This document shows, one piece after another, positions 1 through 64,000 of a stretch of DNA of 64,000 nucleotides. The stretch spans positions 236,287 through 300,286 of the forward strand of contig PMTV01000014.1 in assembly GCA_003167215.1 (NCBI GenBank). Direction: 5' to 3'. The notes beneath the pieces are model-generated. The model was not told where the DNA came from. It ran no database searches and was given only the letters and a program-made list of their open reading frames with translations. The position numbers and the translations under genes were made by a program. Source of the stretch: Acidobacteriota bacterium (lineage in GTDB: Bacteria > Acidobacteriota > Terriglobia > Acidiferrales > UBA7541). Position 1 is the stretch's first letter. Each line of letters begins with the position of its first letter.

Positions 1-1
1 T

Positions 2-868
2 TATATGGACAGCCAAGGCTACACGCTCACCGACGCGCCCATATTTACTCCCGCAGCCTGCGAAGGAACATCCACGCTTTTCGAAGTGAATTACATTGAC
101 GATCAGAAAGCGTATCTGACGCAATCCGGCCAGCTCTACGTGGAAGCGACCGCTGCAGCGCTGGGCAAGGTGTACACATTCGGGCCAACCTTTCGCGCCG
201 AGAAATCTAAAACTCGCCGCCATTTGACCGAATTCTGGATGCTCGAGCCCGAAGCCTCATTCGCGCACCTGGAGGATATGGTCCAACTCGGCGAGGGGCT
301 GGTAAGCGCCGTGGTGCAATCCGTGGTTAAAAATCGTACTCGCGAACTGGAAACGATTCAGCGCGACATTTCGAAGCTGGAAAAGATCGTCCCGCCCTTT
401 CCCCGCGTCAGTTACGACGACGCGATCAAGGTTTTGCAGAAAGCTGGCAACCCTGCCAAGTGGGGCGACGACTTCGGCGGAGATGAGGAAACGATTCTCT
501 CCAAGGAATTCGAGAAACCGGTGATCATTCACCGTTATCCCGCCGCCATGAAGGCCTTTTATATGGCCACGGATGAGCAGCGCCCGGATCTTTCGCTGAG
601 CTTCGACATGATCGCTCCGGAAGGCTACGGCGAAATTATCGGCGGCGGCGAGCGCCTGGCAAATTATGACACGCTGGTTAAACGCCTTCGCGAGCACAAC
701 TTACCCGAGGAAGCATTTCAGTGGTATCTCGACTTGCGCCGTTACGGCAGCGTGCCCCACGCGGGGTTTGGGCTTGGCCTGGAACGTACCGTGGCCTGGA
801 TTTGCGGAACGGAGCACATCCGCGAAGTGATTCCCTTCCCTCGGATGCTCTATCGCGTCTATCCTTAA
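2..868 (+). CDS. asnS: Asparaginyl-tRNA synthetase, 3' part
   Basis: This is the C-terminal catalytic part of a class II aminoacyl-tRNA synthetase that charges tRNA-Asn with asparagine. The reading frame is open to the window edge, so the N-terminal OB-fold anticodon-binding domain lies outside; the first Met is not the start. Class II motif 2 is seen in [15 protein letters not shown] and motif 3 in [15 protein letters not shown] near the end. The [11 protein letters not shown] and [11 protein letters not shown] stretches match AsnRS rather than AspRS, which usually carries an extra GAD insertion here absent. The protein ends in [12 protein letters not shown], typical for the family. The arginase gene follows after about 43 bases on the same strand. 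Confidence 0.95.
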
Positions 869-911
869 TGCTCCTTCGCCCTGAAACCGAGGGCGCGAAA
901 GACACAACAAA

Positions 912-1823
912 ATGCCAGACAAAATAAGAATCATCGGTGTGCCGATGGACTTGGGCCAGAGCCGCCGCGGTGTGGACATGGGTCCCTCAGCGTTGCGCGT
1001 CGCTGGATTGCAGGCGCGGCTGAAGCAGCTTGGTCGTCAGGTAGAAGACATCGGCAACGTAGTAGTCCCTCAGCCCGAGGAAAAACCCTACGGCGAAAAA
1101 CGCGCCAGATACCTCGACGAGATTGCCGAAGCCTGTAAAGGCCTGGCGGACATGGTGAAGAAAACGCTGGACGAGGACCTGGTGCCGGTGGTGCTCGGTG
1201 GCGACCATTCCATTGCAGTCGGAACGACCGCCGGTACCGCAGCCCATTTCAACAAGCAATCCAAGCGCATCGGAGTGATTTGGCTGGATGCCCACGGCGA
1301 TATGAACACGCCGGAATCCTCGCCTTCCGGAAACGTTCACGGCATGCCGCTCGCTGCCATTATGGGTTACGGTCCTCCGGAGCTTACCGAACTCGCCGGC
1401 ATCAAGCCCATGGTCGAACCGCGCAATGTGGCATTAGTCGGCATCCGCGATCTGGACGCGAAAGAGCGCCGCCTGGTGAAAGAATCGGGCGTTCATATTT
1501 TCACCATGCGCGATATTGATGAACGCGGAATGCGCGAGGTGATGGCCGACGCGTTGCGATTCGCCAGCGACGACACTGCGGGGATTTCGGTGAGCCTCGA
1601 CATGGATTTTGTGGATCCGACAGACGCTCCCGGCGTGGGAACGCCCGTTCGCGGTGGCGTTACCTACCGCGAAGCCCACCTCGCTCTGGAAATGATTGCG
1701 GACAGCCGCTCGATGGTCTCCTTTGAGCTGGTGGAAATTAATCCGGTGATCGACTTGCACAACATGACCGCGCTTCTGGGCGTCGAACTCCTTTTGTCGG
1801 GCCTGGGAAAGAAAATTTTGTGA
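912..1823 (+). CDS. rocF: Arginase (ureohydrolase family)
   Basis: Hydrolyses L-arginine to ornithine and urea with a binuclear manganese centre in the cytosol. The expected metal ligands are visible: His99 in GGDHS, Asp126, His128 and Asp130 in WLDAHGDMN, and Asp230 and Asp232 in SLDMDFVDP. The loop SGNVHGMPLA at about 139-148 is the arginase signature that binds the substrate alpha-amino and carboxylate groups, and separates it from agmatinase and formimidoylglutamase. The length of 303 residues is normal. No clear Shine-Dalgarno precedes the ATG. ddl follows 40 bases downstream. Assignment to arginase is firm; physiological role (nitrogen recycling or polyamine supply) is inferred. Confidence 0.93.
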   Translation: MPDKIRIIGVPMDLGQSRRGVDMGPSALRVAGLQARLKQLGRQVEDIGNVVVPQPEEKPYGEKRARYLDEIAEACKGLADMVKKTLDEDLVPVVLGGDHSIAVGTTAGTAAHFNKQSKRIGVIWLDAHGDMNTPESSPSGNVHGMPLAAIMGYGPPELTELAGIKPMVEPRNVALVGIRDLDAKERRLVKESGVHIFTMRDIDERGMREVMADALRFASDDTAGISVSLDMDFVDPTDAPGVGTPVRGGVTYREAHLALEMIADSRSMVSFELVEINPVIDLHNMTALLGVELLLSGLGKKIL

Positions 1824-1863
1824 TTTCTATGCGTATTCTTTATTCAATCATTCGGGCCCCCCA

Positions 1864-2997
1864 ATGATTTCCCGGAAACGCTTGCGTATTGGCGTGCTCT
1901 TCGGCGGGCGGTCGGGTGAGCATGAAGTCTCGCTGGCTTCCGCGGCCTCCGTAATTCGCGCGCTGGATCCGGAAAAATACGAAGCTGTGCCGATCGGCAT
2001 TTCGAAAGACGGCCGATGGCTCTTGGGCCGTGGCGCGCACGATATGCTCGCGGAAGTTTTGAAGTCGGGCGACCGCGTGATTCTCCCCTCCGATCCCACG
2101 GCTGCCACGCTCGTACCGCTGGTGCCCGCTGCCGGGCGACCGAGCGTAATGGTGGATGTCATGTTTCCAATCATCCACGGCACTTTTGGTGAAGACGGCA
2201 CCATACAGGGGCTAATGGAGCTTGCCGGACTGCCGTACGTGGGCGCCGGCGTCCTGGCTTCCGCCGTGGGCATGGACAAGGATGTGCAGAAGCGGCTGTT
2301 CGAACAAGCTGGATTGCCGGTTGTCCCGTTTATGGTTGTGCGACGCTCGGAATGGGAGCACAAGCGTGCGGCGGCACTGAAGGCAATCAAGAAGAAATTC
2401 CGTTTTCCATTCTTCGTGAAGCCGGCCACGCTGGGTTCTTCGGTGGGAATGACGCGGGTGAAAGCAGCGAACGAGATTTCTGCCGCGATGGATCTGGCGG
2501 CGGAATTTGCGCTGAAAATTGTTATCGAGCGCGGCATTGTGGGCCGCGAAATCGAAGTTGCCGTGCTGGGCAACGACGATTTGCGCGCTTCGACTCCCGG
2601 CGAGATTGTTCCTCATCGCGAATACTACGACTACACCGCAAAGTACCTGGAGGGTGGAACAAGTTTATTGATTCCTGCTCCGCTGACCAAAAAGCAGGTG
2701 GGTGTCTTTCAGGATTACGCCGTGCAGGCGTTTCGGGCAATTGACGGCTGCGGGATGGCGCGTTGTGATTTCTTCCTCGAGCGCCGCACGGGCAAAATAT
2801 ACGTCAACGAGCTGAATACCATCCCCGGTTTTACGTCCATCAGTATGTATCCAAAACTGTGGGAAGCTTCCGGCCTGCCCTATATGCAATTAATTGACCG
2901 GCTTATAGACCTCGCGCTTGAGCTGCATGCTGAAAAGGCCCGCACAAAATATTCCATCGATCTTCCGGAAGGCGCTGGCGGGGCTCTCGACGCGTAA
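1864..2997 (+). CDS. ddl: D-alanine--D-alanine ligase
   Basis: ATP-grasp ligase that makes the D-Ala-D-Ala dipeptide for peptidoglycan precursors in the cytosol. The N-terminus VLFGGRSGEHEVSL is the family's first signature. KPATLGSSVGM is the ATP-binding segment, and the end carries the metal-binding NELNTIPGFT motif. The omega-loop reads EYYDYTAKY; a Tyr at this place is typical of D-Ala-D-Ala ligases, whereas VanA-type D-lactate ligases have a different loop, so a resistance enzyme is unlikely. At 377 residues it is of the longer DdlA type. It lies outside any dcw cell-wall cluster. Confidence 0.95.
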   Translation: MISRKRLRIGVLFGGRSGEHEVSLASAASVIRALDPEKYEAVPIGISKDGRWLLGRGAHDMLAEVLKSGDRVILPSDPTAATLVPLVPAAGRPSVMVDVMFPIIHGTFGEDGTIQGLMELAGLPYVGAGVLASAVGMDKDVQKRLFEQAGLPVVPFMVVRRSEWEHKRAAALKAIKKKFRFPFFVKPATLGSSVGMTRVKAANEISAAMDLAAEFALKIVIERGIVGREIEVAVLGNDDLRASTPGEIVPHREYYDYTAKYLEGGTSLLIPAPLTKKQVGVFQDYAVQAFRAIDGCGMARCDFFLERRTGKIYVNELNTIPGFTSISMYPKLWEASGLPYMQLIDRLIDLALELHAEKARTKYSIDLPEGAGGALDA

Positions 2998-3039
2998 TCT
3001 TTTCCCCTCTGCTGACGTATCAATTTGAGGACCCTCCCC

Positions 3040-3069
3040 TTGACAGACAGAAGTCAGGCTAATTAAACT
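3040..3069 (+). promoter_or_regulatory. Sigma-70-like promoter of the efflux operon
   Basis: A perfect -35 box TTGACA at 3040-3045 is followed after 18 bases by a -10 like TAAACT at 3064-3069 (4 of 6 matches). It is the best promoter in the gap before the TetR gene, about 45 bases upstream of its ATG. The -10 box overlaps a perfect palindrome. Confidence 0.6.
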
Positions 3070-3081
3070 AACTAGTTAGTT
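3066..3081. promoter_or_regulatory. Palindromic operator for the TetR-type repressor
   Basis: The 16-bp sequence AACTAACTAGTTAGTT is a perfect palindrome lying over the -10 box and the predicted transcription start of the next gene. TetR-family dimers commonly bind such sites and repress their own operon, so autoregulation of the TetR-HlyD-ABC operon is the natural reading. Binding itself is inferred. Confidence 0.7.
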
Positions 3082-3114
3082 AAAGAACTCCTTTTCAGCG
3101 AGATCGAACGAAAT

Positions 3115-3750
3115 ATGCGAACCGGACGCAAAAAGGTTGAAAACCCGTTAATCGCCCGCCGCATTTTAGCCGCGGCGGAAGAGCACTTTGCCGCACAAGG
3201 CATGGCTGGCGCGCGAACGGAGGAAATTGCCGCGGCCGCCCATGCGAATAAGGCCATGCTCTACTATTACTTTGGGGACAAGCGGCGCCTGCACCGCGCC
3301 GTGATGGAAAATCTTCTACGCCAACTTCGTAACATCACCTTTGGGGCCGCAGCGGCCAAGTCCAGTTCACGCGATCGCCTGATCGCCTGGGTGAACGGAT
3401 ATTTTGACTTTCTCGCTTCGCATCCGAACTATCCGCGTCTGGTTCAACGCGAGGTGATGGAGACCTCCAAGATCGAATGGATCGTCCGCGAATACTTCCG
3501 CCCGTTTCACAAGCGGCTTACCAGCTTGATCGCAGACGGTGTGGCATCCGGCGAATTCCGCAAAGTGGACGCGCATCAGACTGTGTTTACGCTGATAGGT
3601 ATGACCGTATTTTATTTCGCCTCCGCTCCGGTAATGAGCCGGGTCGTAGGCCACGATTTTCTTTCCGCGCAAGCACTGAAAATACGGAAAAGCGCACTTC
3701 TTGACTTCGTGGAACACGGATTAATGCGCAGACAAACGAGGTCCCGATGA
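3115..3750 (+). CDS. TetR/AcrR-family transcriptional regulator
   Basis: One-component repressor of 211 residues. The N-terminal helix-turn-helix domain is clear at about residues 14-60: RRILAAAEEHFAAQGM, then TEEIAAAAHANKAMLYYYFGDKRRLHRAVME, the usual TetR recognition-helix signature. The C-terminal ligand-binding half resembles the CerR/YbiH-type domain but is not diagnostic. The stop overlaps the start of the HlyD gene in ATGA, so the two are translationally coupled and the regulator probably controls the exporter behind it. The operator palindrome lies about 35 bases upstream. The inducer is unknown. Confidence 0.92.
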   Translation: MRTGRKKVENPLIARRILAAAEEHFAAQGMAGARTEEIAAAAHANKAMLYYYFGDKRRLHRAVMENLLRQLRNITFGAAAAKSSSRDRLIAWVNGYFDFLASHPNYPRLVQREVMETSKIEWIVREYFRPFHKRLTSLIADGVASGEFRKVDAHQTVFTLIGMTVFYFASAPVMSRVVGHDFLSAQALKIRKSALLDFVEHGLMRRQTRSR

Positions 3751-4820
3751 CTGGCCGAAAATTCCTTTCATTTATCGCAGTGATATTGCTGATTACCGCC
3801 GTGGTGTATTACTTCACAACTCCGAGCGGAAAGTACATCCCCTTAACCGGCGTTATCGACGGCAACGAAGTGGTGGTGAGCCCGCAGATCACTGGGCGGA
3901 TCGTCAATTTGACGGTGGACGAGGGATCGGTAGTGAAGGCGGGCGATCTGATCGCGGAGCTCGATTCGAAGGAACTGCAAGCAACTCTTTCCGCGGCGAA
4001 GGCTAACGTTGACAGCCTGGAAGAGCAGGTCAACGAGGCTAACCACAATTATTCATGGACGAACGGTCAGACGGATGCATCGGTGACGGAGGCCGAGGCC
4101 CGCGTGGCGTCCGCCAAGGCGCAACTCGGACCGACGCGCGCGCAACTTGGTCGCGACCAGGACGACTTGAAACGCATGCAGCAATTGTTCGATAAAGGAG
4201 AGGTTTCAGCGCAAGACCGCGACCATGCCGAGGCCGCGGTAAAAATTTCGCAAGCTAGTGTGGAAATGCTGGAAGAAGCGGTGAAGGCCGCTGCTGCGAC
4301 CCAGACCGTCGCGCAGGAAAACCGCAAGCAGGTGGCCGCGCGAGAGAGCGCCGTAAACACCACAATCGCGCAGCTGGAGCAAGCGCGCGCAACAGCAGCG
4401 CAAGTATCGGCGCAACTCGGTTATACAAAAATTTACGCGCCGATTGACGGGATCGTCTCTGTGCGTGTGGCCAGACAGGGAGAAGTTGTAGCGCAAGGAT
4501 CGCCGATCGTGGTGATCGTCGACGTGGACCACTTGTGGGTTCACGCGGACGTGGAAGAATCGTATATCGATTCGATCGAGTTCGGCCAAAAACTGCGCAT
4601 CAGGCTGCCGTCGGGAGACACGCTTGAAGGGCCGGTGTTTTTCAAAGGCGTGGAGAACGACTTCGCCACCCAGCGTGACGTGAGCCGCACGAAACGCGAT
4701 ATCAAAACTTTTGCAATCAAAGTATCAATTCCAAACCCGGGCCGGCGTTTGTTTACCGGAATGACGGCGACCGTTTTGCTTCCTCCGCCCGCCAGGAAGA
4801 GCTGGTTCGCACGCTCGTGA
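3747..4820 (+). CDS. HlyD-family membrane fusion protein of an efflux pump
   Basis: Periplasmic adaptor anchored in the inner membrane by a single helix at about residues 7-24 (FIAVILLITAVVYYF). It has the split biotinyl-lipoyl-like domain (SPQITGRIVNLTVDEGSVVKAGDLI), a long coiled-coil hairpin rich in Ala, Gln and Glu at about 70-215, and the returning beta-barrel part (YTKIYAPIDGIVSVR). The order regulator, adaptor, ATPase, permease resembles the E. coli ybiH-ybhG-ybhF-ybhS/R arrangement, here with one permease. It would link the ABC pump to an outer-membrane channel; no TolC gene is nearby. Substrate unknown. Confidence 0.9.
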   Translation: MTGRKFLSFIAVILLITAVVYYFTTPSGKYIPLTGVIDGNEVVVSPQITGRIVNLTVDEGSVVKAGDLIAELDSKELQATLSAAKANVDSLEEQVNEANHNYSWTNGQTDASVTEAEARVASAKAQLGPTRAQLGRDQDDLKRMQQLFDKGEVSAQDRDHAEAAVKISQASVEMLEEAVKAAAATQTVAQENRKQVAARESAVNTTIAQLEQARATAAQVSAQLGYTKIYAPIDGIVSVRVARQGEVVAQGSPIVVIVDVDHLWVHADVEESYIDSIEFGQKLRIRLPSGDTLEGPVFFKGVENDFATQRDVSRTKRDIKTFAIKVSIPNPGRRLFTGMTATVLLPPPARKSWFARS

Positions 4821-4839
4821 AACGGGCTCAGAGCAAACA

Positions 4840-5823
4840 ATGAATTCAATCGAAGTGGACCACCTTACGAAAAAGTTCGGCGACCTCGTGGCCGTCAACG
4901 ACATCAGCTTCAATGTCGCGCAACAGGAGATTTTCGGTTTGCTCGGTCCCAACGGCGCGGGAAAGACCACTCTCATTCGCATGATGACGACACTTACGCC
5001 GCCAACCTCCGGTACTGCGCGGATTGCCGGGCACGATGTTCGCGACGACGCGAATGGTGTTCGTTTCGCCATGGGCGTGATTCCCCAGGCGCTGACTTCA
5101 GATCCGGAGCTTACTGCCGTGGAGAATATGGAGGTCCACGCGAAACTCTACGGCGTTCCCCGGCAGAAGCGCGGCCAGATCATCCACGATTTGCTGTCGG
5201 ATGTGGATTTGCTCAAGTTCAAGGATGCGCTGGTTCGCACTTTCTCCGGCGGAATGAGGCGGCGGCTTGAAATTGCGCGCGGATTGATCCATTCGCCGAA
5301 GATTTTGTTCCTCGATGAGCCGACCACCGGCCTGGATCCGGTTTCAAGGACGAATGTCTGGCAAATGATTCGCGCGCTGCGTGAAAAATCCGAGCTCACA
5401 ATATTAATCACCACGCACTACATGGACGAAGCCGACAAGCTTTGCGACCGCATCGCGATTGTGGATCACGGGATACTCGCGGCTCTGGATTCGCCGGCGC
5501 GGCTGAAGGACAGCATTTCAGGCACGGACACTGTCGAAGCTGAATTTGAAAAAGCTCCGCCTGATTGGGCCGCGCAGCTGCAGGCACTGGCTCACGTTTC
5601 CAGCGTAACGGACCGCGACGGCGTAGTTCATATTGCGTCGAATGATGGGCCGGCAACCATCGCTGCGTTGATGGATTTGACGCGCGCGCGAGGCGTGGTG
5701 GTACGGAGAGTTTCCGTGCAGAGCACCACGCTCGACGACGTTTTCGTGCATTACACAGGAAACGATTTGCGGGATGCGTCGAAATCAGGAGCGCGCTATG
5801 ACATTGGCCACCTTTATCGTTAG
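4840..5823 (+). CDS. ABC transporter ATP-binding protein (drug/ABC-2 type)
   Basis: Nucleotide-binding subunit that powers the exporter. Walker A GPNGAGKTT lies near residue 40, the ABC signature FSGGMRRRLEIARGL near 135, Walker B ILFLDEPTTGLD near 158 and the switch histidine in ITTHYMDEADKL. The C-terminal part ends in DVFVHYTGNDLRD, the tail typical of the daunorubicin-resistance DrrA-like group. It sits 19 bases after the adaptor gene and 39 before the permease. The last residues after DLRD are less conserved. Confidence 0.93.
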   Translation: MNSIEVDHLTKKFGDLVAVNDISFNVAQQEIFGLLGPNGAGKTTLIRMMTTLTPPTSGTARIAGHDVRDDANGVRFAMGVIPQALTSDPELTAVENMEVHAKLYGVPRQKRGQIIHDLLSDVDLLKFKDALVRTFSGGMRRRLEIARGLIHSPKILFLDEPTTGLDPVSRTNVWQMIRALREKSELTILITTHYMDEADKLCDRIAIVDHGILAALDSPARLKDSISGTDTVEAEFEKAPPDWAAQLQALAHVSSVTDRDGVVHIASNDGPATIAALMDLTRARGVVVRRVSVQSTTLDDVFVHYTGNDLRDASKSGARYDIGHLYR

Positions 5824-5862
5824 CCGCAACGCGCTACCCGAAACGGCGAAAGGCCTCCGGCG

Positions 5863-6981
5863 ATGAATTTCGGCCGCATATGGGCGCTAATCGAGCGCGA
5901 TCTCCGCAAATTCTTCCGCAGCCCGGCCCTGATGATGACTTCCATGATTTTTCCGCTGATGCAGTTGATCGTGCTGGGCTACGCATTTGGCGGCAAGGTG
6001 ACCGGCGTCCAAGTCGCTTTCGTGGATATGGACAATTCGGCGGAATCGCAAAAGATTCGTGAAATGTTTAACGGGATTGCCGCGGGACCGCGAACCTTTC
6101 ACGTGATTGATTATAATTCCCCTGAAAAGGCGGACGAAGACCTTCGCAACGGTTATGTCCGCGCAGTCATTTACGTGCCGCAGAATTTTTCGCAGCGCTT
6201 CTACCACCGCGATCGCCCGCGCATTGCTTTTATGGAGGACAATACCGACCAATTCATCTCGAGCGCGGTTCTGGAGCGGGTCCAGCAGATGGTGGAGCAA
6301 CTCAACGCTCCGGACGTGACGCCGCGGCTGGCGAACCAGATACAGTTGGACACCGTTGAAATTTATCCGTACATCGATTACATCAAATATCTGCTGGCGG
6401 GTTCGATTGCGCTTTCCATCTTTGTGGTGGCTATGATCGGCGGCGGAATTACTTTTATTGATGACAAGGCGCGCGGTCTGCACGAAGGCTACCTTGTAAC
6501 TCCCATCAAGAAAACAGAACTAGTAGCCGGCCTAATCGGCGCAGGCACAATCAAAGGATTAATGGCTGGCATGGTGCTGACCGTCATCGGCGGGATGATC
6601 GCTGGAATTCCGCGCATCTGGGATCCCGTGCGGCTGTTTTATCTGGCGATCGTGGTGACCACAGCAGCCATCGCCATGATGAGTTTCATGTTTCTGCTGA
6701 TGGTCCGCGTGGACGATCCGCTGGTGCCGCGCGCGACGTTCGGCGTTCTCAATACGCTGTTATTCTTCCCTTCCGGCGCGGTCTATCCGATTCAAGCTTT
6801 CCCTCGCTGGCTTCGGTGGATCTCGATTATCGACCCCTTCACTTATACGGTGCACGCTCTGCGGAACCTGACGCTGAAAGGCACCGGCATTGAAGGAATT
6901 TACAAGGACGTGTTAGTTTTGTTGGGCATCTCAGTCGTCATGATCGCGGGGTGCCTGGCGCTGTTCAAACGCCAACTATAA
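5863..6981 (+). CDS. ABC-2 type transporter permease
   Basis: Membrane subunit of the exporter. A first membrane helix (LMMTSMIFPLMQLIVLGYAF) is followed by a large periplasmic domain of about 150 residues and then five C-terminal helices from about residue 175, the standard ABC-2 membrane topology with an extended extracytoplasmic domain as in YhhJ/YbhS. The segment FFPSGAVYPIQAFPRWLRWISIIDPFTYTVHALR is the conserved ABC-2 signature region. It is the fourth gene of the TetR-HlyD-ABC operon and only 15 bases precede the next small gene, which may belong to the same transcript. Confidence 0.92.
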   Translation: MNFGRIWALIERDLRKFFRSPALMMTSMIFPLMQLIVLGYAFGGKVTGVQVAFVDMDNSAESQKIREMFNGIAAGPRTFHVIDYNSPEKADEDLRNGYVRAVIYVPQNFSQRFYHRDRPRIAFMEDNTDQFISSAVLERVQQMVEQLNAPDVTPRLANQIQLDTVEIYPYIDYIKYLLAGSIALSIFVVAMIGGGITFIDDKARGLHEGYLVTPIKKTELVAGLIGAGTIKGLMAGMVLTVIGGMIAGIPRIWDPVRLFYLAIVVTTAAIAMMSFMFLLMVRVDDPLVPRATFGVLNTLLFFPSGAVYPIQAFPRWLRWISIIDPFTYTVHALRNLTLKGTGIEGIYKDVLVLLGISVVMIAGCLALFKRQL

Positions 6982-6996
6982 TTCCAAGGAGCGTGC

Positions 6997-7458
6997 GTGG
7001 GACTTTTCGATTCAACCGAGGAGCATCCGCCGGCGAAGATGATGCGCTACATCATTACGGGTGTGGTCTTCATCGTACTTGTTGCACTCTTCGCTGCGTA
7101 TCAACTTCGCTTTCACAACGAAGAAAAAACCGTCCGCCATTTTATGGACACCATTGCTGCAGGAAATATGGATGAGGCCTATCGAATCTGGAAGCCGACC
7201 CAGACGTATTCCTTTAAAGATTTTTTGGAGGACTGGGGTCCGAATGGCTATTACGGCCCGATCAAGAGCTATCATGTAGACCACGTCGAGCGTATGGCCG
7301 CCGCTTCAGGCGGCGAGGCTTCAGGGGCAGTGGCTACGATCAGAGTAAGTCCGTTTCAACCTTTTCCCGACAGCCATGACGAGGCAAAACAAAATAAAAC
7401 GCAGGAAGTCCGCATTTGGGTGCAATTTAAGGATCAATCGCTGGGCTTCCCGCCATAG
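6997..7458 (+). CDS. Membrane-anchored hypothetical protein
   Basis: Not recognised with certainty. A GTG start is chosen because AAGGAG lies 5 bases upstream. One membrane helix at about residues 22-42 (IITGVVFIVLVALFAAYQL) is followed by an extracytoplasmic domain of about 110 residues. The stretch VRHFMDTIAAGNMDEAYRIW looks like the first helices of an NTF2-like or DUF4878 fold, seen in many anchored proteins, but this is only a fold guess. It ends the efflux operon and could be an accessory subunit or simply co-transcribed. Confidence 0.7.
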   Translation: MGLFDSTEEHPPAKMMRYIITGVVFIVLVALFAAYQLRFHNEEKTVRHFMDTIAAGNMDEAYRIWKPTQTYSFKDFLEDWGPNGYYGPIKSYHVDHVERMAAASGGEASGAVATIRVSPFQPFPDSHDEAKQNKTQEVRIWVQFKDQSLGFPP

Positions 7459-7490
7459 AGCAGAAAGATTCGCCGGCCTACCCTGACGGA

Positions 7491-7664
7491 TTATTTCGCG
7501 TCGACACGCGCTTCGTCGATCAGCATCACCGGAATGTCATCGCGGATGGGATAGACGCGCCTGCACGCCGAGCATTTCAGTCCATTTTTATCGGCCGTGA
7601 GAACCACCGGCGTCTTATCTACCGGGCAGACCAAAATGTCGAGCAATTCCTTGGATACAGCCAT
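7491..7664 (-). CDS. Trm112-family small zinc-ribbon-like protein
   Basis: A 57-residue protein starting MAVSKELLDILVCPVDKTPV and containing GLKCSACRRVYPIRDDIPVML, the hallmark of the bacterial Trm112/YcaR (UPF0434) family. The two Cys pairs (CPVDK and CSAC) are partly reduced: the first knuckle has only one Cys, as in many bacterial members. GGAGGA lies 5 bases before the ATG. Eukaryotic Trm112 activates methyltransferases; the bacterial role is poorly known. It is convergent with the efflux operon and lies directly downstream of the GH57 gene on the same strand. Confidence 0.9.
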   Translation of the reverse strand: MAVSKELLDILVCPVDKTPVVLTADKNGLKCSACRRVYPIRDDIPVMLIDEARVDAK

Positions 7665-7748
7665 GGATTCCTCCGTTTTTTCTTCTGGCGCACTGTAGCA
7701 GAGCCTAGCGATTTACAGCAACTGCCCTCGCGACGGTAAATTCCCGTC

Positions 7749-9872
7749 TCAAACTTTTGTTTTTTCCGGCAGGTGCTCGATTCTTAGGCCGAGCTTTCCC
7801 TTCCATTCCGCGCCCGGAGCCAATTCCACGGGCCAAACTGCGATGATCTGCGACCCTTGATAGATGCGCTCAAAACCGTCTTCTGATTCCGACACGCTTT
7901 CTATGGGCGTCACCCAAAAATCCTGCGCGTTCGGCGCGCCGAGAGTCACACTGATTCCCTGCCACTCATCTACGACGCGCAATTCCGAAGCGGGAGTTGC
8001 CGCGCCCCAACGCAACGGATAGCGCTGGCCATGGGTTTCAAAATATCGATCTGGAGCGGAGGGCGCCAGAAAATTTATGACTGCCTCGATTCCCACAAAA
8101 ACGGAAGCAGCGCCGGGCGCGCTTCGCCGCAGCGTCACATCGCAAATAATTTCAAAACCCATCGGCGTGGTGGCAAACGAAAATGTTTTTTCCACGGGCC
8201 AATCCGCGCTCTCTTCCGACACAAAGGTTGCTTTTGCAGGCGAGAGGTCTACGAGGCGATATCCGCCGGCCGCCAAGCCGGCATCTTCGTCGAGTCGCAC
8301 GGTTCCGCAATCTTCATATTTCTTGCCGCGTCCGAAAAGCTTCAACCGAAAAGCATTCTGCGGCCAGCGATCGTAATTCAGAAAGCGCTCCAAGCCCGGT
8401 TCCTTCATGCGTGTCTGTTCGTGAATGGACTGAACACCCTGCGTGCTCTTTGCAGTTAAATTCTTCAAAGCCGCGTGATACGCCTCCGGCTTCCGGCAGA
8501 GCGAATTAACCAACGCGGCATTGGACTCGCGGCAATCGATCGCGGAAATCGTAGCGCCATCGTGTGGCACGAGAACCGCCGCGTAGCGGTCGGAGTAGAA
8601 ATAGATTTCATCGCGCCCGTCAGCGTTGAAATCAATGGTTGCTACGTCGGCGTATTTCCGGCCGCGATGCATCAGAGAATCAGCGATAGTTTCCGCCTGA
8701 ACCAGAGCGCGCCAAAGCGCAGTCCGTAAGTGGGGCGAATACAGGCCGCCGAAAATCCCGTGCCAGTAAGCATCGTTGCATTGGCCGCGCAGCACCAGCG
8801 TCTTGGCCTGGTCGCGAGCGGCGAGAAACGGCTTGTCGTGCCGGCGGCTTTGGTCCAGGCTGCGGACCTTCGCCGAAACATGCTGCATTTTCTTGTGCAG
8901 AAGATTCGATTCGCAATACTTCGAGAAGAAATTTCTCCAAATGCCGCCGCGCAGGAAAGGCAGGTCCGCCGGACGGTTCGCGAATTCCGCGCTCAGCGCG
9001 TGGTAGCGATTTCGCGCTGGTGTGGGCAGCGCCCATTCCATCATTTCGCTATAAGAAGCAGTGGGAAGGTCGGCTCGGCCAAATGGCAAGTGCGAAGAGA
9101 CGCTACCGCCGGGCGTGCTGGTCTCCAGCCAATCGACATTGCGTTCAAGCTCGGAGAAAAACTTTTCGAGCCAGCGATCGCGATAGCAATGATCGTACGT
9201 TCCCGGCCACACGCCGAACTTCTCCATGTCGTCTCCCATGGAGGCGAAACCACCCGGATGCTCGGCGGCAGCGCGGCGCAGAAATTGGGTGGTCTCTTCG
9301 ACGCCGCGGAATGGAATCAGGTATCGCAGCGATTTCAGCCCGGGAAGAACTTTCACCCAATGGCATTGATCTTCGGCGGTGTAGTAGCCAAATAGTTGTT
9401 CCAACTCAAAGCCCGCACCGAGGAAATGGTTGTCGTCAACCAGAGTGTATTCAACTCCTGCGGCACCAAGCGATGACGGAAGCTGAGGCTCCCACACTCG
9501 CTCTGCAAGCCATGCTCCCTTTGGACGCTGGCCAAAATGTTTCTCGATGTAATCCGCGAGCCTCGTGATCTGTTCCAAACGGTCTTCGGGAGGGATTACT
9601 ACAAGGATTGGTTCGTAGAAACCGCCTCCTACGATTTCCACCTGCCCGCGTTTCACGAGCCCGCGAAGTTGCGCGAAATATTCCGGATGCGCACGCTCCA
9701 GCCACTCGAGCAACACGCCTGAATAATGCAGTCCCATGCGGATCAAGGGATGGCGTTCGAGCACTTGCACGAAAGGCAGGTAGGATTGCTGATAGGCGCG
9801 CTCCATCACATCGTCAAAGTTTCCGACGGGTTGATGCGCGTGAATGAGTAGCGCTAGCTGGAATTTAGCCAC
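7749..9872 (-). CDS. GH57 glycoside hydrolase, 4-alpha-glucanotransferase/amylase-like
   Basis: Alpha-glucan-active enzyme of 707 residues, probably cytosolic as no signal peptide is seen. GH57 motifs are in order: HAHQPVGN at 11-18, GGGFYEP at 82-88, WLAERVWEP at 121-129 with the likely nucleophile Glu124, and GDDMEKFG at 213-220 with the acid/base Asp at 214 or 215. The spacing agrees with Thermococcus 4-alpha-glucanotransferase (Glu123, Asp214), and the C-terminal half matches the DUF1925/DUF1926 beta-sandwich domains of that subgroup. A GTG start is preceded by AGAGGT. No other glycogen gene is near, so the natural substrate is inferred only. Confidence 0.9.
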   Translation of the reverse strand: MAKFQLALLIHAHQPVGNFDDVMERAYQQSYLPFVQVLERHPLIRMGLHYSGVLLEWLERAHPEYFAQLRGLVKRGQVEIVGGGFYEPILVVIPPEDRLEQITRLADYIEKHFGQRPKGAWLAERVWEPQLPSSLGAAGVEYTLVDDNHFLGAGFELEQLFGYYTAEDQCHWVKVLPGLKSLRYLIPFRGVEETTQFLRRAAAEHPGGFASMGDDMEKFGVWPGTYDHCYRDRWLEKFFSELERNVDWLETSTPGGSVSSHLPFGRADLPTASYSEMMEWALPTPARNRYHALSAEFANRPADLPFLRGGIWRNFFSKYCESNLLHKKMQHVSAKVRSLDQSRRHDKPFLAARDQAKTLVLRGQCNDAYWHGIFGGLYSPHLRTALWRALVQAETIADSLMHRGRKYADVATIDFNADGRDEIYFYSDRYAAVLVPHDGATISAIDCRESNAALVNSLCRKPEAYHAALKNLTAKSTQGVQSIHEQTRMKEPGLERFLNYDRWPQNAFRLKLFGRGKKYEDCGTVRLDEDAGLAAGGYRLVDLSPAKATFVSEESADWPVEKTFSFATTPMGFEIICDVTLRRSAPGAASVFVGIEAVINFLAPSAPDRYFETHGQRYPLRWGAATPASELRVVDEWQGISVTLGAPNAQDFWVTPIESVSESEDGFERIYQGSQIIAVWPVELAPGAEWKGKLGLRIEHLPEKTKV

Positions 9873-9991
9873 TACTGAACCTCTTTGACCTTCACAGAAT
9901 AACCTGAATCCGGCGAACTTCCCAGGAAACGGGGTGCTTGCATGTTTCTATGATATTCACGGGAACGTCTAAATTGCGCAATCCAACTGCG

Positions 9992-10669
9992 TCAAGCTGG
10001 TCGAGAGATGCCGAAACGCGTTACCGCTGCTCCAGCAAACGGCGTGAGGCGCTCGATGAGCCGCTTGATCGCCACTTCTAGGGACGCGTCGGCAGCGCCG
10101 GCAGGTACGTAGAGAACGATCAGGATGTCCTGGGCGCTCTCCGTGATCATGCTGCGCGTGGAATCGCTTATCGGGCTGCCGAACGGACCCTGAGAATCGG
10201 CGAGCAACGGACGCCCGTTAAGATGCCATGTTTGTTTGCCGATGCCTTCATAGCTCTCGCCTGAAATACCGTGTCGAAATTCGATGGGCTGATGAATTCG
10301 CGACCGGTCGTAACAACCGAACGGCCATCCTGTTTCGATAGATCCGAGATTTCCGATGTCCACGACATTTGAAACGCGATAAAGGCCCTTCCCTTGCACC
10401 ACTCGCCGCAGCAAAGCTTCCGACGACGGACGATATTTCGAAGGGTCCATGCCCCACTCGCGGAACATCGCGCGCACCTCTCGAACCGGCTTCGCATCGG
10501 CTAAAGTTTCCAGAGTAAATTCACGGCGCTTGCCTTCGCAGACTTCGTCCATCAACTGCACGAGTCCGGGATCGGCAGGCGCGACGCGCAAGCCATCGGC
10601 TTCGACCATACCCAGTTTTACGCCGGGCAGCCTGATATTGATTTCCACGAGTGTCCTCGCTCGCGCCAT
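9992..10669 (-). CDS. B3/B4 tRNA-binding-domain protein
   Basis: A stand-alone B3/4 domain of 225 residues, the fold that carries editing activity in the PheRS beta subunit. Supporting stretches are YRPSSEALLRRVVQGKGLYRVSNVVDIGNLGSIETGWPFGCYD and the later ILIVLYVP strand. Such free-standing proteins (COG3382 type) are common but their substrate is not established; trans-editing of mischarged tRNA is a reasonable but unproven guess. It is divergent from the DUF309 gene with about 60 bases between them. Confidence 0.8.
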   Translation of the reverse strand: MARARTLVEINIRLPGVKLGMVEADGLRVAPADPGLVQLMDEVCEGKRREFTLETLADAKPVREVRAMFREWGMDPSKYRPSSEALLRRVVQGKGLYRVSNVVDIGNLGSIETGWPFGCYDRSRIHQPIEFRHGISGESYEGIGKQTWHLNGRPLLADSQGPFGSPISDSTRSMITESAQDILIVLYVPAGAADASLEVAIKRLIERLTPFAGAAVTRFGISRPA

Positions 10670-10729
10670 AGCCGGCTGCTATGATGGCTCGCGATTTAGA
10701 GAGTTTAAAGGGAAAAGGATTTCCAGGCG

Positions 10730-11092
10730 ATGAATTCCGGGGAAAAAGATGAGAAATTTCAGCGCGGCATTTTACATTTTAACGCGCAGGAATTTTTCGA
10801 AGCTCACGAAGTGTGGGAGGAGGTTTGGCTGGTGGAAGCCGAGCCGGAAAAGACCTTTCTGCAAGGCATCATTCAAATCGCGGCGGCGTTTCATCATTAC
10901 CTCCGCGAAAACCCCGATGGGGCAGAATCGCTGCTCGCCGCCGGTATCGTCAAACTGTCACGTTTTCCCGCGCATCATCGCGGTTTGGCAATCGGGGACT
11001 TGCGCGCCGCGGCAAAACGGTGGGCAAGAAGCATCGGCGAAGGCGAAAAAGCCGGTCGCGCGCAGATTCCACGTTTGCACCGAAGCGATTGA
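10730..11092 (+). CDS. DUF309 domain protein
   Basis: Small helical protein of 120 residues. The signature FNAQEFFEAHEVWEEVWL at about 18-35, followed by FLQGIIQIAAAFHHYLREN, is characteristic of DUF309, where the conserved His and Glu residues line a presumed metal or ligand pocket. The function is unknown. The C-terminal 25 residues after the core are basic and not conserved. It may share a transcript with the downstream sufT-like gene, about 100 bases away. Confidence 0.85.
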   Translation: MNSGEKDEKFQRGILHFNAQEFFEAHEVWEEVWLVEAEPEKTFLQGIIQIAAAFHHYLRENPDGAESLLAAGIVKLSRFPAHHRGLAIGDLRAAAKRWARSIGEGEKAGRAQIPRLHRSD

Positions 11093-11194
11093 CACCTGGA
11101 TGTGGCTATGAAACGCTGGCTTAGGGCTTATTAGCGACGCCTCAGCTCCTGCGGCATCAAATATCGTGGCCCATTCCAGCGAGGAGAAACCTAA

Positions 11195-11503
11195 ATGGCA
11201 GTAGAACGAGAACGTATCTTAGAAGCGCTGCGGCAGTGTTACGACCCGGAGATTCCCATCAATATTGTGGATCTCGGGCTGATTTACGATGCGCACTCCG
11301 ACGAAGCCGGCAACGTAGCAGTGAAAATGACCCTGACCACGCAAGGTTGCCCTTCTGCTCTGGCCATCCCCGAGCAGGTAAAAGCCCGGATTGCAGCCAT
11401 TGAAGAAGTGCGCGATGTGACAGTGGAAATCGTGTGGGAACCAGCCTGGAATCCGAGCATGATCAGCGAGAGCGGGCGCAAAGTGCTTGGCCTCGAAGTC
11501 TAA
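11195..11503 (+). CDS. MIP18/SufT-family Fe-S assembly protein
   Basis: A 102-residue DUF59 domain protein. The motifs DPEIPINIVDLGLIY near the start, TTQGCP in the middle (one conserved Cys) and VWEPAWNPSMIS near the end are typical of the family. Members such as SufT or PaaD help mature Fe-S proteins; no suf operon is in view, but a ferredoxin lies convergent just downstream. A good Shine-Dalgarno, GAGGAG, lies before the ATG. Confidence 0.9.
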   Translation: MAVERERILEALRQCYDPEIPINIVDLGLIYDAHSDEAGNVAVKMTLTTQGCPSALAIPEQVKARIAAIEEVRDVTVEIVWEPAWNPSMISESGRKVLGLEV

Positions 11504-11512
11504 CCACTCTGC

Positions 11513-11544
11513 AAAAGAAAACGGCGAATCTCTCGATCCGCCGT
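11513..11544 (-). terminator. Intrinsic terminator of the ferredoxin gene
   Basis: On the minus strand the arms ACGGCG and CGCCGT form a 6-bp stem, continued by three more pairs after a mismatch, and are followed by TTTTCTTTT. It lies just past the ferredoxin stop. On the plus strand the hairpin lacks a T run, so it probably serves the minus strand. Confidence 0.65.
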
Positions 11545-11591
11545 CGTAGATCTCTAGGCGAGCATAAAGAGGATCTCTCGCGCAAAAAAGC

Positions 11592-11861
11592 CTAGGTTTT
11601 CTTGTTCGTGTACCAGTCCGCGTTGATGGGCGTGAAGCTTGCCCACTTTTCCGGCAAATCCTCGAGCGCGAAAATGGCTGTTACCGGGCAAACCGGAACG
11701 CAAGCTCCGCAATCAATACACTCAACCGGACTGATGTAGAGCATTTTCTCTGCTTCAAAATCCGCCTCGTCTTTTCGCGGGTGGATGCAGTCCACCGGAC
11801 ACACGTCAACGCAGGCGGTGTCTTTCGTACCGATACAGGGTTCAGCAATTACGTAAGCCAT
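11592..11861 (-). CDS. fdxA: 7Fe-type ferredoxin ([3Fe-4S]/[4Fe-4S])
   Basis: Small cytosolic electron carrier of 89 residues. The start is the ATG giving MAYVIAEPCIG, since GAGGAG lies 8 bases upstream; a Met 7 codons earlier has no such site. Cys positions are 9, 17, 21 and 25, then 48, 51, 54 and 58 (CIDCGACVPVCP). In the first cluster the second Cys of a usual CxxC is Thr12, the pattern of Azotobacter ferredoxin I, where Cys8, 16 and 49 hold a 3Fe cluster. The family and spacing are clear; the partner redox enzymes are not evident here. Confidence 0.9.
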   Translation of the reverse strand: MAYVIAEPCIGTKDTACVDVCPVDCIHPRKDEADFEAEKMLYISPVECIDCGACVPVCPVTAIFALEDLPEKWASFTPINADWYTNKKT

Positions 11862-12051
11862 ATTGCGTTCTCCTCGAAGCAATCACATTTCCCGGATGGT
11901 CCCGGAGTATTGCCAATAGCCTTATGCATTTTTTATACCATCAAATAATAGCAGGCACAAGCGCAAGGCCCTGCTCCTGTTTTCTCCAGCCTTGCCGCAG
12001 TTGCCGCTCGCGGAGATAAACCGATAGAATGGGATTCTGAGGGAAACGGGC

Positions 12052-12666
12052 TTGAAACGAAAATGGCACTATCGGTTTCTGATTTTCGCCTCAGTTTTGC
12101 TTTTTTCTCTGGCGGCGGTTCATCCAGCTCGGACGGAGAACGCCGGGAAGAAGGCTCAGCCGGCCGTTGCGCAAGCTGCAAAAACTCCAGATCCGTCGAT
12201 AATCGATCTCGCAGGCTACCAACAAATGCTCGCAAAATACCGCGGCAAGCCGCTGGTAGTGAATTTTTGGGCTACTTGGTGCGAACCTTGCCGTGACGAA
12301 TACCCCCTGATTGTTGAGTTGGCTGCTGAGTTTAAAGCACAAGGCGTGAGCGTCGTCGGAATAAACATGGACGACGATTCGGACATGAATCTGGTTCGCC
12401 GGTTCATCGCGCGCACGCAGCCACACTTTCCGAACTACCGCCAAAAACCAGGGATCGATCTCGACGCGTTCTATCAAGGAGTGAATCCGGCATGGAAAGG
12501 AACCATGCCGCAGACAGTTTTTTACAACCGCGATGGGCGCATCGGCGGGTATTTCCTGGGCACGCGGCCGCGCCCCGTTTTCGAGCAGGCTTTCCGCGAT
12601 CTGCTGGCAAAACCCACCGCCAGTAACGACATAACTGCCGGTCGAAGCATAGCCGGACATAGCTAG
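12052..12666 (+). CDS. TlpA-like thiol-disulfide oxidoreductase
   Basis: Exported thioredoxin-fold protein of 204 residues. A TTG start gives a good signal peptide: basic MKRKWHYR, then FLIFASVLLFSLAAVHPA. The thioredoxin core begins near residue 52, with the active site WCEPC (Cys77 and Cys80). The cis-Pro segment is MPQTVF. The CEPC dipeptide is typical of TlpA/ResA reductases that work on cytochrome c or other periplasmic thiols. An ATG inside would remove the signal peptide. Its target is unknown; the next gene, an MBL hydrolase, follows after 23 bases. Confidence 0.88.
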   Translation: MKRKWHYRFLIFASVLLFSLAAVHPARTENAGKKAQPAVAQAAKTPDPSIIDLAGYQQMLAKYRGKPLVVNFWATWCEPCRDEYPLIVELAAEFKAQGVSVVGINMDDDSDMNLVRRFIARTQPHFPNYRQKPGIDLDAFYQGVNPAWKGTMPQTVFYNRDGRIGGYFLGTRPRPVFEQAFRDLLAKPTASNDITAGRSIAGHS

Positions 12667-12689
12667 CTTTTATAACGAGGGAATCATTC

Positions 12690-13403
12690 ATGCTTCACGC
12701 GCGAGGCAATAAACTGACGTGGCTCGGCCACGCCACATTTCGCATTACCACACCGTCCGGAAAAATAATCGTCATTGATCCGTGGGTCCAAACCAATCCG
12801 ATGTGCCCTGAGCCGCTAAAGAAATTCGATCGCCTCGACACCATGCTTATTACCCACGGGCATTTCGACCACATTGCGGACGCAGTGGCACTCGGGAAGC
12901 AGTTTAAGCCGCAGATTGTTGGAATTTTCGAGACATGCGTGTGGCTGGAATCGAAAGGTGTTTCGAATACGAATGGAATGAACAAGGGCGGCACTCAGCG
13001 AGTGGGTGAGATCGAAGTCACCATGGTGAATGCGATTCATTCCTGCGGAATTCAAGATGGCGACAAGATCGTGTACGGCGGGGAAGCCTGTGGTTACATC
13101 ATCCGCCTTCCCGGTGGCCTGACGATTTATCACGCGGGCGACACGGCGGTTTTTGGCGACATGAAATTAATCGGCGAACTGTACGCTCCTGATCTCGCCC
13201 TTCTGCCGATTGGCGATCACTACACGATGGGTCCGAGAGAAGCGGCAATGGCGATCAGGCTTCTCGGCGTTCGCCAGGTGGTTCCGATGCACTTTGGCAC
13301 TTTCCCGCCGCTGGTCGGGCGGCCCGAGCAGCTTCGTCAAATCACGCAGGACATTTCGGGGCTTGAGATTCACGCACTGAAGCCCGGCGATTCGATTGGT
13401 TAG
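12690..13403 (+). CDS. UPF0173 metallo-beta-lactamase-fold hydrolase
   Basis: Cytosolic metal-dependent hydrolase of 237 residues. The start LTWLGHATFRITTPSGKIIVIDPW is typical of UPF0173 and the UlaG-like branch. The metal motif is THGHFDHIAD at about 50-59, followed by the later ligands in IHSCG, YHAGDTAVF and VPMHFGTFPP. GAGGGA lies 7 bases before the ATG. Family members act on lactones or phosphodiesters, but the substrate of this group is not known. Confidence 0.92.
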   Translation: MLHARGNKLTWLGHATFRITTPSGKIIVIDPWVQTNPMCPEPLKKFDRLDTMLITHGHFDHIADAVALGKQFKPQIVGIFETCVWLESKGVSNTNGMNKGGTQRVGEIEVTMVNAIHSCGIQDGDKIVYGGEACGYIIRLPGGLTIYHAGDTAVFGDMKLIGELYAPDLALLPIGDHYTMGPREAAMAIRLLGVRQVVPMHFGTFPPLVGRPEQLRQITQDISGLEIHALKPGDSIG

Positions 13404-13437
13404 CGATTCAGATGGAAGCTGATGAGAAAGGAATAAA

Positions 13438-14067
13438 ATGCCCGGTATTTTGAATGCAAAGGTGGAACAGTACCTTGCGGGGTTGTTGCCCAAGCGCGAC
13501 GCCGTAATCTCAGACATGGAGCGCTACGCCAAGCAGCATGACGTTCCGATTATTGGCCCCGTGGTTGCACGATCGATCTATCTATTAGCGCAAATTTCCG
13601 GCGTCAAGCGAATCTTCGAGATGGGTTCCGCGATCGGATATTCCACCATCTGGTTGGCGCGCGCCGCAGGCGCGGATGCGGAGGTTTATTACACCGACGG
13701 CGATCCGGCGAATGCGGCGCGTGCTCGCGGGTACTTTAAACGCGCCGGGGTTGAACAGCGCATCCAGATCATGTCCGGTGATGCCGTGAATCTGATCGAT
13801 CAAGTTCCCGGCGAATTCGATCTCATCTTCATCGATGTTGACAAACACCAATATCCAGAGGCTTTGCGCAAAGCGATTCCCCGTCTGCGCTCGGGTGGAT
13901 TATTAATCACCGACAACGTACTGTGGTCGGGCCACGTTACCGCTAAGGCGAAAGATCCGAACACGCGTGCGATTCAGCAATTCAACAAGCTGATTTATTC
14001 TTCGCGTGAACTCTTTCCCGTGATCATTCCTCTGCGCGACGGCGTAGCGGTTTGCCGCAAATCCTAG
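13438..14067 (+). CDS. SAM-dependent O-methyltransferase (COMT/CCoAOMT-like)
   Basis: Class I methyltransferase of 209 residues, in the O-methyltransferase family 3 group. The SAM loop FEMGSAIGYSTIWLA lies near residue 60, the acidic residue of motif II in VYYTDGDP, and the metal-binding motif in FDLIFIDVDKHQYP followed by LLITDNVLWSG. These Asp and Asn residues match the divalent-metal site of catechol-type O-methyltransferases. AAAGGA precedes the ATG. It is convergent with proline dehydrogenase. The acceptor is unknown. Confidence 0.9.
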   Translation: MPGILNAKVEQYLAGLLPKRDAVISDMERYAKQHDVPIIGPVVARSIYLLAQISGVKRIFEMGSAIGYSTIWLARAAGADAEVYYTDGDPANAARARGYFKRAGVEQRIQIMSGDAVNLIDQVPGEFDLIFIDVDKHQYPEALRKAIPRLRSGGLLITDNVLWSGHVTAKAKDPNTRAIQQFNKLIYSSRELFPVIIPLRDGVAVCRKS

Positions 14068-14120
14068 AATTGTTTCTGACTCTCTGCGGATCGTGCCTCC
14101 CGGAGGCTCGGCCTTCGAAT

Positions 14121-15050
14121 TCAGGAAGCGGAATTGCGCGAAGACCTCGGCAGCAGGTTGCGCAAAAAGAAGGTCAGGTTAGCGGGGCGCTCCGCCAGGC
14201 GGCGCATGAAGTAAGGAAACCAGTCCGTGCCATACGGGATATAAATGCGGAGCCGGAAACCTTCTCGAACGAGCTGTTTCTGCAGATCCGTACGAATACC
14301 GTAGAGCATTTGAAACTCGAATTGCTCGCGGCCGATATTTTTCTCGCGAACGAAATTCTTCGTAGCGTCAATCATCGCAGGATCGTGAGTTGCTATGCCG
14401 TGGTAAATTCCGCTGGGCAATAGCAGCTTCATCAATTTCACATAGTTGGCGTCCACATCCGACTTTTTCGGAAATGCAATGTCTGGCGGCTCTTTGTACG
14501 CGCCCTTGCAAAGGCGAAGCCGGCAGCCCGCGGCAATCAAATCCAGGACGTCCTTTTCCGCACGATAGAGATAGGCCTGCATCACGGTACCCACGGCGGC
14601 ATACTTCGCGCGAACGCGCTTTGCCATTTCGACCGTGCGCTCCGTGTAGGGAGAGCCTTCCATGTCAATGCGCACGAAATTCTGTTGGGCCGTGGCACGC
14701 GCGACGATTTTTTCGAGAAGCTCCTGGCACAGATTCTCGTTCAGATCGATGCCAAGCTGCGTGAGCTTGAGTGAAACGTTAGAGTCGAGCTTTTCGCGTT
14801 CAATGCGCTCAAAGATCGCCAGGTAATTCTCGGCGGCCCGTCGCGCTCCGGCTTCATCCGACACATTTTCGCCCAGCAAATCGAGACTAGCCAATTGCAT
14901 TGCGCCGTTTACATGGCGGGCGACTTCGACAGCGTCGTCCAGGCTCTCGCCAGCAACGAATCGCCGCGCGACTCGGCGGCTCAGTGCATTGTGCATGATC
15001 AGCGGCGCGAGCCGCTTATTCTCTGAAAGATGCAAAAGGAATGAGCGCAT
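14121..15050 (-). CDS. putB: Proline dehydrogenase (monofunctional)
   Basis: FAD-dependent oxidation of proline to pyrroline-5-carboxylate, a beta/alpha barrel of 309 residues. Recognisable stretches are VSLKLTQLGID, FVRIDMEGSPYTE, QAYLYRAEKDVLDLIAAGCRLRLCKGAYKEP and, near the end, IYIPYGTDWFPYFMRRLAERP, whose paired Arg residues bind the proline carboxylate. This is the short single-domain form used in Gram-positive and acidobacterial-like genomes; the partner P5C dehydrogenase is not in the window. The symbol follows monofunctional use. Confidence 0.93.
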   Translation of the reverse strand: MRSFLLHLSENKRLAPLIMHNALSRRVARRFVAGESLDDAVEVARHVNGAMQLASLDLLGENVSDEAGARRAAENYLAIFERIEREKLDSNVSLKLTQLGIDLNENLCQELLEKIVARATAQQNFVRIDMEGSPYTERTVEMAKRVRAKYAAVGTVMQAYLYRAEKDVLDLIAAGCRLRLCKGAYKEPPDIAFPKKSDVDANYVKLMKLLLPSGIYHGIATHDPAMIDATKNFVREKNIGREQFEFQMLYGIRTDLQKQLVREGFRLRIYIPYGTDWFPYFMRRLAERPANLTFFLRNLLPRSSRNSAS

Positions 15051-15135
15051 CAGAAGGCGGCAGTGACGAATTGGCGATCAGAGATTGTTGGAACTTGCAT
15101 CAACCCGGAATTATGAGCAGAGCGGAGCAGACGCA

Positions 15136-16059
15136 TCAGTCTTTAAGTCTCGTAAGGAATTTTTCAGCATCAATCGCCGCCATGCACCCGGAGCCCGCGG
15201 CGGTTACCGCTTGCCTGTAACGATGATCTTGCACGTCTCCAGCGGCAAAAACGCCTTCCACATTCGTCTGCGAGCCGTGGTGAGTGAGGAGATAACCTGC
15301 ATCGTCCATCTTTAGCTGTCCCTGAAAAACTTTTGTGTTGGGGTCATGGCCTATGGCAACGAAAACACCTTCGGTAGCGACGGTCTTCTTCTCATTGGTA
15401 TCCATGTTGCGGACGGTAACCATTTCCACCGACTTCTTACTTACGTCGTGGACTTCGTCAATGACGTAGGGCGTGAGAAATTGAATCTTTTCATTCGCGT
15501 GCGCGCGATCCAGCATAATTTTCGTAGCGCGAAATTCGTTACGCCGATGCAGAATAGTGACGCTCTTTGCAAATTTCGTAAGGAAGGTGGCCTCTTCCAT
15601 CGCCGTATCACCGCCCCCAACAACTAAGATATCGCGCCCGCGAAAAAAATAGCCATCGCATGTAGCACATGTGGAAACACCGTGCCCAAGCAAGTGGCCC
15701 TCCGATTCAATACCGAGCATTCGCGCCGACGCGCCGGCTGCGACGATCAACGCCTCGCATTCGTAACTTTCTTTTCCTGCTTCAATTTTGAATGGCCGCT
15801 TGCTCAAGTCCACGGATGTCACCGCGCCGGAACGAAACTCAGTTCCAAACCGCTGGGCTTGCTTGCGGGTGTTTTCGATCAATTCCGGTCCCAGGATACC
15901 TTCCGGAAATCCCGGAAAATTCTCGACCATGGTGGTCAAGGCGAGCTGGCCCCCGGGTTCATAGCCATCAAGAACAAGCGGTTTCAGGTCAGCACGCGCA
16001 GCATAAATTGCGGCGGTCAAGCCCGCGCATCCGCTTCCGATGATGATCACTTTGTGCAC
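15136..16059 (-). CDS. trxB: Thioredoxin reductase
   Basis: NADPH-dependent flavoprotein that reduces thioredoxin, 307 residues. A GTG start giving VHKVIIIGSGCAG is chosen because GAGGAG lies 6 bases upstream; a longer frame of 28 extra residues has no support and is unusual for the family. The FAD-binding GSGCAGLTAAIYAARA, the redox pair CATC (Cys131 and Cys134) and the second Rossmann motif VVGGGDTAMEEA are all present, and the end AAGDVQDHRYRQAVTAAGSGCMAA is canonical. A TlpA-type protein lies nearby but in a separate unit. Confidence 0.95.
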   Translation of the reverse strand: MHKVIIIGSGCAGLTAAIYAARADLKPLVLDGYEPGGQLALTTMVENFPGFPEGILGPELIENTRKQAQRFGTEFRSGAVTSVDLSKRPFKIEAGKESYECEALIVAAGASARMLGIESEGHLLGHGVSTCATCDGYFFRGRDILVVGGGDTAMEEATFLTKFAKSVTILHRRNEFRATKIMLDRAHANEKIQFLTPYVIDEVHDVSKKSVEMVTVRNMDTNEKKTVATEGVFVAIGHDPNTKVFQGQLKMDDAGYLLTHHGSQTNVEGVFAAGDVQDHRYRQAVTAAGSGCMAAIDAEKFLTRLKD

Positions 16060-16236
16060 TGAAATCTCCTCGAAAAGTCCCCGTCGGCCGCCGATGCGAC
16101 ACGTGAAAAGTTTAATTGTATCATTCCATGTCCGCGATGCCATGGCTCCGCGAGTTGCGGGATGTCCGGCAGCTCGCGCGATGTATTAGTGGCCCAAGGC
16201 GGCGGGGCCATGTTGAGGACCTGGTAAGAGGAACGC

Positions 16237-16596
16237 ATGCTGACGTCTGCAAAGCTTTTCCAGCTTCTGAATGAATCTATCGTTTTGCTCCTCGGAGCTC
16301 TTCTGATTCTGCTGGCCGTTTCCGGGCGCGTGGGATTGCCAACGCGGCCGGCGGCTTTGATTGCGGTGGGAATTGTTTTTTTGTACTGGGGTGCCCGCGC
16401 CTGGACGCGGCGCGGACCTGCGGCACCCCATTGCTCCTCAAAGATACGCGCGGGCTCGCTTGCTCTGGTTGGCGCGCTTATTTTGGGTGTCCCCGTTCTT
16501 CCTGTTCGTTGCATCCCGTTGCTTCTGGGACTTGCCGGAGCGGTGCTTGTACTGCGTGGGACTCTGGGCGCCATCTTCTTCACTCGAAGTGAATGA
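16237..16596 (+). CDS. Small multi-pass membrane protein
   Basis: Not recognised. The protein of 119 residues has about four hydrophobic stretches: SIVLLLGALLILLAV, AALIAVGIVFLYWG, LALVGALILGVPVL and LLLGLAGAVLVLRGTLGAIFF. AGAGGA lies before the ATG. The short hairpin-like layout could fit a DUF-type integral membrane protein. It is divergent from trxB with about 180 bases between starts. Being alone and short, it is given moderate confidence. Confidence 0.6.
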   Translation: MLTSAKLFQLLNESIVLLLGALLILLAVSGRVGLPTRPAALIAVGIVFLYWGARAWTRRGPAAPHCSSKIRAGSLALVGALILGVPVLPVRCIPLLLGLAGAVLVLRGTLGAIFFTRSE

Positions 16597-16760
16597 ACAC
16601 CCCAAGTTGCATATTTCGAAACTCTCGATAGACATCCTTCGCTCTTGCCAGTCCGTCCGCTTCCCGATAATCTCACTCGCGTGTCTAGGTTCTCCAGTTC
16701 AATTGAATGGCTGAACCTGAGGCGGAGAATACAGATCTAGGAATTAAAGAGGACAAGAAC

Positions 16761-17195
16761 ATGTTGAAAGAATTTAAAGAATTCGCGATGAAGGGCAACG
16801 TGCTGGACATGGCCATAGGCATAATCATCGGCGCCGCCTTCGGAAAGATCATCACCTCACTGGTAGGCGACGTCATAATGCCGCCGATTGGGCTTCTTCT
16901 TGGACGAGTCGATTTCTCCAGCTTATTTCTGAGCCTGTCACATACTCACTACGATTCACTGGCTGCTGCCAAAGCTGCGGGGGCCGTGACAATCAACTAC
17001 GGGTTGTTTCTGAACACCGTAATCGATTTTTTGATCGTGGCTTTCGTAATCTTCCTGGTGATACGCCAGGTGAATCGTTGGAAAAAGCCTGTTCCCGCTG
17101 CGGCGCCGGCGACCAAGGAATGCCCGTACTGCTTTTCTGCAATCCCGATCAAAGCCACGCGTTGCCCTAATTGCACTTCAGAGCTTCGAGCCTGA
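16761..17195 (+). CDS. mscL: Large-conductance mechanosensitive channel with zinc-ribbon tail
   Basis: Turgor-release channel of the inner membrane. The start [35 protein letters not shown] is the MscL signature with TM1; TM2 is at about 81-104 ([21 protein letters not shown]). An ATG 18 codons upstream is rejected because AAAGAGGA lies just before the chosen ATG. After the usual cytosolic helix region, residues 121-138 hold Cys121, Cys124, Cys135 and Cys138 in CPYC and CPNC knuckles, so a zinc ribbon is likely fused at the C-terminus. E. coli MscL has no such tail. Confidence 0.94.
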
Positions 17196-17233
17196 ATATT
17201 CTCGGAAGAGCGGGCGCCCGTTCAACGGTCTTA

Positions 17234-19537
17234 TCAATTTGGTTTCGGCGGCAAATTTTTCGGGTCCGCCGGAGGATTCAGCCTGCGGGTCTGGATGTCC
17301 CGAAGATGCTGGCGAAGTCTTTCGAGCACCTCATCGCCTTGACCTTCCGCGATTTCCCGCTCCAGTTCGGTCAGCGCGAAATGAATGATGTCGTGATGGT
17401 GGAGTTCCTCGCCGGCCAGTTTTTCGCTGAACTTGAGCCACATCTTGTGCAGTACGTCAATTTCCTTGGGTGTAAGGCGAGGCGCGTGCGGCCCGAGGTA
17501 GAAGATATATTCCTGGCCCGCGGGCGTGAAAATCTCCAGGGCCAAGCGCGGCCGGGGTTCCGGCATGCGCTCCCAGGCTAATCCGATCTCGCGCGCCTGT
17601 TCCGTAACGGGCATCTTCGACGAGCTACCGCTCACAATCGTGCTCGACTGAAGGTTCATCGCCGTACGCAGAATGCCTTCCCACAAATCGTTGGCCGCGG
17701 CCACGGCCAGGCGCACCGGTTTTCCTTCTTTCTCCGCGATGGCGAGCACCTTGGTGAACAGCAACTGCTCGATGGTGCTGAAGAGTTGGTCGGGATCCAG
17801 ATCGTATTCGCCTGACGCCGCTCGCCGCAACATGCGCACGTGCAATACCACTATTTCCGCGTCCAGTCCTTTCACGCGCTTCAACGCAGCTTCCAAATGA
17901 TACAGCGCGTAGTAGGTGCTAACCGGAACAAGGATGCTTCCTGGAGCAACGCCCACGCTTGTGGGAGTCAGCTCGGCTTCCTGCGCAAGATTGAACTGAT
18001 CGAGTTCGACGTGAGCTGCGCCGGCCTGGCGCTTGTGCATTCGATGTTCGGAGATTTCAAAGACAGTGAACAGAATGAGAGTAAACGTAATTCCCGCCAT
18101 AGTGGCATCGGGTTTTGTAAATAGATTAATCACTGCGATCGAAAACAGAACCAGGGTGATTACTCCCAGTCCAATCGGAATTTCCACGCCGAAAATAACG
18201 GGATTGAGCGGCACACGATATTCGCGATCCTGGGGATGCGTGTAGCGCAGCACCAGAACCGCAATGCCTTTCATCGCAAAACTCCAGATCACGCCGAACG
18301 CGTAGAGGTTGCCCAGAAAGGTTACGTCGCCTCGGCTAGCCAGGATGGTGACGATCTGGAAGGCTACAATCATGTTGATGATGCGGTGAGTGGTTCCGAA
18401 GCGCGAGTGCGGGTGGCGGAACCAGTCGGTCAGCACTCCGTCTTCCGACACGCGGTTGAGCACTCCGTTCGAGCCCACAATCGCCGTGTTCACAGCCCCC
18501 GCAAGGATCAGAACACCCACGACCACGACGAACACATGAAACGCAAGCCGTACGGGAAAACTTCCGACCAGATGCATCGAGAGTCCGCCGATCAAGTTCT
18601 CGGTGAATTTTCCCCGCACGTTGTCCGGAATGATCATCACCGCGAAGAAGGAAACCAACGAGGTGAAAACCAGGCTGTAAATAAATATGATCAACCCGGC
18701 TTTTTTCAGGTTGGGCAGCTTGGGATGTTCAATTTCTCGATAGACCTGCGCGAGTGATTCTTCACCGCTCATAGCCAGCACGGAATGGCCCAGCCCGACA
18801 AAAATCGCAATCAGCGTGATCGTATGCGCCCATTGATAGCGATCCAGCCAGCCAAGCGACCCCTTGTCCAGCTTCATGTTCTGGGGCAGCGGCGCGGGAG
18901 GCAGATGCCAGCCGCTACGGGCATACAAAGTGTAGAAGCACCAGCTGATCAGAACGATCACCATGATGGTGGTGAGCTGCATGATCCGCAGCGCCTTGCC
19001 GCTGGATTCCGGCACGCCCTTGATATTTTCCCACCAGAAATAAAGCGTGATCGCGATGGCGACCGCTGCAGCGGTGCCGTTCACGTGAAGATGAATCGGA
19101 ATGTGAGCGTAAACGAATAATTCGTTTAGTACGCCGACCAGATATTGGCCCGCGGACACGCCGCTGATGGGCCCGGTAAGGACGTAATCAAACATCAGCG
19201 CTGAAACCGAGAACTTTGCCAGCGTTCCGCCCAGGGCTTCCTTCACCACGCGATACACGCCGCCCCGAACGAACATGCTGCAGCTCTCTACGTAAATCGC
19301 CCGTACTGAGTATGAAAACAGCATGATGCCAAGGATGAACCACGGAGCCGTCTTGCCGATGAACTGCTCTGCTTCGCCGCCGGCGTAATAAGCCGACGAC
19401 GCGAGGTCGTTCAAAACGATGGCTGCGGCCCGCCAGAAAGAAATGAACGCCAGCATGGCCGTAGTGGCCACGAGGACCTTGGCTACGGGGCGTACCCTAC
19501 CAGGTGTGAAAATGTGGCCGGTGGAGTCGGATGACAT
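17234..19537 (-). CDS. APC-family permease with C-terminal USP-like cytosolic domain
   Basis: A 767-residue transporter. The first about 500 residues hold 12 or so membrane helices of the amino acid-polyamine-organocation type (MLAFISFWRAAAIVLNDLASSAYYAGG, then FDYVLTGPISGVSAGQYLVG). The last about 240 residues are soluble and carry a USP-like pattern (PGSILVPVSTYYALYHLEAALKRVKGLDAEIVVLHVRM, IVSGSSS). Such APC plus USP fusions are known among cation or amino acid exchangers. The substrate is not evident. It is convergent with mscL. The start is uncertain because no Shine-Dalgarno is seen. Confidence 0.85.
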   Translation of the reverse strand: MSSDSTGHIFTPGRVRPVAKVLVATTAMLAFISFWRAAAIVLNDLASSAYYAGGEAEQFIGKTAPWFILGIMLFSYSVRAIYVESCSMFVRGGVYRVVKEALGGTLAKFSVSALMFDYVLTGPISGVSAGQYLVGVLNELFVYAHIPIHLHVNGTAAAVAIAITLYFWWENIKGVPESSGKALRIMQLTTIMVIVLISWCFYTLYARSGWHLPPAPLPQNMKLDKGSLGWLDRYQWAHTITLIAIFVGLGHSVLAMSGEESLAQVYREIEHPKLPNLKKAGLIIFIYSLVFTSLVSFFAVMIIPDNVRGKFTENLIGGLSMHLVGSFPVRLAFHVFVVVVGVLILAGAVNTAIVGSNGVLNRVSEDGVLTDWFRHPHSRFGTTHRIINMIVAFQIVTILASRGDVTFLGNLYAFGVIWSFAMKGIAVLVLRYTHPQDREYRVPLNPVIFGVEIPIGLGVITLVLFSIAVINLFTKPDATMAGITFTLILFTVFEISEHRMHKRQAGAAHVELDQFNLAQEAELTPTSVGVAPGSILVPVSTYYALYHLEAALKRVKGLDAEIVVLHVRMLRRAASGEYDLDPDQLFSTIEQLLFTKVLAIAEKEGKPVRLAVAAANDLWEGILRTAMNLQSSTIVSGSSSKMPVTEQAREIGLAWERMPEPRPRLALEIFTPAGQEYIFYLGPHAPRLTPKEIDVLHKMWLKFSEKLAGEELHHHDIIHFALTELEREIAEGQGDEVLERLRQHLRDIQTRRLNPPADPKNLPPKPN

Positions 19538-19665
19538 ACGCTATAGAGATGAGGAGGAGAACTATACGTTGAATTTATTGCAAAAACAAAGAGTTGCTCG
19601 TCCGGGATTTCTTACCCGGCGCGCGATCACGCTGCGAGGCCGGCCGCAAAGCCCTGACCTGCCCT

Positions 19666-20070
19666 TCAGGAAAGCTTTTCTACCGACGCCGGCCCAAACT
19701 CGCGCACGCAGGCCTCGCAAGGGCAGATTTCGCGCAAATGTTCGAAGCTGTAGATGCCCGTCGCGTGGCTGTCCGAAAATTCAATCTGGATTGCGTAGTT
19801 CCCTACTGCTATTGCGCTCTTGGCGGTCACGCGCGGCTTAAACATCGGCAGTACTGCACTGGGAGCGCTAGCTGCGCTCGGCGACGTCCCTATGCGAGCC
19901 TTCTTTTCGCGCTCGTCGTTACACAGCGCGCACGGACAGTGGTCTCGCAGATAGGGAAAATCGTAGCGGCTCGCGTGGCCGTCCGACCAGGTGACTTCGA
20001 CACCTTGGCCCGTCGATACGCGTACTTTCACGTCCATTGGCTTTTTTCGCAAATCGTGTGGTATCGGCAT
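19666..20070 (-). CDS. GBBH-like N-terminal domain (DUF971) protein
   Basis: A 134-residue protein with the signature WSDGHASRYDFPYLRDHCPCALC and, near the end, FEHLREICPCEACV, both typical of the DUF971/gamma-butyrobetaine hydroxylase N-terminal-like family. The CPCALC and CPCEAC motifs give paired Cys residues that could hold zinc or Fe-S. The protein is not a hydroxylase on its own. It lies about 50 bases downstream of the iron-transport ABC ATPase on the same strand, so it may be the last gene of that operon; DUF971 proteins have been linked with Fe-S handling. Confidence 0.85.
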   Translation of the reverse strand: MPIPHDLRKKPMDVKVRVSTGQGVEVTWSDGHASRYDFPYLRDHCPCALCNDEREKKARIGTSPSAASAPSAVLPMFKPRVTAKSAIAVGNYAIQIEFSDSHATGIYSFEHLREICPCEACVREFGPASVEKLS

Positions 20071-20122
20071 TTCTTTCTATTCTAGCAGACCCGCTTTGAC
20101 GTTTGATCTCAACGGAGCCGCG

Positions 20123-20800
20123 TCACAGTGAGGTTTTTAATGACGCCGGAACTTCCACCAACCTTCCATGCGCGAATGCGATGCGGCGATCGGCCAGGCG
20201 TCCGATGGAGGGCGCGTGCGTGACCATGAGAATAGTATGTCCTTCGCGGTGCAATTCGTGGAAGAGCTGGATCACGGTCTCCTCGTTGGCTTCATCCAGG
20301 TTTCCGGTAGGCTCGTCGGCGAGAATGAGCTTCGGATGATTGATCAGCGCCCGGGCAACAGCAACACGTTGCTGTTCGCCCCCGGAAAGTTTTCCAGGCA
20401 AATGCTCGACGCGATCGCCCAAGCCTACACGCTCGAGCGCTTCCCGCGCCTCTTTCTCATCGGTGCTGCTGTGAAAATATTGCGCCAGCATTACGTTTTC
20501 TAGCGCGGTCAGATAGGGCACCAAGTGAAATTGTTGAAAGATGAAACCAATCTTCTGCGCCCTGAAACGCGTAAGCCCGGATTCATCCAGCCGGCCAACG
20601 TCAATGGCATCCACAATCGCTTGCCCTGAAGTGGGCATATCGAGCCCGCCCAGAATATTTATCAGCGTGGTCTTTCCGGAGCCCGAGGGCCCCATGATGG
20701 CAATCCATTCGCCGGCTTCCACGCGGAACGACACGCCTGCGAGCGCGCAAACGTTTCCGAATTCCTTGCGCAGATTCTCGACTTGCACCAGAGTCGCCAC
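20123..20800 (-). CDS. ABC transporter ATP-binding protein (MacB/LolD type)
   Basis: A 225-residue ATPase. Walker [10 protein letters not shown], the Q-loop near [20 protein letters not shown], the signature [16 protein letters not shown] and Walker [14 protein letters not shown] are seen. This is the subgroup that works with MacB/FtsX-type permeases. A GTG start overlaps the stop of the preceding permease gene in TAGTG, so translation is coupled. It completes a four-gene operon led by the FTR1-type permease. In Campylobacter the P19 iron system has the same kinds of subunits. Confidence 0.92.
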
Positions 20801-21936
20801 TATTCCCCTCGAAAAATTACGGCCGGTTTCACTTTTCCCAGCAGCCGCAAAGGAAGCGCTCCGGCGAGCGCGACCGCAACCATAAGAGCGATAGTCAGCG
20901 GAAAGATTTCCCAGCGCAGCGAAATTGCCGTGCCAAAAACGCGCTGGCCCATCCAGCGCGAAAGTTCAATGCCCAGGATGGCGCCGACGAACCCTCCCGC
21001 CGCGCCAAGGACGCCCACTTCGGCCATAAACAATGTAACGATCCGCGCAATCGAGCCGCCCAGCGCCTTCATCAGTCCCACGTCCTGGCGCCTCTCCATC
21101 GCCAGGGCTGCCATCGTCGCAAGGACGCAAAGTGCCGTCAGTGCAAGAATCAGAACCACCATGGACCCGATCAGCAGCCGGATGCGATTTAGAAGATCAC
21201 CTTCGGCTTCGGTTACCTGGCGGATTGGCCGCACTTCGTAAGACGGCAGCGCAGCCGCCAGTCGCGCCGCAAATTCCGAGATGTTTTTAGCCGTTCCCCT
21301 GACGCTCAATTGCGCCAGACCGATCTGGCCCGGAAGTCCCGCGAGCCTCTGAACTTCAGCCAACCCCATGAAGACCTGATTGTCTTCCGCGCCGCCTGCA
21401 TCCACGATGCCGACCAGCGTAGCCTGTGTAGTTTTGCCCAAGTAAGACAAAAGGAGCGTGCTGCCCAGAGCGAGATGGAGTTGCCGCACGACGTTGCGCC
21501 CAACTATGCAAGGTATCTGATTCTCGTGAGACGGAGTCCACTGGCCCTCGATCCTCCACGCCGGCTCAAGCTCCGGCAGCTCTTCCAACTTTGTTCCGGC
21601 AACGACTACGGGCGTGTCCCCGGCCCGCTCGACAATGTAAAGAAAAGGCGCCGCCGCCACAACGGCTGGGTCCTTCAAGCTCTGAATTGCGGCGAATGCC
21701 TCGCTCTCATTCATAAGCGCAGCGGGAGCCGCCCCGTTGATTTGCGCATCGTGACCGGGCGAAATCACCAGGTTTGCACCCAGCATGCGAAATTCTTGGG
21801 TGAGCTTGCGCTCGATGTCGAATTCGAGATTCAGCAGGGCAGAAATCACCATCGCACCGCTTACCAGAGCCAGAATCGCGACGACCAGCCGCCCGCTGCT
21901 GCCGCGCAAGAGTTTCCAGAGCAAGCGCCAGAACAT
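20800..21936 (-). CDS. MacB/FtsX-type ABC permease, second of two
   Basis: A 378-residue permease with one N-terminal helix (LVVAILALVSGAMVISALLNLEF), a periplasmic MacB_PCD-like domain, and three C-terminal helices (MVVLILALTALCVLATMAALAMERRQDVGLMKALGGS, then LFMAEVGVLGAAGG and FPLTIALMVAVALAGALPL). The end reads PAVIFRGE. It starts within the stop of the larger permease in TAATG. The two permeases share the same topology and probably form a heterodimer with the ATPase. Confidence 0.9.
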   Translation of the reverse strand: MFWRLLWKLLRGSSGRLVVAILALVSGAMVISALLNLEFDIERKLTQEFRMLGANLVISPGHDAQINGAAPAALMNESEAFAAIQSLKDPAVVAAAPFLYIVERAGDTPVVVAGTKLEELPELEPAWRIEGQWTPSHENQIPCIVGRNVVRQLHLALGSTLLLSYLGKTTQATLVGIVDAGGAEDNQVFMGLAEVQRLAGLPGQIGLAQLSVRGTAKNISEFAARLAAALPSYEVRPIRQVTEAEGDLLNRIRLLIGSMVVLILALTALCVLATMAALAMERRQDVGLMKALGGSIARIVTLFMAEVGVLGAAGGFVGAILGIELSRWMGQRVFGTAISLRWEIFPLTIALMVAVALAGALPLRLLGKVKPAVIFRGE

Positions 21937-23258
21937 TACTCGCCCCGCAGAATCGGCGCCGGATTGAAGTGCGACGCACGCCGCAAAGGAATCAGACTGC
22001 CCACGAATGCCACGATTGCCGCAATGCCAAGAATCACCGGAAACAGAATCAGCCGCGGCGAAGCGGGCGTGCCAAACACGCTCGCGCCCAGGCTCCGTGC
22101 CAACGCCGCACCCACTACGAACCCGATGGCGCCCCCCGCAACCGCGAGCAGCAACTGTTCCGCGAGGAAAATCCCGGCAATCAGAGAGTTGGTCGCGCCC
22201 AACGCCTTCATCACGCCGATTTCCGCGCGCCGCTCAAGAACGGTGGTAGCCGATGTTGCCGCAACCGCCAGCGCCGCAGCGCCCAGCGCCGCGAGCGTAA
22301 CAATCCAAAGCAGAGTGCCTACGCGCGAGAGGATGCGCCCTTCCGTGTCCGCCACGCGGCGAATGGTGCGCACGTCCGTGCCGGGCAACACCGTTTTTAT
22401 TTGGAAGCTGATCGATGAAATGTAGGGCGAGCAGAACCAGCGATCGTATTCCGTCGGCGTCATTTTCAGCGGATCGCGTTCGGAAAAAGTGTCCGCCGGC
22501 TTGGTCAGCGCGCTTACAAAAAGCTGGCGAAATTGGCCTGGATGTCCCGATAATTTCTGCGCAATCGCGAGAGGCACGAGCAACGCCTTGTCCTCCGCGT
22601 CATCCGTGGACACGATACCCACTACTTTGAGAGCAATCGCTTGCGTTGTGCCGGGTTGGCCTTGCGCTGAGTCGCCAGGCGACCGGCTGGTTACGTAAAT
22701 GACCTTTCCGGCGGTCACACCCGGCATGGTCGCGGCCAGCGCAGAACCTATGACGCATTCATTTGCGTCATCGTGAAACCAGCGGCCCTGAACTTTCCAC
22801 CAGGGATGCGTGACGCTCAGGCCAGTCTTGAAGCTCGTGCCATCTGGGACGGACACGTTCTGCGCGTACCACGTCCCCACAATCATGGCGAGGATCGGAT
22901 CAGAGTTCTCAGATTGCTGAATCGTCGCGGGCACATCAAGGAACGGCGTGAATCCCAGAATATTGTGGCGCCAGAAAATTGTTTTCAGTTTTCCGAGGTC
23001 GGTTTCGCTGAGGTACGCGCCTTCGTTCACCGGCCGATAATCCACGCCGCCGATTTCGATGGGAAGCGTATCCGCTTGCGGTGTGACCAGCAGATTCGCA
23101 CCCAGGCTGCGAAATTCGCGTGCCAGGCGGTCGCCGACCTCAAGCGCAATAGTCAGCGTCGAGGTCGCCACGGCCATGCCCACGACCAGTGCAGCCGCAA
23201 CCAGGACTTTACGTCGCGGATTACGAACGAAGGATTCTCTTACCAGCCGGCCAAACAT
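21936..23258 (-). CDS. MacB/FtsX-type ABC permease, first of two
   Basis: A 440-residue permease resembling its partner: helix KVLVAAALVVGMAVATSTLTIALEVGDRL, a periplasmic domain of about 280 residues, and three C-terminal helices including RRAEIGVMKALGATNSLIAGIFLAEQLLLAVAGGAIGFVVG, ending PAPILRGE. The two share the motif around the last cytosolic loop (EIGVMKALG and DVGLMKALG). It begins three bases past the FTR1 stop, so the genes are tightly linked. The role is inferred from the FTR1 fusion: movement of iron or an iron-linked compound. Confidence 0.9.
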   Translation of the reverse strand: MFGRLVRESFVRNPRRKVLVAAALVVGMAVATSTLTIALEVGDRLAREFRSLGANLLVTPQADTLPIEIGGVDYRPVNEGAYLSETDLGKLKTIFWRHNILGFTPFLDVPATIQQSENSDPILAMIVGTWYAQNVSVPDGTSFKTGLSVTHPWWKVQGRWFHDDANECVIGSALAATMPGVTAGKVIYVTSRSPGDSAQGQPGTTQAIALKVVGIVSTDDAEDKALLVPLAIAQKLSGHPGQFRQLFVSALTKPADTFSERDPLKMTPTEYDRWFCSPYISSISFQIKTVLPGTDVRTIRRVADTEGRILSRVGTLLWIVTLAALGAAALAVAATSATTVLERRAEIGVMKALGATNSLIAGIFLAEQLLLAVAGGAIGFVVGAALARSLGASVFGTPASPRLILFPVILGIAAIVAFVGSLIPLRRASHFNPAPILRGE

Positions 23259-23261
23259 CGT

Positions 23262-24524
23262 TCAGGGGTGAATCGTAGAGACGGCATTGGCGAGCGCCGA
23301 AACATCCACGATCACTTGTCCCCCTTCTACACGGGATTTCACCGCAATCGGATTGCAACCGCCGGATTCTCCGATGGAAGGAATATAAATCGCCGCGCCG
23401 CAATTTCTGCAGATCACGTTCTGCCCTTCCTGGCGATAGCCGGCCGTGCCGCAGATCTGGCAAGCGTCCAGCGCCGCAGCGAAATCGCCGTTTTGTTTGT
23501 GGATCACCAGGAATCGGATTACGGTCCCGTTCACGTCCGCGGTATAAAAATGCAAACTCGAATCTGTAAGCTCGGAAAGCGGAATGTTTACCTGGCCGTT
23601 TTGCGCCACAAGCACCTGGGCACGCACCGGCGCCGTCACTGCCCGGGCATATACGTACTCGGCGGCGAAAGACAGAACGACGGCCACGCACAAGATAGCC
23701 GCCGCAAAACTCCAGCGCTTCTGACGCCGAAATTCCCACTCGCGCATCCGCCGATCGGCCGAATTCGCAGCTTCCGCAGGCGCGGGGCTCTTCGCGCTGA
23801 ACCACTCGCGCAGCACCGCGAGCGCGGCAACTCCCAGAATCACAACAAAGAAGAATACTTCGTTCCGCACGATGGGCCCTATTGTGGCCATTTCTCGTTT
23901 ACTTGACGGCAGCCACATGGCCTCGCTTAGTTCGTGCAGGCCGGTGAGCAAAAGCTGGAAAGCGACGACCATCAGAATCGTGCTGGTGGCCGTAAAAAAA
24001 CGATGAAGAGGTATTCGCAGGGTGCCTTGAAAAAAGAAAAGACCCACGGCCACCGCGATCGCGATTCCAAGCCCGGTTCCAATCCAGACTTGCACGCCCG
24101 CGCTGGAAAGCTCCACGGCACGAAGGATCAGAACTAGCTCTGCTCCTTCCCGCACCACCATCAGGAATATGAAGAATCCAATTCCCCAGCCGGCGGCGCG
24201 TGTGGACTGCTGCGCGTACGCTTCCACCCGTTGCTCGATGTGCTTCTTTAGGTGCCGCGCCACGCGGTTCATCCAGACGATCATGGTTACCACCAGAACG
24301 CCGGCCGCCAGCATCAGCAGCCCTTCAAAACCATCTTCGCTTACATGCCAGTGTTGCAAGAGCAATGCCGCGGCGATGCTGGCGGCGACAGCCAGGATCA
24401 CGCCCGCCCAGACATAGCTCGTAAGCGCGCGCCGCCCTGTACGATTCAGATAGACGAGGACGATACCGACGACGAGCGCGGCTTCGACGCCTTCACGAAG
24501 TGCGACAAGAAGAGCAGATAGCAT
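23262..24524 (-). CDS. FTR1-family iron permease fused to a DUF2318 Cys-rich domain
   Basis: An inner-membrane iron transporter of 420 residues. The two REXXE iron motifs are REGVE (10-14) and REGAE (125-129), set in seven hydrophobic helices of the FTR1 fold, which runs to about residue 260. After a linker and another helix near 275-290, the C-terminal 130 residues hold the DUF2318 Fe-S-like domain, with Cys355, Cys358, Cys372, Cys375 and Cys390 (CQIC, CRNC, GGCNPI). In Campylobacter the Ftr1, Cj1660 (DUF2318), two permeases and an ATPase are separate genes of the P19 iron system; here the first two are one gene. No P19 gene is seen. Confidence 0.92.
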   Translation of the reverse strand: MLSALLVALREGVEAALVVGIVLVYLNRTGRRALTSYVWAGVILAVAASIAAALLLQHWHVSEDGFEGLLMLAAGVLVVTMIVWMNRVARHLKKHIEQRVEAYAQQSTRAAGWGIGFFIFLMVVREGAELVLILRAVELSSAGVQVWIGTGLGIAIAVAVGLFFFQGTLRIPLHRFFTATSTILMVVAFQLLLTGLHELSEAMWLPSSKREMATIGPIVRNEVFFFVVILGVAALAVLREWFSAKSPAPAEAANSADRRMREWEFRRQKRWSFAAAILCVAVVLSFAAEYVYARAVTAPVRAQVLVAQNGQVNIPLSELTDSSLHFYTADVNGTVIRFLVIHKQNGDFAAALDACQICGTAGYRQEGQNVICRNCGAAIYIPSIGESGGCNPIAVKSRVEGGQVIVDVSALANAVSTIHP

Positions 24525-24607
24525 GGAATTCTAGTTGTAAACGTGTGTCAACTAGCATTCCCAGTGTATCTCAGCACAACGGCAACAGCAAGGGAATCCA
24601 GACCTTG

Positions 24608-24635
24608 TTCGCAGGCTCGCGCTTCCCTGTACAAT
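24608..24635 (+). promoter_or_regulatory. Possible promoter of the secretin gene
   Basis: TTCGCA at 24608-24613 and TACAAT at 24630-24635 are spaced by 16 bases, giving four and five matches to the two boxes. It is the only reasonable pair in the 180-base gap. The start site is inferred. Confidence 0.35.
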
Positions 24636-24664
24636 ATACGGGTAAGCTCGCAGCCCGCGCTCAA

Positions 24665-24696
24665 TCCTTGATAACTCAAGGAAGGGACGCAACGTC
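24665..24696 (+). promoter_or_regulatory. Two small hairpins in the secretin 5' leader
   Basis: TCCTTGA and TCAAGGA form a 7-bp stem with a TAAC loop, followed by GACG-CAA-CGTC, a 4-bp stem that ends 9 bases before the ATG. No clear Shine-Dalgarno is seen between it and the start. The leader may limit translation, but a known riboswitch is not supported. Confidence 0.35.
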
Positions 24697-24705
24697 TAAC
24701 CACTT

Positions 24706-27700
24706 ATGCCACCTGCACTTCGTTCAAGATCACCTAAACTCTTCGCCGCCGTCGCGGCACTGTTGGCGATTTCTTTCTTGGGTACCTTTCATGCCACTTC
24801 CGCCCGTGCAAGGTTGCCTGCCATTGTTCAGTCTCAATCGGACAGCGCCAAGCCGGCGCAAACGCCGCAATCGCAACCTGCCACTACCCCTGATACAACC
24901 AGCAAGACAACTCCCGCGCCGGGGGCGAACTCTTCAAGTACTCCCAGTTCCCCGCTGGTAAAAGCCGACCTTAAAAAAGCCAAGCTGGCTAACAAGCAGG
25001 GCCTTCGCGCAGAAGAGCAAGGTGACTGGGAAGCGGCCTACGAAGCCTACTCCGACGCGGTTAACTTCGCGCCCAACGATAGCGATTATTTTTCTCGCCG
25101 GGAAATTGCCAAGAGCCATGTGGTCCAGATGAAAGTCGATCTGGCGGAGCGGCACGCTATTTCCGGGGAAATCCCCGCTGCGCTACATACACTGCGCGAA
25201 GCTCGGGAACTCGATCCCAGCAACAAAGTGATCCGCGACCGATTGACGGAACTCTCCGCTCTGGATCCCCGCCAAGCAAGGCAAATTCTTTCCGGCCCCG
25301 AGCCTCCCCGTGAAGTGCACCTCGAACACTTGCCGGGAAAGCAAAATTTCCGATTGCGTGGCGATACGCAAAGCGCTTATGAAGAGATCGCGCAGAAGTT
25401 CGGCGTGGACGTTGCATTCGATGTGGATTTACGCTCGCGGCAGGTACACGTTGACGCCAATGACCTGGACTTCGCCACTGCCACTCGGATCCTGGGTGAA
25501 CAAACTCACACTTTCTGGCGGCCGCTTACCAAACACTTGTTTTTTGTAGCCGACGATACAACGCAGAAGCGGAAAGATTACGATCTCTCGATCGTGCGCA
25601 CGGTCTTGTTTTCGTCTACCGAGACTCCGGAACAGATGACGGAGATCTCGCATCTGGTGCGGGAAGTTGCAGGAATCACGCGAAGCCAGTTGGACACCCG
25701 CAGCCGCACGCTTACGATGCGTGCCTCTCCCCAAGCGATCGCCGTAGCCAGCGGAGTAATTGACGACCTCGACCGGCCGGTCGGCGAACTGGTGTTGGAA
25801 ATCGAAATCCTCGAAATGGACCGCAATTATGCGGAGCAACTTGGCATCCTGCCGCCGCAGAGTGGCCATGTTTACACCATTCCCTCGAACGCCGTAACCG
25901 AGGCGGAATCGGGACTTCCCGGACTGCTCACCGTCCTTACGCAAATATTCGGAAGCGCCGCGACCGCAGGTCTTTCGCCGACGCAGCTCGCCACCTTGCT
26001 AGCCTCGGGTCAAGTGGATGTCGGCGGGCTGATTCCGCCAATCGTCGCTTTCGGAGGCGGAGCGTCAACCTTTCTGGCCACCATTCCCGGCGCGGCCGCA
26101 AGTTTTTCGGAGATGCTTTCGCTGGTGCGCCATGGCCGCCGGATTTTGCTTCGCGCCGAGGATAACCAGCCTGCGACATTCTTTGTGGGCGAGCGTTTTC
26201 CCGTTTCGCTTGCGCAATATTCCAACAGCCTTGGAACGGGGGCGACCACGGGCGGAACGAGCATCCTGGGCCTGAGCACTTCTGATTTTCCGGTAACGAA
26301 CTATGCCACGGGAAATGCCCCGGATTTCGTGACAACAGCCGATTTGAACGGCGATAATTTTCAAGATCTCATCGTTTCGAACTTCACCGATGACACCCTT
26401 TCTATTTTTCTCGGCAACGGCGATGGAACCTTTCAGAATCCGGCTACCCTTAAACCCACAACCGGCAAGGGACCTATTTCCATCGCAACGGGCACCTTCA
26501 ACGCAAAGAACAATACGAACGTGGGACTGGCTGTGGCCAACGAAACTGACAATACCGTTACAATTCTACTGGGTAATGGCGACGGCACCTTTACGGCCGC
26601 TTCCGGTTCACCTATCAAGACCGGAAACCATCCGGTCTCCGTTGTCTCGGCCACGCTGATTGCGGGCGGACAATTCGATCTGCTCGTCGCGAATCAGCAG
26701 GACGACACTGTCTCTGTCTTCATGGGCAACGGAGACGGAACTTTCGCGGCCCCTGTAAATCTAACCACCGGCAAGGCGCCCACCGGCCTTGTGGTCGCGG
26801 ATTTCAATAACGACGGCAAGTTAGATCTGGCCGTTACCAATCAAACGGACAACTCCGTCTCCGTCTATCTGGGAAATGGGGATGGGACTTTCAATAAACC
26901 CTTGAGCTATCCGACCGGGCAAACGCCGATCTATGTGGCGGCGGCCGACTTCAATGGCGACAACATCCTGGACCTTGCAGTCGCAAATAATGGCGTGGGA
27001 ACCGACACGCTTTCAGGTGCCTCCGTTTCAATTCTTCTGGGTGTCGGTGACGGCACGTTTGGCGCAACAAACAACTTTCCCGCAGGCAATGGCCCCACTT
27101 CGATCGCCATCGCGGATTACAACATCGACGGCATCCCCGACCTGGCCGTCACGGCACAGACTGACAATGCCGTATCCCTGCTGATTGGACTCGGCGACGG
27201 AACCTTTACTCCATTTTTTGAATTCCCCGTCGAGACGAATCCGGTTTCACTCGCCACTGCCGTATTTACGGACACTGCTCAGCCTGACCTGGCAGTCGCG
27301 AACTACGGCTCCAATACCGTATCGGTCATACTTAATTCTTCGCAATTTCTGAGCGGCAGCTCGTCGGCCACCGGTACTCAGTTCCCCAATGCCGAGTACA
27401 TCGACGTGGGAGTCAAGGTGAAGGCGACGCCGCGCATTCACCAAAACGATGAGGTCACGCTGCAGCTTGAATTCAATATTACTAGCCTCACGGGATCAAT
27501 TCTTAACAACATCCCAGTTGTGGCGAACGAAGAGATCCATCAAACAGTGCGCGTAAAGACGGATCAAACGGCGGCCTTGGCAGGATTCCGCTCGCCCCAG
27601 TACACGCGTGGCCTGAACGGCACGCCTGCGTTTGGAGGCGCAACTGGCCCGGGGTTGTTAGGAGCGGCGGAAGACGTGCAACAACAAGATACCGAGGTGC

Positions 27701-27999
27701 TGATACTTGTAACCCCGCGTATGGTCGCCCTCGCGCCGCGCAAGGATCATCTGATTTACGCGGGTCGCGGCGCTCCCGAAGGTCCAGGCTCGGCGGGACC
27801 CACGCACCAAGAGCGCCAAGAGCGGGCACCAGGCCTACCCCAAACGCAACCACAAGCTCCGCCCCAAACTCCGCCAGCGCCTGCTCCTGCTCCCGAGCCT
27901 GGGTCTCAACCGCAACAACCGACTCCTTCCGAGCAGGGAGCGCAGCCGCAGCCACCTCCGCCTCAACCGGCCCCGCAGCAACAACCCGAACCACAGTAG
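24706..27999 (+). CDS. Secretin with an inserted FG-GAP beta-propeller
   Basis: A 1097-residue outer-membrane channel-type protein. After a signal-like helix (LFAAVAALLAISFLGTF), it has a Pro/Ser/Thr linker to about 85, a TPR-like region (about 90-180: KQGLRAEEQGDWEAAYEAYSDAV), and an STN/secretin N-terminal-like domain at about 216-285 (TQSAYEEIAQKFGVDVAFDVDLRSRQVHV). The secretin core starts near 365 (LEIEILEMDRNYAEQLG) and resumes at 898 (YIDVGVKVKATPRI) to VTPRMV at about 1002. Between them, residues about 541-880 hold seven FG-GAP repeats. A Pro/Gln-rich tail ends the protein. Secretins carry pilus or type II export substrates; no such cluster is here. The insertion inside the core is unusual. 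Confidence 0.88.
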   Translation: MPPALRSRSPKLFAAVAALLAISFLGTFHATSARARLPAIVQSQSDSAKPAQTPQSQPATTPDTTSKTTPAPGANSSSTPSSPLVKADLKKAKLANKQGLRAEEQGDWEAAYEAYSDAVNFAPNDSDYFSRREIAKSHVVQMKVDLAERHAISGEIPAALHTLREARELDPSNKVIRDRLTELSALDPRQARQILSGPEPPREVHLEHLPGKQNFRLRGDTQSAYEEIAQKFGVDVAFDVDLRSRQVHVDANDLDFATATRILGEQTHTFWRPLTKHLFFVADDTTQKRKDYDLSIVRTVLFSSTETPEQMTEISHLVREVAGITRSQLDTRSRTLTMRASPQAIAVASGVIDDLDRPVGELVLEIEILEMDRNYAEQLGILPPQSGHVYTIPSNAVTEAESGLPGLLTVLTQIFGSAATAGLSPTQLATLLASGQVDVGGLIPPIVAFGGGASTFLATIPGAAASFSEMLSLVRHGRRILLRAEDNQPATFFVGERFPVSLAQYSNSLGTGATTGGTSILGLSTSDFPVTNYATGNAPDFVTTADLNGDNFQDLIVSNFTDDTLSIFLGNGDGTFQNPATLKPTTGKGPISIATGTFNAKNNTNVGLAVANETDNTVTILLGNGDGTFTAASGSPIKTGNHPVSVVSATLIAGGQFDLLVANQQDDTVSVFMGNGDGTFAAPVNLTTGKAPTGLVVADFNNDGKLDLAVTNQTDNSVSVYLGNGDGTFNKPLSYPTGQTPIYVAAADFNGDNILDLAVANNGVGTDTLSGASVSILLGVGDGTFGATNNFPAGNGPTSIAIADYNIDGIPDLAVTAQTDNAVSLLIGLGDGTFTPFFEFPVETNPVSLATAVFTDTAQPDLAVANYGSNTVSVILNSSQFLSGSSSATGTQFPNAEYIDVGVKVKATPRIHQNDEVTLQLEFNITSLTGSILNNIPVVANEEIHQTVRVKTDQTAALAGFRSPQYTRGLNGTPAFGGATGPGLLGAAEDVQQQDTEVLILVTPRMVALAPRKDHLIYAGRGAPEGPGSAGPTHQERQERAPGLPQTQPQAPPQTPPAPAPAPEPGSQPQQPTPSEQGAQPQPPPPQPAPQQQPEPQ
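26326..27345 (+). repeat. Seven FG-GAP/VCBS protein repeats within the secretin
   Basis: Seven units of about 48 residues each, with the core LGNGDGTF or its variants after a calcium-type loop DxNxDxxxD. The loop is good in units 1, 4, 5 and 6 (DLNGDNFQD, DFNNDGKLD, DFNGDNILD, DYNIDGIPD) and degenerate in 2, 3 and 7. The last unit lacks the GDGTF part. Seven units fit one complete seven-blade beta-propeller. Confidence 0.88.
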
Positions 28000-28054
28000 C
28001 CAAGGCACGGCTACGCTCAACCGCTGCCCAATAGCCAAGACAGAATAAGAAGTG

Positions 28055-29029
28055 TCAGGGAATCGCTTCGAGGACTACGACCGGCTGGTAGGTACGTGGC
28101 ACGACGGGCTCAGCAATAGCGATCAATTGTCCCTGCTGGTTAAACACGCGCAATCGAGACGGCTTCCAGTCATCCGAATCCAGCTGCGCGGGAGCCCCGG
28201 GGAGCGATGTCACCTGGCCAGGTTGAATCTGAGCTATCGACACATTGAACTTTGCGCCGTGGCGCACGCGCTTTTCGACGATGGGCAAAATAGTCGCCCG
28301 AGGCAGCTCAGGCAATAAACTTTCCAGGCGAATGATGCGTTTTTCCAAACGTCCCGTCTTGGCCTCCTGGTCGAGTTCCAGGAGTTGGCCGGCCTGGTCC
28401 AGCGTAAACTCGCCGACCGCCGTGCGTTGGATCTCCGCCAGGTGCGCACCGGAACCCTGCAGCGCACCGAGTTCGTGTGCCAGCGAACGAATGTAGGTCC
28501 CAGCGCCGCATTCCACCACGAACCGCGCGATCGAACCTTCCACGCCGGTAAGCCTGAATTCGTACACATCCACCTCGACGGGTTCCAGCTTCACCGGCTT
28601 GTTTTTTCGCGCCAGTTCATGCGCTGGCCTCCCATGAATCTTTTTCGCGGAGAAAGACGGCGGAGTTTGCTTGATCTTGCCCAGGAATCGCGCTGCGTAT
28701 TCTTCCAGTTCTTTCGGGTTCAGCGCAGGAGCGGCATCAGGACCCAAGGCCTCGCCGTCCGCGTCATAGGTATCAGTGGAAAATCCGAATCGCACCGCGA
28801 AGCTGTATCGCTTCCGGCGTCCGCTGTAAAACCGCGCCAGCCGTGTGGCGCGGCCGAGCGCAAGAACCAGGACTCCGGTTGCCAGCGGATCAAGAGTTCC
28901 GAAATGTCCAATGCCGCGGAAACCTACCAGGCGGCGCACAGCTTCCACCACGTCGTGCGAAGTTTTCCCGCGCGGCTTGTCGACGATAAGAATTCCGTCG
29001 TAGGGCAAAGGCTGAGGAGATCGGGGCAT
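28055..29029 (-). CDS. truB: tRNA pseudouridine-55 synthase
   Basis: Isomerises uridine 55 in the T-psi-C loop of tRNAs. The start DGILIVDKPRGKTSHDVV and GTLDPLATGVL are diagnostic; Asp47 in the latter is the catalytic residue. The middle has YDADGE and the RVYTYxx-like region is here CGAGTYIRSLAHELG. The length of 324 residues includes a C-terminal domain of PUA-like type. It ends the rimP-nusA-infB-rbfA-truB group, as in many bacteria. Confidence 0.94.
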   Translation of the reverse strand: MPRSPQPLPYDGILIVDKPRGKTSHDVVEAVRRLVGFRGIGHFGTLDPLATGVLVLALGRATRLARFYSGRRKRYSFAVRFGFSTDTYDADGEALGPDAAPALNPKELEEYAARFLGKIKQTPPSFSAKKIHGRPAHELARKNKPVKLEPVEVDVYEFRLTGVEGSIARFVVECGAGTYIRSLAHELGALQGSGAHLAEIQRTAVGEFTLDQAGQLLELDQEAKTGRLEKRIIRLESLLPELPRATILPIVEKRVRHGAKFNVSIAQIQPGQVTSLPGAPAQLDSDDWKPSRLRVFNQQGQLIAIAEPVVPRTYQPVVVLEAIP

Positions 29030-29115
29030 GTTTTTAGTTTGTCACTTGGCTCTGCCGCGTTTTGAAAGCGGCATATAGTTTTTTGCTTACAAGAAAAATC
29101 AGAACGAAAGCTCGG

Positions 29116-29475
29116 CTACATAATCTCCGGCGGTTTCGCCTTTCTTAGGAGCTGGTCGATATGCTGGCCGTATTCTTCCGATTCGTCGAGCAGAAAAATC
29201 ACTTCCGGCGCTCGCCGAAGCCGCAAACGTTCCACCAGCTCGTGGCGCACGTAGCCCGACGCCGCTTTCAGCCCTTCTAATGTTTCCGCGCGTTCGTTGT
29301 CGTCTTCCGCGAGTTGCACGAATACACGCACGGTGCGCATGCCTGCGCCCAAGCGGACCTCCGTCACCATCACCGGTCCCGCCAGCCGCGGATCTTTCAA
29401 CTCGCCCGCGAGCATTAGACTCACTTCGTTCCGAATTTCTTCTGCGATCCGTTCCGAACGGTGTCCGCCGAGCAT
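29116..29475 (-). CDS. rbfA: 30S ribosome-binding factor
   Basis: A KH-like factor for late 30S maturation, 119 residues. The stretches RSERIAEEIRNEVSLMLAGELKDPRL and VTEVRLGAGMRTVRVFVQL are typical, as is LRRAPEVIFLLDESEEYGQHIDQLL. Its ATG overlaps the stop of the DUF503 gene in TAATG, so the two are coupled. Confidence 0.94.
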   Translation of the reverse strand: MLGGHRSERIAEEIRNEVSLMLAGELKDPRLAGPVMVTEVRLGAGMRTVRVFVQLAEDDNERAETLEGLKAASGYVRHELVERLRLRRAPEVIFLLDESEEYGQHIDQLLRKAKPPEIM

Positions 29476-29768
29476 TATTCACTGTCCTCGAAATAGTCTA
29501 TTTCCTGCGAAACCAAATCCCGGCCGAGCAAACGCTCCGATTCCGCGGCGACTGCTGCGAGCGATTCTTCCAGATGTTTGCCGTCCCCCGAGATGCTCAC
29601 TACGCCGACCTTCGAGCGTTGCCATAACTCCTGATGCTCCAGTTCCGCCACTGCCACGTTGAAATGCGCGCGCAGGCGGTCTTTCAGGCTGCGCAGGACT
29701 TGCCGCTTGTCTTTGAGAGACTGTGCCTCGGAGATGTGAATTTCAAGAGTGAGGAGACCGATCGGCAT
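29475..29768 (-). CDS. DUF503 family protein (YlxP-like)
   Basis: A 97-residue protein with the family start IGLLTLEIHISEAQSLKDKRQVLRSLKDRLRAHFNVAVAELEHQELWQRSKVGVVSISGD. DUF503 (YlxP in Bacillus) commonly lies between infB and rbfA, as here. Its role is not established, perhaps ribosome-related. It lies 66 bases past the infB stop. Confidence 0.93.
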   Translation of the reverse strand: MPIGLLTLEIHISEAQSLKDKRQVLRSLKDRLRAHFNVAVAELEHQELWQRSKVGVVSISGDGKHLEESLAAVAAESERLLGRDLVSQEIDYFEDSE

Positions 29769-29834
29769 TTTCGCCCCCGTAATTTCAGCTAAAACGGGCG
29801 AGTAGAAAATTCACTGGAAACGATTTCGCCGTGG

Positions 29835-32639
29835 TTACGCGCTTTCCTGCCGTCCCGCACGTTCCTGCCGGCGCGGGCGTTCGCTGGGAGGAGGCATCTC
29901 GAGCGCTACGGTCTTTTCCATCTTGAAACATTCGAGAATGTCCCCCACTTTCACATCCGCAAAATTCGACACGCCCACACCGCATTCAAAACCCTGGCGC
30001 ACTTCGTTGGCATCTTCCTTGAAACGCTTCAAGGAAGTGATCCGCCCGGTGTAAATTACGACGTTATCGCGCTGCACGCGGACCTCCGCGTCGCGCTTCA
30101 TGATGCCGTCTTGTACCGAACAACCGGCGATGGTTCCCACGCCCTTGACTTTGAATGTGTTCCGCACTTCCGCGCGGCCCAGATACGTTTCCTTGATTAC
30201 CGGCGCAAGTAATCCGGACATGGCTTTCTTCAATTCGTCCTGCAACTCGTAGATGATCGAGTAGGGGCGAATGTCCACGCCTTCGCGTTGCGCTAGATCC
30301 GAAGCTTTTCGTTCCGGCTTCACATTGAACGCGACGATCACGGCGCCGGAGGTCGACGCAAGCAGGACGTCGCTTTCGTTGACCGCTCCCACGCTCGCGT
30401 GAATTACTTTCAGTTTCACTTGATCGGTTGAAAGTTTCGGCAGCATTTCGTTCAGCACTTCCACGGAACCCTGCACGTCCGCCTTCACCACCACGGGGAG
30501 CTCTTTCACTTCGCCCACTTTCAACTGTTCGTGCAACTGATCGAGTGTCAAGCGGCCACTGGCCGATTTTGCCAGCGAAGCTTCGCGCTGCTTGCCCTGG
30601 CGGTACTCAACAATGTGTCGGGCCTTGGCTTCGTCCGCCACCTGAAATTGATCGCCGGCTTCCGGCACACTCTGCAAACCGAGAACCTCCACCGGCGTCG
30701 ATGGCCCGGCCTGCTTGATGGCCGCTCCACGATCGTCAAACATCGCGCGAACTTTTCCGTACACCGCGCCGACGATGAACACATCTCCCACGTGCAAAGT
30801 GCCATTCTGCACCAGCATTGTTGCCACCGGGCCGCGGCCCTTGTCCACGCGCGATTCCAGCACGGTTCCGCTCGCCGGCACATCAGGATCAGCCTTCAAC
30901 TCACGAAGGTCTCCCACCAGGAGAATCATTTCGAGCAGCTTCGGAATGTTCGTCTTCATTTTGGCCGACACTTCCACCATCACCGTGTCGCCGCCCCATT
31001 CTTCGGGCATCAATCCTTTGTCTGAAAGCTGGCGCTTCACGCGTTCCGGCTGTGCGTCCGGCTTGTCGATCTTGTTGATAGCGACCACCATCGGAACTGC
31101 GGCTGCACGAGCGTGCGAAATCGCTTCTTCGGTCTGCGGCATGATGCCGTCGTCCGCGCCTACCACCAGCACGACGATGTCCGTCACTTTCGCGCCGCGT
31201 GCGCGCATGCGAGTGAAAGCTTCGTGGCCCGGCGTATCGATGAACACGATGCGCTTGCCCTGCACGTGCGCTTCATACGCTCCAATGTGCTGAGTGATTC
31301 CCCCAGCTTCGCCTCCCGCAACGTCGGCTTCCCTAATTACGTCCAGCAAGCTCGTCTTGCCGTGGTCCACGTGGCCCATCACGGTGACTACAGGCGCGCG
31401 CGCCACTTCATTGCCCGTGCGCTCTTCTTTGATCTTCTCTTCTTGAACAACCTGCTCCTCAAACGTGACAACTTGAACGATACCGTTGAATGCTTCGGCC
31501 AGGTTCGTCGCTGTCGGCACGTCGAGCGCTTGATTGATGCTGGCGAAAACGCCTCGATCGAGCAGTGTCTTCAATAATTCCTTGGCGCGAATGTCCAGCT
31601 TCTCGGCGAGTTCGCGAACCGTAATTCCTTCCGTGACGGTAACGGCTCGCGGTTCGCGCTTAACCGGCGGGGCCTGTTCAATCTGTGCAGCGCGTCCGGG
31701 GCCTGCGCCTGCACGAGGACGCACGGGATGAAGTTTGCGTTCTCCCTCGGCGTATCGTTTTTCAATTAGCGGGCGCCCGCGCGAGGCGGGAGGCTTGCGC
31801 GCGTACAAAGGTTTACCTGGCTCGGCCTTGGGAATGCCCGCGCCTGGCCGTTGCCCTCCTACTGGGTCTTGCCCCGGGCGACTGCTGCCAGGGCGTTGTG
31901 GAAACCGCGACGGTGGTCCGCCCGGCCTGGGAGCGCCGGGACGGCTTTGTCCGGGAGCACCTCCGGGACGACTCTGACCTGGTGCAGCAGGACGAAATCC
32001 CTGCGAGGGTCGGCCTTGAGTAGCACCGGAAGGACCTCCAGAACTTGCCGGATATCTTTGAACGGATGATGGCGAGCCAGCTTGTCTATATCCACCGGGC
32101 GCGGCAGAGGGACGTTGCGCTGTCGTGCTGCCCTGCCCGGGAGTGCCACCGGCAGCTACAGGGCGTGCGGGAATGGCAGATCCAGGTGTGGGCGCAACGC
32201 CGGGCTTCGCCACGCGGGAAGGGGGCGCCGATCCGGCTGGCGCAACCCCGGGTCTCGCTACGGGTGGCGGAGGAGCTTTCGCGGATGTTGCGGCAGGTGC
32301 GGTAGCGCCGCTTGGCGGACGCGTGGCGGGTGTCGTTGCCGCCGACACCGAGGCCGCAGGCGCCGGACGCGCGGCAGCCGGTTGCGTTGCAGCGGCCGGG
32401 CGTGACGGTTTCGATTTCGCCGCCGCAGTCTTCACCTTCTCCGCTTCAGCAGCGGCTTCCTGCGCCGCTATCCCCAAGAAATGCTTCCGCACAAGCTCGG
32501 CATGAGAATTATCGATCGAGCTCGAATGCGTCTTCTTCTCGGTGACGCCAACTTCCGGCAGGTACTCGATCAGAACCTTTGCTTTGATCTCGAGTTCCCT
32601 GGCCAGCTCATTTATTCGGACTTGATTAGGATCTGCCAT
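29835..32639 (-). CDS. infB: Translation initiation factor IF-2
   Basis: A GTPase that places initiator tRNA on the ribosome, 934 residues. The N-terminus starts with an IF2-N-like helical domain ([24 protein letters not shown]), followed by a long linker of about 230 residues rich in Pro, Ala, Gly and Arg. A second IF2-N unit ([27 protein letters not shown]) precedes the G domain at about 415-585: G1 [12 protein letters not shown]3 DTPGHEAF, G4 NKID. The C-terminal domains end in [14 protein letters not shown]. The linker encodes long antisense open frames. Confidence 0.97.
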
Positions 32640-32670
32640 CAGCCTCTTTCGCTACAAGTTTCACTCAAAT

Positions 32671-34251
32671 CTACTTCTGTACGTTTTCTTCTGAGTCCCC
32701 GGCTTCTTCTCCGCCCTCAATTGAATGGCGTCGCGTTTCTTCGCCCGGGAGTTCTCTGGTGTCCGCTGTGCCGGGTGAATCCAAAGGATCCGCCCCGCGC
32801 GCGTCTGTCTCCTCGGTCGCCTCCGGAGCGTCCCCTGCTTCGGGCGCTTCAGAGGATTCGAGTTCCTCGCTTACTTCGGGTTTTTCCGACGCTGCGTCCG
32901 CCTCAGGAGCATCTTGCACTTCAACCGCTCCCTCCGGCGCTGCTTCGACTGCTTCAACCTGCTCGCTCGGCCCGGCGGCTGCCTGCGTTTCCAGCATTTC
33001 GAAATATGCGGCTACGGACTGGTGAATTTTTTCAACCATCTTCTCGCCGATACCCGGAATCTCGACCAGTTGTTCCGGCGTCATATCCGCGAGCTTCTCG
33101 ACAGAAGTGATTCCAGCAGCTTCGAGTTTCTCGATGGTCTTCGGACCCACGCCCGCTAATTCGGTGAGCGGCGTTCCGGGAGCGGTAAGCGCAGCCATCT
33201 GCGCTTCGATCTCCCGGCGCTTCTCTTCCTCGCTCTTGATGTCGATATTCCAGCCGATCAATTTGCTGGCCAGCCGTACGTTCTGGCCTTTCTTGCCGAT
33301 CGCCAGCGAAAGCTGGGTGTCCTCGACGATCACTTCCAGTCTTTTTTCTTCCGGATCCACCACCTGCACGCGCGTAACTTTAGCCGGGCTTAGTGCCTTT
33401 TGCGCGAACGCGATGGTCTCTTCGTTATACGGGATGATGTCGATCTTCTCGCCGCGCAATTCGCGGATGATGGACTGTACGCGCATTCCCTTCATACCCA
33501 CGCAAGCGCCGACAGGGTCCACATCTTTGTCGCGGCTCTCGACTGCTATCTTCGTTCGCTCGCCGGCTTCGCGAGCCACCGCCCGGATTTGCACGGTGCC
33601 GTCATAAATTTCCGGCACTTCCATTTCGAAAAGCCGCTGCACCAGCGCAGGATCGGCGCGCGAAACAACTACTTGCGGCCCTTTCGCTGCGCGTTCCACC
33701 GCGCGAATCGTAACGCGCAACCGGTCGCCAACGTTATAAGCTTCCAAACGTGATTGTTCGCGCTTTGGTAGACGCGCTTCCGTGCGCCCCAGATCCACCA
33801 CGATGTCCGGACCTTCCATGCGCTTCACCACGCTATTGATCAGCTCGCCGACGCGCGTGTGGAACTCGTTGTAAATCGTATCGCGCTCGGCCTCGCGCAC
33901 TTTCTGCAGAATCACCTGCTTGGCCGTCTGCGCCGCGATCCTTCCCAGGACGTCCGTCGGTTTCGTCTCGATCACTTCGCCGCCCACCTCGATTTCAGGC
34001 TGGCGTTTCTTGGCATCTCCGAGCGAAATTTCACGCAGCGGGTCGGTAACTTCTTCGACCACAGTGTGCACGGAAAACACGTCTACCTGGCCGGATTCTG
34101 GGTTGAACTTCGAGCGGATATCTTCCTCAGTGCGGTAATATTTCCGCGCCGCGACCACCATCGCGTCCTCAATGGCCGCGACAATGATCTCGGGTTCAAT
34201 GTGTTTCTCCCGGCTGATCTGCTCGATTGTCTGGTACAGCAGACTCGCCAT
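32671..34251 (-). CDS. nusA: Transcription termination/antitermination factor NusA
   Basis: A 526-residue RNA polymerase-binding factor. The N-terminal domain (about 1-125), S1 domain (YNVGDRLRVTIRAVER region), and two KH domains (RDKDVDPVGACVGMKGMRVQSIIRELRGEKIDII and IGKKGQNVRLASKLIGWNIDI) are in order. It is extended by a helix-hairpin-helix pair at about 360-415 (ELAGVGPKTIEKLEAAGI, EIPGIGEKMVEKI), seen also in alphaproteobacterial and other long NusA proteins. The last about 100 residues are acidic and of low complexity. Confidence 0.96.
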   Translation of the reverse strand: MASLLYQTIEQISREKHIEPEIIVAAIEDAMVVAARKYYRTEEDIRSKFNPESGQVDVFSVHTVVEEVTDPLREISLGDAKKRQPEIEVGGEVIETKPTDVLGRIAAQTAKQVILQKVREAERDTIYNEFHTRVGELINSVVKRMEGPDIVVDLGRTEARLPKREQSRLEAYNVGDRLRVTIRAVERAAKGPQVVVSRADPALVQRLFEMEVPEIYDGTVQIRAVAREAGERTKIAVESRDKDVDPVGACVGMKGMRVQSIIRELRGEKIDIIPYNEETIAFAQKALSPAKVTRVQVVDPEEKRLEVIVEDTQLSLAIGKKGQNVRLASKLIGWNIDIKSEEEKRREIEAQMAALTAPGTPLTELAGVGPKTIEKLEAAGITSVEKLADMTPEQLVEIPGIGEKMVEKIHQSVAAYFEMLETQAAAGPSEQVEAVEAAPEGAVEVQDAPEADAASEKPEVSEELESSEAPEAGDAPEATEETDARGADPLDSPGTADTRELPGEETRRHSIEGGEEAGDSEENVQK

Positions 34252-34340
34252 TTGAGTTTCTCCCGAACATCAGTTCCAAGATATTTAGTTCCATGTCTTG
34301 CAGAAATTCTCGCGCCGAAACTATGCCGCCGTTCAAATGC

Positions 34341-34814
34341 CTATAACTCAACGACCAAATTTGCCTTCTTAATACCGGCGAAGGGCACCGCCATCTCGCG
34401 GCCCTTTACATTCAGCTTCACAACGCCATCCGCATAGCCGGCCAAACGCCCCTCGAAATAATTCTGATTCTCGATTGCCTCAGTAACCCAAATCCGCGCC
34501 AGCCGCCCAACGAATCGCTCGTAATCCGCCGCCTTCATCAACTTTCGATCCAGCCCCGGAGAGCTAACCTCCAGAACATAAGCCGGACCCGGCACCAAAT
34601 CCTCCACATCTATAATCACGCTGAGCTGCTCGCTAACCCGTTCGCAATCCTTATGGGTGACACCGAGGCCCTCCGGGTTCTGGGGGCCGGGCAAACGGTC
34701 AAGATAGACCCGCAGAAGCCGCTGCTTGCCAATCTTCCATTCCAGGTCGAAAATCTCGAGGCCCAACGAGCCTGCTACCCTCTCCGCCGCCTCACGAATC
34801 TTTTCCAGTTGCAT
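34341..34814 (-). CDS. rimP: Ribosome maturation factor RimP
   Basis: Factor for 30S assembly, 157 residues from the chosen ATG giving MQLEKIREAAERVAGSLGLEIFDLEW. The core LRVYLDRL, VTHKDCERVSEQLSVIIDVEDLVPGPAYVLEVSSPGLDRKL is characteristic. A longer frame of 54 extra codons has no family support. No clear Shine-Dalgarno precedes the ATG, so the exact start is not certain. It leads the nusA-infB group, and its leader carries an attenuator-like hairpin. Confidence 0.92.
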   Translation of the reverse strand: MQLEKIREAAERVAGSLGLEIFDLEWKIGKQRLLRVYLDRLPGPQNPEGLGVTHKDCERVSEQLSVIIDVEDLVPGPAYVLEVSSPGLDRKLMKAADYERFVGRLARIWVTEAIENQNYFEGRLAGYADGVVKLNVKGREMAVPFAGIKKANLVVEL

Positions 34815-34927
34815 TCGATTCAACGGGCCGACTAAGGACCCTGATCTTAGGTTCCGGTACGACTCGGCCGGCAGTTCCAGCCGACTTCCATAGGCAGTCC
34901 GACGCTGACGCCGTTCTCGCGCCCAAC

Positions 34928-34950
34928 AAAAAAGTGGGCTCGCGCCCACT
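34928..34950 (-). terminator. Attenuator-like intrinsic terminator in the rimP leader
   Basis: On the minus strand AGTGGGC and GCCCACT form a 7-bp stem closing a GCGA tetraloop and are followed directly by TTTTTT. It lies between the rimP promoter and the rimP start, about 23 bases past the expected transcription start, so it would stop early transcripts. Similar premature terminators upstream of rimP have been described in other bacteria. A short frame with AAAGG 4 bases before its ATG (34957) runs across the hairpin. Confidence 0.75.
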
Positions 34951-34979
34951 GGGACATGCGACCTTTCTGGAAGCACTCC

Positions 34980-35008
34980 AGTATAATTTTTCGCCCCCGA
35001 AAACGCAA
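34980..35008 (-). promoter_or_regulatory. Promoter of the rimP-nusA-infB operon
   Basis: On the minus strand a -35 TTGCGT (35003-35008) and a -10 TATACT (34980-34985) are spaced 17 bases apart. It lies upstream of the attenuator hairpin and just past the shared terminator from ompH. Confidence 0.55.
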
Positions 35009-35061
35009 GGCCGCCCTGGTTTGGCCGGCGTCCGGGATTTGCCCGCCAACATTGCGGAATG

Positions 35062-35107
35062 ACGACAAAAAGGCCTCGCCTTTCGTTCGGCGAGGCCTTT
35101 TTGTCGT
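35062..35107. terminator. Perfect 19-bp inverted-repeat terminator, bidirectional
   Basis: Arms ACGACAAAAAGGCCTCGCC and GGCGAGGCCTTTTTGTCGT pair without mismatch around an 8-base loop. The AAAAA and TTTTT parts fit a two-way terminator. It lies 12 bases past the ompH stop and separates that gene from the rimP promoter. Confidence 0.85.
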
Positions 35108-35118
35108 AAATGTAGAAA

Positions 35119-35760
35119 CTATCGAGGAGCGGGTTGCTGTTGAGCCGGCTGCGGAGTTGCAGGCTTCGGAGTTGCTGACCGCGGCGCCGCGGGCCTTGTC
35201 GCCGCCGCGTTCTTTACCGGATAATTCTGGTCGAAAAGCTTGATGATATCCTGCGTCACGTCGATCGTGTTCGCAGCGTAGATCACTGGAGTGTTCTGCG
35301 CCGACGTATCGAGGATTACGCTATAGCCGTTTTCCTTCGAATATTTGTCGAGGACGTCGATCATCTTGCGGCCGATGCGGTCCACGACTTCACGCTCCGC
35401 CTCCGTATAATCATCCTGCGATTCTTGCTGCTTGCGCTGATAGGTTCGCGTTAACTGATCGCCTTCGCGCGCCAGCCGTGCTTTCTCTTCGTCGCTCAAG
35501 GTATTGGATGTAGTGCGCAGACGCGTCTGCAAATCCTCGATCTGCTTGCGCAGGTTATCGAGTTCTGTCTGCCGTGGCGCAAACTGGGATTGCAGTTCAG
35601 CGGCAGCTTGTTTGCCCTCTGCCGAACTCTGAATCGCCGCCTGAACGCTGATCACGCCTACCTTCGCAGGTGACGCTGCGGCTCCGCCGTTCGATTGCGC
35701 CCAAACTGCGGGCAACATCAACAGGGTCGCCAGGGCCGGAACTCCAAATCGAATCTTCAT
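35119..35760 (-). CDS. skp: OmpH/Skp-family periplasmic chaperone
   Basis: Periplasmic holdase for outer-membrane proteins on their way to BamA. The ATG giving MKIRFGVPALATLLMLPAVWA is chosen because AAGGAG lies 5 bases upstream; it yields a clear signal peptide with a likely cut at WAQS. The mature part begins KVGVISVQAAIQSSAEGKQAAAELQSQFAPRQTELDNL, then a long coiled coil to about 130. The C-terminal 40 residues are a Pro/Ala/Gln tail. It belongs to the lol-bam cluster. Confidence 0.92.
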   Translation of the reverse strand: MKIRFGVPALATLLMLPAVWAQSNGGAAASPAKVGVISVQAAIQSSAEGKQAAAELQSQFAPRQTELDNLRKQIEDLQTRLRTTSNTLSDEEKARLAREGDQLTRTYQRKQQESQDDYTEAEREVVDRIGRKMIDVLDKYSKENGYSVILDTSAQNTPVIYAANTIDVTQDIIKLFDQNYPVKNAAATRPAAPRSATPKPATPQPAQQQPAPR

Positions 35761-35802
35761 TCTCACTCCTTGTTCGAATATTTCGCCAAACACAAATTAG
35801 GG

Positions 35803-35832
35803 ATTATAGCTGTCGCCGCAGAAACAGGTCAA
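35803..35832 (-). promoter_or_regulatory. Promoter of ompH/skp
   Basis: On the minus strand TTGACC (35827-35832) and a perfect TATAAT (35803-35808) are spaced 18 bases apart, about 40 bases before the ATG. ompH can thus be expressed apart from bamA. Confidence 0.7.
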
Positions 35833-35931
35833 CCGGATTTCGTACCCGCGCCCTTTTACTTTCGGATGCTACCGCTCGCGTAGAGGTTGGCCGAACGATC
35901 CAGCCCCTCAACTTCGCACCGCTGCCGAGCA

Positions 35932-38900
35932 TTAGTGCGGCAGCGGCACAAGCAAAACGCGATTATTGCTCTGATCCACAAGAACCCCTAGATTCATCTT
36001 AAGGTCGATCGCGATCGAGTTCGGGCCTATCACCACCGAAGCAGGCTGCAACAAGCCCCCTACACCCAGTACATCGCGCACCTGCGGACCAGCACAGCTG
36101 GACGGACCATTCGGATTCGGCGGGCATACATAACTCACAATCGAGATTGTATTGCTCGAGGCATTGTTCGTTACCAGCGTGCTCGTCTGATAATTGTAGT
36201 CTAGTGACGTAGGCCCAATTCCCACCCGGAATGAAGTGGGAATAAAGGTAATGGGATCCACGATCACGACATTGTTAATAACACTGTCCACCACCAGGAA
36301 ATCCTGATTCACGGGATCAAACACAACTCCTGTGGGCAATTCGAACGGAGAAACCCGGTCGATAATTGAATCGGTTGCGACGTTCAGCAAATCGACACTG
36401 CTCGCCGACGATGCCGTATCCACGGCGGCGTAGTTCAGGGTGGTGATGATCCCGGGTGTGGGCGGGGACGAAAGCACTGGAGCCATTGCGACAGCCACCG
36501 GGAACTGGTCAACCAGTATCGTCGTTCCAAGCGTCGCGCTCGTACCGGTAGCTGGTAGCGAGACAAAACTGACGTTATTCGACGTTGTATTGGCAGTTCC
36601 TGCCGTGGCCGTGTCGGAATTGAGCCCGATGCCCGTCGGCGCAGTACAAGTACCGCAAAGCGGCACGGTAGTGGGAGGCGTAAAAACTCCATCGACTCCT
36701 GCCTCATCCAGGACGGTGACGTTGTTACTGCCAGTATTCGCTACCACCGCCAACCCTAGTCGGTCGATCACCGAAACGCCCGCTGGGTTGGATCCCACCG
36801 AAACGGTTGAGCCGGATAAGATTGGCGCACCCGTGAGCAAATTCAAAATGGATACAGTGTTATCCGCATTATTCGTTACCGCCGCCTGATCGAGGTTCTG
36901 GTCCACCGCCACTCCCACCGGCGTGTTACCTACAGGAACCGGTTGAATTAAGGCGAGTTCGGTGGTGTTAGACCATTGCCCGCCACTTTCTACGTACACG
37001 ATGAAGTTACGCGCGTTCGTGAGCATAGTTGCAGGGATCGCGGCGAGAATCTGGCGGTTGCTTACCACCGTCACGTCGCCGGCTGGGAGCGCTGTTCCAT
37101 CAATGACTACTTGCGGCGCCCCTGAAAATCCAATGCCATTGATTGTCAAAGTCAGCGGAGTCGTGGGACTAGTCACGAACGCCATCGCGGGACTGGACTC
37201 CACTATTTGCAATGCCCGAAACTGTCCGGATATCCCGAGCGTAACAACCGAGACTGTATTGTTCCCCGCATTCACGATGAACGCCTGATTCGTCGCCGCG
37301 TCGATCGCCACCGCCTGTGGCGAGTTGAGCCCCGTAACGGTTTGCAAGACGTTGCTGTTTCCCATGTCCACAATCGCGGCCGTTCCGGCAAGCCCGTTAA
37401 CGGCGATGCCCACATTCGACAGTGGATTTATAGCTGCCCCGATAAACCCGGGCTGGTCAATCGGGTTGCCATTTTCCAGGAACGGGATGCTACTGACTGT
37501 ATTGTCCAGCAGGCTGTAAGTGGTAAGGGTGCCGTTTGGATCAGTGAGCAGCGCCTTATGCGTCTGAGTGTTGATGCCTACGCCCTGAGTTGACGTGGAC
37601 ACCGAGAGACTCCCGATTACCACCGGAGCACGGCCGACCACGTCTCCCGGTGTCACGTTGGGAGCGCGGCCCAGATCTACGATATTGACCGAGCCCCCTC
37701 CGCCAGGCGTAACAATTGCCCAGTTCAAACGCGGGTCAATCGCCACGGACGGAGTTGGCCCAGTGCTGTAGGAACTTAAGCTTCCCCCGATTTGCTGCAC
37801 GAGCACGGGCCTACCGGTGGAGAGGTCCAGGACTGTGGCCAGATTCGTCGATTGCTGCGTGACGAGCGCCCGGTGAGTCAACGAGTTAATTCCGATCGAG
37901 AATGGCAACGCCACCGTAGCGGGCGGAACGGCCGTGTTCGGCAAAGTTAGAGTGGATATTACTGTGTTCGTGGTCAGGTCAATTGCAGTAACGCTGTTGC
38001 CTCCGGTGCCGCTCCCGTTGTTTACCACCACCGCGATGTGGTGGGCCAACTGATCATCAATAGCGACTCCTGTGGGACTCGGGCCCACCGCCACCGGCAC
38101 CACAGTATTGGTGACCAAATTGATGATGCTGACCGTGTTCGCCCCCGTGTTCGCAACCACCGCAACATCCAGCGCAGGATCAATCGCGATTGCCGACGGG
38201 CCGGCTCCCACGCCGATAGAGGTGCTCGGCGCAGTCGGAAATGACGTGGGCTCTATGGATAGGTTCACCGCGGAAATTGGGGGATTAGGCGCTACGACAT
38301 CGGTGTTCTTTACCACGATCGGATAAAGACCAGGCGGACCAAAGTCCGTATCCGAAATAGTAACCTGCAACACCCTTGAGCTTCCCCCGGCACTCACCGT
38401 CACCGGCTGGGCATTAAAGAATACCGACGTGCAGGGCGAGAAATATCCGCCGGTTAGAGTCACGCCTACATCCGCAGCGCTTGCTACCGTGCTATCCGGC
38501 GACGAAGCGACTAGCGCCGGACGCGATGGGTTGATAATCAGATTCGCCTGCTGCGTACGATCGCCATTCTGGCGCTCCACTATAATCGGAATTTGCGGCG
38601 CTGCTGTCTGCGGGGTGCATGGCGCCGGTGAGACCAGCAGAGCTGCTGGTATGGTGGCGCGCAGGAGCGTAGGGCTGATGAATATCGTGGGGACCGGAAC
38701 GCCGCCTGCAAGCACTGTGCTGGTAGAGAAGAAATTTGTACCATTCAGATAAATGTCTTGCTGCACCGAGCCTTCTTGAGCCATCGTCGGCAGAATAGAG
38801 GAGAGTGTCGTTTGACCCGTCGAGCTTCCAATAGTCACTGACGCCGTGGCGGATTGGGAGCTGTCCGCAGCCGATGTGGCCGTGACGGTCACCGCACCCG

Positions 38901-39549
38901 GCGAGGTCAATGGCGCGATATAAGTCCCCGCGGGGCACGGCAGCGGCGCCGCCGGATTCGGGCAGATAAACCCGATGGTCGAGTTGCCGCCAACAACTGT
39001 CATGCCGTCGGCGGTTACGCTCCAAGTGACGGCCGTATTAGTAGTGCCGCTAACTGTCGGCGTGAATAGAATGTTTTCGCCTGGAGCGATGGTCACATTG
39101 TTCGGTGCTATCGAAACGCGCACTCCCGAGCCCACCTCAACGAAACTGATTCCATAAATATTCTGGTTCACCGTGCTTTGCGCCGCGACAACAAAAATAT
39201 TTGGTGACGGCGGCGTAGGTGGAGCAACGTACAGTCCGGTACTGCTTATGGTGCCAAAGCCGGTGAGCTGCCCGCAATTTAGCGGTATAGGATGGGTCAC
39301 AGTCAGACTTGGAGGGGGAAGGCAAATTAGCCAGTTCACCGTGGAAGTCGAAGTACCGGTCACACTAACCGTGAATTGCTGCTGGCCGGGAGGCAAGCCA
39401 GGCTGGCTACTGATAAGAACGGAAATGGGTGACGTAGCGGTGCCCGTCGGTATCACGGTAACCCCGACGGGTGTGCTGTTTCCGCCGCACCGTGCCAATC
39501 CGGCGGCCAGAATTATTACCACCCCTATTTTCCAAGCTCGCATCCTCAC
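35932..39549 (-). CDS. Secreted protein with Ig-like, TIG and YVTN beta-propeller domains
   Basis: A 1205-residue exported protein. The start MRMRAWKIGVVIILAAGLARCGGNS gives a signal peptide; the Cys could be lipidated but Arg before it is atypical for a lipobox. The N-terminal about 240 residues look Ig-like (VSITIAPGENILFTPTVSGTTNTAVTWSV), the next about 220 hold two IPT/TIG-like domains, and from about 470 come YVTN-type propeller repeats (GPSAIAIDPALDVAVVANTGANTVSIINL), with another TIG-like unit near 850 and more propeller repeats behind it. Function unknown. It sits between bamA and ompH, separate from the usual cluster. GGAGGAG precedes the ATG. Confidence 0.85.
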   Translation of the reverse strand: MRMRAWKIGVVIILAAGLARCGGNSTPVGVTVIPTGTATSPISVLISSQPGLPPGQQQFTVSVTGTSTSTVNWLICLPPPSLTVTHPIPLNCGQLTGFGTISSTGLYVAPPTPPSPNIFVVAAQSTVNQNIYGISFVEVGSGVRVSIAPNNVTIAPGENILFTPTVSGTTNTAVTWSVTADGMTVVGGNSTIGFICPNPAAPLPCPAGTYIAPLTSPGAVTVTATSAADSSQSATASVTIGSSTGQTTLSSILPTMAQEGSVQQDIYLNGTNFFSTSTVLAGGVPVPTIFISPTLLRATIPAALLVSPAPCTPQTAAPQIPIIVERQNGDRTQQANLIINPSRPALVASSPDSTVASAADVGVTLTGGYFSPCTSVFFNAQPVTVSAGGSSRVLQVTISDTDFGPPGLYPIVVKNTDVVAPNPPISAVNLSIEPTSFPTAPSTSIGVGAGPSAIAIDPALDVAVVANTGANTVSIINLVTNTVVPVAVGPSPTGVAIDDQLAHHIAVVVNNGSGTGGNSVTAIDLTTNTVISTLTLPNTAVPPATVALPFSIGINSLTHRALVTQQSTNLATVLDLSTGRPVLVQQIGGSLSSYSTGPTPSVAIDPRLNWAIVTPGGGGSVNIVDLGRAPNVTPGDVVGRAPVVIGSLSVSTSTQGVGINTQTHKALLTDPNGTLTTYSLLDNTVSSIPFLENGNPIDQPGFIGAAINPLSNVGIAVNGLAGTAAIVDMGNSNVLQTVTGLNSPQAVAIDAATNQAFIVNAGNNTVSVVTLGISGQFRALQIVESSPAMAFVTSPTTPLTLTINGIGFSGAPQVVIDGTALPAGDVTVVSNRQILAAIPATMLTNARNFIVYVESGGQWSNTTELALIQPVPVGNTPVGVAVDQNLDQAAVTNNADNTVSILNLLTGAPILSGSTVSVGSNPAGVSVIDRLGLAVVANTGSNNVTVLDEAGVDGVFTPPTTVPLCGTCTAPTGIGLNSDTATAGTANTTSNNVSFVSLPATGTSATLGTTILVDQFPVAVAMAPVLSSPPTPGIITTLNYAAVDTASSASSVDLLNVATDSIIDRVSPFELPTGVVFDPVNQDFLVVDSVINNVVIVDPITFIPTSFRVGIGPTSLDYNYQTSTLVTNNASSNTISIVSYVCPPNPNGPSSCAGPQVRDVLGVGGLLQPASVVIGPNSIAIDLKMNLGVLVDQSNNRVLLVPLPH

Positions 39550-39570
39550 TCCTCCGTCCCATCTCGAACG

Positions 39571-39576
39571 ATTATA
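39571..39576 (-). promoter_or_regulatory. -10 box of the TIG/YVTN gene
   Basis: A perfect TATAAT on the minus strand lies about 22 bases before the ATG of the large secreted protein. No good -35 is seen at 16-18 bases, only an A/T run. Confidence 0.4.
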
Positions 39577-39641
39577 TCTATCTCGCGCGTAAAAAAATTT
39601 CCAGGCGCTGTACCTCGATCTCTGAAGACTAGACGCTCATA

Positions 39642-42620
39642 TTAGAAGGTCTTTCCCACGGTAAACCGGAAAGTTTGTTTCGGCTCAATCAGTCCCGACG
39701 GAATATGCTGCACTTGCTGAAACAGAATTGATTCTAGTTCCGGAGCGATCTGCGTCTGTAGCACTCCGGGCGGCAAGCTGTTCTTCACCGCATCGCTCAA
39801 AGAATAGGCGCCCTCCGGCGCCACGATCGTCCCCGTCAAGCGCAAATAATTGTATGCGTAGTAAATGCGAAACGGCGCGTTGACGATCGGCAGAATAACC
39901 TGCAGCTCCAGCCCCGCAGAAGTGCGCGGATGGAAATTCGTGCCGTGAATGATGGGCAGGTCGGTCGTCACATGTACATTTGGGAAATCAGGATTGGGAT
40001 ACTGTTCCTGGAACAAGGCCACCGCTGCGGGATTTAGTGACAATTGCGATTGCCGCAGGATGCCATTCACTCCCACGTCGTTGAACATCACCAGCGTCAC
40101 CGGGCCCGCAATGGGGATGCGATATTCCAGGTTCAAAACGTTCTGATAATCCCCTCCCGGACGAGTGGGAATGAATTCCAAAAGCGGCACGGTGAGCTGT
40201 TGGGGTGTGGGAGCTCCTGTTGGCCCGAGCTTTCTGGGATCGAAGTAAATGATGCTCGTACTGGTCGAAAACGGAATCGAAACAAAAGGAGAGATAGTGT
40301 AGAAATTAAAGCCCCGGACGTCCTGTTCGCCCCCCAGATAAAATCGGTTGAAGGGCGGGATATCTTTCCCGCCATAGCCAGAGATCAATGCCGTCTGGTA
40401 CTTCACCGCGAACACATTGCGGCGCTTGTTGACGGCATGAAAATAGCTCGTCGAAAATGTATTGCTGAAGGTATTCACGTTGCCCTGTAATGGGCCGCCT
40501 TCGAACGACAAACCGTAATAGAAGCTTCTCCCGTGCGTGGGGTTCTGCGGATTGTTCACCGTGCTGTAACTGATCGTTGGTGTGATTTTGCTGGAATGAA
40601 TCCCATTCAGCGCGGAAGGCCCCGCCAGGCTGGTGAATTGGATGCTGTCGAACAGCAACTGCGCCGACTGGCTGAACGTAGTGATGTCTGTCGTGGAAAA
40701 TCCGTACGTGAGCCCCACACGCGCGAAAGAGAACCTTCGCAGCGGCTCACTCAAAAAAATGGTGAAACCCTTTGTGTTCGTGTCGTAGTTTTGCTGCAAC
40801 GCCGGATTCAGGGCCACGTTCTCGCCAAGCAGAGCGCCAAATTGCTTTTCCTGGTTAAAGGAGAGTTTGCTGGCGAAAATGGTGAAGCCGGAAGTAATCG
40901 GCCGATCGAAAAGAAACGGCTCGGTGAATCCGAATGTGTAGCCCCGCTGGAAACTTCCCAATTGCGCCGACAAGGTGAGTGTTTCACCCAGTCCCAGGAA
41001 ATTGTTCGTTTGGTAAGAAGCGCTGACGAACGTGCCGGCGATTCCGCTCACGCCACCGGAGAAGCTGATGGATTGTTTTCCTTTTTCATGCACCTTCAGC
41101 CGGATGTCGACCGTGCCGGCCTTCACGTTGCGCTTCAGTTCCGCGTTCTCCGGCTTGATGACGTCGAAGTAGCCGAGTTGGTTGAGCCGCAATATGCTCA
41201 ATTCCCACAAGCGATTGTTGTACACTTGGCCTTCATCCAGCAGAATTTCCCTGCGGATCACTTTATCGCGGGTGGTAGTGTTACCGGAAAATTCGATGCG
41301 GCGCACGAAGAACTGCTTCTGCTGATCGAACTCCATGGTCAAATTTACGACTTTCTTCACATCATCGATCTCCGTCACCGGCTCGGGTACGAAATCAATG
41401 TAGCCATATTCCCCGTACAGCTTCTTGTAATTGTCGAGCGCCTTCCGTATTTTGTCGGCTGAAAAAACCTCCCCCTCTTTTATCGGGAATACGCGGGCTA
41501 GCAGGTCGGACTTGAAGACCAGACCCACTTCCGGGTCGCTGCTGCGAAATTTCAGGCTCCCCATCCGGAACTGCGCGCCTTCCTCGATCGGAATCGTTAT
41601 GTTCACTCGTTTACCGTGTTTGGATCCAAGCATGGGCCAGGGCCCTTTGACGCCGCTGCGGTCTTCGTCAACCGTATTCAGGACCGGATCACCGACGTTG
41701 ACCTTGAAATAACCGTGGTCGCGATACAGCCCCTTAATTCCTACCTCCAAGTCTTCGTCGAGTTTTTGGCGATCGTAGGTTTTGTCCAAAACTGCGATAT
41801 TCGTGATATAGAGCGGAATCGCATAGGGCCGGTCGTGCCGCATCGCGCGCAAAAGTTTTCCGTCCGAAAAAACTTTATTCCCGGTAAACGTAATCGTGCC
41901 GACCTTCACCTTGGGGCCTTCGTCAATATTGAAGACCAGCTTGACCGCGTTGGTCGCAGCGATACGTTCGTAGGTCGGCTTGACGGTCGCGAATTGCCGG
42001 CCGTGTTCGGCCAGTAGCTCCTTTATTACCACTTCGGCGTGCTTGATTTTCGTCGGATCGAACTGGCTTTCCACCGAAAGACCTACCTTCTTATCCTTGA
42101 ACGCGTCGAGAATATCCGACTCCGAGATCGATTTGTTCCCCTTGTACTCAATCCTGCGGATGATCGGCCGCTCTTTCAAATAGAAAACGACAATTTTACC
42201 GTCCGGCTGGTCCGGGCTGTCTTCCACCTCGAGCCGCACGTCCTCGAAGAACTGTGTGTTCCAAAGTGCCTGGAAATCGCGGCGAACCGCTTCTTCGCTG
42301 TAAGGATCGCCCGGCCGCGAAAAAATCCGCGCGCGCAGAGTGTCCGCCTGGATGCGCCGGTTGCCGATGAATTCGATTCGCTGGATTACGTATTGAGGGC
42401 CGGAGGGTCCCTGGCCCTGTTGAGCCCAAAGAAGATCCCCATGCGCGATTATGCACAAGCACACAACGGCAAGGGGTTGAAACAGGCGCACAAAAATTTT
42501 CGTGCTCGCGGCCCTAGTCAAGGCCGCAGATTTCCGCCCAAGATTATGTGCTCCCCCGCCGGAACCGCTCCCGTCCGGCTTGCGCGTAGGATTCTTAGTG
42601 GGCCACCGGGGTTGCTTCAA
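39642..42620 (-). CDS. bamA: Outer membrane protein assembly factor BamA
   Basis: A 992-residue Omp85 barrel that inserts outer-membrane proteins. Five POTRA domains run from about residue 75 to about 520 (YVIQRIEFIGNRRIQADTLRARIFSRPGDPY, RRIEYKGNKSISESDIL, VGTITFTGNKVFSDGKLLRAM, QFRMGSLKFRS, FFVRRIEFSGNTTTRDKV). The surface-antigen barrel follows, with the VRGF motif in GGEQDVRGFNF and a terminal Phe (TVGKTF), the beta-signal. The N-terminal 40 residues before the signal-like helix (PLAVVCLCIIAHGDLLWAQQ) overlap the clpC end by 26 bases; a TTG or GTG start nearer the signal is possible. Confidence 0.95.
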   Translation of the reverse strand: MKQPRWPTKNPTRKPDGSGSGGGAHNLGRKSAALTRAASTKIFVRLFQPLAVVCLCIIAHGDLLWAQQGQGPSGPQYVIQRIEFIGNRRIQADTLRARIFSRPGDPYSEEAVRRDFQALWNTQFFEDVRLEVEDSPDQPDGKIVVFYLKERPIIRRIEYKGNKSISESDILDAFKDKKVGLSVESQFDPTKIKHAEVVIKELLAEHGRQFATVKPTYERIAATNAVKLVFNIDEGPKVKVGTITFTGNKVFSDGKLLRAMRHDRPYAIPLYITNIAVLDKTYDRQKLDEDLEVGIKGLYRDHGYFKVNVGDPVLNTVDEDRSGVKGPWPMLGSKHGKRVNITIPIEEGAQFRMGSLKFRSSDPEVGLVFKSDLLARVFPIKEGEVFSADKIRKALDNYKKLYGEYGYIDFVPEPVTEIDDVKKVVNLTMEFDQQKQFFVRRIEFSGNTTTRDKVIRREILLDEGQVYNNRLWELSILRLNQLGYFDVIKPENAELKRNVKAGTVDIRLKVHEKGKQSISFSGGVSGIAGTFVSASYQTNNFLGLGETLTLSAQLGSFQRGYTFGFTEPFLFDRPITSGFTIFASKLSFNQEKQFGALLGENVALNPALQQNYDTNTKGFTIFLSEPLRRFSFARVGLTYGFSTTDITTFSQSAQLLFDSIQFTSLAGPSALNGIHSSKITPTISYSTVNNPQNPTHGRSFYYGLSFEGGPLQGNVNTFSNTFSTSYFHAVNKRRNVFAVKYQTALISGYGGKDIPPFNRFYLGGEQDVRGFNFYTISPFVSIPFSTSTSIIYFDPRKLGPTGAPTPQQLTVPLLEFIPTRPGGDYQNVLNLEYRIPIAGPVTLVMFNDVGVNGILRQSQLSLNPAAVALFQEQYPNPDFPNVHVTTDLPIIHGTNFHPRTSAGLELQVILPIVNAPFRIYYAYNYLRLTGTIVAPEGAYSLSDAVKNSLPPGVLQTQIAPELESILFQQVQHIPSGLIEPKQTFRFTVGKTF

Positions 42621-45021
42621 CTACGGGACGGAAAGAAAGACCCTCACTGGAGAGAAAAACCTCCAGCGTAGCCGGCCTTTGCAGTCCGCCCTGAATCAAA
42701 GCTTCCGACAGTGGGTCTTCGACATACTTCTGTAACGCGCGCCGGAGCGGCCGCGCGCCATAATTTCGATCGCCGCAGGTTTTTTCCAGAATCCACTGGC
42801 GCGCTTCCGGTGTCAGTGCAATCTGCACCTGGCGATGCACCAGCGTCTCGTTAATCTGGCCTACCAGCAAATCAATAATGCGCAACAGATCGTCGTCCGT
42901 GAGCGAGTTGAACAATATCACCTCATCCAGACGATTGAGGAATTCGGGATTGAACACCCGCTTGACCTCGCTCATCACCATGTCGTCCTGGCTCTTGGCC
43001 ATCGAGTCGAGTTCTTTCGATGCGAATCCCAGGCCGCTTTGCTTTTGCAGTTGCCGCGCCCCCAGGTTCGAAGTAAGGATGATGATCGCGTTGCGGAAAT
43101 CCACCGTGTTTCCGAGGCCGTCGGTCAGCTGCCCGTCTTCAAAAACTTGCAGCAAGATGTTGTATACGTCCGGATGCGCTTTTTCAATCTCATCCAGCAA
43201 AATTACGGAATACGGAGTGCGCCGTACGCGCTCCGTCAGTTGTCCGCCTTCCTCGTATCCCACATATCCTGGAGGCGCTCCGATCAGTTTCGATACGGAA
43301 TGCTTCTCCATGTACTCGGACATATCGAAGCGAACCAGCGATTTCTCGCTCCCGAACAAAAATTCCGCCAGCCTTCGCGCCACTTCCGTCTTGCCCACTC
43401 CGGTCGGCCCCAGGAACAGGAAACAGCCTACCGGACGGCCCGGCGCCTTCAGACCAGCGCGGCTCCGGCGAATTGCCCGTGCCAGGGCGGTAATCGCTTT
43501 GTCCTGGCTGATGACCCGCCGGTGTAGTTCTTCTTCGATGCGCAGCAACTTCTGCTGTTCGTCTTCCTTGATCGCGGAAACCTGGATTCCCGTCCAGCGC
43601 GCTACAACTTCTTCGATATCCTCGCGCGTAACGATACCCGTGGAAGAATCGTCAATCTTCAACTTCTCTCGCAGCGCTCGCAGGTGCTCTTTTTCTTTTC
43701 GCTCTTCTTCGGAATAGAACCGCGCCTTTTCGAATTCGTGATTGGCGATGGCTGTTTCCATGCGGTGCGTGATGAACTTCACGCGCTTCTGCACCTCGGA
43801 AACTTCATCTGGAAGCATCGCTTGGCGCAGCTTCACGCGCGAACCCGCCTCGTCCAGAAGATCGATGGCCTTATCTGGCAGAAAACGATCGGGGATATAC
43901 CGGTTAGACAGATAGACTGCATAGCGAATGGCTTCGTCCGTGTAGCTGACCGCGTGAAATTTTTCGTAGCGGTCTCGAACGCCCTGCAGCACACGAATCG
44001 CTTCTTCTTCATTGGGCGCGGAAACCTTTACGGACTGGAACCGGCGCTCGAGCGAACGGTCTTTCTCGACGGACTTCCGATATTCCCCAGGAGTCGTCGC
44101 GCCGATGCACTGAATCTCGCCGCGGCTCAAAGCAGGTTTCAAAATATTGGCGGCGTCGAGTGAACCTTCCGCCGAACCCGCGCCCACCAGCGTGTGTAGT
44201 TCATCAATAAAGACGATGGCGTTCTGACTTTCCATCAATTCCTTCATGATGGTCTTCAGCCGCTCTTCAAATTGTCCGCGGTATTTCGTTCCGGCCACGA
44301 TCAAGGAAAGGTCCAGCGAAAGAATGCGCTTGTCCGCAAGAAATGGCGGCACATCTCCATCGGAAATTCTCTGGGCTAGCCCTTCGACGATCGCGGTTTT
44401 CCCTACTCCCGGCTCACCGATCAAGACCGGGTTGTTCTTCGTGCGCCGGCAGAGGATCTGAATCGCCCGCTCGAGTTCTTTATCTCTGCCCACCAGCGGG
44501 TCGAGCTGACCTTCCATCGCAGCCTGCGTCAAGTCGCGGCTGAATTCCGCTAATAAGGAAGCTTCTTTGGGCCGGTTCACTGGCACTTTCTCTCCTGCGC
44601 CGCGCGTCAATTCTTCACGCACAGCCGAAAGCCGCAATCCCCGCTCCAGCAAAATTTCCGCGCCAAAGGATTTCTCCTCGCGCAGCACTCCCAAAAGCAG
44701 ATGCTCGGTGCCTACGTGCTTGTGCCCCAATCTCTCCGCTTCTTCCGCGGCAAAATTGAGAATGCGCTTGCACTCCTGGCTCAGAGGAACTTCTACCGAA
44801 GTCGAAATGCGCTCGCGCACGGTGATCCGTGCTTCTATTTCTTTGCGAATGGATTCGATCGAGCCGTGCGAGCGCAGAAACCGGTTCGCCAGCGCCTTAT
44901 CCTCGCGCAGCAGTCCCAAGAGCAGGTGCTCCGTCTCGATGTAGGGGCTTCCGTATTGGCTCGCCTCGTACCGCGCGAAAAAGATCACGCGCCGGGCTTT
45001 CTCTGTATAGCGTTCAAACAC
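42595..45021 (-). CDS. clpC: AAA+ chaperone ClpC
   Basis: An unfoldase for the ClpP protease, 808 residues. Two N-terminal Clp-N repeats ([38 protein letters not shown], then [29 protein letters not shown]) precede D1 with Walker [10 protein letters not shown] and D2 with [13 protein letters not shown]-like coiled middle domain ([27 protein letters not shown]) marks ClpC over ClpA or ClpB. The tripeptide LGF in SGLGF is the likely ClpP-docking loop. It lies 8 bases from lolD, within an envelope cluster. Confidence 0.94.
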
Positions 45022-45028
45022 GGGTCAC

Positions 45029-45844
45029 CTACACTCTCCCCGGGGTCTTGGTCGGGCCCGCAGATGCTACAGAAGGGGCTGCGGAACCTGCCAGTGTGTT
45101 TCCAATCGGCGCCAGCTTTCCATGTTCCAGAATCAGAACGCGGTCGGTGCGTCGCGCTAAGGATAAATTGTGTGTTGCTAGAATAGAAGTTAGATGGTGA
45201 GATCCATGGAGACGCTGCATGAGTTCAAAAATATTTTCCGCGCTCCGCTCATCCAGATCCCCGGTAGGTTCATCGGCGAGTAGCAATGCTGGGCCGTTCA
45301 CCAGCGCCCGTGCAATCGCTACGCGCTGCTGCTCGCCCCCGGAAAGCTCCCCGGCCCGCTGTTCGGTTCGACTGGCCAACCCCACCTCTGCAAGCCACTC
45401 ACCCGCCGTTCGAAGCGCTTGCCCCAACCCTACGCCCCGAACAAGAAGAGGCATCGCTACATTTTCCGCCGCCGTGAAATCCGGCAAAAGGTGATGACGC
45501 TGCCAGACAAGACCAACGGCGCGATTGCGATACTCTGCCAGCTCCGCCTCGGAAAAAGACTGGAGCGAATTCCCGCCGAAGTATACTGTACCGCTCGTTG
45601 GAGTGTCCAGCGCAGCCAGCATGTGCAGCAACGTGCTCTTGCCCGTGCCGGAAGGTCCTACGATTGAAACTGTCTCGCCGCGCTCGATGGAAAAATCAAG
45701 CCCGTCAATTGGAGTGATTTCCTGCGTGCCGGAGCGGAAAGTCTTTCTCAGACTGTCACAACGTAGAAGTATTGCTGATGTCCGGGGGTCTACGGACCGC
45801 GAATCGTCCAAGATAGCGACACTTGAATTGGTCTGCGTCTGCAT
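45029..45844 (-). CDS. lolD: Lipoprotein-release ABC ATPase LolD
   Basis: Energises release of lipoproteins from the inner membrane. Walker [10 protein letters not shown], the signature [17 protein letters not shown] and Walker [14 protein letters not shown] are seen, with the LolD-like [18 protein letters not shown] segment. The N-terminal 30 residues and C-terminal 25 are longer than in most LolD proteins. It is about 220 bases from the permease gene, a larger gap than usual. Confidence 0.9.
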
Positions 45845-46061
45845 GTTCTCGCTATAACCTAACTCAATTTAGATGCCGAAGTCGTAGTTCTGTATGTCCT
45901 TCCGTTACATACTGCTAGCCCGCGCCGGAATTGTACCAAAGCGGGTTGATTCTAATGTATTTCTCATTTTTGCCGTACTGTTACCTCTAGCAGCCTCTCC
46001 CCTGCGCTTCGCCTTGCTTTCGATTCTAGCACGTCTCGCGGATTAGCACGCCTCGGGGAGA
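45845..46061 (-). promoter_or_regulatory. Intergenic gap between lolC and lolD with possible extended -10
   Basis: A gap of 217 bases on the minus strand between two functionally linked genes. It holds a TGG-TACAAT extended -10 (45930-45938) about 90 bases before the lolD start and a small stem of GTATGT with ACATAC close by. No small gene or terminator was seen. Confidence 0.35.
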
Positions 46062-47288
46062 TCATTCGAAGCGAAGAATTTGCACTGGCAGGATTCTTGC
46101 CGCGGAGCGTGCCGGAACCACCGTCGCCGCTATGCTGATCGCCAATGCAGCAGCGGCGATCCATACAGCATCTAAAGCGTTCGCGTGGAATGGAACGTAT
46201 GCAATCGCGTACAGCTCAGGATTCAACGGGATCAACCGCCATCTATCGGCGATCCATGCGGATGTATACCCGAGCAGGAGTCCAAACGCTGTCCCCGCCG
46301 CGCTGACCACAATCCCTTGCAAGATAAATATCTTTCGTACTTGGGCGCTGCGCGCTCCCATCGCCATCAGGACGGCGATGTCGCGGGCCCGATCCGCTAC
46401 CGTCATCGTGAGCACTACAAGAATGTTCAAGCCCGCAACGAAGGTAATCAGTCCGATGAATATTGCTGTAACAAGTTTTTCGAGACTCAGCGCGCGGAAC
46501 AGTGCGCGATTCTCGTCCATCCAAGTGGTAGTGGTAAAACCGTTCCCGGCGCGATGCAGGAGTGTATCGGCAATCGTTGCGGCGTCGTCCATTTGCGCCA
46601 CTCGCACTTCGAGCAGGCTCACCACATCGCCAATTCCGGCAAGCCCCTGCGCCGACTCTAGCGTCACGAATCCCCAATTGGCGTCGTAATCATAGAATCC
46701 GGAATCGAAAACTCCAGCCACACGAAACCGTCTGGACCGCGGGAGCATTCCAAAAGGCGTCAGGTTTCCCTGCGGGCTGGTCAATGTAACGTAGTCCCCT
46801 GCGGAGATTTTCATGTCTTCGGCGAGGAAGCGCCCCACAAGCAGCGCCGGGATTCCGTCGCTATCGGCGCCGAAATCGCTCGATCCTGCAACCAGATTGC
46901 GCAGCGCTTCGCTGGCCCGGCGCTCCAGCTCCGGGTCCACCCCTTTCAGTACGATTCCGCGCGCGTGTGGTCCGGAAGACAGCAGCACCGTATCGTAAAT
47001 TGCCGGCTCGATCGAGAGCACGCCGGGTGTGCCGGCCAAACGGCCTATCAATTCTCGGTAATCGCGGATGCCGTTCGCACCGATAGGCTTGAGGTTGACG
47101 TGCGCGGTAACGCTCAGCAATCTGTCGCGAATCGCTTGGCGGAATCCGGTGTTCATCGAAAGCGCGATCACAAGTGTGGTCACGCCCGACGCTACTCCCA
47201 CCACCGCCAGCAGCGTGACGATCCGCAGTACTGCCGGCCGGTTCGGCGAGCGCAGATACCGCAACGCCACTAGCCATTCAAATGTCAT
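46062..47288 (-). CDS. lolC: LolC/LolE-family lipoprotein-release permease
   Basis: An inner-membrane protein of 408 residues. It starts EWLVALRYLRSPNRPAVLRIVTLLAVVGVASGVTTLVIALSMNTGF, the LolC/E signature, has a periplasmic domain of about 210 residues and three C-terminal helices (LVTAIFIGLITFVAGLNILVVLTMTV, then GARSAQVRKIFILQGIVVSAAGTAFGLLLGY). Only one permease is here, so a homodimer is likely, as in many bacteria. Its start overlaps the lysS stop in ATGA. Confidence 0.93.
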   Translation of the reverse strand: MTFEWLVALRYLRSPNRPAVLRIVTLLAVVGVASGVTTLVIALSMNTGFRQAIRDRLLSVTAHVNLKPIGANGIRDYRELIGRLAGTPGVLSIEPAIYDTVLLSSGPHARGIVLKGVDPELERRASEALRNLVAGSSDFGADSDGIPALLVGRFLAEDMKISAGDYVTLTSPQGNLTPFGMLPRSRRFRVAGVFDSGFYDYDANWGFVTLESAQGLAGIGDVVSLLEVRVAQMDDAATIADTLLHRAGNGFTTTTWMDENRALFRALSLEKLVTAIFIGLITFVAGLNILVVLTMTVADRARDIAVLMAMGARSAQVRKIFILQGIVVSAAGTAFGLLLGYTSAWIADRWRLIPLNPELYAIAYVPFHANALDAVWIAAAALAISIAATVVPARSAARILPVQILRFE

Positions 47289-48853
47289 TTTGCTTCACCG
47301 CTCGTTTCAGCCGGCGGCTCCGCAGGCTCGCCGCCTTCGGTGCGTAGCAGCGGAAAAAGGACTACTTCACGGATCGCATGAGAATCGGTTAGCAACATTA
47401 CGAGGCGGTCGATGCCAACGCCTTCGCCGGCGGTCGGCGGCAACCCATGCGAAAGCGCGCGAATATAATCGGTGTCCACTTCCTTGGGTGATTCCGGGTC
47501 GCCTTTTTCAACTTGTGCGCGAAAGCGCCCCTCTTGATCGAAAGGATCATTCAGCTCCGAAAAGCCGTTCGCAAGTTCCATCCCCGCGATGAACAGCTCG
47601 AATCGCTCGGTCAACGATGGGTCATCGGGCTTTTGCTTCGAGAGCGGCGAAATGGCCGTCGGAAAATCATAAATAAAAGTCGGCTGGACCAGATGTGCTT
47701 CGGCAACTTGTTCGAAAAGCTCTCCGGTCAATTCCCCGTCAGAAAGCTTTGTGACGTTGGCGAAAGGTACCAGACCGTGCGCGCGTGCAAATACGTTGTA
47801 GCGTTCGGCCAAGGTGCGCGGTCCTCCCGGTGCGGCGAGCTCGGAGGCGTTCGGCGCCGGGGCTGCAGCTTCGGGCCAGAACTTGCAAATGGCTTCTCGC
47901 ATCGTCAGGCGTTCGAAATGCCCAAAGTCGATCTCGTCATCTCCGAACTTCACTTTAGTGCTGCCGCAAATCTTCTCGGCGAGCACGCGGAAAAAATCTT
48001 CCGTCAAGTCCATCAGCTCCGAATAGTCGCTATAAGCCTGGTAAAACTCCAGCATGGTGAATTCGGGCTGGTGAATCGCATCGATTCCTTCGTTGCGGAA
48101 ATTTCGGTTGATCTCGTACACGCGATCCAGCCCGCCGACAACCAGCCGCTTCAGATAAAGTTCCGGCGCGATGCGCAGATACAAGTCCATGTCGAATGTG
48201 TTGTGGTGCGTTACGAAAGGACGCGCCGTTGCGCCGCCAAGGATCGGATGCATCATCGGCGTCTCCACCTCAAGGTAGCTTCGCGAGTCGAAAAAATGCC
48301 GTATTTCGCGGATGATCTGCGCGCGGCGAATGAAAATCTCACGGCTGCGTTCGTTCACGATTAAATCGAGATATCGCCGGCGAAATCGCTGTTCCACGTC
48401 CGCCAGCCCGTGCCATTTTTCAGGCAGCGGAAGCAACGCTTTACTCAACAATTCAAGTTTCTCAACCCATACCGTCAACTCATTTGTTTTCGTTCGAAAA
48501 AGGTGCCCTGAAATCCCAATAATGTCTCCGAGGTCCAGGAGTCGAAATAATTGGTAGGCCTGTTCTCCGACAACATCCAGTTTGATGTAAAGCTGAAGCC
48601 GCACGCCGTCTCCGGTCACATGCGCAAAAGCCGCTTTTCCGTGCGGGCGTAGCGCGATAATTCGTCCGGCCACGCGCACATTCACGGGATCGGCGGTAAG
48701 CTGTTCGGCCGTGCGAGTTTCGAACTGTTCGCCGATCTGTCGAGCCGTATGCGTCCAAGCGAACTTCCGCGGGTACGCAGAATGCCCCAGAGCTTCAATT
48801 TCACTTAGCTTTTTACGGCGCTGTTGGAACTGGTCGAGCGGTTCAAATTCCAA
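47285..48853 (-). CDS. lysS: Lysyl-tRNA synthetase, class II
   Basis: Charges tRNA-Lys, 522 residues from a TTG start chosen because AAAGGA lies about 10 bases before it and the frame then begins at LEFEPLDQFQQRRKKLSEIEALGHSAYPRKF, the usual LysRS N-terminus. A longer frame of 62 codons crosses the promoter and is not used. The OB-fold anticodon part (VNVRVAGRIIALRPHGKAAFAHV), class II motif 2 (YEINRNFRNEGIDAIHQPEFTMLE) and motif 3 (GEGVGIDRLVMLL) are clear. The last part overlaps lolC by 4 bases. Confidence 0.94.
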   Translation of the reverse strand: MEFEPLDQFQQRRKKLSEIEALGHSAYPRKFAWTHTARQIGEQFETRTAEQLTADPVNVRVAGRIIALRPHGKAAFAHVTGDGVRLQLYIKLDVVGEQAYQLFRLLDLGDIIGISGHLFRTKTNELTVWVEKLELLSKALLPLPEKWHGLADVEQRFRRRYLDLIVNERSREIFIRRAQIIREIRHFFDSRSYLEVETPMMHPILGGATARPFVTHHNTFDMDLYLRIAPELYLKRLVVGGLDRVYEINRNFRNEGIDAIHQPEFTMLEFYQAYSDYSELMDLTEDFFRVLAEKICGSTKVKFGDDEIDFGHFERLTMREAICKFWPEAAAPAPNASELAAPGGPRTLAERYNVFARAHGLVPFANVTKLSDGELTGELFEQVAEAHLVQPTFIYDFPTAISPLSKQKPDDPSLTERFELFIAGMELANGFSELNDPFDQEGRFRAQVEKGDPESPKEVDTDYIRALSHGLPPTAGEGVGIDRLVMLLTDSHAIREVVLFPLLRTEGGEPAEPPAETSGEAK

Positions 48854-48916
48854 TGGGTCACATTCCTTTCGGTAAGCAGGCCTTCGGCAATTCCGCCAGT
48901 TCGAGGAGCCGCGCGC

Positions 48917-48946
48917 AGTATAGCGGTCGGCTTCCACGAGCGTCAA
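48917..48946 (-). promoter_or_regulatory. Promoter of the lysS operon
   Basis: On the minus strand TTGACG (48941-48946) and TATACT (48917-48922) are spaced 18 bases apart, about 63 bases before the TTG. Both boxes are near consensus. Confidence 0.7.
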
Positions 48947-48970
48947 GAAAACGCCTCTGGCGAAAACCGG

Positions 48971-48979
48971 TGGTATAAT
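48971..48979 (+). promoter_or_regulatory. Extended -10 promoter of the divergent gene
   Basis: TGG-TATAAT at 48971-48979 is an extended -10 element. It lies 23 bases before the GTG start of the 238-residue protein. No good -35 is seen. It is about 50 bases from the lysS -10 and divergent from it. Confidence 0.55.
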
Positions 48980-49002
48980 CCCGCTCACTACTTGGGGGGA
49001 GC

Positions 49003-49719
49003 GTGTTTGGTCAACAGAGGCGGAAGGCTGCCGCCGCACGTCGGACTGTTTCTGAAGATTGGATTGCTGCGTTGCCGCGGGAAAAAAGCAATCTGTTCCA
49101 GGCAGTCGTTCGGCAATGGGAATCCTCGTATGCCATGATGAGTGTGGCTCTCGACGGAGCTCTCTCGCTTCGCTCCCGTGGCGAACTGGTCTGCGCGCGT
49201 CAACAGGTTTTTATTTCCGCTGACCTCTTGGTGCGCCTGGGAGCGACCTTGGTCGTAGCTTGCGGCGCGGTTTCCAATCGCGCACGCCACCTCACTGGGC
49301 TTCCTTTAGTCGAACCATTGAATACTGAGTTTTTCCGCGGCCACACAGCGCAGAATGCCGCTCAATGGAACGGGCTTCTGCACCATGTCCTATTTGCCGA
49401 CCGTTCTCGGTTCTTCCAAAAGCTGCGAATTCTCTCCGATACAGTCGAGCATGTTGTACGCGAGTTCGACCAGACGGCTGAAGACCTCTCGCAAGGCCTT
49501 GCCGTTCAGCCGGCCAATTGCTGGAATATGCTCGATTGCCTGCATTACGACTTCAACACCTGTTTATGCGAGTCCGAAATAATATTGAAGTCTTTCCTGC
49601 GAGCGCTTCCCGCCGAGCAGCTAGCCGCTTTTGCTCTGGAATTGGATTCTCTTCCCGCCGAAACCCGCGTCCGCCGCCGGTTGCGGGAGCGGCCGCACAT
49701 GTCTCGTGCTACCGCTTAG
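49003..49719 (+). CDS. Unrecognised protein of 238 residues
   Basis: No family was recognised. The GTG start is preceded by GGGGGAGC. The protein is soluble with no signal peptide or membrane helix. A central part (EFFRGHTAQNAAQWNGLLHHVLFADRSRFFQKLRILSDTVEHVVREF) is predicted helical. Two Cys-rich places stand out: WNMLDCLHYDFNTCLCES. The end is Arg-rich. It is divergent from lysS and lies before the ECF module, with about 300 bases between. Confidence 0.65.
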   Translation: MFGQQRRKAAAARRTVSEDWIAALPREKSNLFQAVVRQWESSYAMMSVALDGALSLRSRGELVCARQQVFISADLLVRLGATLVVACGAVSNRARHLTGLPLVEPLNTEFFRGHTAQNAAQWNGLLHHVLFADRSRFFQKLRILSDTVEHVVREFDQTAEDLSQGLAVQPANCWNMLDCLHYDFNTCLCESEIILKSFLRALPAEQLAAFALELDSLPAETRVRRRLRERPHMSRATA

Positions 49720-49980
49720 CGATCATCTGATTTTCCTGGTAACTACTCGGTGGGCTTTAGCATCACTTAACTCGCCCGGCTTTCCCAATCTGCTGGTCCT
49801 GGCGGCCGCCGTAAGTCCGAACAATGCTAGACCTTTGAGGGAATTACGACGAAAATAGCAGGGCACCATGCGCGTTTTCTGCGCCACTGCCGGTTTTGCG
49901 GCTGCTCTTGATCGCCGAAAATTGTCCAGTAATCGATTTGTTAAGCAGGAAGAACCACAGGTACAACTTCTAAGGCGACC

Positions 49981-50005
49981 GACGCATCGCAGCTAGGGAT
50001 GCGTC
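49981..50005 (+). promoter_or_regulatory. Element 5' of ECF sigma gene 1, with inverted repeat
   Basis: GACGCATC and GATGCGTC form a perfect 8-bp inverted repeat with a 9-base loop, 12 bases before the GTG start. The first 19 bases, GACGCATCGCAGCTAGGGA, recur in 17 of 19 positions before the second ECF gene. The rest of the roughly 300-base gap from 49720 holds nothing else recognised. Confidence 0.55.
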
Positions 50006-50017
50006 CCGACGGGTAGC

Positions 50018-50662
50018 GTGGCCCGAACGAGACGAAACGATACGGACGAGATGCCGGAGGCGGAAGCCATCCGGCTCGCCCAGCAAGGCAATGCGGCGGC
50101 GTTTGAGCGGTTGTACCGTTTGCACAATCGCCGGGTCTATTCGCTGTGTTTGCGGATGGTTGGCAATACGGCAGGTGCCGAGGACTTAACGCAGGAAGCG
50201 TTCCTCCAGCTCTTCCGAAAAATTGCTACTTTCCGCGGCGAATCGGCCTTTTCTACTTGGCTGCACCGCCTGGCCGTAAATGTCGTTTTGATGAAATTGC
50301 GTAAGAAGTCCGGAACGGAAACCTCGTTAGATGAGCTCACGGAGCCCGACGAGGAATCCGGCGGTCCCCGGCGGGATTTCGGGGCACCGGATCTAAGGCT
50401 TAGCGGCTCGATTGACCGCGTCCACTTACAGCGTGCCGTCGAGCAGCTCCCTCCGGGCTACAAGGCCGTGTTTGTGCTCCATGATGTTCAGGGTTACGAA
50501 CACAATGAAATTGCGGAGATCATGGATTGCTCCATCGGAAATTCGAAATCGCAGTTGCACAAGGCCCGCATGCGCCTTCGCGAACTCCTTCACGAAGCCA
50601 CTCGTGACAAGGCTCGCGAGGACCGTAAGGCTGCCGGTGCCGATCCTGGCGGCAAGGACTGA
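50018..50662 (+). CDS. ECF sigma factor 1
   Basis: Alternative sigma factor of RNA polymerase, 214 residues. Region 2 spans [69 protein letters not shown], with the typical DLTQEAF core-binding motif, and region 4 is [55 protein letters not shown]. It resembles the RpoE-like group. A GTG start is used and the next gene, an anti-sigma factor, starts 5 bases behind its stop. Confidence 0.93.
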
Positions 50663-50667
50663 AAGAA

Positions 50668-51336
50668 ATGGCCACGATTACTTGTAAAGCTTTCCTGAAT
50701 CACCTGCCACTCTGGGTGGAGGGCAGCCCTCACCCCGATGCACAGGCTCACCTTAGTGTTTGCCCCATTTGCCGGAACGTCCTCGACGATCTGAATGCCA
50801 TCCACACCGAAGCGCGTAGCTGGAGCGCCGAAGAAACCGAAGCGCCTCCGCGCGTGTGGGCCTCTTTGCGAGCGCAGCTCGAACAGGAAGGGTTAATTCG
50901 TGATAACCGCGGCGCTCAGCTCGAACTCTCCCACCCGCGGTGGTTCAGCGGATGGTTCGCCGGCTTGCCGCGCCCGGTTCTGGCAGGCGCCTACTTGGTA
51001 TTGTTGATTGCGGTAGCCTTCGGCTTGAGCAGGCCCATTAATAAACGGGCCAACGAAGCTCGCTGGCTGGAGGGCACTCAGGACTCCACGCTGCCGTTGA
51101 GCGCTCAACTCACTGCCGAGCAGCATTCTTTCGCATCCTTCAACGATTCCAATCCCGTCGTGACTGCTTCCCTCAACAAAAATTTGGCAATTGTTGACAA
51201 CTACATCGCTTTATGTGAAAAAAGTGTGCAAGAAGAACCCCAGAACGAAGTGGCGCGGGATTATCTCTACGAAACCTATCAGCAGAAGGCGGATCTGCTA
51301 GCGCAGATGACGGAACGCGGAGAAAACAACCGATGA
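50668..51336 (+). CDS. Zinc-finger anti-sigma factor 1
   Basis: Likely partner of the preceding ECF factor, 222 residues. Cys6, His28, Cys32 and Cys35 (HLSVCPIC) make the zf-HC2 zinc motif at the N-terminus, followed by a linker and one membrane helix at about 101-120 (RPVLAGAYLVLLIAVAFGL). The extracytoplasmic part is mainly helical (LNKNLAIVDNYIALCEKSVQEEPQNEVARDYLYETYQQKADLL). The end overlaps the next gene by 4 bases. Confidence 0.88.
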   Translation: MATITCKAFLNHLPLWVEGSPHPDAQAHLSVCPICRNVLDDLNAIHTEARSWSAEETEAPPRVWASLRAQLEQEGLIRDNRGAQLELSHPRWFSGWFAGLPRPVLAGAYLVLLIAVAFGLSRPINKRANEARWLEGTQDSTLPLSAQLTAEQHSFASFNDSNPVVTASLNKNLAIVDNYIALCEKSVQEEPQNEVARDYLYETYQQKADLLAQMTERGENNR

Positions 51337-52229
51337 GCGTCTCTCACTTTGTTCGTGAACGATTGATGTCTAACGGCAATTGGAAAACCGCTAGTTTACT
51401 GGTCCCCGGTCTCCTGCTCTGCAGCATGGTGTCCGCGGAACCACAGCCTCGCCGCCAGGAACAGCACTTCAAGGTTCAATCTCACCCGGTCATCACCCTT
51501 CACAATCCAAACGGCATGATCACCGTGAAGGCTTGGACCAAGTCCGAAGTGATGGTGATTTCAACCCGCGCGAGCGATGACGTGGAAGTGGACGCCGAAC
51601 AAATGGGAAACCGCGTGGACGTTTCCACTCACCCGACTTCCGATAATGTCGCGCCCGACGATATGCGCGCCGACTATCAGATTAACGTCCCGGAAGACGC
51701 TGAGCTTCAGATCCACAACGATTCGGGAGAGGTAAATGTCGCGAACGTCCTTGGCGACATGAACGTCGAGACCGTGGCCGCGGCTGTTGACCTCGAAGAC
51801 TCCGCCGGTTACGTCACCATCAAGACCGTGGGCGGCTCTTTTCAGTGCACTCGCTGCGCCGGAAAACTTGAGATTTCTTCCATCAGCGGGAACCTCCGTC
51901 TTACGGACATTCACAGCTATCACGTCCACGCACAGACCTCCACCGGCAATATCCTGTTCTCCGGCGAGTTTCTGCCCAACGGACTTTATCGCTTGAAGAA
52001 TTACAGTGGCGTCATCGAAGTTCGCTTTTCACCGGCCGATTCTTTTGACCTGAGCGCCACTTCTCTGAAAGGCAAAGTAAATAACGAAGCCAGCCTCACG
52101 CCCAAGGCTCACCAGCAACATCTCTACAGCCGGTTTGGCAACAGTTTGTTCGGCACGTTCAATGCCGGCCGCGCCAAAGTCGAATTAACGACCTTCGATG
52201 GTACAATCAACATTCTCAAACGTGATTGA
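51333..52229 (+). CDS. DUF4097-family exported protein 1
   Basis: A 298-residue protein. The first start overlaps the anti-sigma stop in ATGA; the alternative Met 12 gives a cleaner signal peptide (NWKTASLLVPGLLLCSMVSA). The mature protein is beta-rich with short repeats (HVITLHNPNGMITVKAWTKSEV, LQIHNDSGEVNVANVLGDMNVETVAAAVDLEDSAGYVTIKTVGGSFQC), the DUF4097/adhesin-like parallel beta-helix pattern. It is coupled to the sigma/anti-sigma pair and is perhaps an output or sensor partner. Confidence 0.85.
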   Translation: MSVSHFVRERLMSNGNWKTASLLVPGLLLCSMVSAEPQPRRQEQHFKVQSHPVITLHNPNGMITVKAWTKSEVMVISTRASDDVEVDAEQMGNRVDVSTHPTSDNVAPDDMRADYQINVPEDAELQIHNDSGEVNVANVLGDMNVETVAAAVDLEDSAGYVTIKTVGGSFQCTRCAGKLEISSISGNLRLTDIHSYHVHAQTSTGNILFSGEFLPNGLYRLKNYSGVIEVRFSPADSFDLSATSLKGKVNNEASLTPKAHQQHLYSRFGNSLFGTFNAGRAKVELTTFDGTINILKRD

Positions 52230-52276
52230 TTGCTCCATCCCGCAATTACACCAACCCGCTCTCGGTGTTCAGCTCC

Positions 52277-52822
52277 ATGGTTAGTGAAACTCGCGCGCGT
52301 ACGCTCGTTTGCCTCACCGGATTTATGGGCACCGGCAAATCCACGGTTGCGCGGCTGCTTGCTCGTCAGGTTGGATGGCAGCATGTGGATCTCGATAAGC
52401 GCATAGTGGAGGCCACCGGGCAGACGATCCCGATCATCTTCGCCAGGCTCGGCGAATCGGAATTCCGCCGTGCGGAACACGACCAGCTCGCGCGCATTCT
52501 GGGCGAAGCCGCCGAACAACAAAAACCTCGTATCGTCTCTCTAGGCGGCGGCACTACGGCCCAACCGCAAAATGTTGCCTTGCTACGGCAGAGCGGCGCG
52601 GCGTTGATCTGGCTGCACTGTCCCATTTCCGATCTTCTCAAACGCGCCGCTCACATCACCGATCGTCCTCTGTTTCGCGACGAAGCCAGCTTCCGAAAAC
52701 TCTACGATGAACGCTTGCCGTCCTACGAACTCGCCGACTATCGAGTCGAAACCAATACCGAGCCTTTGCGCGTGGTGGAACAGATTCTCGCGCTGGGAAT
52801 CTTCCCCAGGGTGACTGCATGA
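52277..52822 (+). CDS. aroK: Shikimate kinase
   Basis: Phosphorylates shikimate on the way to aromatic amino acids, 181 residues from the ATG giving MVSETRARTLVCLTGFMGTGKST. Walker A is GFMGTGKST, the shikimate-binding segment is GWQHVDLDKRIVEATGQTIPIIFARLGESEFRRAE, and GGGT and RPLF follow. The frame is open further upstream but no Shine-Dalgarno decides the start; the chosen one has family length. It overlaps the next gene by 4 bases. Confidence 0.92.
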   Translation: MVSETRARTLVCLTGFMGTGKSTVARLLARQVGWQHVDLDKRIVEATGQTIPIIFARLGESEFRRAEHDQLARILGEAAEQQKPRIVSLGGGTTAQPQNVALLRQSGAALIWLHCPISDLLKRAAHITDRPLFRDEASFRKLYDERLPSYELADYRVETNTEPLRVVEQILALGIFPRVTA

Positions 52823-53568
52823 TTCCAAAGCTGAACTCTTCGATTTCTCGGCTGACGATGTTTCTAATCCTAACCGTGATGGCCGCCATGGTCCTGCTTG
52901 CAACCTCGCCGTCCCATGCAAAACGCCGCCAGGCGCCGGCACCCGCCTCGGCCGGCTCCGCCAATGCTTTTGTGGCTGACAAAGGAAAATTCCGCATCAT
53001 GGTTAACGGGCAGAAAATCGGCAAGGAAGAATTCGAAATTGGACCGAGTGGAAACGACTGGGTGGCCCACGGCACATCCGAAATCCAGTCTCCGCAAGGC
53101 TCCTCCCGCGTGAATGGAACGCTGAATCTCAAACCCGACGGGACGCCCGTTCGGTATGAATGGTCCACGGAAGGCGCAAAAAAAGCCTCCTCCGTAATTG
53201 TCTTCAATGGCGTTGAGGCTAATGTGGAACTGCACCTCGAAGGCGCTCGTCCTTATACCCAGCAGTTCACCTTCAATTCTCCGCGCATCGTCGTGCTCGA
53301 TAACAATCTCTATCATCAGTACGCAGTTCTTTTCCGCCTCTACGATTGGGACAAGAAAGGCGCGCAATCCTTTTCCGTTCTGGTCCCGCAGGAAATAACG
53401 CCCGGTAGCATCACGGTCGAATCGCTCGGCAAGCAGGACATCGGCGGCGCCAGTTTGGAAGAATTGCGTGTCAAAACGGAAGACAATGAAATTGATGCGT
53501 TCTTCGATGGTCCCAAACTCATGCGCCTTTTAGCTCCCGCCGCGAATGCCGAAATAATCCGGGAATAG
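52819..53568 (+). CDS. Exported protein of unknown function
   Basis: No family is recognised with confidence; the pattern resembles DUF3108-like proteins. A signal peptide is seen (LTMFLILTVMAAMVLLATSPSHA). The mature protein of about 215 residues is beta-rich (FRIMVNGQKIGKEEFEIGPSGNDWVAHGTSEIQSPQGSSRVNGTLNLKPDG). It overlaps aroK by 4 bases and may be co-transcribed. It ends before a strong terminator. Confidence 0.7.
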   Translation: MIPKLNSSISRLTMFLILTVMAAMVLLATSPSHAKRRQAPAPASAGSANAFVADKGKFRIMVNGQKIGKEEFEIGPSGNDWVAHGTSEIQSPQGSSRVNGTLNLKPDGTPVRYEWSTEGAKKASSVIVFNGVEANVELHLEGARPYTQQFTFNSPRIVVLDNNLYHQYAVLFRLYDWDKKGAQSFSVLVPQEITPGSITVESLGKQDIGGASLEELRVKTEDNEIDAFFDGPKLMRLLAPAANAEIIRE

Positions 53569-53627
53569 CATTCGTATCCCCGGCGCGGGTAGCGTTTCCT
53601 ACCACCAAAAATTCATTGCCAAATTAA

Positions 53628-53653
53628 AAGGCCCGGGAGCGTGCCCGGGCCTT
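53628..53653. terminator. Shared terminator between convergent genes
   Basis: AAGGCCCGGG and CCCGGGCCTT form a 10-bp stem with a 6-base loop. On the minus strand the stem is followed by TTTTAATTT; on the plus strand the T run is only two bases. It lies between the exported protein and the PDZ protein, which converge. Confidence 0.75.
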
Positions 53654-53686
53654 GGGGTGGAATTACAGGTGAATACCGATTCGCTT

Positions 53687-54886
53687 CTAGAGTTGCGCGC
53701 GACGCATCATGTGCGTTGACTCCATGGGTTGTGGCTTCTCAATTGTGATCGCGACGCTCATCTCCGAGCCCTTGCGAAGGATCCCGAGGCTTACCGACTT
53801 TTCGTCCGTTTTGTCGCGCAACTGCTGCCGCAGCTCGCCCAAAGAACTGACCGGCTTGCTGTCTATCTTGATGATGACGTCGCCGGCCTTCAGTCCCGCT
53901 TTGTCAGCTGCAGTCCCTGCACGAACTTCGCGCACCAGAATCCCGCCGCCTTCAGGCGCGCCAAAATAAGCTCCCAGTTGCCCGGAAAGGTCTTCGGCGC
54001 TTATTCCCAGCAGAGGCGTGCGCCCGTCCATCGCGCCGAAAACCTCCGGCCCGTCCAGACGAAGATCAAAGTTCGGCGTCGCCACCGCATACGCGGCGTC
54101 AAAATCCCGCATCTTTCCTCTCATTTTCTTTTCCAGCAGTGCGCTGCGATCGCCAAGCTCTACGGAAATATTTTGTGCTGCGCCGTTTCGAGAAATCGCG
54201 AGCGGGATATTCCGCCCCGCTGGCGTCTCGCGTACCAGCCGGCGGAACTGCACGGTGCCCTCCACCGCTTGTCCGTCATACCGAGTGATGACGTCATGTT
54301 CCTTCAAACCAGCTTTCGCTGCCGGGCTATCCGGTTCGACGTCAATCACCTCGACTCCGCGCACTTCCGAAAGTCTCAAATCCTTGGCCTTGTCGGCGGT
54401 CACTTCGCCGATTTCCACTCCCAGCCATCCGCCGCCCTCATCCGAAAAAGAGCTGAATACTTTCGGCTCCTGGCTCCAAACCTCAGCCGCCTTATCCTGC
54501 GCTAATGCCGAAAGCTCGTCGGCGTGAGATGCGAACTCTTCTGCGCGGGCCTGCCACTGCCTGCCCGCAACCTGGGCCGAGAGACTCTGCAGTTTCCCGA
54601 GCTCCGGTGCGCTCATCTCGACCTCCTTGGCGATCTCGTCCTGAAGATTTGCAAGCTGCAACTGCAGTTCCTGTTCAGTAGTACGTTTGGCGTTGCTCAA
54701 TAGTTCCGTTAATGTTGTCGAATCCGGGCACGCTTCCGCCGGTCCGGAAGGAACAGGCGAAACGGGCGTGGCGGCTGGAGTCTTGCCTTGAGTTTGGGAT
54801 TGGCCGTTGAGCGTTCCCGGCGCGCTGCCCAAAGCCAGTAGTAACACGCCTGCAAACGCGAGGTTCGAGCACACCAAGTTCTTCAT
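53687..54886 (-). CDS. Exported double-PDZ protein
   Basis: A periplasmic protein of 399 residues from the ATG giving MKNLVCSNLAFAGVLLLALGSAPG; GAGGAGG lies 6 bases upstream, and a longer frame is not used. It has a helical coiled-coil-like part (about 65-130), then two PDZ domains: WLGVEIGEVTADKAKDLRLSEVRGVEVIDVEPDSPAAKAGLKEHDVI and LLGISAEDLSGQLGAYFGAPEGGGILVREVRAGTAADKAGLKAGDVI. No protease domain is present, so a DegP-type catalytic function is absent. It could be a sensor or scaffold near the ECF system. Confidence 0.85.
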   Translation of the reverse strand: MKNLVCSNLAFAGVLLLALGSAPGTLNGQSQTQGKTPAATPVSPVPSGPAEACPDSTTLTELLSNAKRTTEQELQLQLANLQDEIAKEVEMSAPELGKLQSLSAQVAGRQWQARAEEFASHADELSALAQDKAAEVWSQEPKVFSSFSDEGGGWLGVEIGEVTADKAKDLRLSEVRGVEVIDVEPDSPAAKAGLKEHDVITRYDGQAVEGTVQFRRLVRETPAGRNIPLAISRNGAAQNISVELGDRSALLEKKMRGKMRDFDAAYAVATPNFDLRLDGPEVFGAMDGRTPLLGISAEDLSGQLGAYFGAPEGGGILVREVRAGTAADKAGLKAGDVIIKIDSKPVSSLGELRQQLRDKTDEKSVSLGILRKGSEMSVAITIEKPQPMESTHMMRRAQL

Positions 54887-54917
54887 GTAGTTCCTCCTCA
54901 CTCGAAAGTTGCGCCCC

Positions 54918-55727
54918 TCAGACGCCTGGCCGCTGCAGGAACAGGTGAATGCCGCCATTGATTGTACGAACTGAAATCTGGCCCCCGCCGGCTCCCAGCT
55001 TCGCTTGAAACGCACGAGCGCCTGGAGATCCCGCGGTCGATGTTACCGGCAACTCCGAATACACGTCGCCGTTCATGCTTAGCACTTTCAAATTCGCCCG
55101 TGCAGTAGAAGGCAATCCCAGCACTACGGAGCCGTTGACCGTCTCAAGATTCATGGGACCGCCGTCAGACAATTGCCGCAGCTCCAGGCGCACATTTCCA
55201 TTTGTCGTTTTTTCGCTGAACCGCCCCGTGCTCTCGGTCACTTCCACATTCCCATTCACCGACCGCAGTTCGCCGCTGCCTTCCACGCCGCGCACAGTCA
55301 CGCTGCCGTTGACCGTTTCCACGTTGCCCAACAGCACGCGATACGGCACATGCACGTGATACTCGACAGCTACCTCAACCCCCTGGCCTTTCGGATAACA
55401 CGTATGCACCGCGACCTGCCCGGGTTTACTGTCGACTTCAATCTTGACGAGTTCGAGGTCGTGTTGGTCGCTCTGCGCCGTTTTCACCGCGCTCACTTCC
55501 ACTTCGTCTCGTTCCCACCCGTCTACGTGAACCGACCCGTTCACGTTTTCGAGTAAGAAGCTCCCGCCAGGCGGTAGCGGATACGTCTGCTTAAAAAGTT
55601 CGTCAGCCGCAAAACAGCGGAGGGAAATACAAAAGAGTCCGGCCAGCAACAAAAATACCGTGGCCGCAACTTTGATTGGCCGTTGCAAGTAGGATTGATA
55701 CCGAAAGTTCCGCATCGTCGTTTGCAC
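54918..55727 (-). CDS. DUF4097-family exported protein 2
   Basis: A 269-residue protein with a signal-like helix (IKVAATVFLLLAGLFCISLRCFA). The rest has beta-helix repeats with an NG turn: FLLENVNGSVHVDG, VETVNGSVTVRGVEG, SVNGNVEVTESTG, TTNGNVRLELRQ, TVNGSVVLGLPS and SMNGDVYSEL. The asparagine-glycine turns and the 18-22 residue spacing fit a parallel beta-helix. It lies 32 bases upstream of the PDZ gene on the same strand. Confidence 0.85.
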   Translation of the reverse strand: MQTTMRNFRYQSYLQRPIKVAATVFLLLAGLFCISLRCFAADELFKQTYPLPPGGSFLLENVNGSVHVDGWERDEVEVSAVKTAQSDQHDLELVKIEVDSKPGQVAVHTCYPKGQGVEVAVEYHVHVPYRVLLGNVETVNGSVTVRGVEGSGELRSVNGNVEVTESTGRFSEKTTNGNVRLELRQLSDGGPMNLETVNGSVVLGLPSTARANLKVLSMNGDVYSELPVTSTAGSPGARAFQAKLGAGGGQISVRTINGGIHLFLQRPGV

Positions 55728-55834
55728 AGTACGCCCCCTTCAAACTCACTTCCTTCCCCTGTGAACGTTCGGCCCGCCTGCGGCCGGGAATCCTCTCGCC
55801 TGCCTGGGCGTATCATGACCCTTTACTGCTCAGG

Positions 55835-57235
55835 CTACGGCGCACTCTCATGCGATTGCGATTGTTCTAGTAGCTGCAATTGCAATCGAACCTTTTCATC
55901 AAGCTGTGCCATCTGTTGCTTGTAAAGCAGCACTTGTTTAGCGGCGTCACTTGCGACCACGCGAATATTGCCCGCCACCGTGCGCAGATGCAGAATCTCT
56001 CCGCCGCCATTCAGCGGGCCCTCGGCGCGAGCCAAATGCCCGCCGTTCGACGCGGCGTCAAAGCTCATCTTGAGTTGGAACGCGGGATCGACAATCACGC
56101 GGTGCTCATCTCCCAATTGAACTTGGGCGTCAATCGTCACCGGCATTTGCCGCGGGATATACACCACGATATCGCCATCATCCGATTGAAGCTGGCACTG
56201 GCTCGGCGACTTTACTGGCCCGACAAACCACGCCGTTATCAGACCAGCTCCTGTGGAAGCCTTCACAGCGCTATCCACTTGCGTCAGATAAATGCTGCCG
56301 CCCACCGTCTCGAGGTCCGTCGGGCCCGACACGCGCACCACCCGTATTCCGCCTCCGCCCGTCTTCGCACGCACCAGACCCGTCGTTTCTCCCACCTCGA
56401 TTTGCCCGCCGGTTGTCTCCGCATTCAGCTCATTCCCCGAATGTTCCACCGTCACATTTCCGCCGCCCGTGCTCAATCTTGCTATGCCTTCCACAGAGGC
56501 CATACGAATATGGCCGCCGCTCGTATGGAGCGTCGCTCCGCCGGAGACCGCACCGGTAGTGATATGGCCGCCGCCTGTGTTGGCGAATAATCCCCCTGCG
56601 ACGTTCTTGACCGTGATGTGTCCGCCACCGGTTACCAGCCGCGCCTTGCCACTAACATTTCCTGCCATGATGTTGCCGCCCGAAGTTAAGACTGTCTCGG
56701 TTCCGTCAACGTTGTCGCTATCGATATTTCCGCCGCCCGTGGAAAGTTCCAGGCTATAGCTCTTCGGCACGTTGACAGTCACGGTCACCCACAGCCGTCC
56801 GCTGGACCCGCGCAAAGTCTGTCCACGCAAATAGACGCCTTCGGGAGTCTCGTGTGCGCTGACTGAAAAACTTTTCAGTAGTTCTTTCGCGTCTTTCTGG
56901 GAAGAGTCTGCCTCCAGATGAACCGTGTAATCAATTTTGCCGGAATTCTGGGTGTGGATGACGATGTTGCCGAGATCGAGCACCAGGTGAATTCGCCGGC
57001 CGTCGCTGGTTGGAATTTCGCCCCTTAAATCGGACTTGAGCCGCGGGCCGGATTGGGAGCTGTCTGGTTTCCGGTTGCCGTCGCGGCCGGCAGCCGCATA
57101 AGTGGACGCTGGGAGGCCAGCAAGAATTAGCAAAAGAACAACTGCCGGCACACAAGTAAGGAAACAAGCGGAGAACGCACCGAAGTATTTTCTCGCAGCG
57201 CGCTGGGGCGGAAGAGCAAGCAATGCGCTTTCCAT
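55835..57235 (-). CDS. DUF4097-family protein 3 with 18-residue repeats
   Basis: A 466-residue exported protein. An N-terminal helix (LTCVPAVVLLLILAGLPASTYA) is followed by the DUF4097-like part. From residue 166 to 327 nine repeats of exactly 18 residues follow, each starting TGGG, TSGG or TTGG, then a tenth diverged one. The C-terminal 120 residues hold a further beta part and a coiled coil (KQVLLYKQQMAQLDEKVRLQLQLLEQ). It starts just two bases past the stop of the anti-sigma factor on the same strand, so it is part of that transcript. Confidence 0.85.
   Translation of the reverse strand: MESALLALPPQRAARKYFGAFSACFLTCVPAVVLLLILAGLPASTYAAAGRDGNRKPDSSQSGPRLKSDLRGEIPTSDGRRIHLVLDLGNIVIHTQNSGKIDYTVHLEADSSQKDAKELLKSFSVSAHETPEGVYLRGQTLRGSSGRLWVTVTVNVPKSYSLELSTGGGNIDSDNVDGTETVLTSGGNIMAGNVSGKARLVTGGGHITVKNVAGGLFANTGGGHITTGAVSGGATLHTSGGHIRMASVEGIARLSTGGGNVTVEHSGNELNAETTGGQIEVGETTGLVRAKTGGGGIRVVRVSGPTDLETVGGSIYLTQVDSAVKASTGAGLITAWFVGPVKSPSQCQLQSDDGDIVVYIPRQMPVTIDAQVQLGDEHRVIVDPAFQLKMSFDAASNGGHLARAEGPLNGGGEILHLRTVAGNIRVVASDAAKQVLLYKQQMAQLDEKVRLQLQLLEQSQSHESAP
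56201..56740 (-). repeat. Ten tandem 18-residue beta-solenoid repeats
   Basis: Residues 166-345. Units 1-9 are exactly 18 long, for example TGGGHITVKNVAGGLFAN, TGGGHITTGAVSGGATLH and TSGGHIRMASVEGIARLS; unit 10 is diverged. Each begins at a Thr with a glycine turn followed by two beta strands. One turn per unit fits a regular beta-solenoid. Confidence 0.85.
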
Positions 57236-57236
57236 T

Positions 57237-58310
57237 TTAGAACTTTTGTCGCGGGCCTAGATCGCGAATCGCAGCCGCGCTTTGAAGCCGAATGTATGTG
57301 CTGGGATCCTTCTGCATGCGGTCGCGTAAAACGGCGAGCATGTGGCCGTCAGATTCCACCTGCCCTTTCGCTGCCATCTCCCGCAGCGCATTGATTGCTT
57401 CCACACGCACGCCGGGGTTTTGATCGTCCACTAGCGCATCGAGCAGCGTCTGTTGGATGATGTCCTGCGGCTCCGCGCCGTCCAGCGCTTCCAGAGCTTT
57501 CAATCGCACCGCGGCATTACGGTCCGTGTGTACCGTCTGGCAAAGTGCCGCGCGGACATCCGCATCGTTGTTCCGAATGCGAAGCAGCTCGACCGCGTTC
57601 ATGCGCACATCCGGGTCGAAACGCTGGCTGTTGTCTAGAAAATAAATTAGAACGCGTTTCACTTCGTCGTCATTTACAGTTCCCTGCACCGTGATCGGCT
57701 GCCGCGCCCTGAGCTGCAGTTCTACCTGTGGCGGCTGATTGTTGCTCGACGGAAACACGTTGATCCCGGCCACATCGGCCGTGTGCAGGTCCAGCGGACT
57801 CAAAGAAGAATCTCCGGCATCAGCCGGAGTCGTTGCTCCCGTAAGCGTACTCGCCGAATTCGAAGTCCCGGATTGGCTGGCGCTGTTCGGAGCAATGGAG
57901 TGTCTCACAAACTTCGCCCCCAGTATTCCCACCGAGAAACCAATCACAAGAAGCAAAGCAGCGCTCCACGCCGGCGCCGGTGAAATCCAACTCCCGGGCA
58001 TCCATGTGCTCACGGCCCGTCGCAGCCAACCACGCTCTTCTTCCTGATCCAGAGCATCTTCCAGACTCGCTCGGCATCCACCCAGCAAAGCCGCGTCTGG
58101 CTCCCTGCGATTCGAGGAAAGCAGCGCAAGCAGCGCATTCTCTTGCGCCAGCATAGTGTTGCAATTCTCGCAGTGCAGGAGATGCTCGTTCATTTCCGCC
58201 ACTTCCGCCGCATCGAGCTCGCCCGCGGTAAATAGCGTCCAACGCGGCCCAAATTCTTCGCACTTCTTACCCGATTTATTTCCGTGCTGCTCCGGCTGCA
58301 TTCTTTTCAT
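57237..58310 (-). CDS. Anti-sigma factor 2 with HEAT-like repeats
   Basis: A 357-residue protein with a zf-HC2 motif near the N-terminus (Cys17, His43, Cys47, Cys50; HLLHCENC) and a membrane helix at about 115-133 (SAALLLVIGFSVGILGAKFV). The extracytoplasmic part has a Ser/Thr linker of about 70 residues, then alpha-helical repeats like PDVRMNAVELLRIRNNDADVRAALCQTV and NAAVRLKALEALDGAEPQDIIQQTLLDAL, DQNPGVRVEAINALREM, typical of HEAT/PBS-type repeats. It follows the ECF factor by 24 bases. A HEAT domain on an anti-sigma factor is unusual. Confidence 0.88.
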   Translation of the reverse strand: MKRMQPEQHGNKSGKKCEEFGPRWTLFTAGELDAAEVAEMNEHLLHCENCNTMLAQENALLALLSSNRREPDAALLGGCRASLEDALDQEEERGWLRRAVSTWMPGSWISPAPAWSAALLLVIGFSVGILGAKFVRHSIAPNSASQSGTSNSASTLTGATTPADAGDSSLSPLDLHTADVAGINVFPSSNNQPPQVELQLRARQPITVQGTVNDDEVKRVLIYFLDNSQRFDPDVRMNAVELLRIRNNDADVRAALCQTVHTDRNAAVRLKALEALDGAEPQDIIQQTLLDALVDDQNPGVRVEAINALREMAAKGQVESDGHMLAVLRDRMQKDPSTYIRLQSAAAIRDLGPRQKF

Positions 58311-58334
58311 CCTCGCTTACCAAACTTGTTGAGC

Positions 58335-59135
58335 CTACCTCATTCCGTCCAGGCTGGCGCGCAGCTTTCGAGTCGCGCGAAACAGCGAATTTTTCACCGT
58401 TTCCTCGGAAGTTCCCAACATGTCCCCGATGACTCGCAACTTCAGCCCTTGATAATGCTTCATCTCGAACACCATTCGCTCTCGCGGAGAAAGCCGCTCC
58501 AGCGCCGTCGCGATATGCTCGCCCAATTCCTGCCCTAGCAAATTTCTTTCCGGATTCGCAGCTGCTCTCATCTCCGGCTGGCGATCGAAGAAATCTCGCG
58601 TCCCGCCTTCTGCTTCTTCCGGCACCGGCGCCTGATCCTCACGCCGGCTCGTGCGACGCCGCAAATGATCGAGCGCCACATTCGTCACAATCCGGTAAAG
58701 CCAGGTGTAAAAGCTGCACTCAAACCGAAACCGGTGCAAATTCCGGTAAACCCGCAAAAAACTTTCCTGGTAAATATCCCGCGCGTCTTCCGGACGCTTC
58801 ACCAAATTCAACGCCAGACGCAGCACTTCGCGGTCAAAGCGCCGCACCAGTTCCTCGAACGCCAGGCGGTCTCCCGCTTGAGCGCTCCGCACGAGTGCTT
58901 GCTCTTCCGCAAGCTTCACCGTCGCTGCCGCGCGCGCATCACCTTCAAATGCGACGCTCATCCCCATGGTGTTTACCGCCGGTTTAGATTCGCTTCCGAC
59001 CGCTTTTTCGGATTCGCGAACCCCGCTTTGCCCGGCATCTGGCCTTTCTGCGAGATTCGGATAAATAGACGGCTGCGCTGGCCGTTGGTGAGCACCCGCG
59101 GACGTTGATTTCCCACTATCGGACATTAGCCCCAC
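58335..59135 (-). CDS. ECF sigma factor 2
   Basis: A 266-residue sigma factor. An N-terminal extension of about 75 residues precedes region 2 (FEELVRRFDREVLRLALNLVKRPEDARDIYQESFLRVYRNLHRFRFECSFYTWLYRIVTNVALDHLRRR); region 4 is EHIATALERLSPRERMVFEMKHYQGLKLRVIGDMLGTSEETVKNSLFRATRKLRASL. The GTG start is favoured because AGGGA lies 6 bases before it; a near ATG 9 bases downstream is possible. The anti-sigma factor follows. Confidence 0.92.
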   Translation of the reverse strand: MGLMSDSGKSTSAGAHQRPAQPSIYPNLAERPDAGQSGVRESEKAVGSESKPAVNTMGMSVAFEGDARAAATVKLAEEQALVRSAQAGDRLAFEELVRRFDREVLRLALNLVKRPEDARDIYQESFLRVYRNLHRFRFECSFYTWLYRIVTNVALDHLRRRTSRREDQAPVPEEAEGGTRDFFDRQPEMRAAANPERNLLGQELGEHIATALERLSPRERMVFEMKHYQGLKLRVIGDMLGTSEETVKNSLFRATRKLRASLDGMR

Positions 59136-59141
59136 AGCTTG

Positions 59142-59160
59142 TCCCTAATTGCGATGCGTC
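59142..59160 (-). promoter_or_regulatory. Element 5' of ECF sigma gene 2, copy of the first
   Basis: On the minus strand GACGCATCGCAATTAGGGA lies 6 bases before the GTG. It matches the element before ECF sigma 1 in 17 of 19 positions. Here its TAGGGA part can act as Shine-Dalgarno, but in the first copy the spacing of 18 bases is too long for that. Confidence 0.55.
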
Positions 59161-59272
59161 ATTGCTGTAATCTGCTGCAAAGCAAGCTCTTAAAAGCCTA
59201 GGCGATTCAGCAATCCGCTCTTCTACAGTTGCGCGAATTAATCCGGAAATTGAATTGCACGGCGTGCGCCAA

Positions 59273-59485
59273 TCAGAGCTTTCCGCCCAATCGGATCAAT
59301 CCATACACCGCCAGACAGATCACGAAATCGATCAGGCTGCCCCAATCCAGAAGAAATCCTTGGTGTCGAAGCGCCTGCGGAAGATGAGGAACCAGCGAAA
59401 AATAGTAAATTGCATTACCCAAAAGAATGGCTACAGTATATTCGATCCATCGCCGAAGGCTGACTCCGAGAAATTTGCGTTCCAT
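59273..59485 (-). CDS. Small two-helix membrane protein
   Basis: Not recognised. A 70-residue protein with two hydrophobic stretches (WIEYTVAILLGNAIYYFSLV and LIDFVICLAVYGLIRLGG) separated by a loop with LPQALRHQG. No clear Shine-Dalgarno lies before the ATG. The composition supports a real membrane protein, but length makes it uncertain. Confidence 0.5.
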   Translation of the reverse strand: MERKFLGVSLRRWIEYTVAILLGNAIYYFSLVPHLPQALRHQGFLLDWGSLIDFVICLAVYGLIRLGGKL

Positions 59486-59562
59486 GAGCTTTGCGTCGCG
59501 TGTCGGCAGCTAATAAACAAATATAGAGTAGCCGGTGCAAGCCGATGGGAAGTAGAGAAGGT

Positions 59563-59844
59563 TCAACCGCGTGCCGCAGTAGCGAATCTTTCTGTAGACC
59601 GAGCTTTGGCTTTCGCGGCTTCCTCTTCTCGATTCCTAGGCGATGAATTCGTTTGCAGCGAACGGAGAAACAGGCTCGATATTTCCGCGATTTCATCCAC
59701 GGCACCCTGAAACGCAGCTTCGTTTGCCTTCGACGGTTTGCTGAAGCCGCTGATCTTCCTCACGAATTGAAGCGAAGCGTTCCGAATCTCCTGTTCAGTA
59801 ACGGGCGGATCGAAATTGAAAAGAATCTTGATGTTTCTGCACAT
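59563..59844 (-). CDS. DUF2277 family protein
   Basis: A 93-residue protein starting MCRNIKILFNFDPPVTEQEIRNASLQFVRKISGFSKPSKANEAAFQGAVDEIA, the typical DUF2277 pattern. GAGGTG lies 7 bases before the ATG. The function is unknown. The last about 25 residues are polar and variable. Confidence 0.88.
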   Translation of the reverse strand: MCRNIKILFNFDPPVTEQEIRNASLQFVRKISGFSKPSKANEAAFQGAVDEIAEISSLFLRSLQTNSSPRNREEEAAKAKARSTERFATAARG

Positions 59845-60142
59845 TAGCTGTCACCTCAAGATGTCGCAACTCTCGACTTGCGACCGCAAAAGACGATCCC
59901 TTCTTATCTGGCAAGACCTGGAAGCATATTCCAAGGATTGCCTCTTTCGGCATTCTACACCGTCTTTTCTCGCGCGAAAGTCGCGCACGGGGTCGGCCGC
60001 CTTGCCTCATGACCTGTTCATTAATCTAACTCATTGGATAATCGGGTAGCTCTGCTGTCTTGTATGTTCTGAGCCGAAACAACTACCCTTGAAAAGCTAA
60101 AAGCTAGAGGATGCGCCGCTCGTCAAGCAACGGAGGTGGGTC
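59845..60142. other. Intergenic gap of about 300 bases
   Basis: No gene, hairpin or clear promoter was recognised between the divergent DUF2277 and membrane-protein genes. Short open frames here lack Shine-Dalgarno and family support. Confidence 0.5.
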
Positions 60143-60379
60143 TTGTCCTACCAGGAAGCAGACCGAAGGACTATGTGGCTCTTACCTTTGAGTGGACTCG
60201 TCTCGGGGCTCGCGACGAGCGTTCTTATGCGCCGTTTCGGACAGGTTCAGCTGTTGGATGGAATTGTCTTTGCTTTGTTGCTGGTAGGGCTGCTTGGGCA
60301 TTTTGGGAATCCTACACAACCTTTGGAAAGCCGCGGTATTGATTGTAGTTACTACAGCCGCGTACTTTTTTGCGTTTGA
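60143..60379 (+). CDS. N-terminal membrane-protein part (possibly frameshifted)
   Basis: Not recognised. A TTG start has GGAGGT 5 bases upstream. The frame encodes MWLLPLSGLVSGLATSVLM and VQLLDGIVFALLLVGLLGHF, two hydrophobic stretches, then loses membrane character (GNPTQPLESRGIDCSYYSRV) and stops. The next frame begins inside it and restores hydrophobic sequence, so the two are perhaps one gene of about 250 residues broken by a single base around 60294-60310. If real as it stands, it would be a 78-residue protein. Confidence 0.5.
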   Translation: MSYQEADRRTMWLLPLSGLVSGLATSVLMRRFGQVQLLDGIVFALLLVGLLGHFGNPTQPLESRGIDCSYYSRVLFCV

Positions 60380-60899
60380 AGTGGCGTTCGGACTCCAGCT
60401 TGAGCATCCCGATATCGTGCCAAAAGCCGAACAATGGAGAGAACCGGCGTCTCCGATCGCACTTTTTGTCGGCGGATTAGTAGGCGGATTTATTGTATTC
60501 GGCGCGTTGATCATTTTGTTTCGGCCAGGGAAGAGTATGGGAAGTCTGGTGTTGAAGGTGTTAGTGGGGACAGTTCTTAGCGGAATATTGGGGGTTGTTG
60601 GGTGGGCGCTTCGGTCATCAGTAGGCGCCGGAATTTGGCATGTCTTTCATATTTTCCACCTTACCCCGAGTTGGGAGTTGAGCCCGCGGGAATGGTACGG
60701 TGACGAATACGACTACGGAGAAACGAGCCGTATGTATTCGATCTATGTTGTATGGCAGACCGGGGTCGCCGCGGTCGCGGCAGTGATGCTTCGCCCCATG
60801 AGTGCCCCGCTGAAGTCCGAGGCCCTACATTCAAATCCTCATTCTGCGGTCCCAGGAAGCAGCGCGAAGGGTCGGCCGCCCGCTTTCTACAAGTCCTAA
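60294..60899 (+). CDS. Multi-pass membrane protein (C-terminal part?)
   Basis: Not recognised. The frame opens at a TTG with only weak GGTAGGG upstream and runs 201 residues. Four membrane helices are likely: LWKAAVLIVVTTAAYFFAFEV, IALFVGGLVGGFIVFGALIILF, LVLKVLVGTVLSGILGVVGWAL and IYVVWQTGVAAVAAVML. It overlaps the 3' part of the previous frame by 86 bases. It could be a separate coupled gene or the rest of a broken one. Confidence 0.55.
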   Translation: MGILGILHNLWKAAVLIVVTTAAYFFAFEVAFGLQLEHPDIVPKAEQWREPASPIALFVGGLVGGFIVFGALIILFRPGKSMGSLVLKVLVGTVLSGILGVVGWALRSSVGAGIWHVFHIFHLTPSWELSPREWYGDEYDYGETSRMYSIYVVWQTGVAAVAAVMLRPMSAPLKSEALHSNPHSAVPGSSAKGRPPAFYKS

Positions 60900-61005
60900 C
60901 TTTTCTCAATCTAGAGTCTGACTCTGCGCATCAGATACGTGATCGCGTTTACGTAATCGCGTAAGTCGCGAGCACCGCGATTGTAAAAAGGCCAAAGGAG
61001 ATTTT

Positions 61006-61746
61006 ATGTCTACATTAAATAAGAAAGTAGCACTCGTCACCGGCGGCTCGCGTGGTATTGGGGCCGCGATCGCGAAGCGTCTGGCCGCTGATGGAGCGGT
61101 CGTGGCCATTACCTACTCGAAAGACGCAAACGCCGCCTCTTCGATTGTCAAAGCGATTGAACAAGCAGGCGGAAAAGCCGTCGCGTTTCAAGCCGACGCC
61201 GCGGACGCCGATGCAGTTAGAGCCGCGGTCGAGAAAACCGTCACCACACTCGGCAGGATCGACGTGCTTGTGAACAACGCCGGCACCGCCATTCCGAAAA
61301 AGTTCGAAGACGCCACGCTCGAGGAACTGGACCGCGTGTTTAACATCAATGTCCGCGGCACAATGATCGCCACACAGGCCGCTCTGAAGCACATGAACAA
61401 CGGCGGTCGCATCATCATGATCGGCTCCTGCGTCGGCGAGCGTATGATGACGCCCGGTTTGGTCCCCTACTCGGCCACCAAGGGAGCCATCAAGATGTTT
61501 AGTCAGGGGTTGTCCAGAGAGGTGGGCAGCCGCGGCATCACGGTCAACAATATCCAGCCGGGTCCGATCGACACCGACTTGAACCCTGCTGCAGGCGAAT
61601 GGGCCGTGCCGCAAAAAGCCGCCACAGCGCTCAACCGCTACGGAAAAGTTGAGGAGGTTGCCGCGCTAGTCGCATTCGTTGCCGGCCCCGAGGCGTCCTA
61701 TATCACCGGCGCCAACCTGACCGTCGACGGCGGCACGAACGCCTAA
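61006..61746 (+). CDS. Short-chain dehydrogenase/reductase (FabG-like)
   Basis: A classical SDR of 246 residues. The cofactor motif TGGSRGIG is at 12-19, NNAG at 90-93, and the catalytic residues Ser141, Tyr155 and Lys159 (YSATK). The end YITGANLTVDGGTNA is standard for FabG-like proteins. AAAGGAG lies before the ATG. The substrate is not known; with no fab genes near, a fatty-acid role is not implied. Confidence 0.93.
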   Translation: MSTLNKKVALVTGGSRGIGAAIAKRLAADGAVVAITYSKDANAASSIVKAIEQAGGKAVAFQADAADADAVRAAVEKTVTTLGRIDVLVNNAGTAIPKKFEDATLEELDRVFNINVRGTMIATQAALKHMNNGGRIIMIGSCVGERMMTPGLVPYSATKGAIKMFSQGLSREVGSRGITVNNIQPGPIDTDLNPAAGEWAVPQKAATALNRYGKVEEVAALVAFVAGPEASYITGANLTVDGGTNA

Positions 61747-61797
61747 CTGAAACCGATCACGCAAAGGGGCTCTCGACGGAGCCCGCCGCGGAAACGA

Positions 61798-62166
61798 TCA
61801 GAAGGCGAAAGGAACACCGATTGTCGGAGCGAAGTTGCTGTGGTGGTTATAGGGGACGCCGGGGCCGTGAGGAATGGCGATGGCCAGACCGCCGTCCACG
61901 TAGGAATACGCAATTCCGGCAAAACCGTCGAAACGCTTGGTGAAGTGATGGTCTAGATAGGTTGACACCTCGTTGAGGGTGCCCGCGCAGGAAGCGCGGA
62001 AACCGGCTGAGGCCGAGCACTCCGGCGGAAGACGGAAGTCATTCTGCCGCTGTTGATACCAGGACAAAGTGACGTCGGTTTTGCTGCGGTAAGTGTATTT
62101 CACGCCCGTCCACCAGATATTCACCAACTTCTCAGAATCAAGATTGTTGTCTTCGACCCCGCTCAT
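61798..62166 (-). pseudogene. 3' remnant of an outer-membrane barrel protein
   Basis: A 122-residue frame with alternating beta-strand character (NIWWTGVKYTYRSKTDVTLSWYQQRQNDF, FDGFAGIAYSYVDGGLAI) and a terminal Phe (TIGVPFAF), as in porin C-termini. It is far too short for a barrel and has no signal peptide; the upstream bases read as another gene on the opposite strand. It is probably the end of a porin-like gene cut by a rearrangement. Family assignment is by pattern only. Confidence 0.5.
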
Positions 62167-62743
62167 GATTCAGTCCACCACGGACAGCATCAACACCGTA
62201 TATGGCATCGTGTGGCGGATGACGCCTTCCATTTACCTAGTCGCTTGGATAGTCATGGCCATTGGCTACACGTATAGCGGCGCCATGAAAATGACGAGTC
62301 TGTCATGGTGCGATGGCAGCGCTTTGGAACGGATACTCTCAAACCCTTTGGCGAGGCCCGGAAATCTTCGGCTCTGCCTCCTCGCGCTTCCGCCTGTATT
62401 GTTGAAGAGCGCCACATGGGGTAGCCTTGGATTGGAAATTGCATTTGCGCCGCTGGCGTTGTTTCGGCGAGCTCGCCCATGGATTTGGAGCGCTATGCTG
62501 TCCCTCCATCTTGGCCTGCTGCTTCTAATCTCGTTTCCCGACCTGACCGCTGGAATGGTTCTTCTCCACCTATTTACGTTCAACCCCGCTTGGCTCCGCT
62601 GTGGCCGCCGTTTCGAACGAATTTTACATCCCCGGCTTTGGCACGGGACGCGACGCGAGTGCCTCTGTAGTCCTCGCGACGTTGATTCCAATTGGCGAAT
62701 AGAGAGGCTCATTGTCGTCGGTAAAGAGGAACTCCACGCCTGA
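62165..62743 (+). CDS. Truncated HTTM-like membrane protein
   Basis: A hydrophobic protein of about 192 residues from the ATG giving MIQSTTDSINTVYGIVWRM. The stretches YTYSGAMKMTSLSWCDGSALERILSNPLARPG, GLEIAFAPLALFRRARPWIWSAMLSLHLGLLLLISFPDLTAGMVLLHLFTFNPAWL fit the HTTM (gamma-carboxylase-like) membrane family, but the first helices usual in that family are missing. The 5' end touches the barrel remnant on the other strand. No Shine-Dalgarno is clear. It is likely a decayed gene. Confidence 0.55.
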   Translation: MIQSTTDSINTVYGIVWRMTPSIYLVAWIVMAIGYTYSGAMKMTSLSWCDGSALERILSNPLARPGNLRLCLLALPPVLLKSATWGSLGLEIAFAPLALFRRARPWIWSAMLSLHLGLLLLISFPDLTAGMVLLHLFTFNPAWLRCGRRFERILHPRLWHGTRRECLCSPRDVDSNWRIERLIVVGKEELHA

Positions 62744-62889
62744 TTACCGCAGCGCTAATCGAATACTGACCCACTAGCTACAAAGCCGCCATCCGTAGCG
62801 AGGAACACCTTCCGAGCCGACAGTGGTATAAAAGTCCTGCGAGTCCCCTTGCGCGAAAGCATCAGCCACTGCTCGCAGCCCGTGAACGC

Positions 62890-64000
62890 ATGAGCGTCTC
62901 TTTGTCGAATCCGGTGAAGTATCTTCGAGGCGTCGGCCCGCATCGCGCCGCAATCCTCGAAGAGCGCGGCTTGCCCACCGTCGGCGATTTGCTCGGCTAT
63001 CTTCCCTTCCGTTACGAAGACCGCATCCGTTTCACGCCCATCGCGGAAGTTATTCCCGGCCAGGTGCACACCATCCTCGCGGAAGTCACCGCCGGCGGAG
63101 GCGGCACGGTACGCTTCGCGCGCGGCCGCGCCGCAATTTTCCACGCTTCGTTTCGCGACGGTTCCGGCACTCTCCACGCCCGCTTCTTCCACGGCGCATA
63201 CCTCGAAGCCACCATGAAAGAAGGCCGCCGTTTCGTTCTGCACGGAAAAGTGGACGTGGACCCTTATCGCCCCGCTCGCCTTGAAATGGTGAATCCGCAA
63301 ATCGAATCCGTAGGCGCCGCCGAAACCGCCGCAACCGATTCCACCGAAGTGGGCCGTATCGTCCCAATCTACGAAGCACTCGGCGGCATCAGCTCGCGAA
63401 TGCTCCGCCGCATTATTTACACCGTACTAAACAATTTCGACGGAAATATTCCTGACGCGCTCCCCCCCGAAATCCGTGAACGTTATCGCTTTCCATCTCG
63501 GCGCGATGCCCTGCTCTACGCGCACTTCCCTCCCAAGAATGAAAGCATCGAGTTGCTGAACAGTTTTCGCAGCCCCGCGCAAACGCGTCTGATCTTCGAA
63601 GAGTTTTTCTACTACCAACTCGCCCTCGCTCTCCGCCGTTCGCGCGATCACGCTCAAAAAGGCATCGCCATGCGCGTCCGCGAGGAACAAATCCGCGGCG
63701 CCGTGAAGCGCATCCTTCCATTCAAGCCAACCGCCGCCCAAAAACGCGTCCTCGTCGAAATCGCCGCAGATCTTGAGCGCCCCTATCCCATGCACCGCCT
63801 CCTCGAAGGCGATGTCGGCAGCGGCAAAACAATCGTCGCGTTCGAAGCCGCCACCATCGTGATTGAAAACGGCTACCAGGTCGCCCTCATGGCGCCCACG
63901 GAAATTCTTGCCGCGCAGCATTATCTTTCCGCCCGCCGCATCTTTAAGAATGCGGGTTACGGCGTCGAACTGATCGTAAGCGGCAGATCGAAATCAGTAA
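62890..64000 (+). CDS. recG: ATP-dependent DNA helicase RecG, 5' part
   Basis: Branch-migration helicase for stalled forks. The frame runs 370 codons to the window edge without a stop. It starts MSVSLSNPVKYLRGVGPHRAAILEERGLPTVGDLLGYLPFRYEDR, the RecG wedge N-terminus, and continues with an OB-fold (ASFRDGSGTLHARFFHGAYL), IVPIYEALGGISSRMLRR and the DEAD-type core: Walker A GDVGSGKT near residue 304 and APTEILAAQH about 335. The C-terminal helicase half lies outside. Its codon use follows neighbours. Confidence 0.95.
   Translation, partial: MSVSLSNPVKYLRGVGPHRAAILEERGLPTVGDLLGYLPFRYEDRIRFTPIAEVIPGQVHTILAEVTAGGGGTVRFARGRAAIFHASFRDGSGTLHARFFHGAYLEATMKEGRRFVLHGKVDVDPYRPARLEMVNPQIESVGAAETAATDSTEVGRIVPIYEALGGISSRMLRRIIYTVLNNFDGNIPDALPPEIRERYRFPSRRDALLYAHFPPKNESIELLNSFRSPAQTRLIFEEFFYYQLALALRRSRDHAQKGIAMRVREEQIRGAVKRILPFKPTAAQKRVLVEIAADLERPYPMHRLLEGDVGSGKTIVAFEAATIVIENGYQVALMAPTEILAAQHYLSARRIFKNAGYGVELIVSGRSKSV

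Follow-up and report, generated by a model that had tools for sequence, protein, structure and literature searches.

A stand-alone secretin of Acidobacteriota that carries an FG-GAP propeller in its central gate

A stretch of 64,000 nucleotides from the genome of an Acidobacteriota bacterium (GenBank assembly GCA_003167215.1, contig PMTV01000014.1; hereafter the window) encodes a secretin with a complete FG-GAP beta-propeller in the central-gate loop of the channel. The gene (24706-27999 on the forward strand) is a single open frame that starts with an ATG at 24706 and encodes 1097 amino acids, in the order signal peptide, TPR, N-domains, first half of the secretin, FG-GAP propeller, second half of the secretin and Pro/Gln tail (table 1). 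A first-pass annotation of the window had described one secretin whose halves are separated by a complete FG-GAP propeller, and the coordinates, the order and the unbroken frame are confirmed by Pfam matches and by orthologues that lack the insert. At the level of sequence, the architecture, position, conservation and recurrence of the gate insert are firmly established.

Table 1. Features of the secretin gene and its neighbors in the window, and gate-loop inserts in the related family f7
Feature	Position	Strand	Remarks
ftr1 (FTR1 permease fused to FtrD-like)	23262..24524	-	Divergent neighbor, conserved beside the secretin in the order
Whole secretin gene	24706..27999	+	1097 aa; TPR, N-domains, split secretin, propeller, Pro/Gln tail
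Putative Sec-type signal peptide	24706..24810	+	Residues ~1-35; hydrophobic segment 12-25, sequence inspection
TPR region	24967..25260	+	Residues 88-185; weak TPR_2/TPR_14 matches, confident helical hairpins in the model
Periplasmic N-domains	25321..25773	+	Residues 206-356; Secretin_N recognized in orthologues
Secretin C-module, first half	25777..26220	+	Residues 358-505; ends in the first central-gate strand FFVGERFPVSLAQY
First central-gate glycine pivot, Gly495	26188..26190	+	Equivalent of XcpD G466; invariant in the alignment
Variable linker into the propeller	26221..26292	+	Residues 506-529; least conserved stretch
Seven-blade FG-GAP beta-propeller	26293..27339	+	Residues ~530-878; Pfam, AlphaFold2, fold matches
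Calcium loop 1, DLNGDNFQD	26341..26367	+	Residue 546, motif match
Calcium loop 2, DFNNDGKLD	26800..26826	+	Residue 699, motif match
Calcium loop 3, DFNGDNILD	26947..26973	+	Residue 748, motif match
Calcium loop 4, DYNIDGIPD	27115..27141	+	Residue 804, motif match
Linker out of the propeller	27340..27384	+	Residues 879-893; low pLDDT
Secretin C-module, second half	27385..27735	+	Residues 894-1010; gate return strand YIDVGVKVKATPRIH and remaining barrel
Second central-gate glycine pivot, Gly902	27409..27411	+	Equivalent of XcpD G496; invariant in the alignment
truB	28055..29029	-	Convergent neighbor, conserved beside the secretin in the order
FG-GAP propeller in the f7 central-gate loop	L132:1296-4619
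Four Ig_3/I-set domains in the f7 central-gate loop	L135:871-3873
Repeats of ~205 residues in the f7 gate loop	L107:3686-7756, L131:923-3946, L133:1878-5132, L134:1492-4470		Without a Pfam name
Another repeat in the f7 gate loop	L140:2221-4536

The window protein is matched by the Pfam families FG-GAP_3 (141 bits, four stretches over the cut-off) and FG-GAP (56 bits), and the Secretin family (PF00263) matches residues 883-1007 with 73.6 bits against a curated cut-off of 27.5. The Secretin match covers profile positions 34-168, that is, it starts where the insert ends. Ahead of the C-module, residues 206-356 show a profile match to the N-domains of the PilQ protein of the same genome. The first secretin half gave no phmmer match when searched directly against solved secretins, the hhalign match between the junction profile and PilQ was very weak, and the identity of the first half as part of a secretin rests on the orthologues without FG-GAP units. 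In these, the two halves form one continuous Secretin match (profile positions 16-167, 92.7 bits) and the gate spans 40-41 residues from pivot to pivot, compared with 384-438 in typical FG-GAP members. The concern raised in the first-pass annotation that the flanking parts might not belong to one secretin is answered by these orthologues, and the secretin is, by this comparison, clearly intact on both sides of the insert. The window protein misses the NCBIfam cut-offs for GspD (68.5 vs 351), PilQ (49.7 vs 284) and SctC (35 vs 238), and by the cut-offs of these models it appears to be a member of the secretin superfamily outside the orthology of all three.

Orthologues were found in 91 out of 95 genomes of the order, including 52 out of 52 genomes of good quality. 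Orthologues in two other families of the order, and in genus g10 within the window's own family, lack the propeller. The basic function of the protein does not depend on the insert, since the gene has been kept without it in g10 and in the families f2, f3 and f11. A copy of the gene with ~98-99% identity in another metagenome-assembled genome (L037:2914-6000) is split into two frames with the intervening stretch missing, which reflects an assembly error or real damage. Five further lone TPR-secretins of the phylum (L078, L079, L080, L081, and L082) carry a long C-terminal extension past the barrel that is cohesin-like by eye; none of these five long secretin ORFs contains FG-GAP units, and their extra length consists of N-terminal read-through and the C-terminal extension.

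The central gate of a secretin seals a very wide hole yet must swing open, and point mutations within it result in leaky cells. An orthologue without the insert aligns to XcpD (5WLN) without a break across the insertion site, and a single offset of 34 reconciles all six published XcpD positions with the aligned sequence. In XcpD the central gate comprises residues 466-496; it is bounded by glycine pivots on both sides and has T477/S480 at its tip (PMC10550240). The pivot glycines G466 and G496 align with glycines of the orthologue that correspond to Gly495 and Gly902 of the window protein, neither of which varies in any aligned orthologue that spans the site. The pivot-on-pivot alignment therefore places the propeller on the hairpin tip of the central gate (Gate 1) and rules out an insertion into the apical or top-gate loop, which is a different loop. 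The earlier description of a propeller in a loop holds, but the assumption of a surface loop does not: the site is a hairpin inside the channel, between the glycine pivots, and surface exposure would therefore require hairpins that point outward. It has also to be considered that the protein has no working pore and that a remnant of the barrel merely anchors the propeller as a surface protein, in keeping with the modest Secretin score (73.6 bits) and with a region ahead of the last strand that reads as degenerate on inspection of the window protein. This explanation is highly improbable given the invariance of both pivots, the dN/dS values well below 1 for both secretin halves (in the pair that permits an estimate) and the higher scores of the propeller-free orthologues as ordinary secretins.

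The fold of the insert was predicted with AlphaFold2 in two runs based on the window protein and five relatives (6 rows). The mean pLDDT of the whole model was 56-65 with lower values in the barrel, and the propeller alone was confidently placed (residues ~530-878, block means mostly 78-94). Prediction of the full protein, suggested as a check in the earlier reading, hence gave a confident propeller together with a poorly modeled barrel. A VIA fold search, whose rows covered the propeller only and have no bearing on the barrel, matched it to integrin-alpha heads and other seven-blade propellers (Z 33-34, rmsd 2.5-3.0 Å, ~330 aligned residues), and Foldseek matched it to the propeller of LGI1 (TM 0.83). 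Overall, the insert is predicted to be a closed seven-blade FG-GAP propeller. The segment ahead of blade 1 (DFPVTNYATG) reads on inspection as the outer, closing strand of blade 7. It would complete the ring and bring the two ends of the domain together, as insertion into a hairpin requires. Canonical calcium loops of the D-x-N-x-D type are present in four out of seven blades (at residues 546, 699, 748, and 804), the same number of well-kept loops as reported at first. The number of calcium loops varies from 1 to 7 among the members, which argues against one conserved calcium-dependent ligand. A search for a potential donor within the window's genome identified no other protein that matches the propeller at E <= 1e-20.

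A search for the FG-GAP/secretin junction matched it over its whole length in 78 genomes of the window's family. Together with the conserved synteny this rules out a mis-assembly, a chance association or a one-off fusion. The gene order ftr1-secretin-truB is at least partly common to genomes with and without the propeller (both neighbors in L054, truB in L050 and L055, ftr1 in L060), which identifies the genes as orthologues and places the gain of the propeller within a single locus. The propeller is under purifying selection, with dN/dS values of 0.13 and 0.09 against two relatives that are near those of the secretin parts. The entry linker (residues 506-529) changes faster than any other part of the protein: identity with the two nearest relatives is 48% and 63% in the linker compared with 65-89% elsewhere, and the dN/dS of the linker is 0.53 for one pair and 0.19 for another.

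The tree of the propeller follows the tree of the secretin (17 of 26 splits common; <=3 in 1000 label shuffles), which rules out that propellers were shuffled among many secretins by transfer and provides firm phylogenetic evidence for vertical inheritance. A single early gain in the family, combined with loss or primary absence in g10, looks like the history that fits the tree, and the propeller would accordingly seem to be an early acquisition that nearly the whole bacterial family retained. The propellers of g5 were invaded by He_PIG or three Big_2 domains, which stretches the gate to 566-696 residues. Ig-like domains nested in a propeller that is itself nested in a secretin gate were observed at L064:803-4648, L067:666-4694, L070:1619-5164, and L072:2-3523.

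Upstream of the secretin, a divergent cluster (20123-24524) encodes the FTR1-FtrD-like fusion, two FtsX-type permeases and an ABC ATPase, which we take to resemble iron uptake clusters of the P19/FTR1 type. The FTR1/ABC cluster borders the secretin in most of the loci read in the order, with or without the propeller. A functional link between the secretin and ftr1 seems doubtful: the adjacency holds in the order including the members without FG-GAP units, but the f11 homologues lie elsewhere. None of the T2SSE or T2SSF matches of the genome lies on the 431-kb contig (C19) that carries the secretin, which bears out the initial observation that the gene stands alone without a pilus or T2SS gene nearby. 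The 3.78-Mb draft genome contains four secretins: the window's gene, one on C8 that is followed by Tad-like ATPase and platform genes, one on C51 within a PilMNO-like cluster (the names in both clusters are a reading of the ORFs), and a TPR secretin of 805 amino acids on C44. A second pilus/T2SS-like locus (G000:C21 ~69-76 kb, L128:12316-18999) contains a platform protein, an ATPase, PilM/N/O-like and possible pseudopilin ORFs. No secretin match was found on C21, and the locus may use an unlinked secretin, either the one on C44 or that of the window.

An ATPase and platform locus on a contig without a secretin match would suit a periplasmic cargo receptor, in which propellers on the periplasmic side of the gate catch substrates or the tip of a pseudopilus prior to transport. 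Furthermore, secretins come to the outer membrane from the periplasmic side, the side that bulky gate tips would reach most easily. Such a receptor seems improbable, however, since the vestibule would be crowded by 12-15 propellers and, in some members, the insert grows to ~600-700 residues through nested Ig domains; conservation points to neither side of the gate.

Large inserts between the same two pivots were also identified in f7, another family of the class, in 7 out of 85 genomes with a match (table 1). The hosts are homologous lone secretins, and the other f7 members examined contain 31-41 residues between the pivots. Mapped onto a tree built from the secretin parts, insert presence requires five changes (5-5 across the bootstrap trees); L135 is absent from this tree as the search pattern did not capture its second pivot. 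The FG-GAP propeller of L132 is independent of the propeller in the window's family. Different inserts at the same loop in f7 thus show that the gate tip of these secretins has repeatedly taken up adhesin-type domains.

The acceptance of unrelated domains (propeller, Ig types, and other repeats) at one site could also mean that the inserts act as a bulk plug that only adds mass to seal a wide channel, without specific binding, so that any globular domain suffices. A precedent is the optional top gate, which provides watertightness without substrate specificity in XcpD chimeras (PMC10550240). Such a role is nevertheless unlikely, as the retained domains belong to types that are frequent in adhesins, the propeller is constrained as much as the channel itself, and relatives with a plain gate are widespread and evidently viable. 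A broader interpretation, put forward tentatively and with some doubt, is that the gate tip serves in evolution as a docking site where the Acidobacteriota repeatedly mount adhesin-type domains (propellers and Ig stacks), so that the gate of an outer-membrane pore would become a ring of 12-15 surface receptors and the binding of a ligand from the outside would directly move it; this would be a new use of secretins.

For the window protein, the best explanation, in which we place middling confidence, is a stand-alone secretin of the outer membrane that carries a closed, integrin-alpha-like propeller in place of its gate tip, and in which a crown of propellers plugs the pore and binds a ligand, a substrate or a surface. 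This explanation presumes ring formation, insertion into the outer membrane and surface exposure, and the propeller may bind a ligand and calcium. The usual secretin ring of ~12-15 subunits would form, with each gate hairpin carrying one propeller of 35 kDa on flexible linkers. The hairpins would probably be raised, as they are in open secretins, with the propellers arranged as a crown level with the outer rim or above it. In an open T3SS secretin the gates swing up to the barrel wall (PMC8563730, PMC10550240). The volume of 12-15 propellers was roughly estimated at 5.1-6.4e5 cubic angstrom compared with ~3.2e5 for the lumen above the gate, which was taken as 90 x 50 Å based on an inner-barrel diameter of 90 Å (PMC8563730) and an assumed height of 50 Å. 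The propellers are too bulky for the lumen above the gate, so the crown is probably external. It would block the open pore and/or bind a ligand, substrate or surface, and hairpins swinging about their glycines would couple binding or the passage of a substrate to opening. The combination of a channel with surface binding or gating that the first-pass annotation had suggested is right as a likely theme, with its surface part depending on hairpins that would point outward.

No secretin with an FG-GAP, VCBS, beta-propeller, Ig-like or other gate-inserted domain was found in the open-access literature, in agreement with the first reading, which knew of no description. A domain of 35 kDa (elsewhere of the Ig type) that is fixed at the gate tip in many genomes indicates that the gate can carry large domains. 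These proteins are natural chimeras for testing the gating of secretins, the side that the gate tips face and a receptor role of secretins, and in a soil lineage of the Acidobacteriota from which little has been cultivated they define a core gene of unknown function. The propeller, together with the other adhesin-type domains at the same spot in relatives, suggests a channel that uses its gate to display bulky domains or is plugged by them.

The window protein shares the C-module, the two glycine pivots and the preceding N-domains with GspD/XcpD of the T2SS, PilQ of the type IV pilus and RcpA of the Tad system, and its orthologues without FG-GAP units can be aligned across the gate to XcpD and RcpA. 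It differs from GspD, PilQ and RcpA, whose gate loop comprises ~30-53 residues, by a gate of 384-696 residues in the FG-GAP members, by the N-terminal TPR and by being encoded alone, with ftr1 and truB as neighbors and no ATPase, platform or pilin genes of its own alongside. Like the top gate or cap gate of Vibrio-type GspD, for which a role in watertightness is described, the propeller is an optional extra element that would narrow the pore (PMC10550240, PMC8563730). The Vibrio-type top gate, however, is an extra apical loop (T2SS apical regions comprise 34-101 residues), whereas the insert of the window protein is a folded domain of 350 residues in the central gate. The seven-blade fold, the FG-GAP units and the calcium loops in four blades are shared with the integrin alpha propeller and with bacterial FG-GAP/VCBS proteins, in which the propeller sits at the end of a chain or on a stalk, whereas that of the window is inserted through adjacent ends into the gate loop of a channel. 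The closest parallel in the channel itself is provided by the lone TPR-secretins of f7 and f11, which are homologous and include the f7 genomes with large gate-loop domains; the types of insert differ, and most f7 and f11 members carry none.
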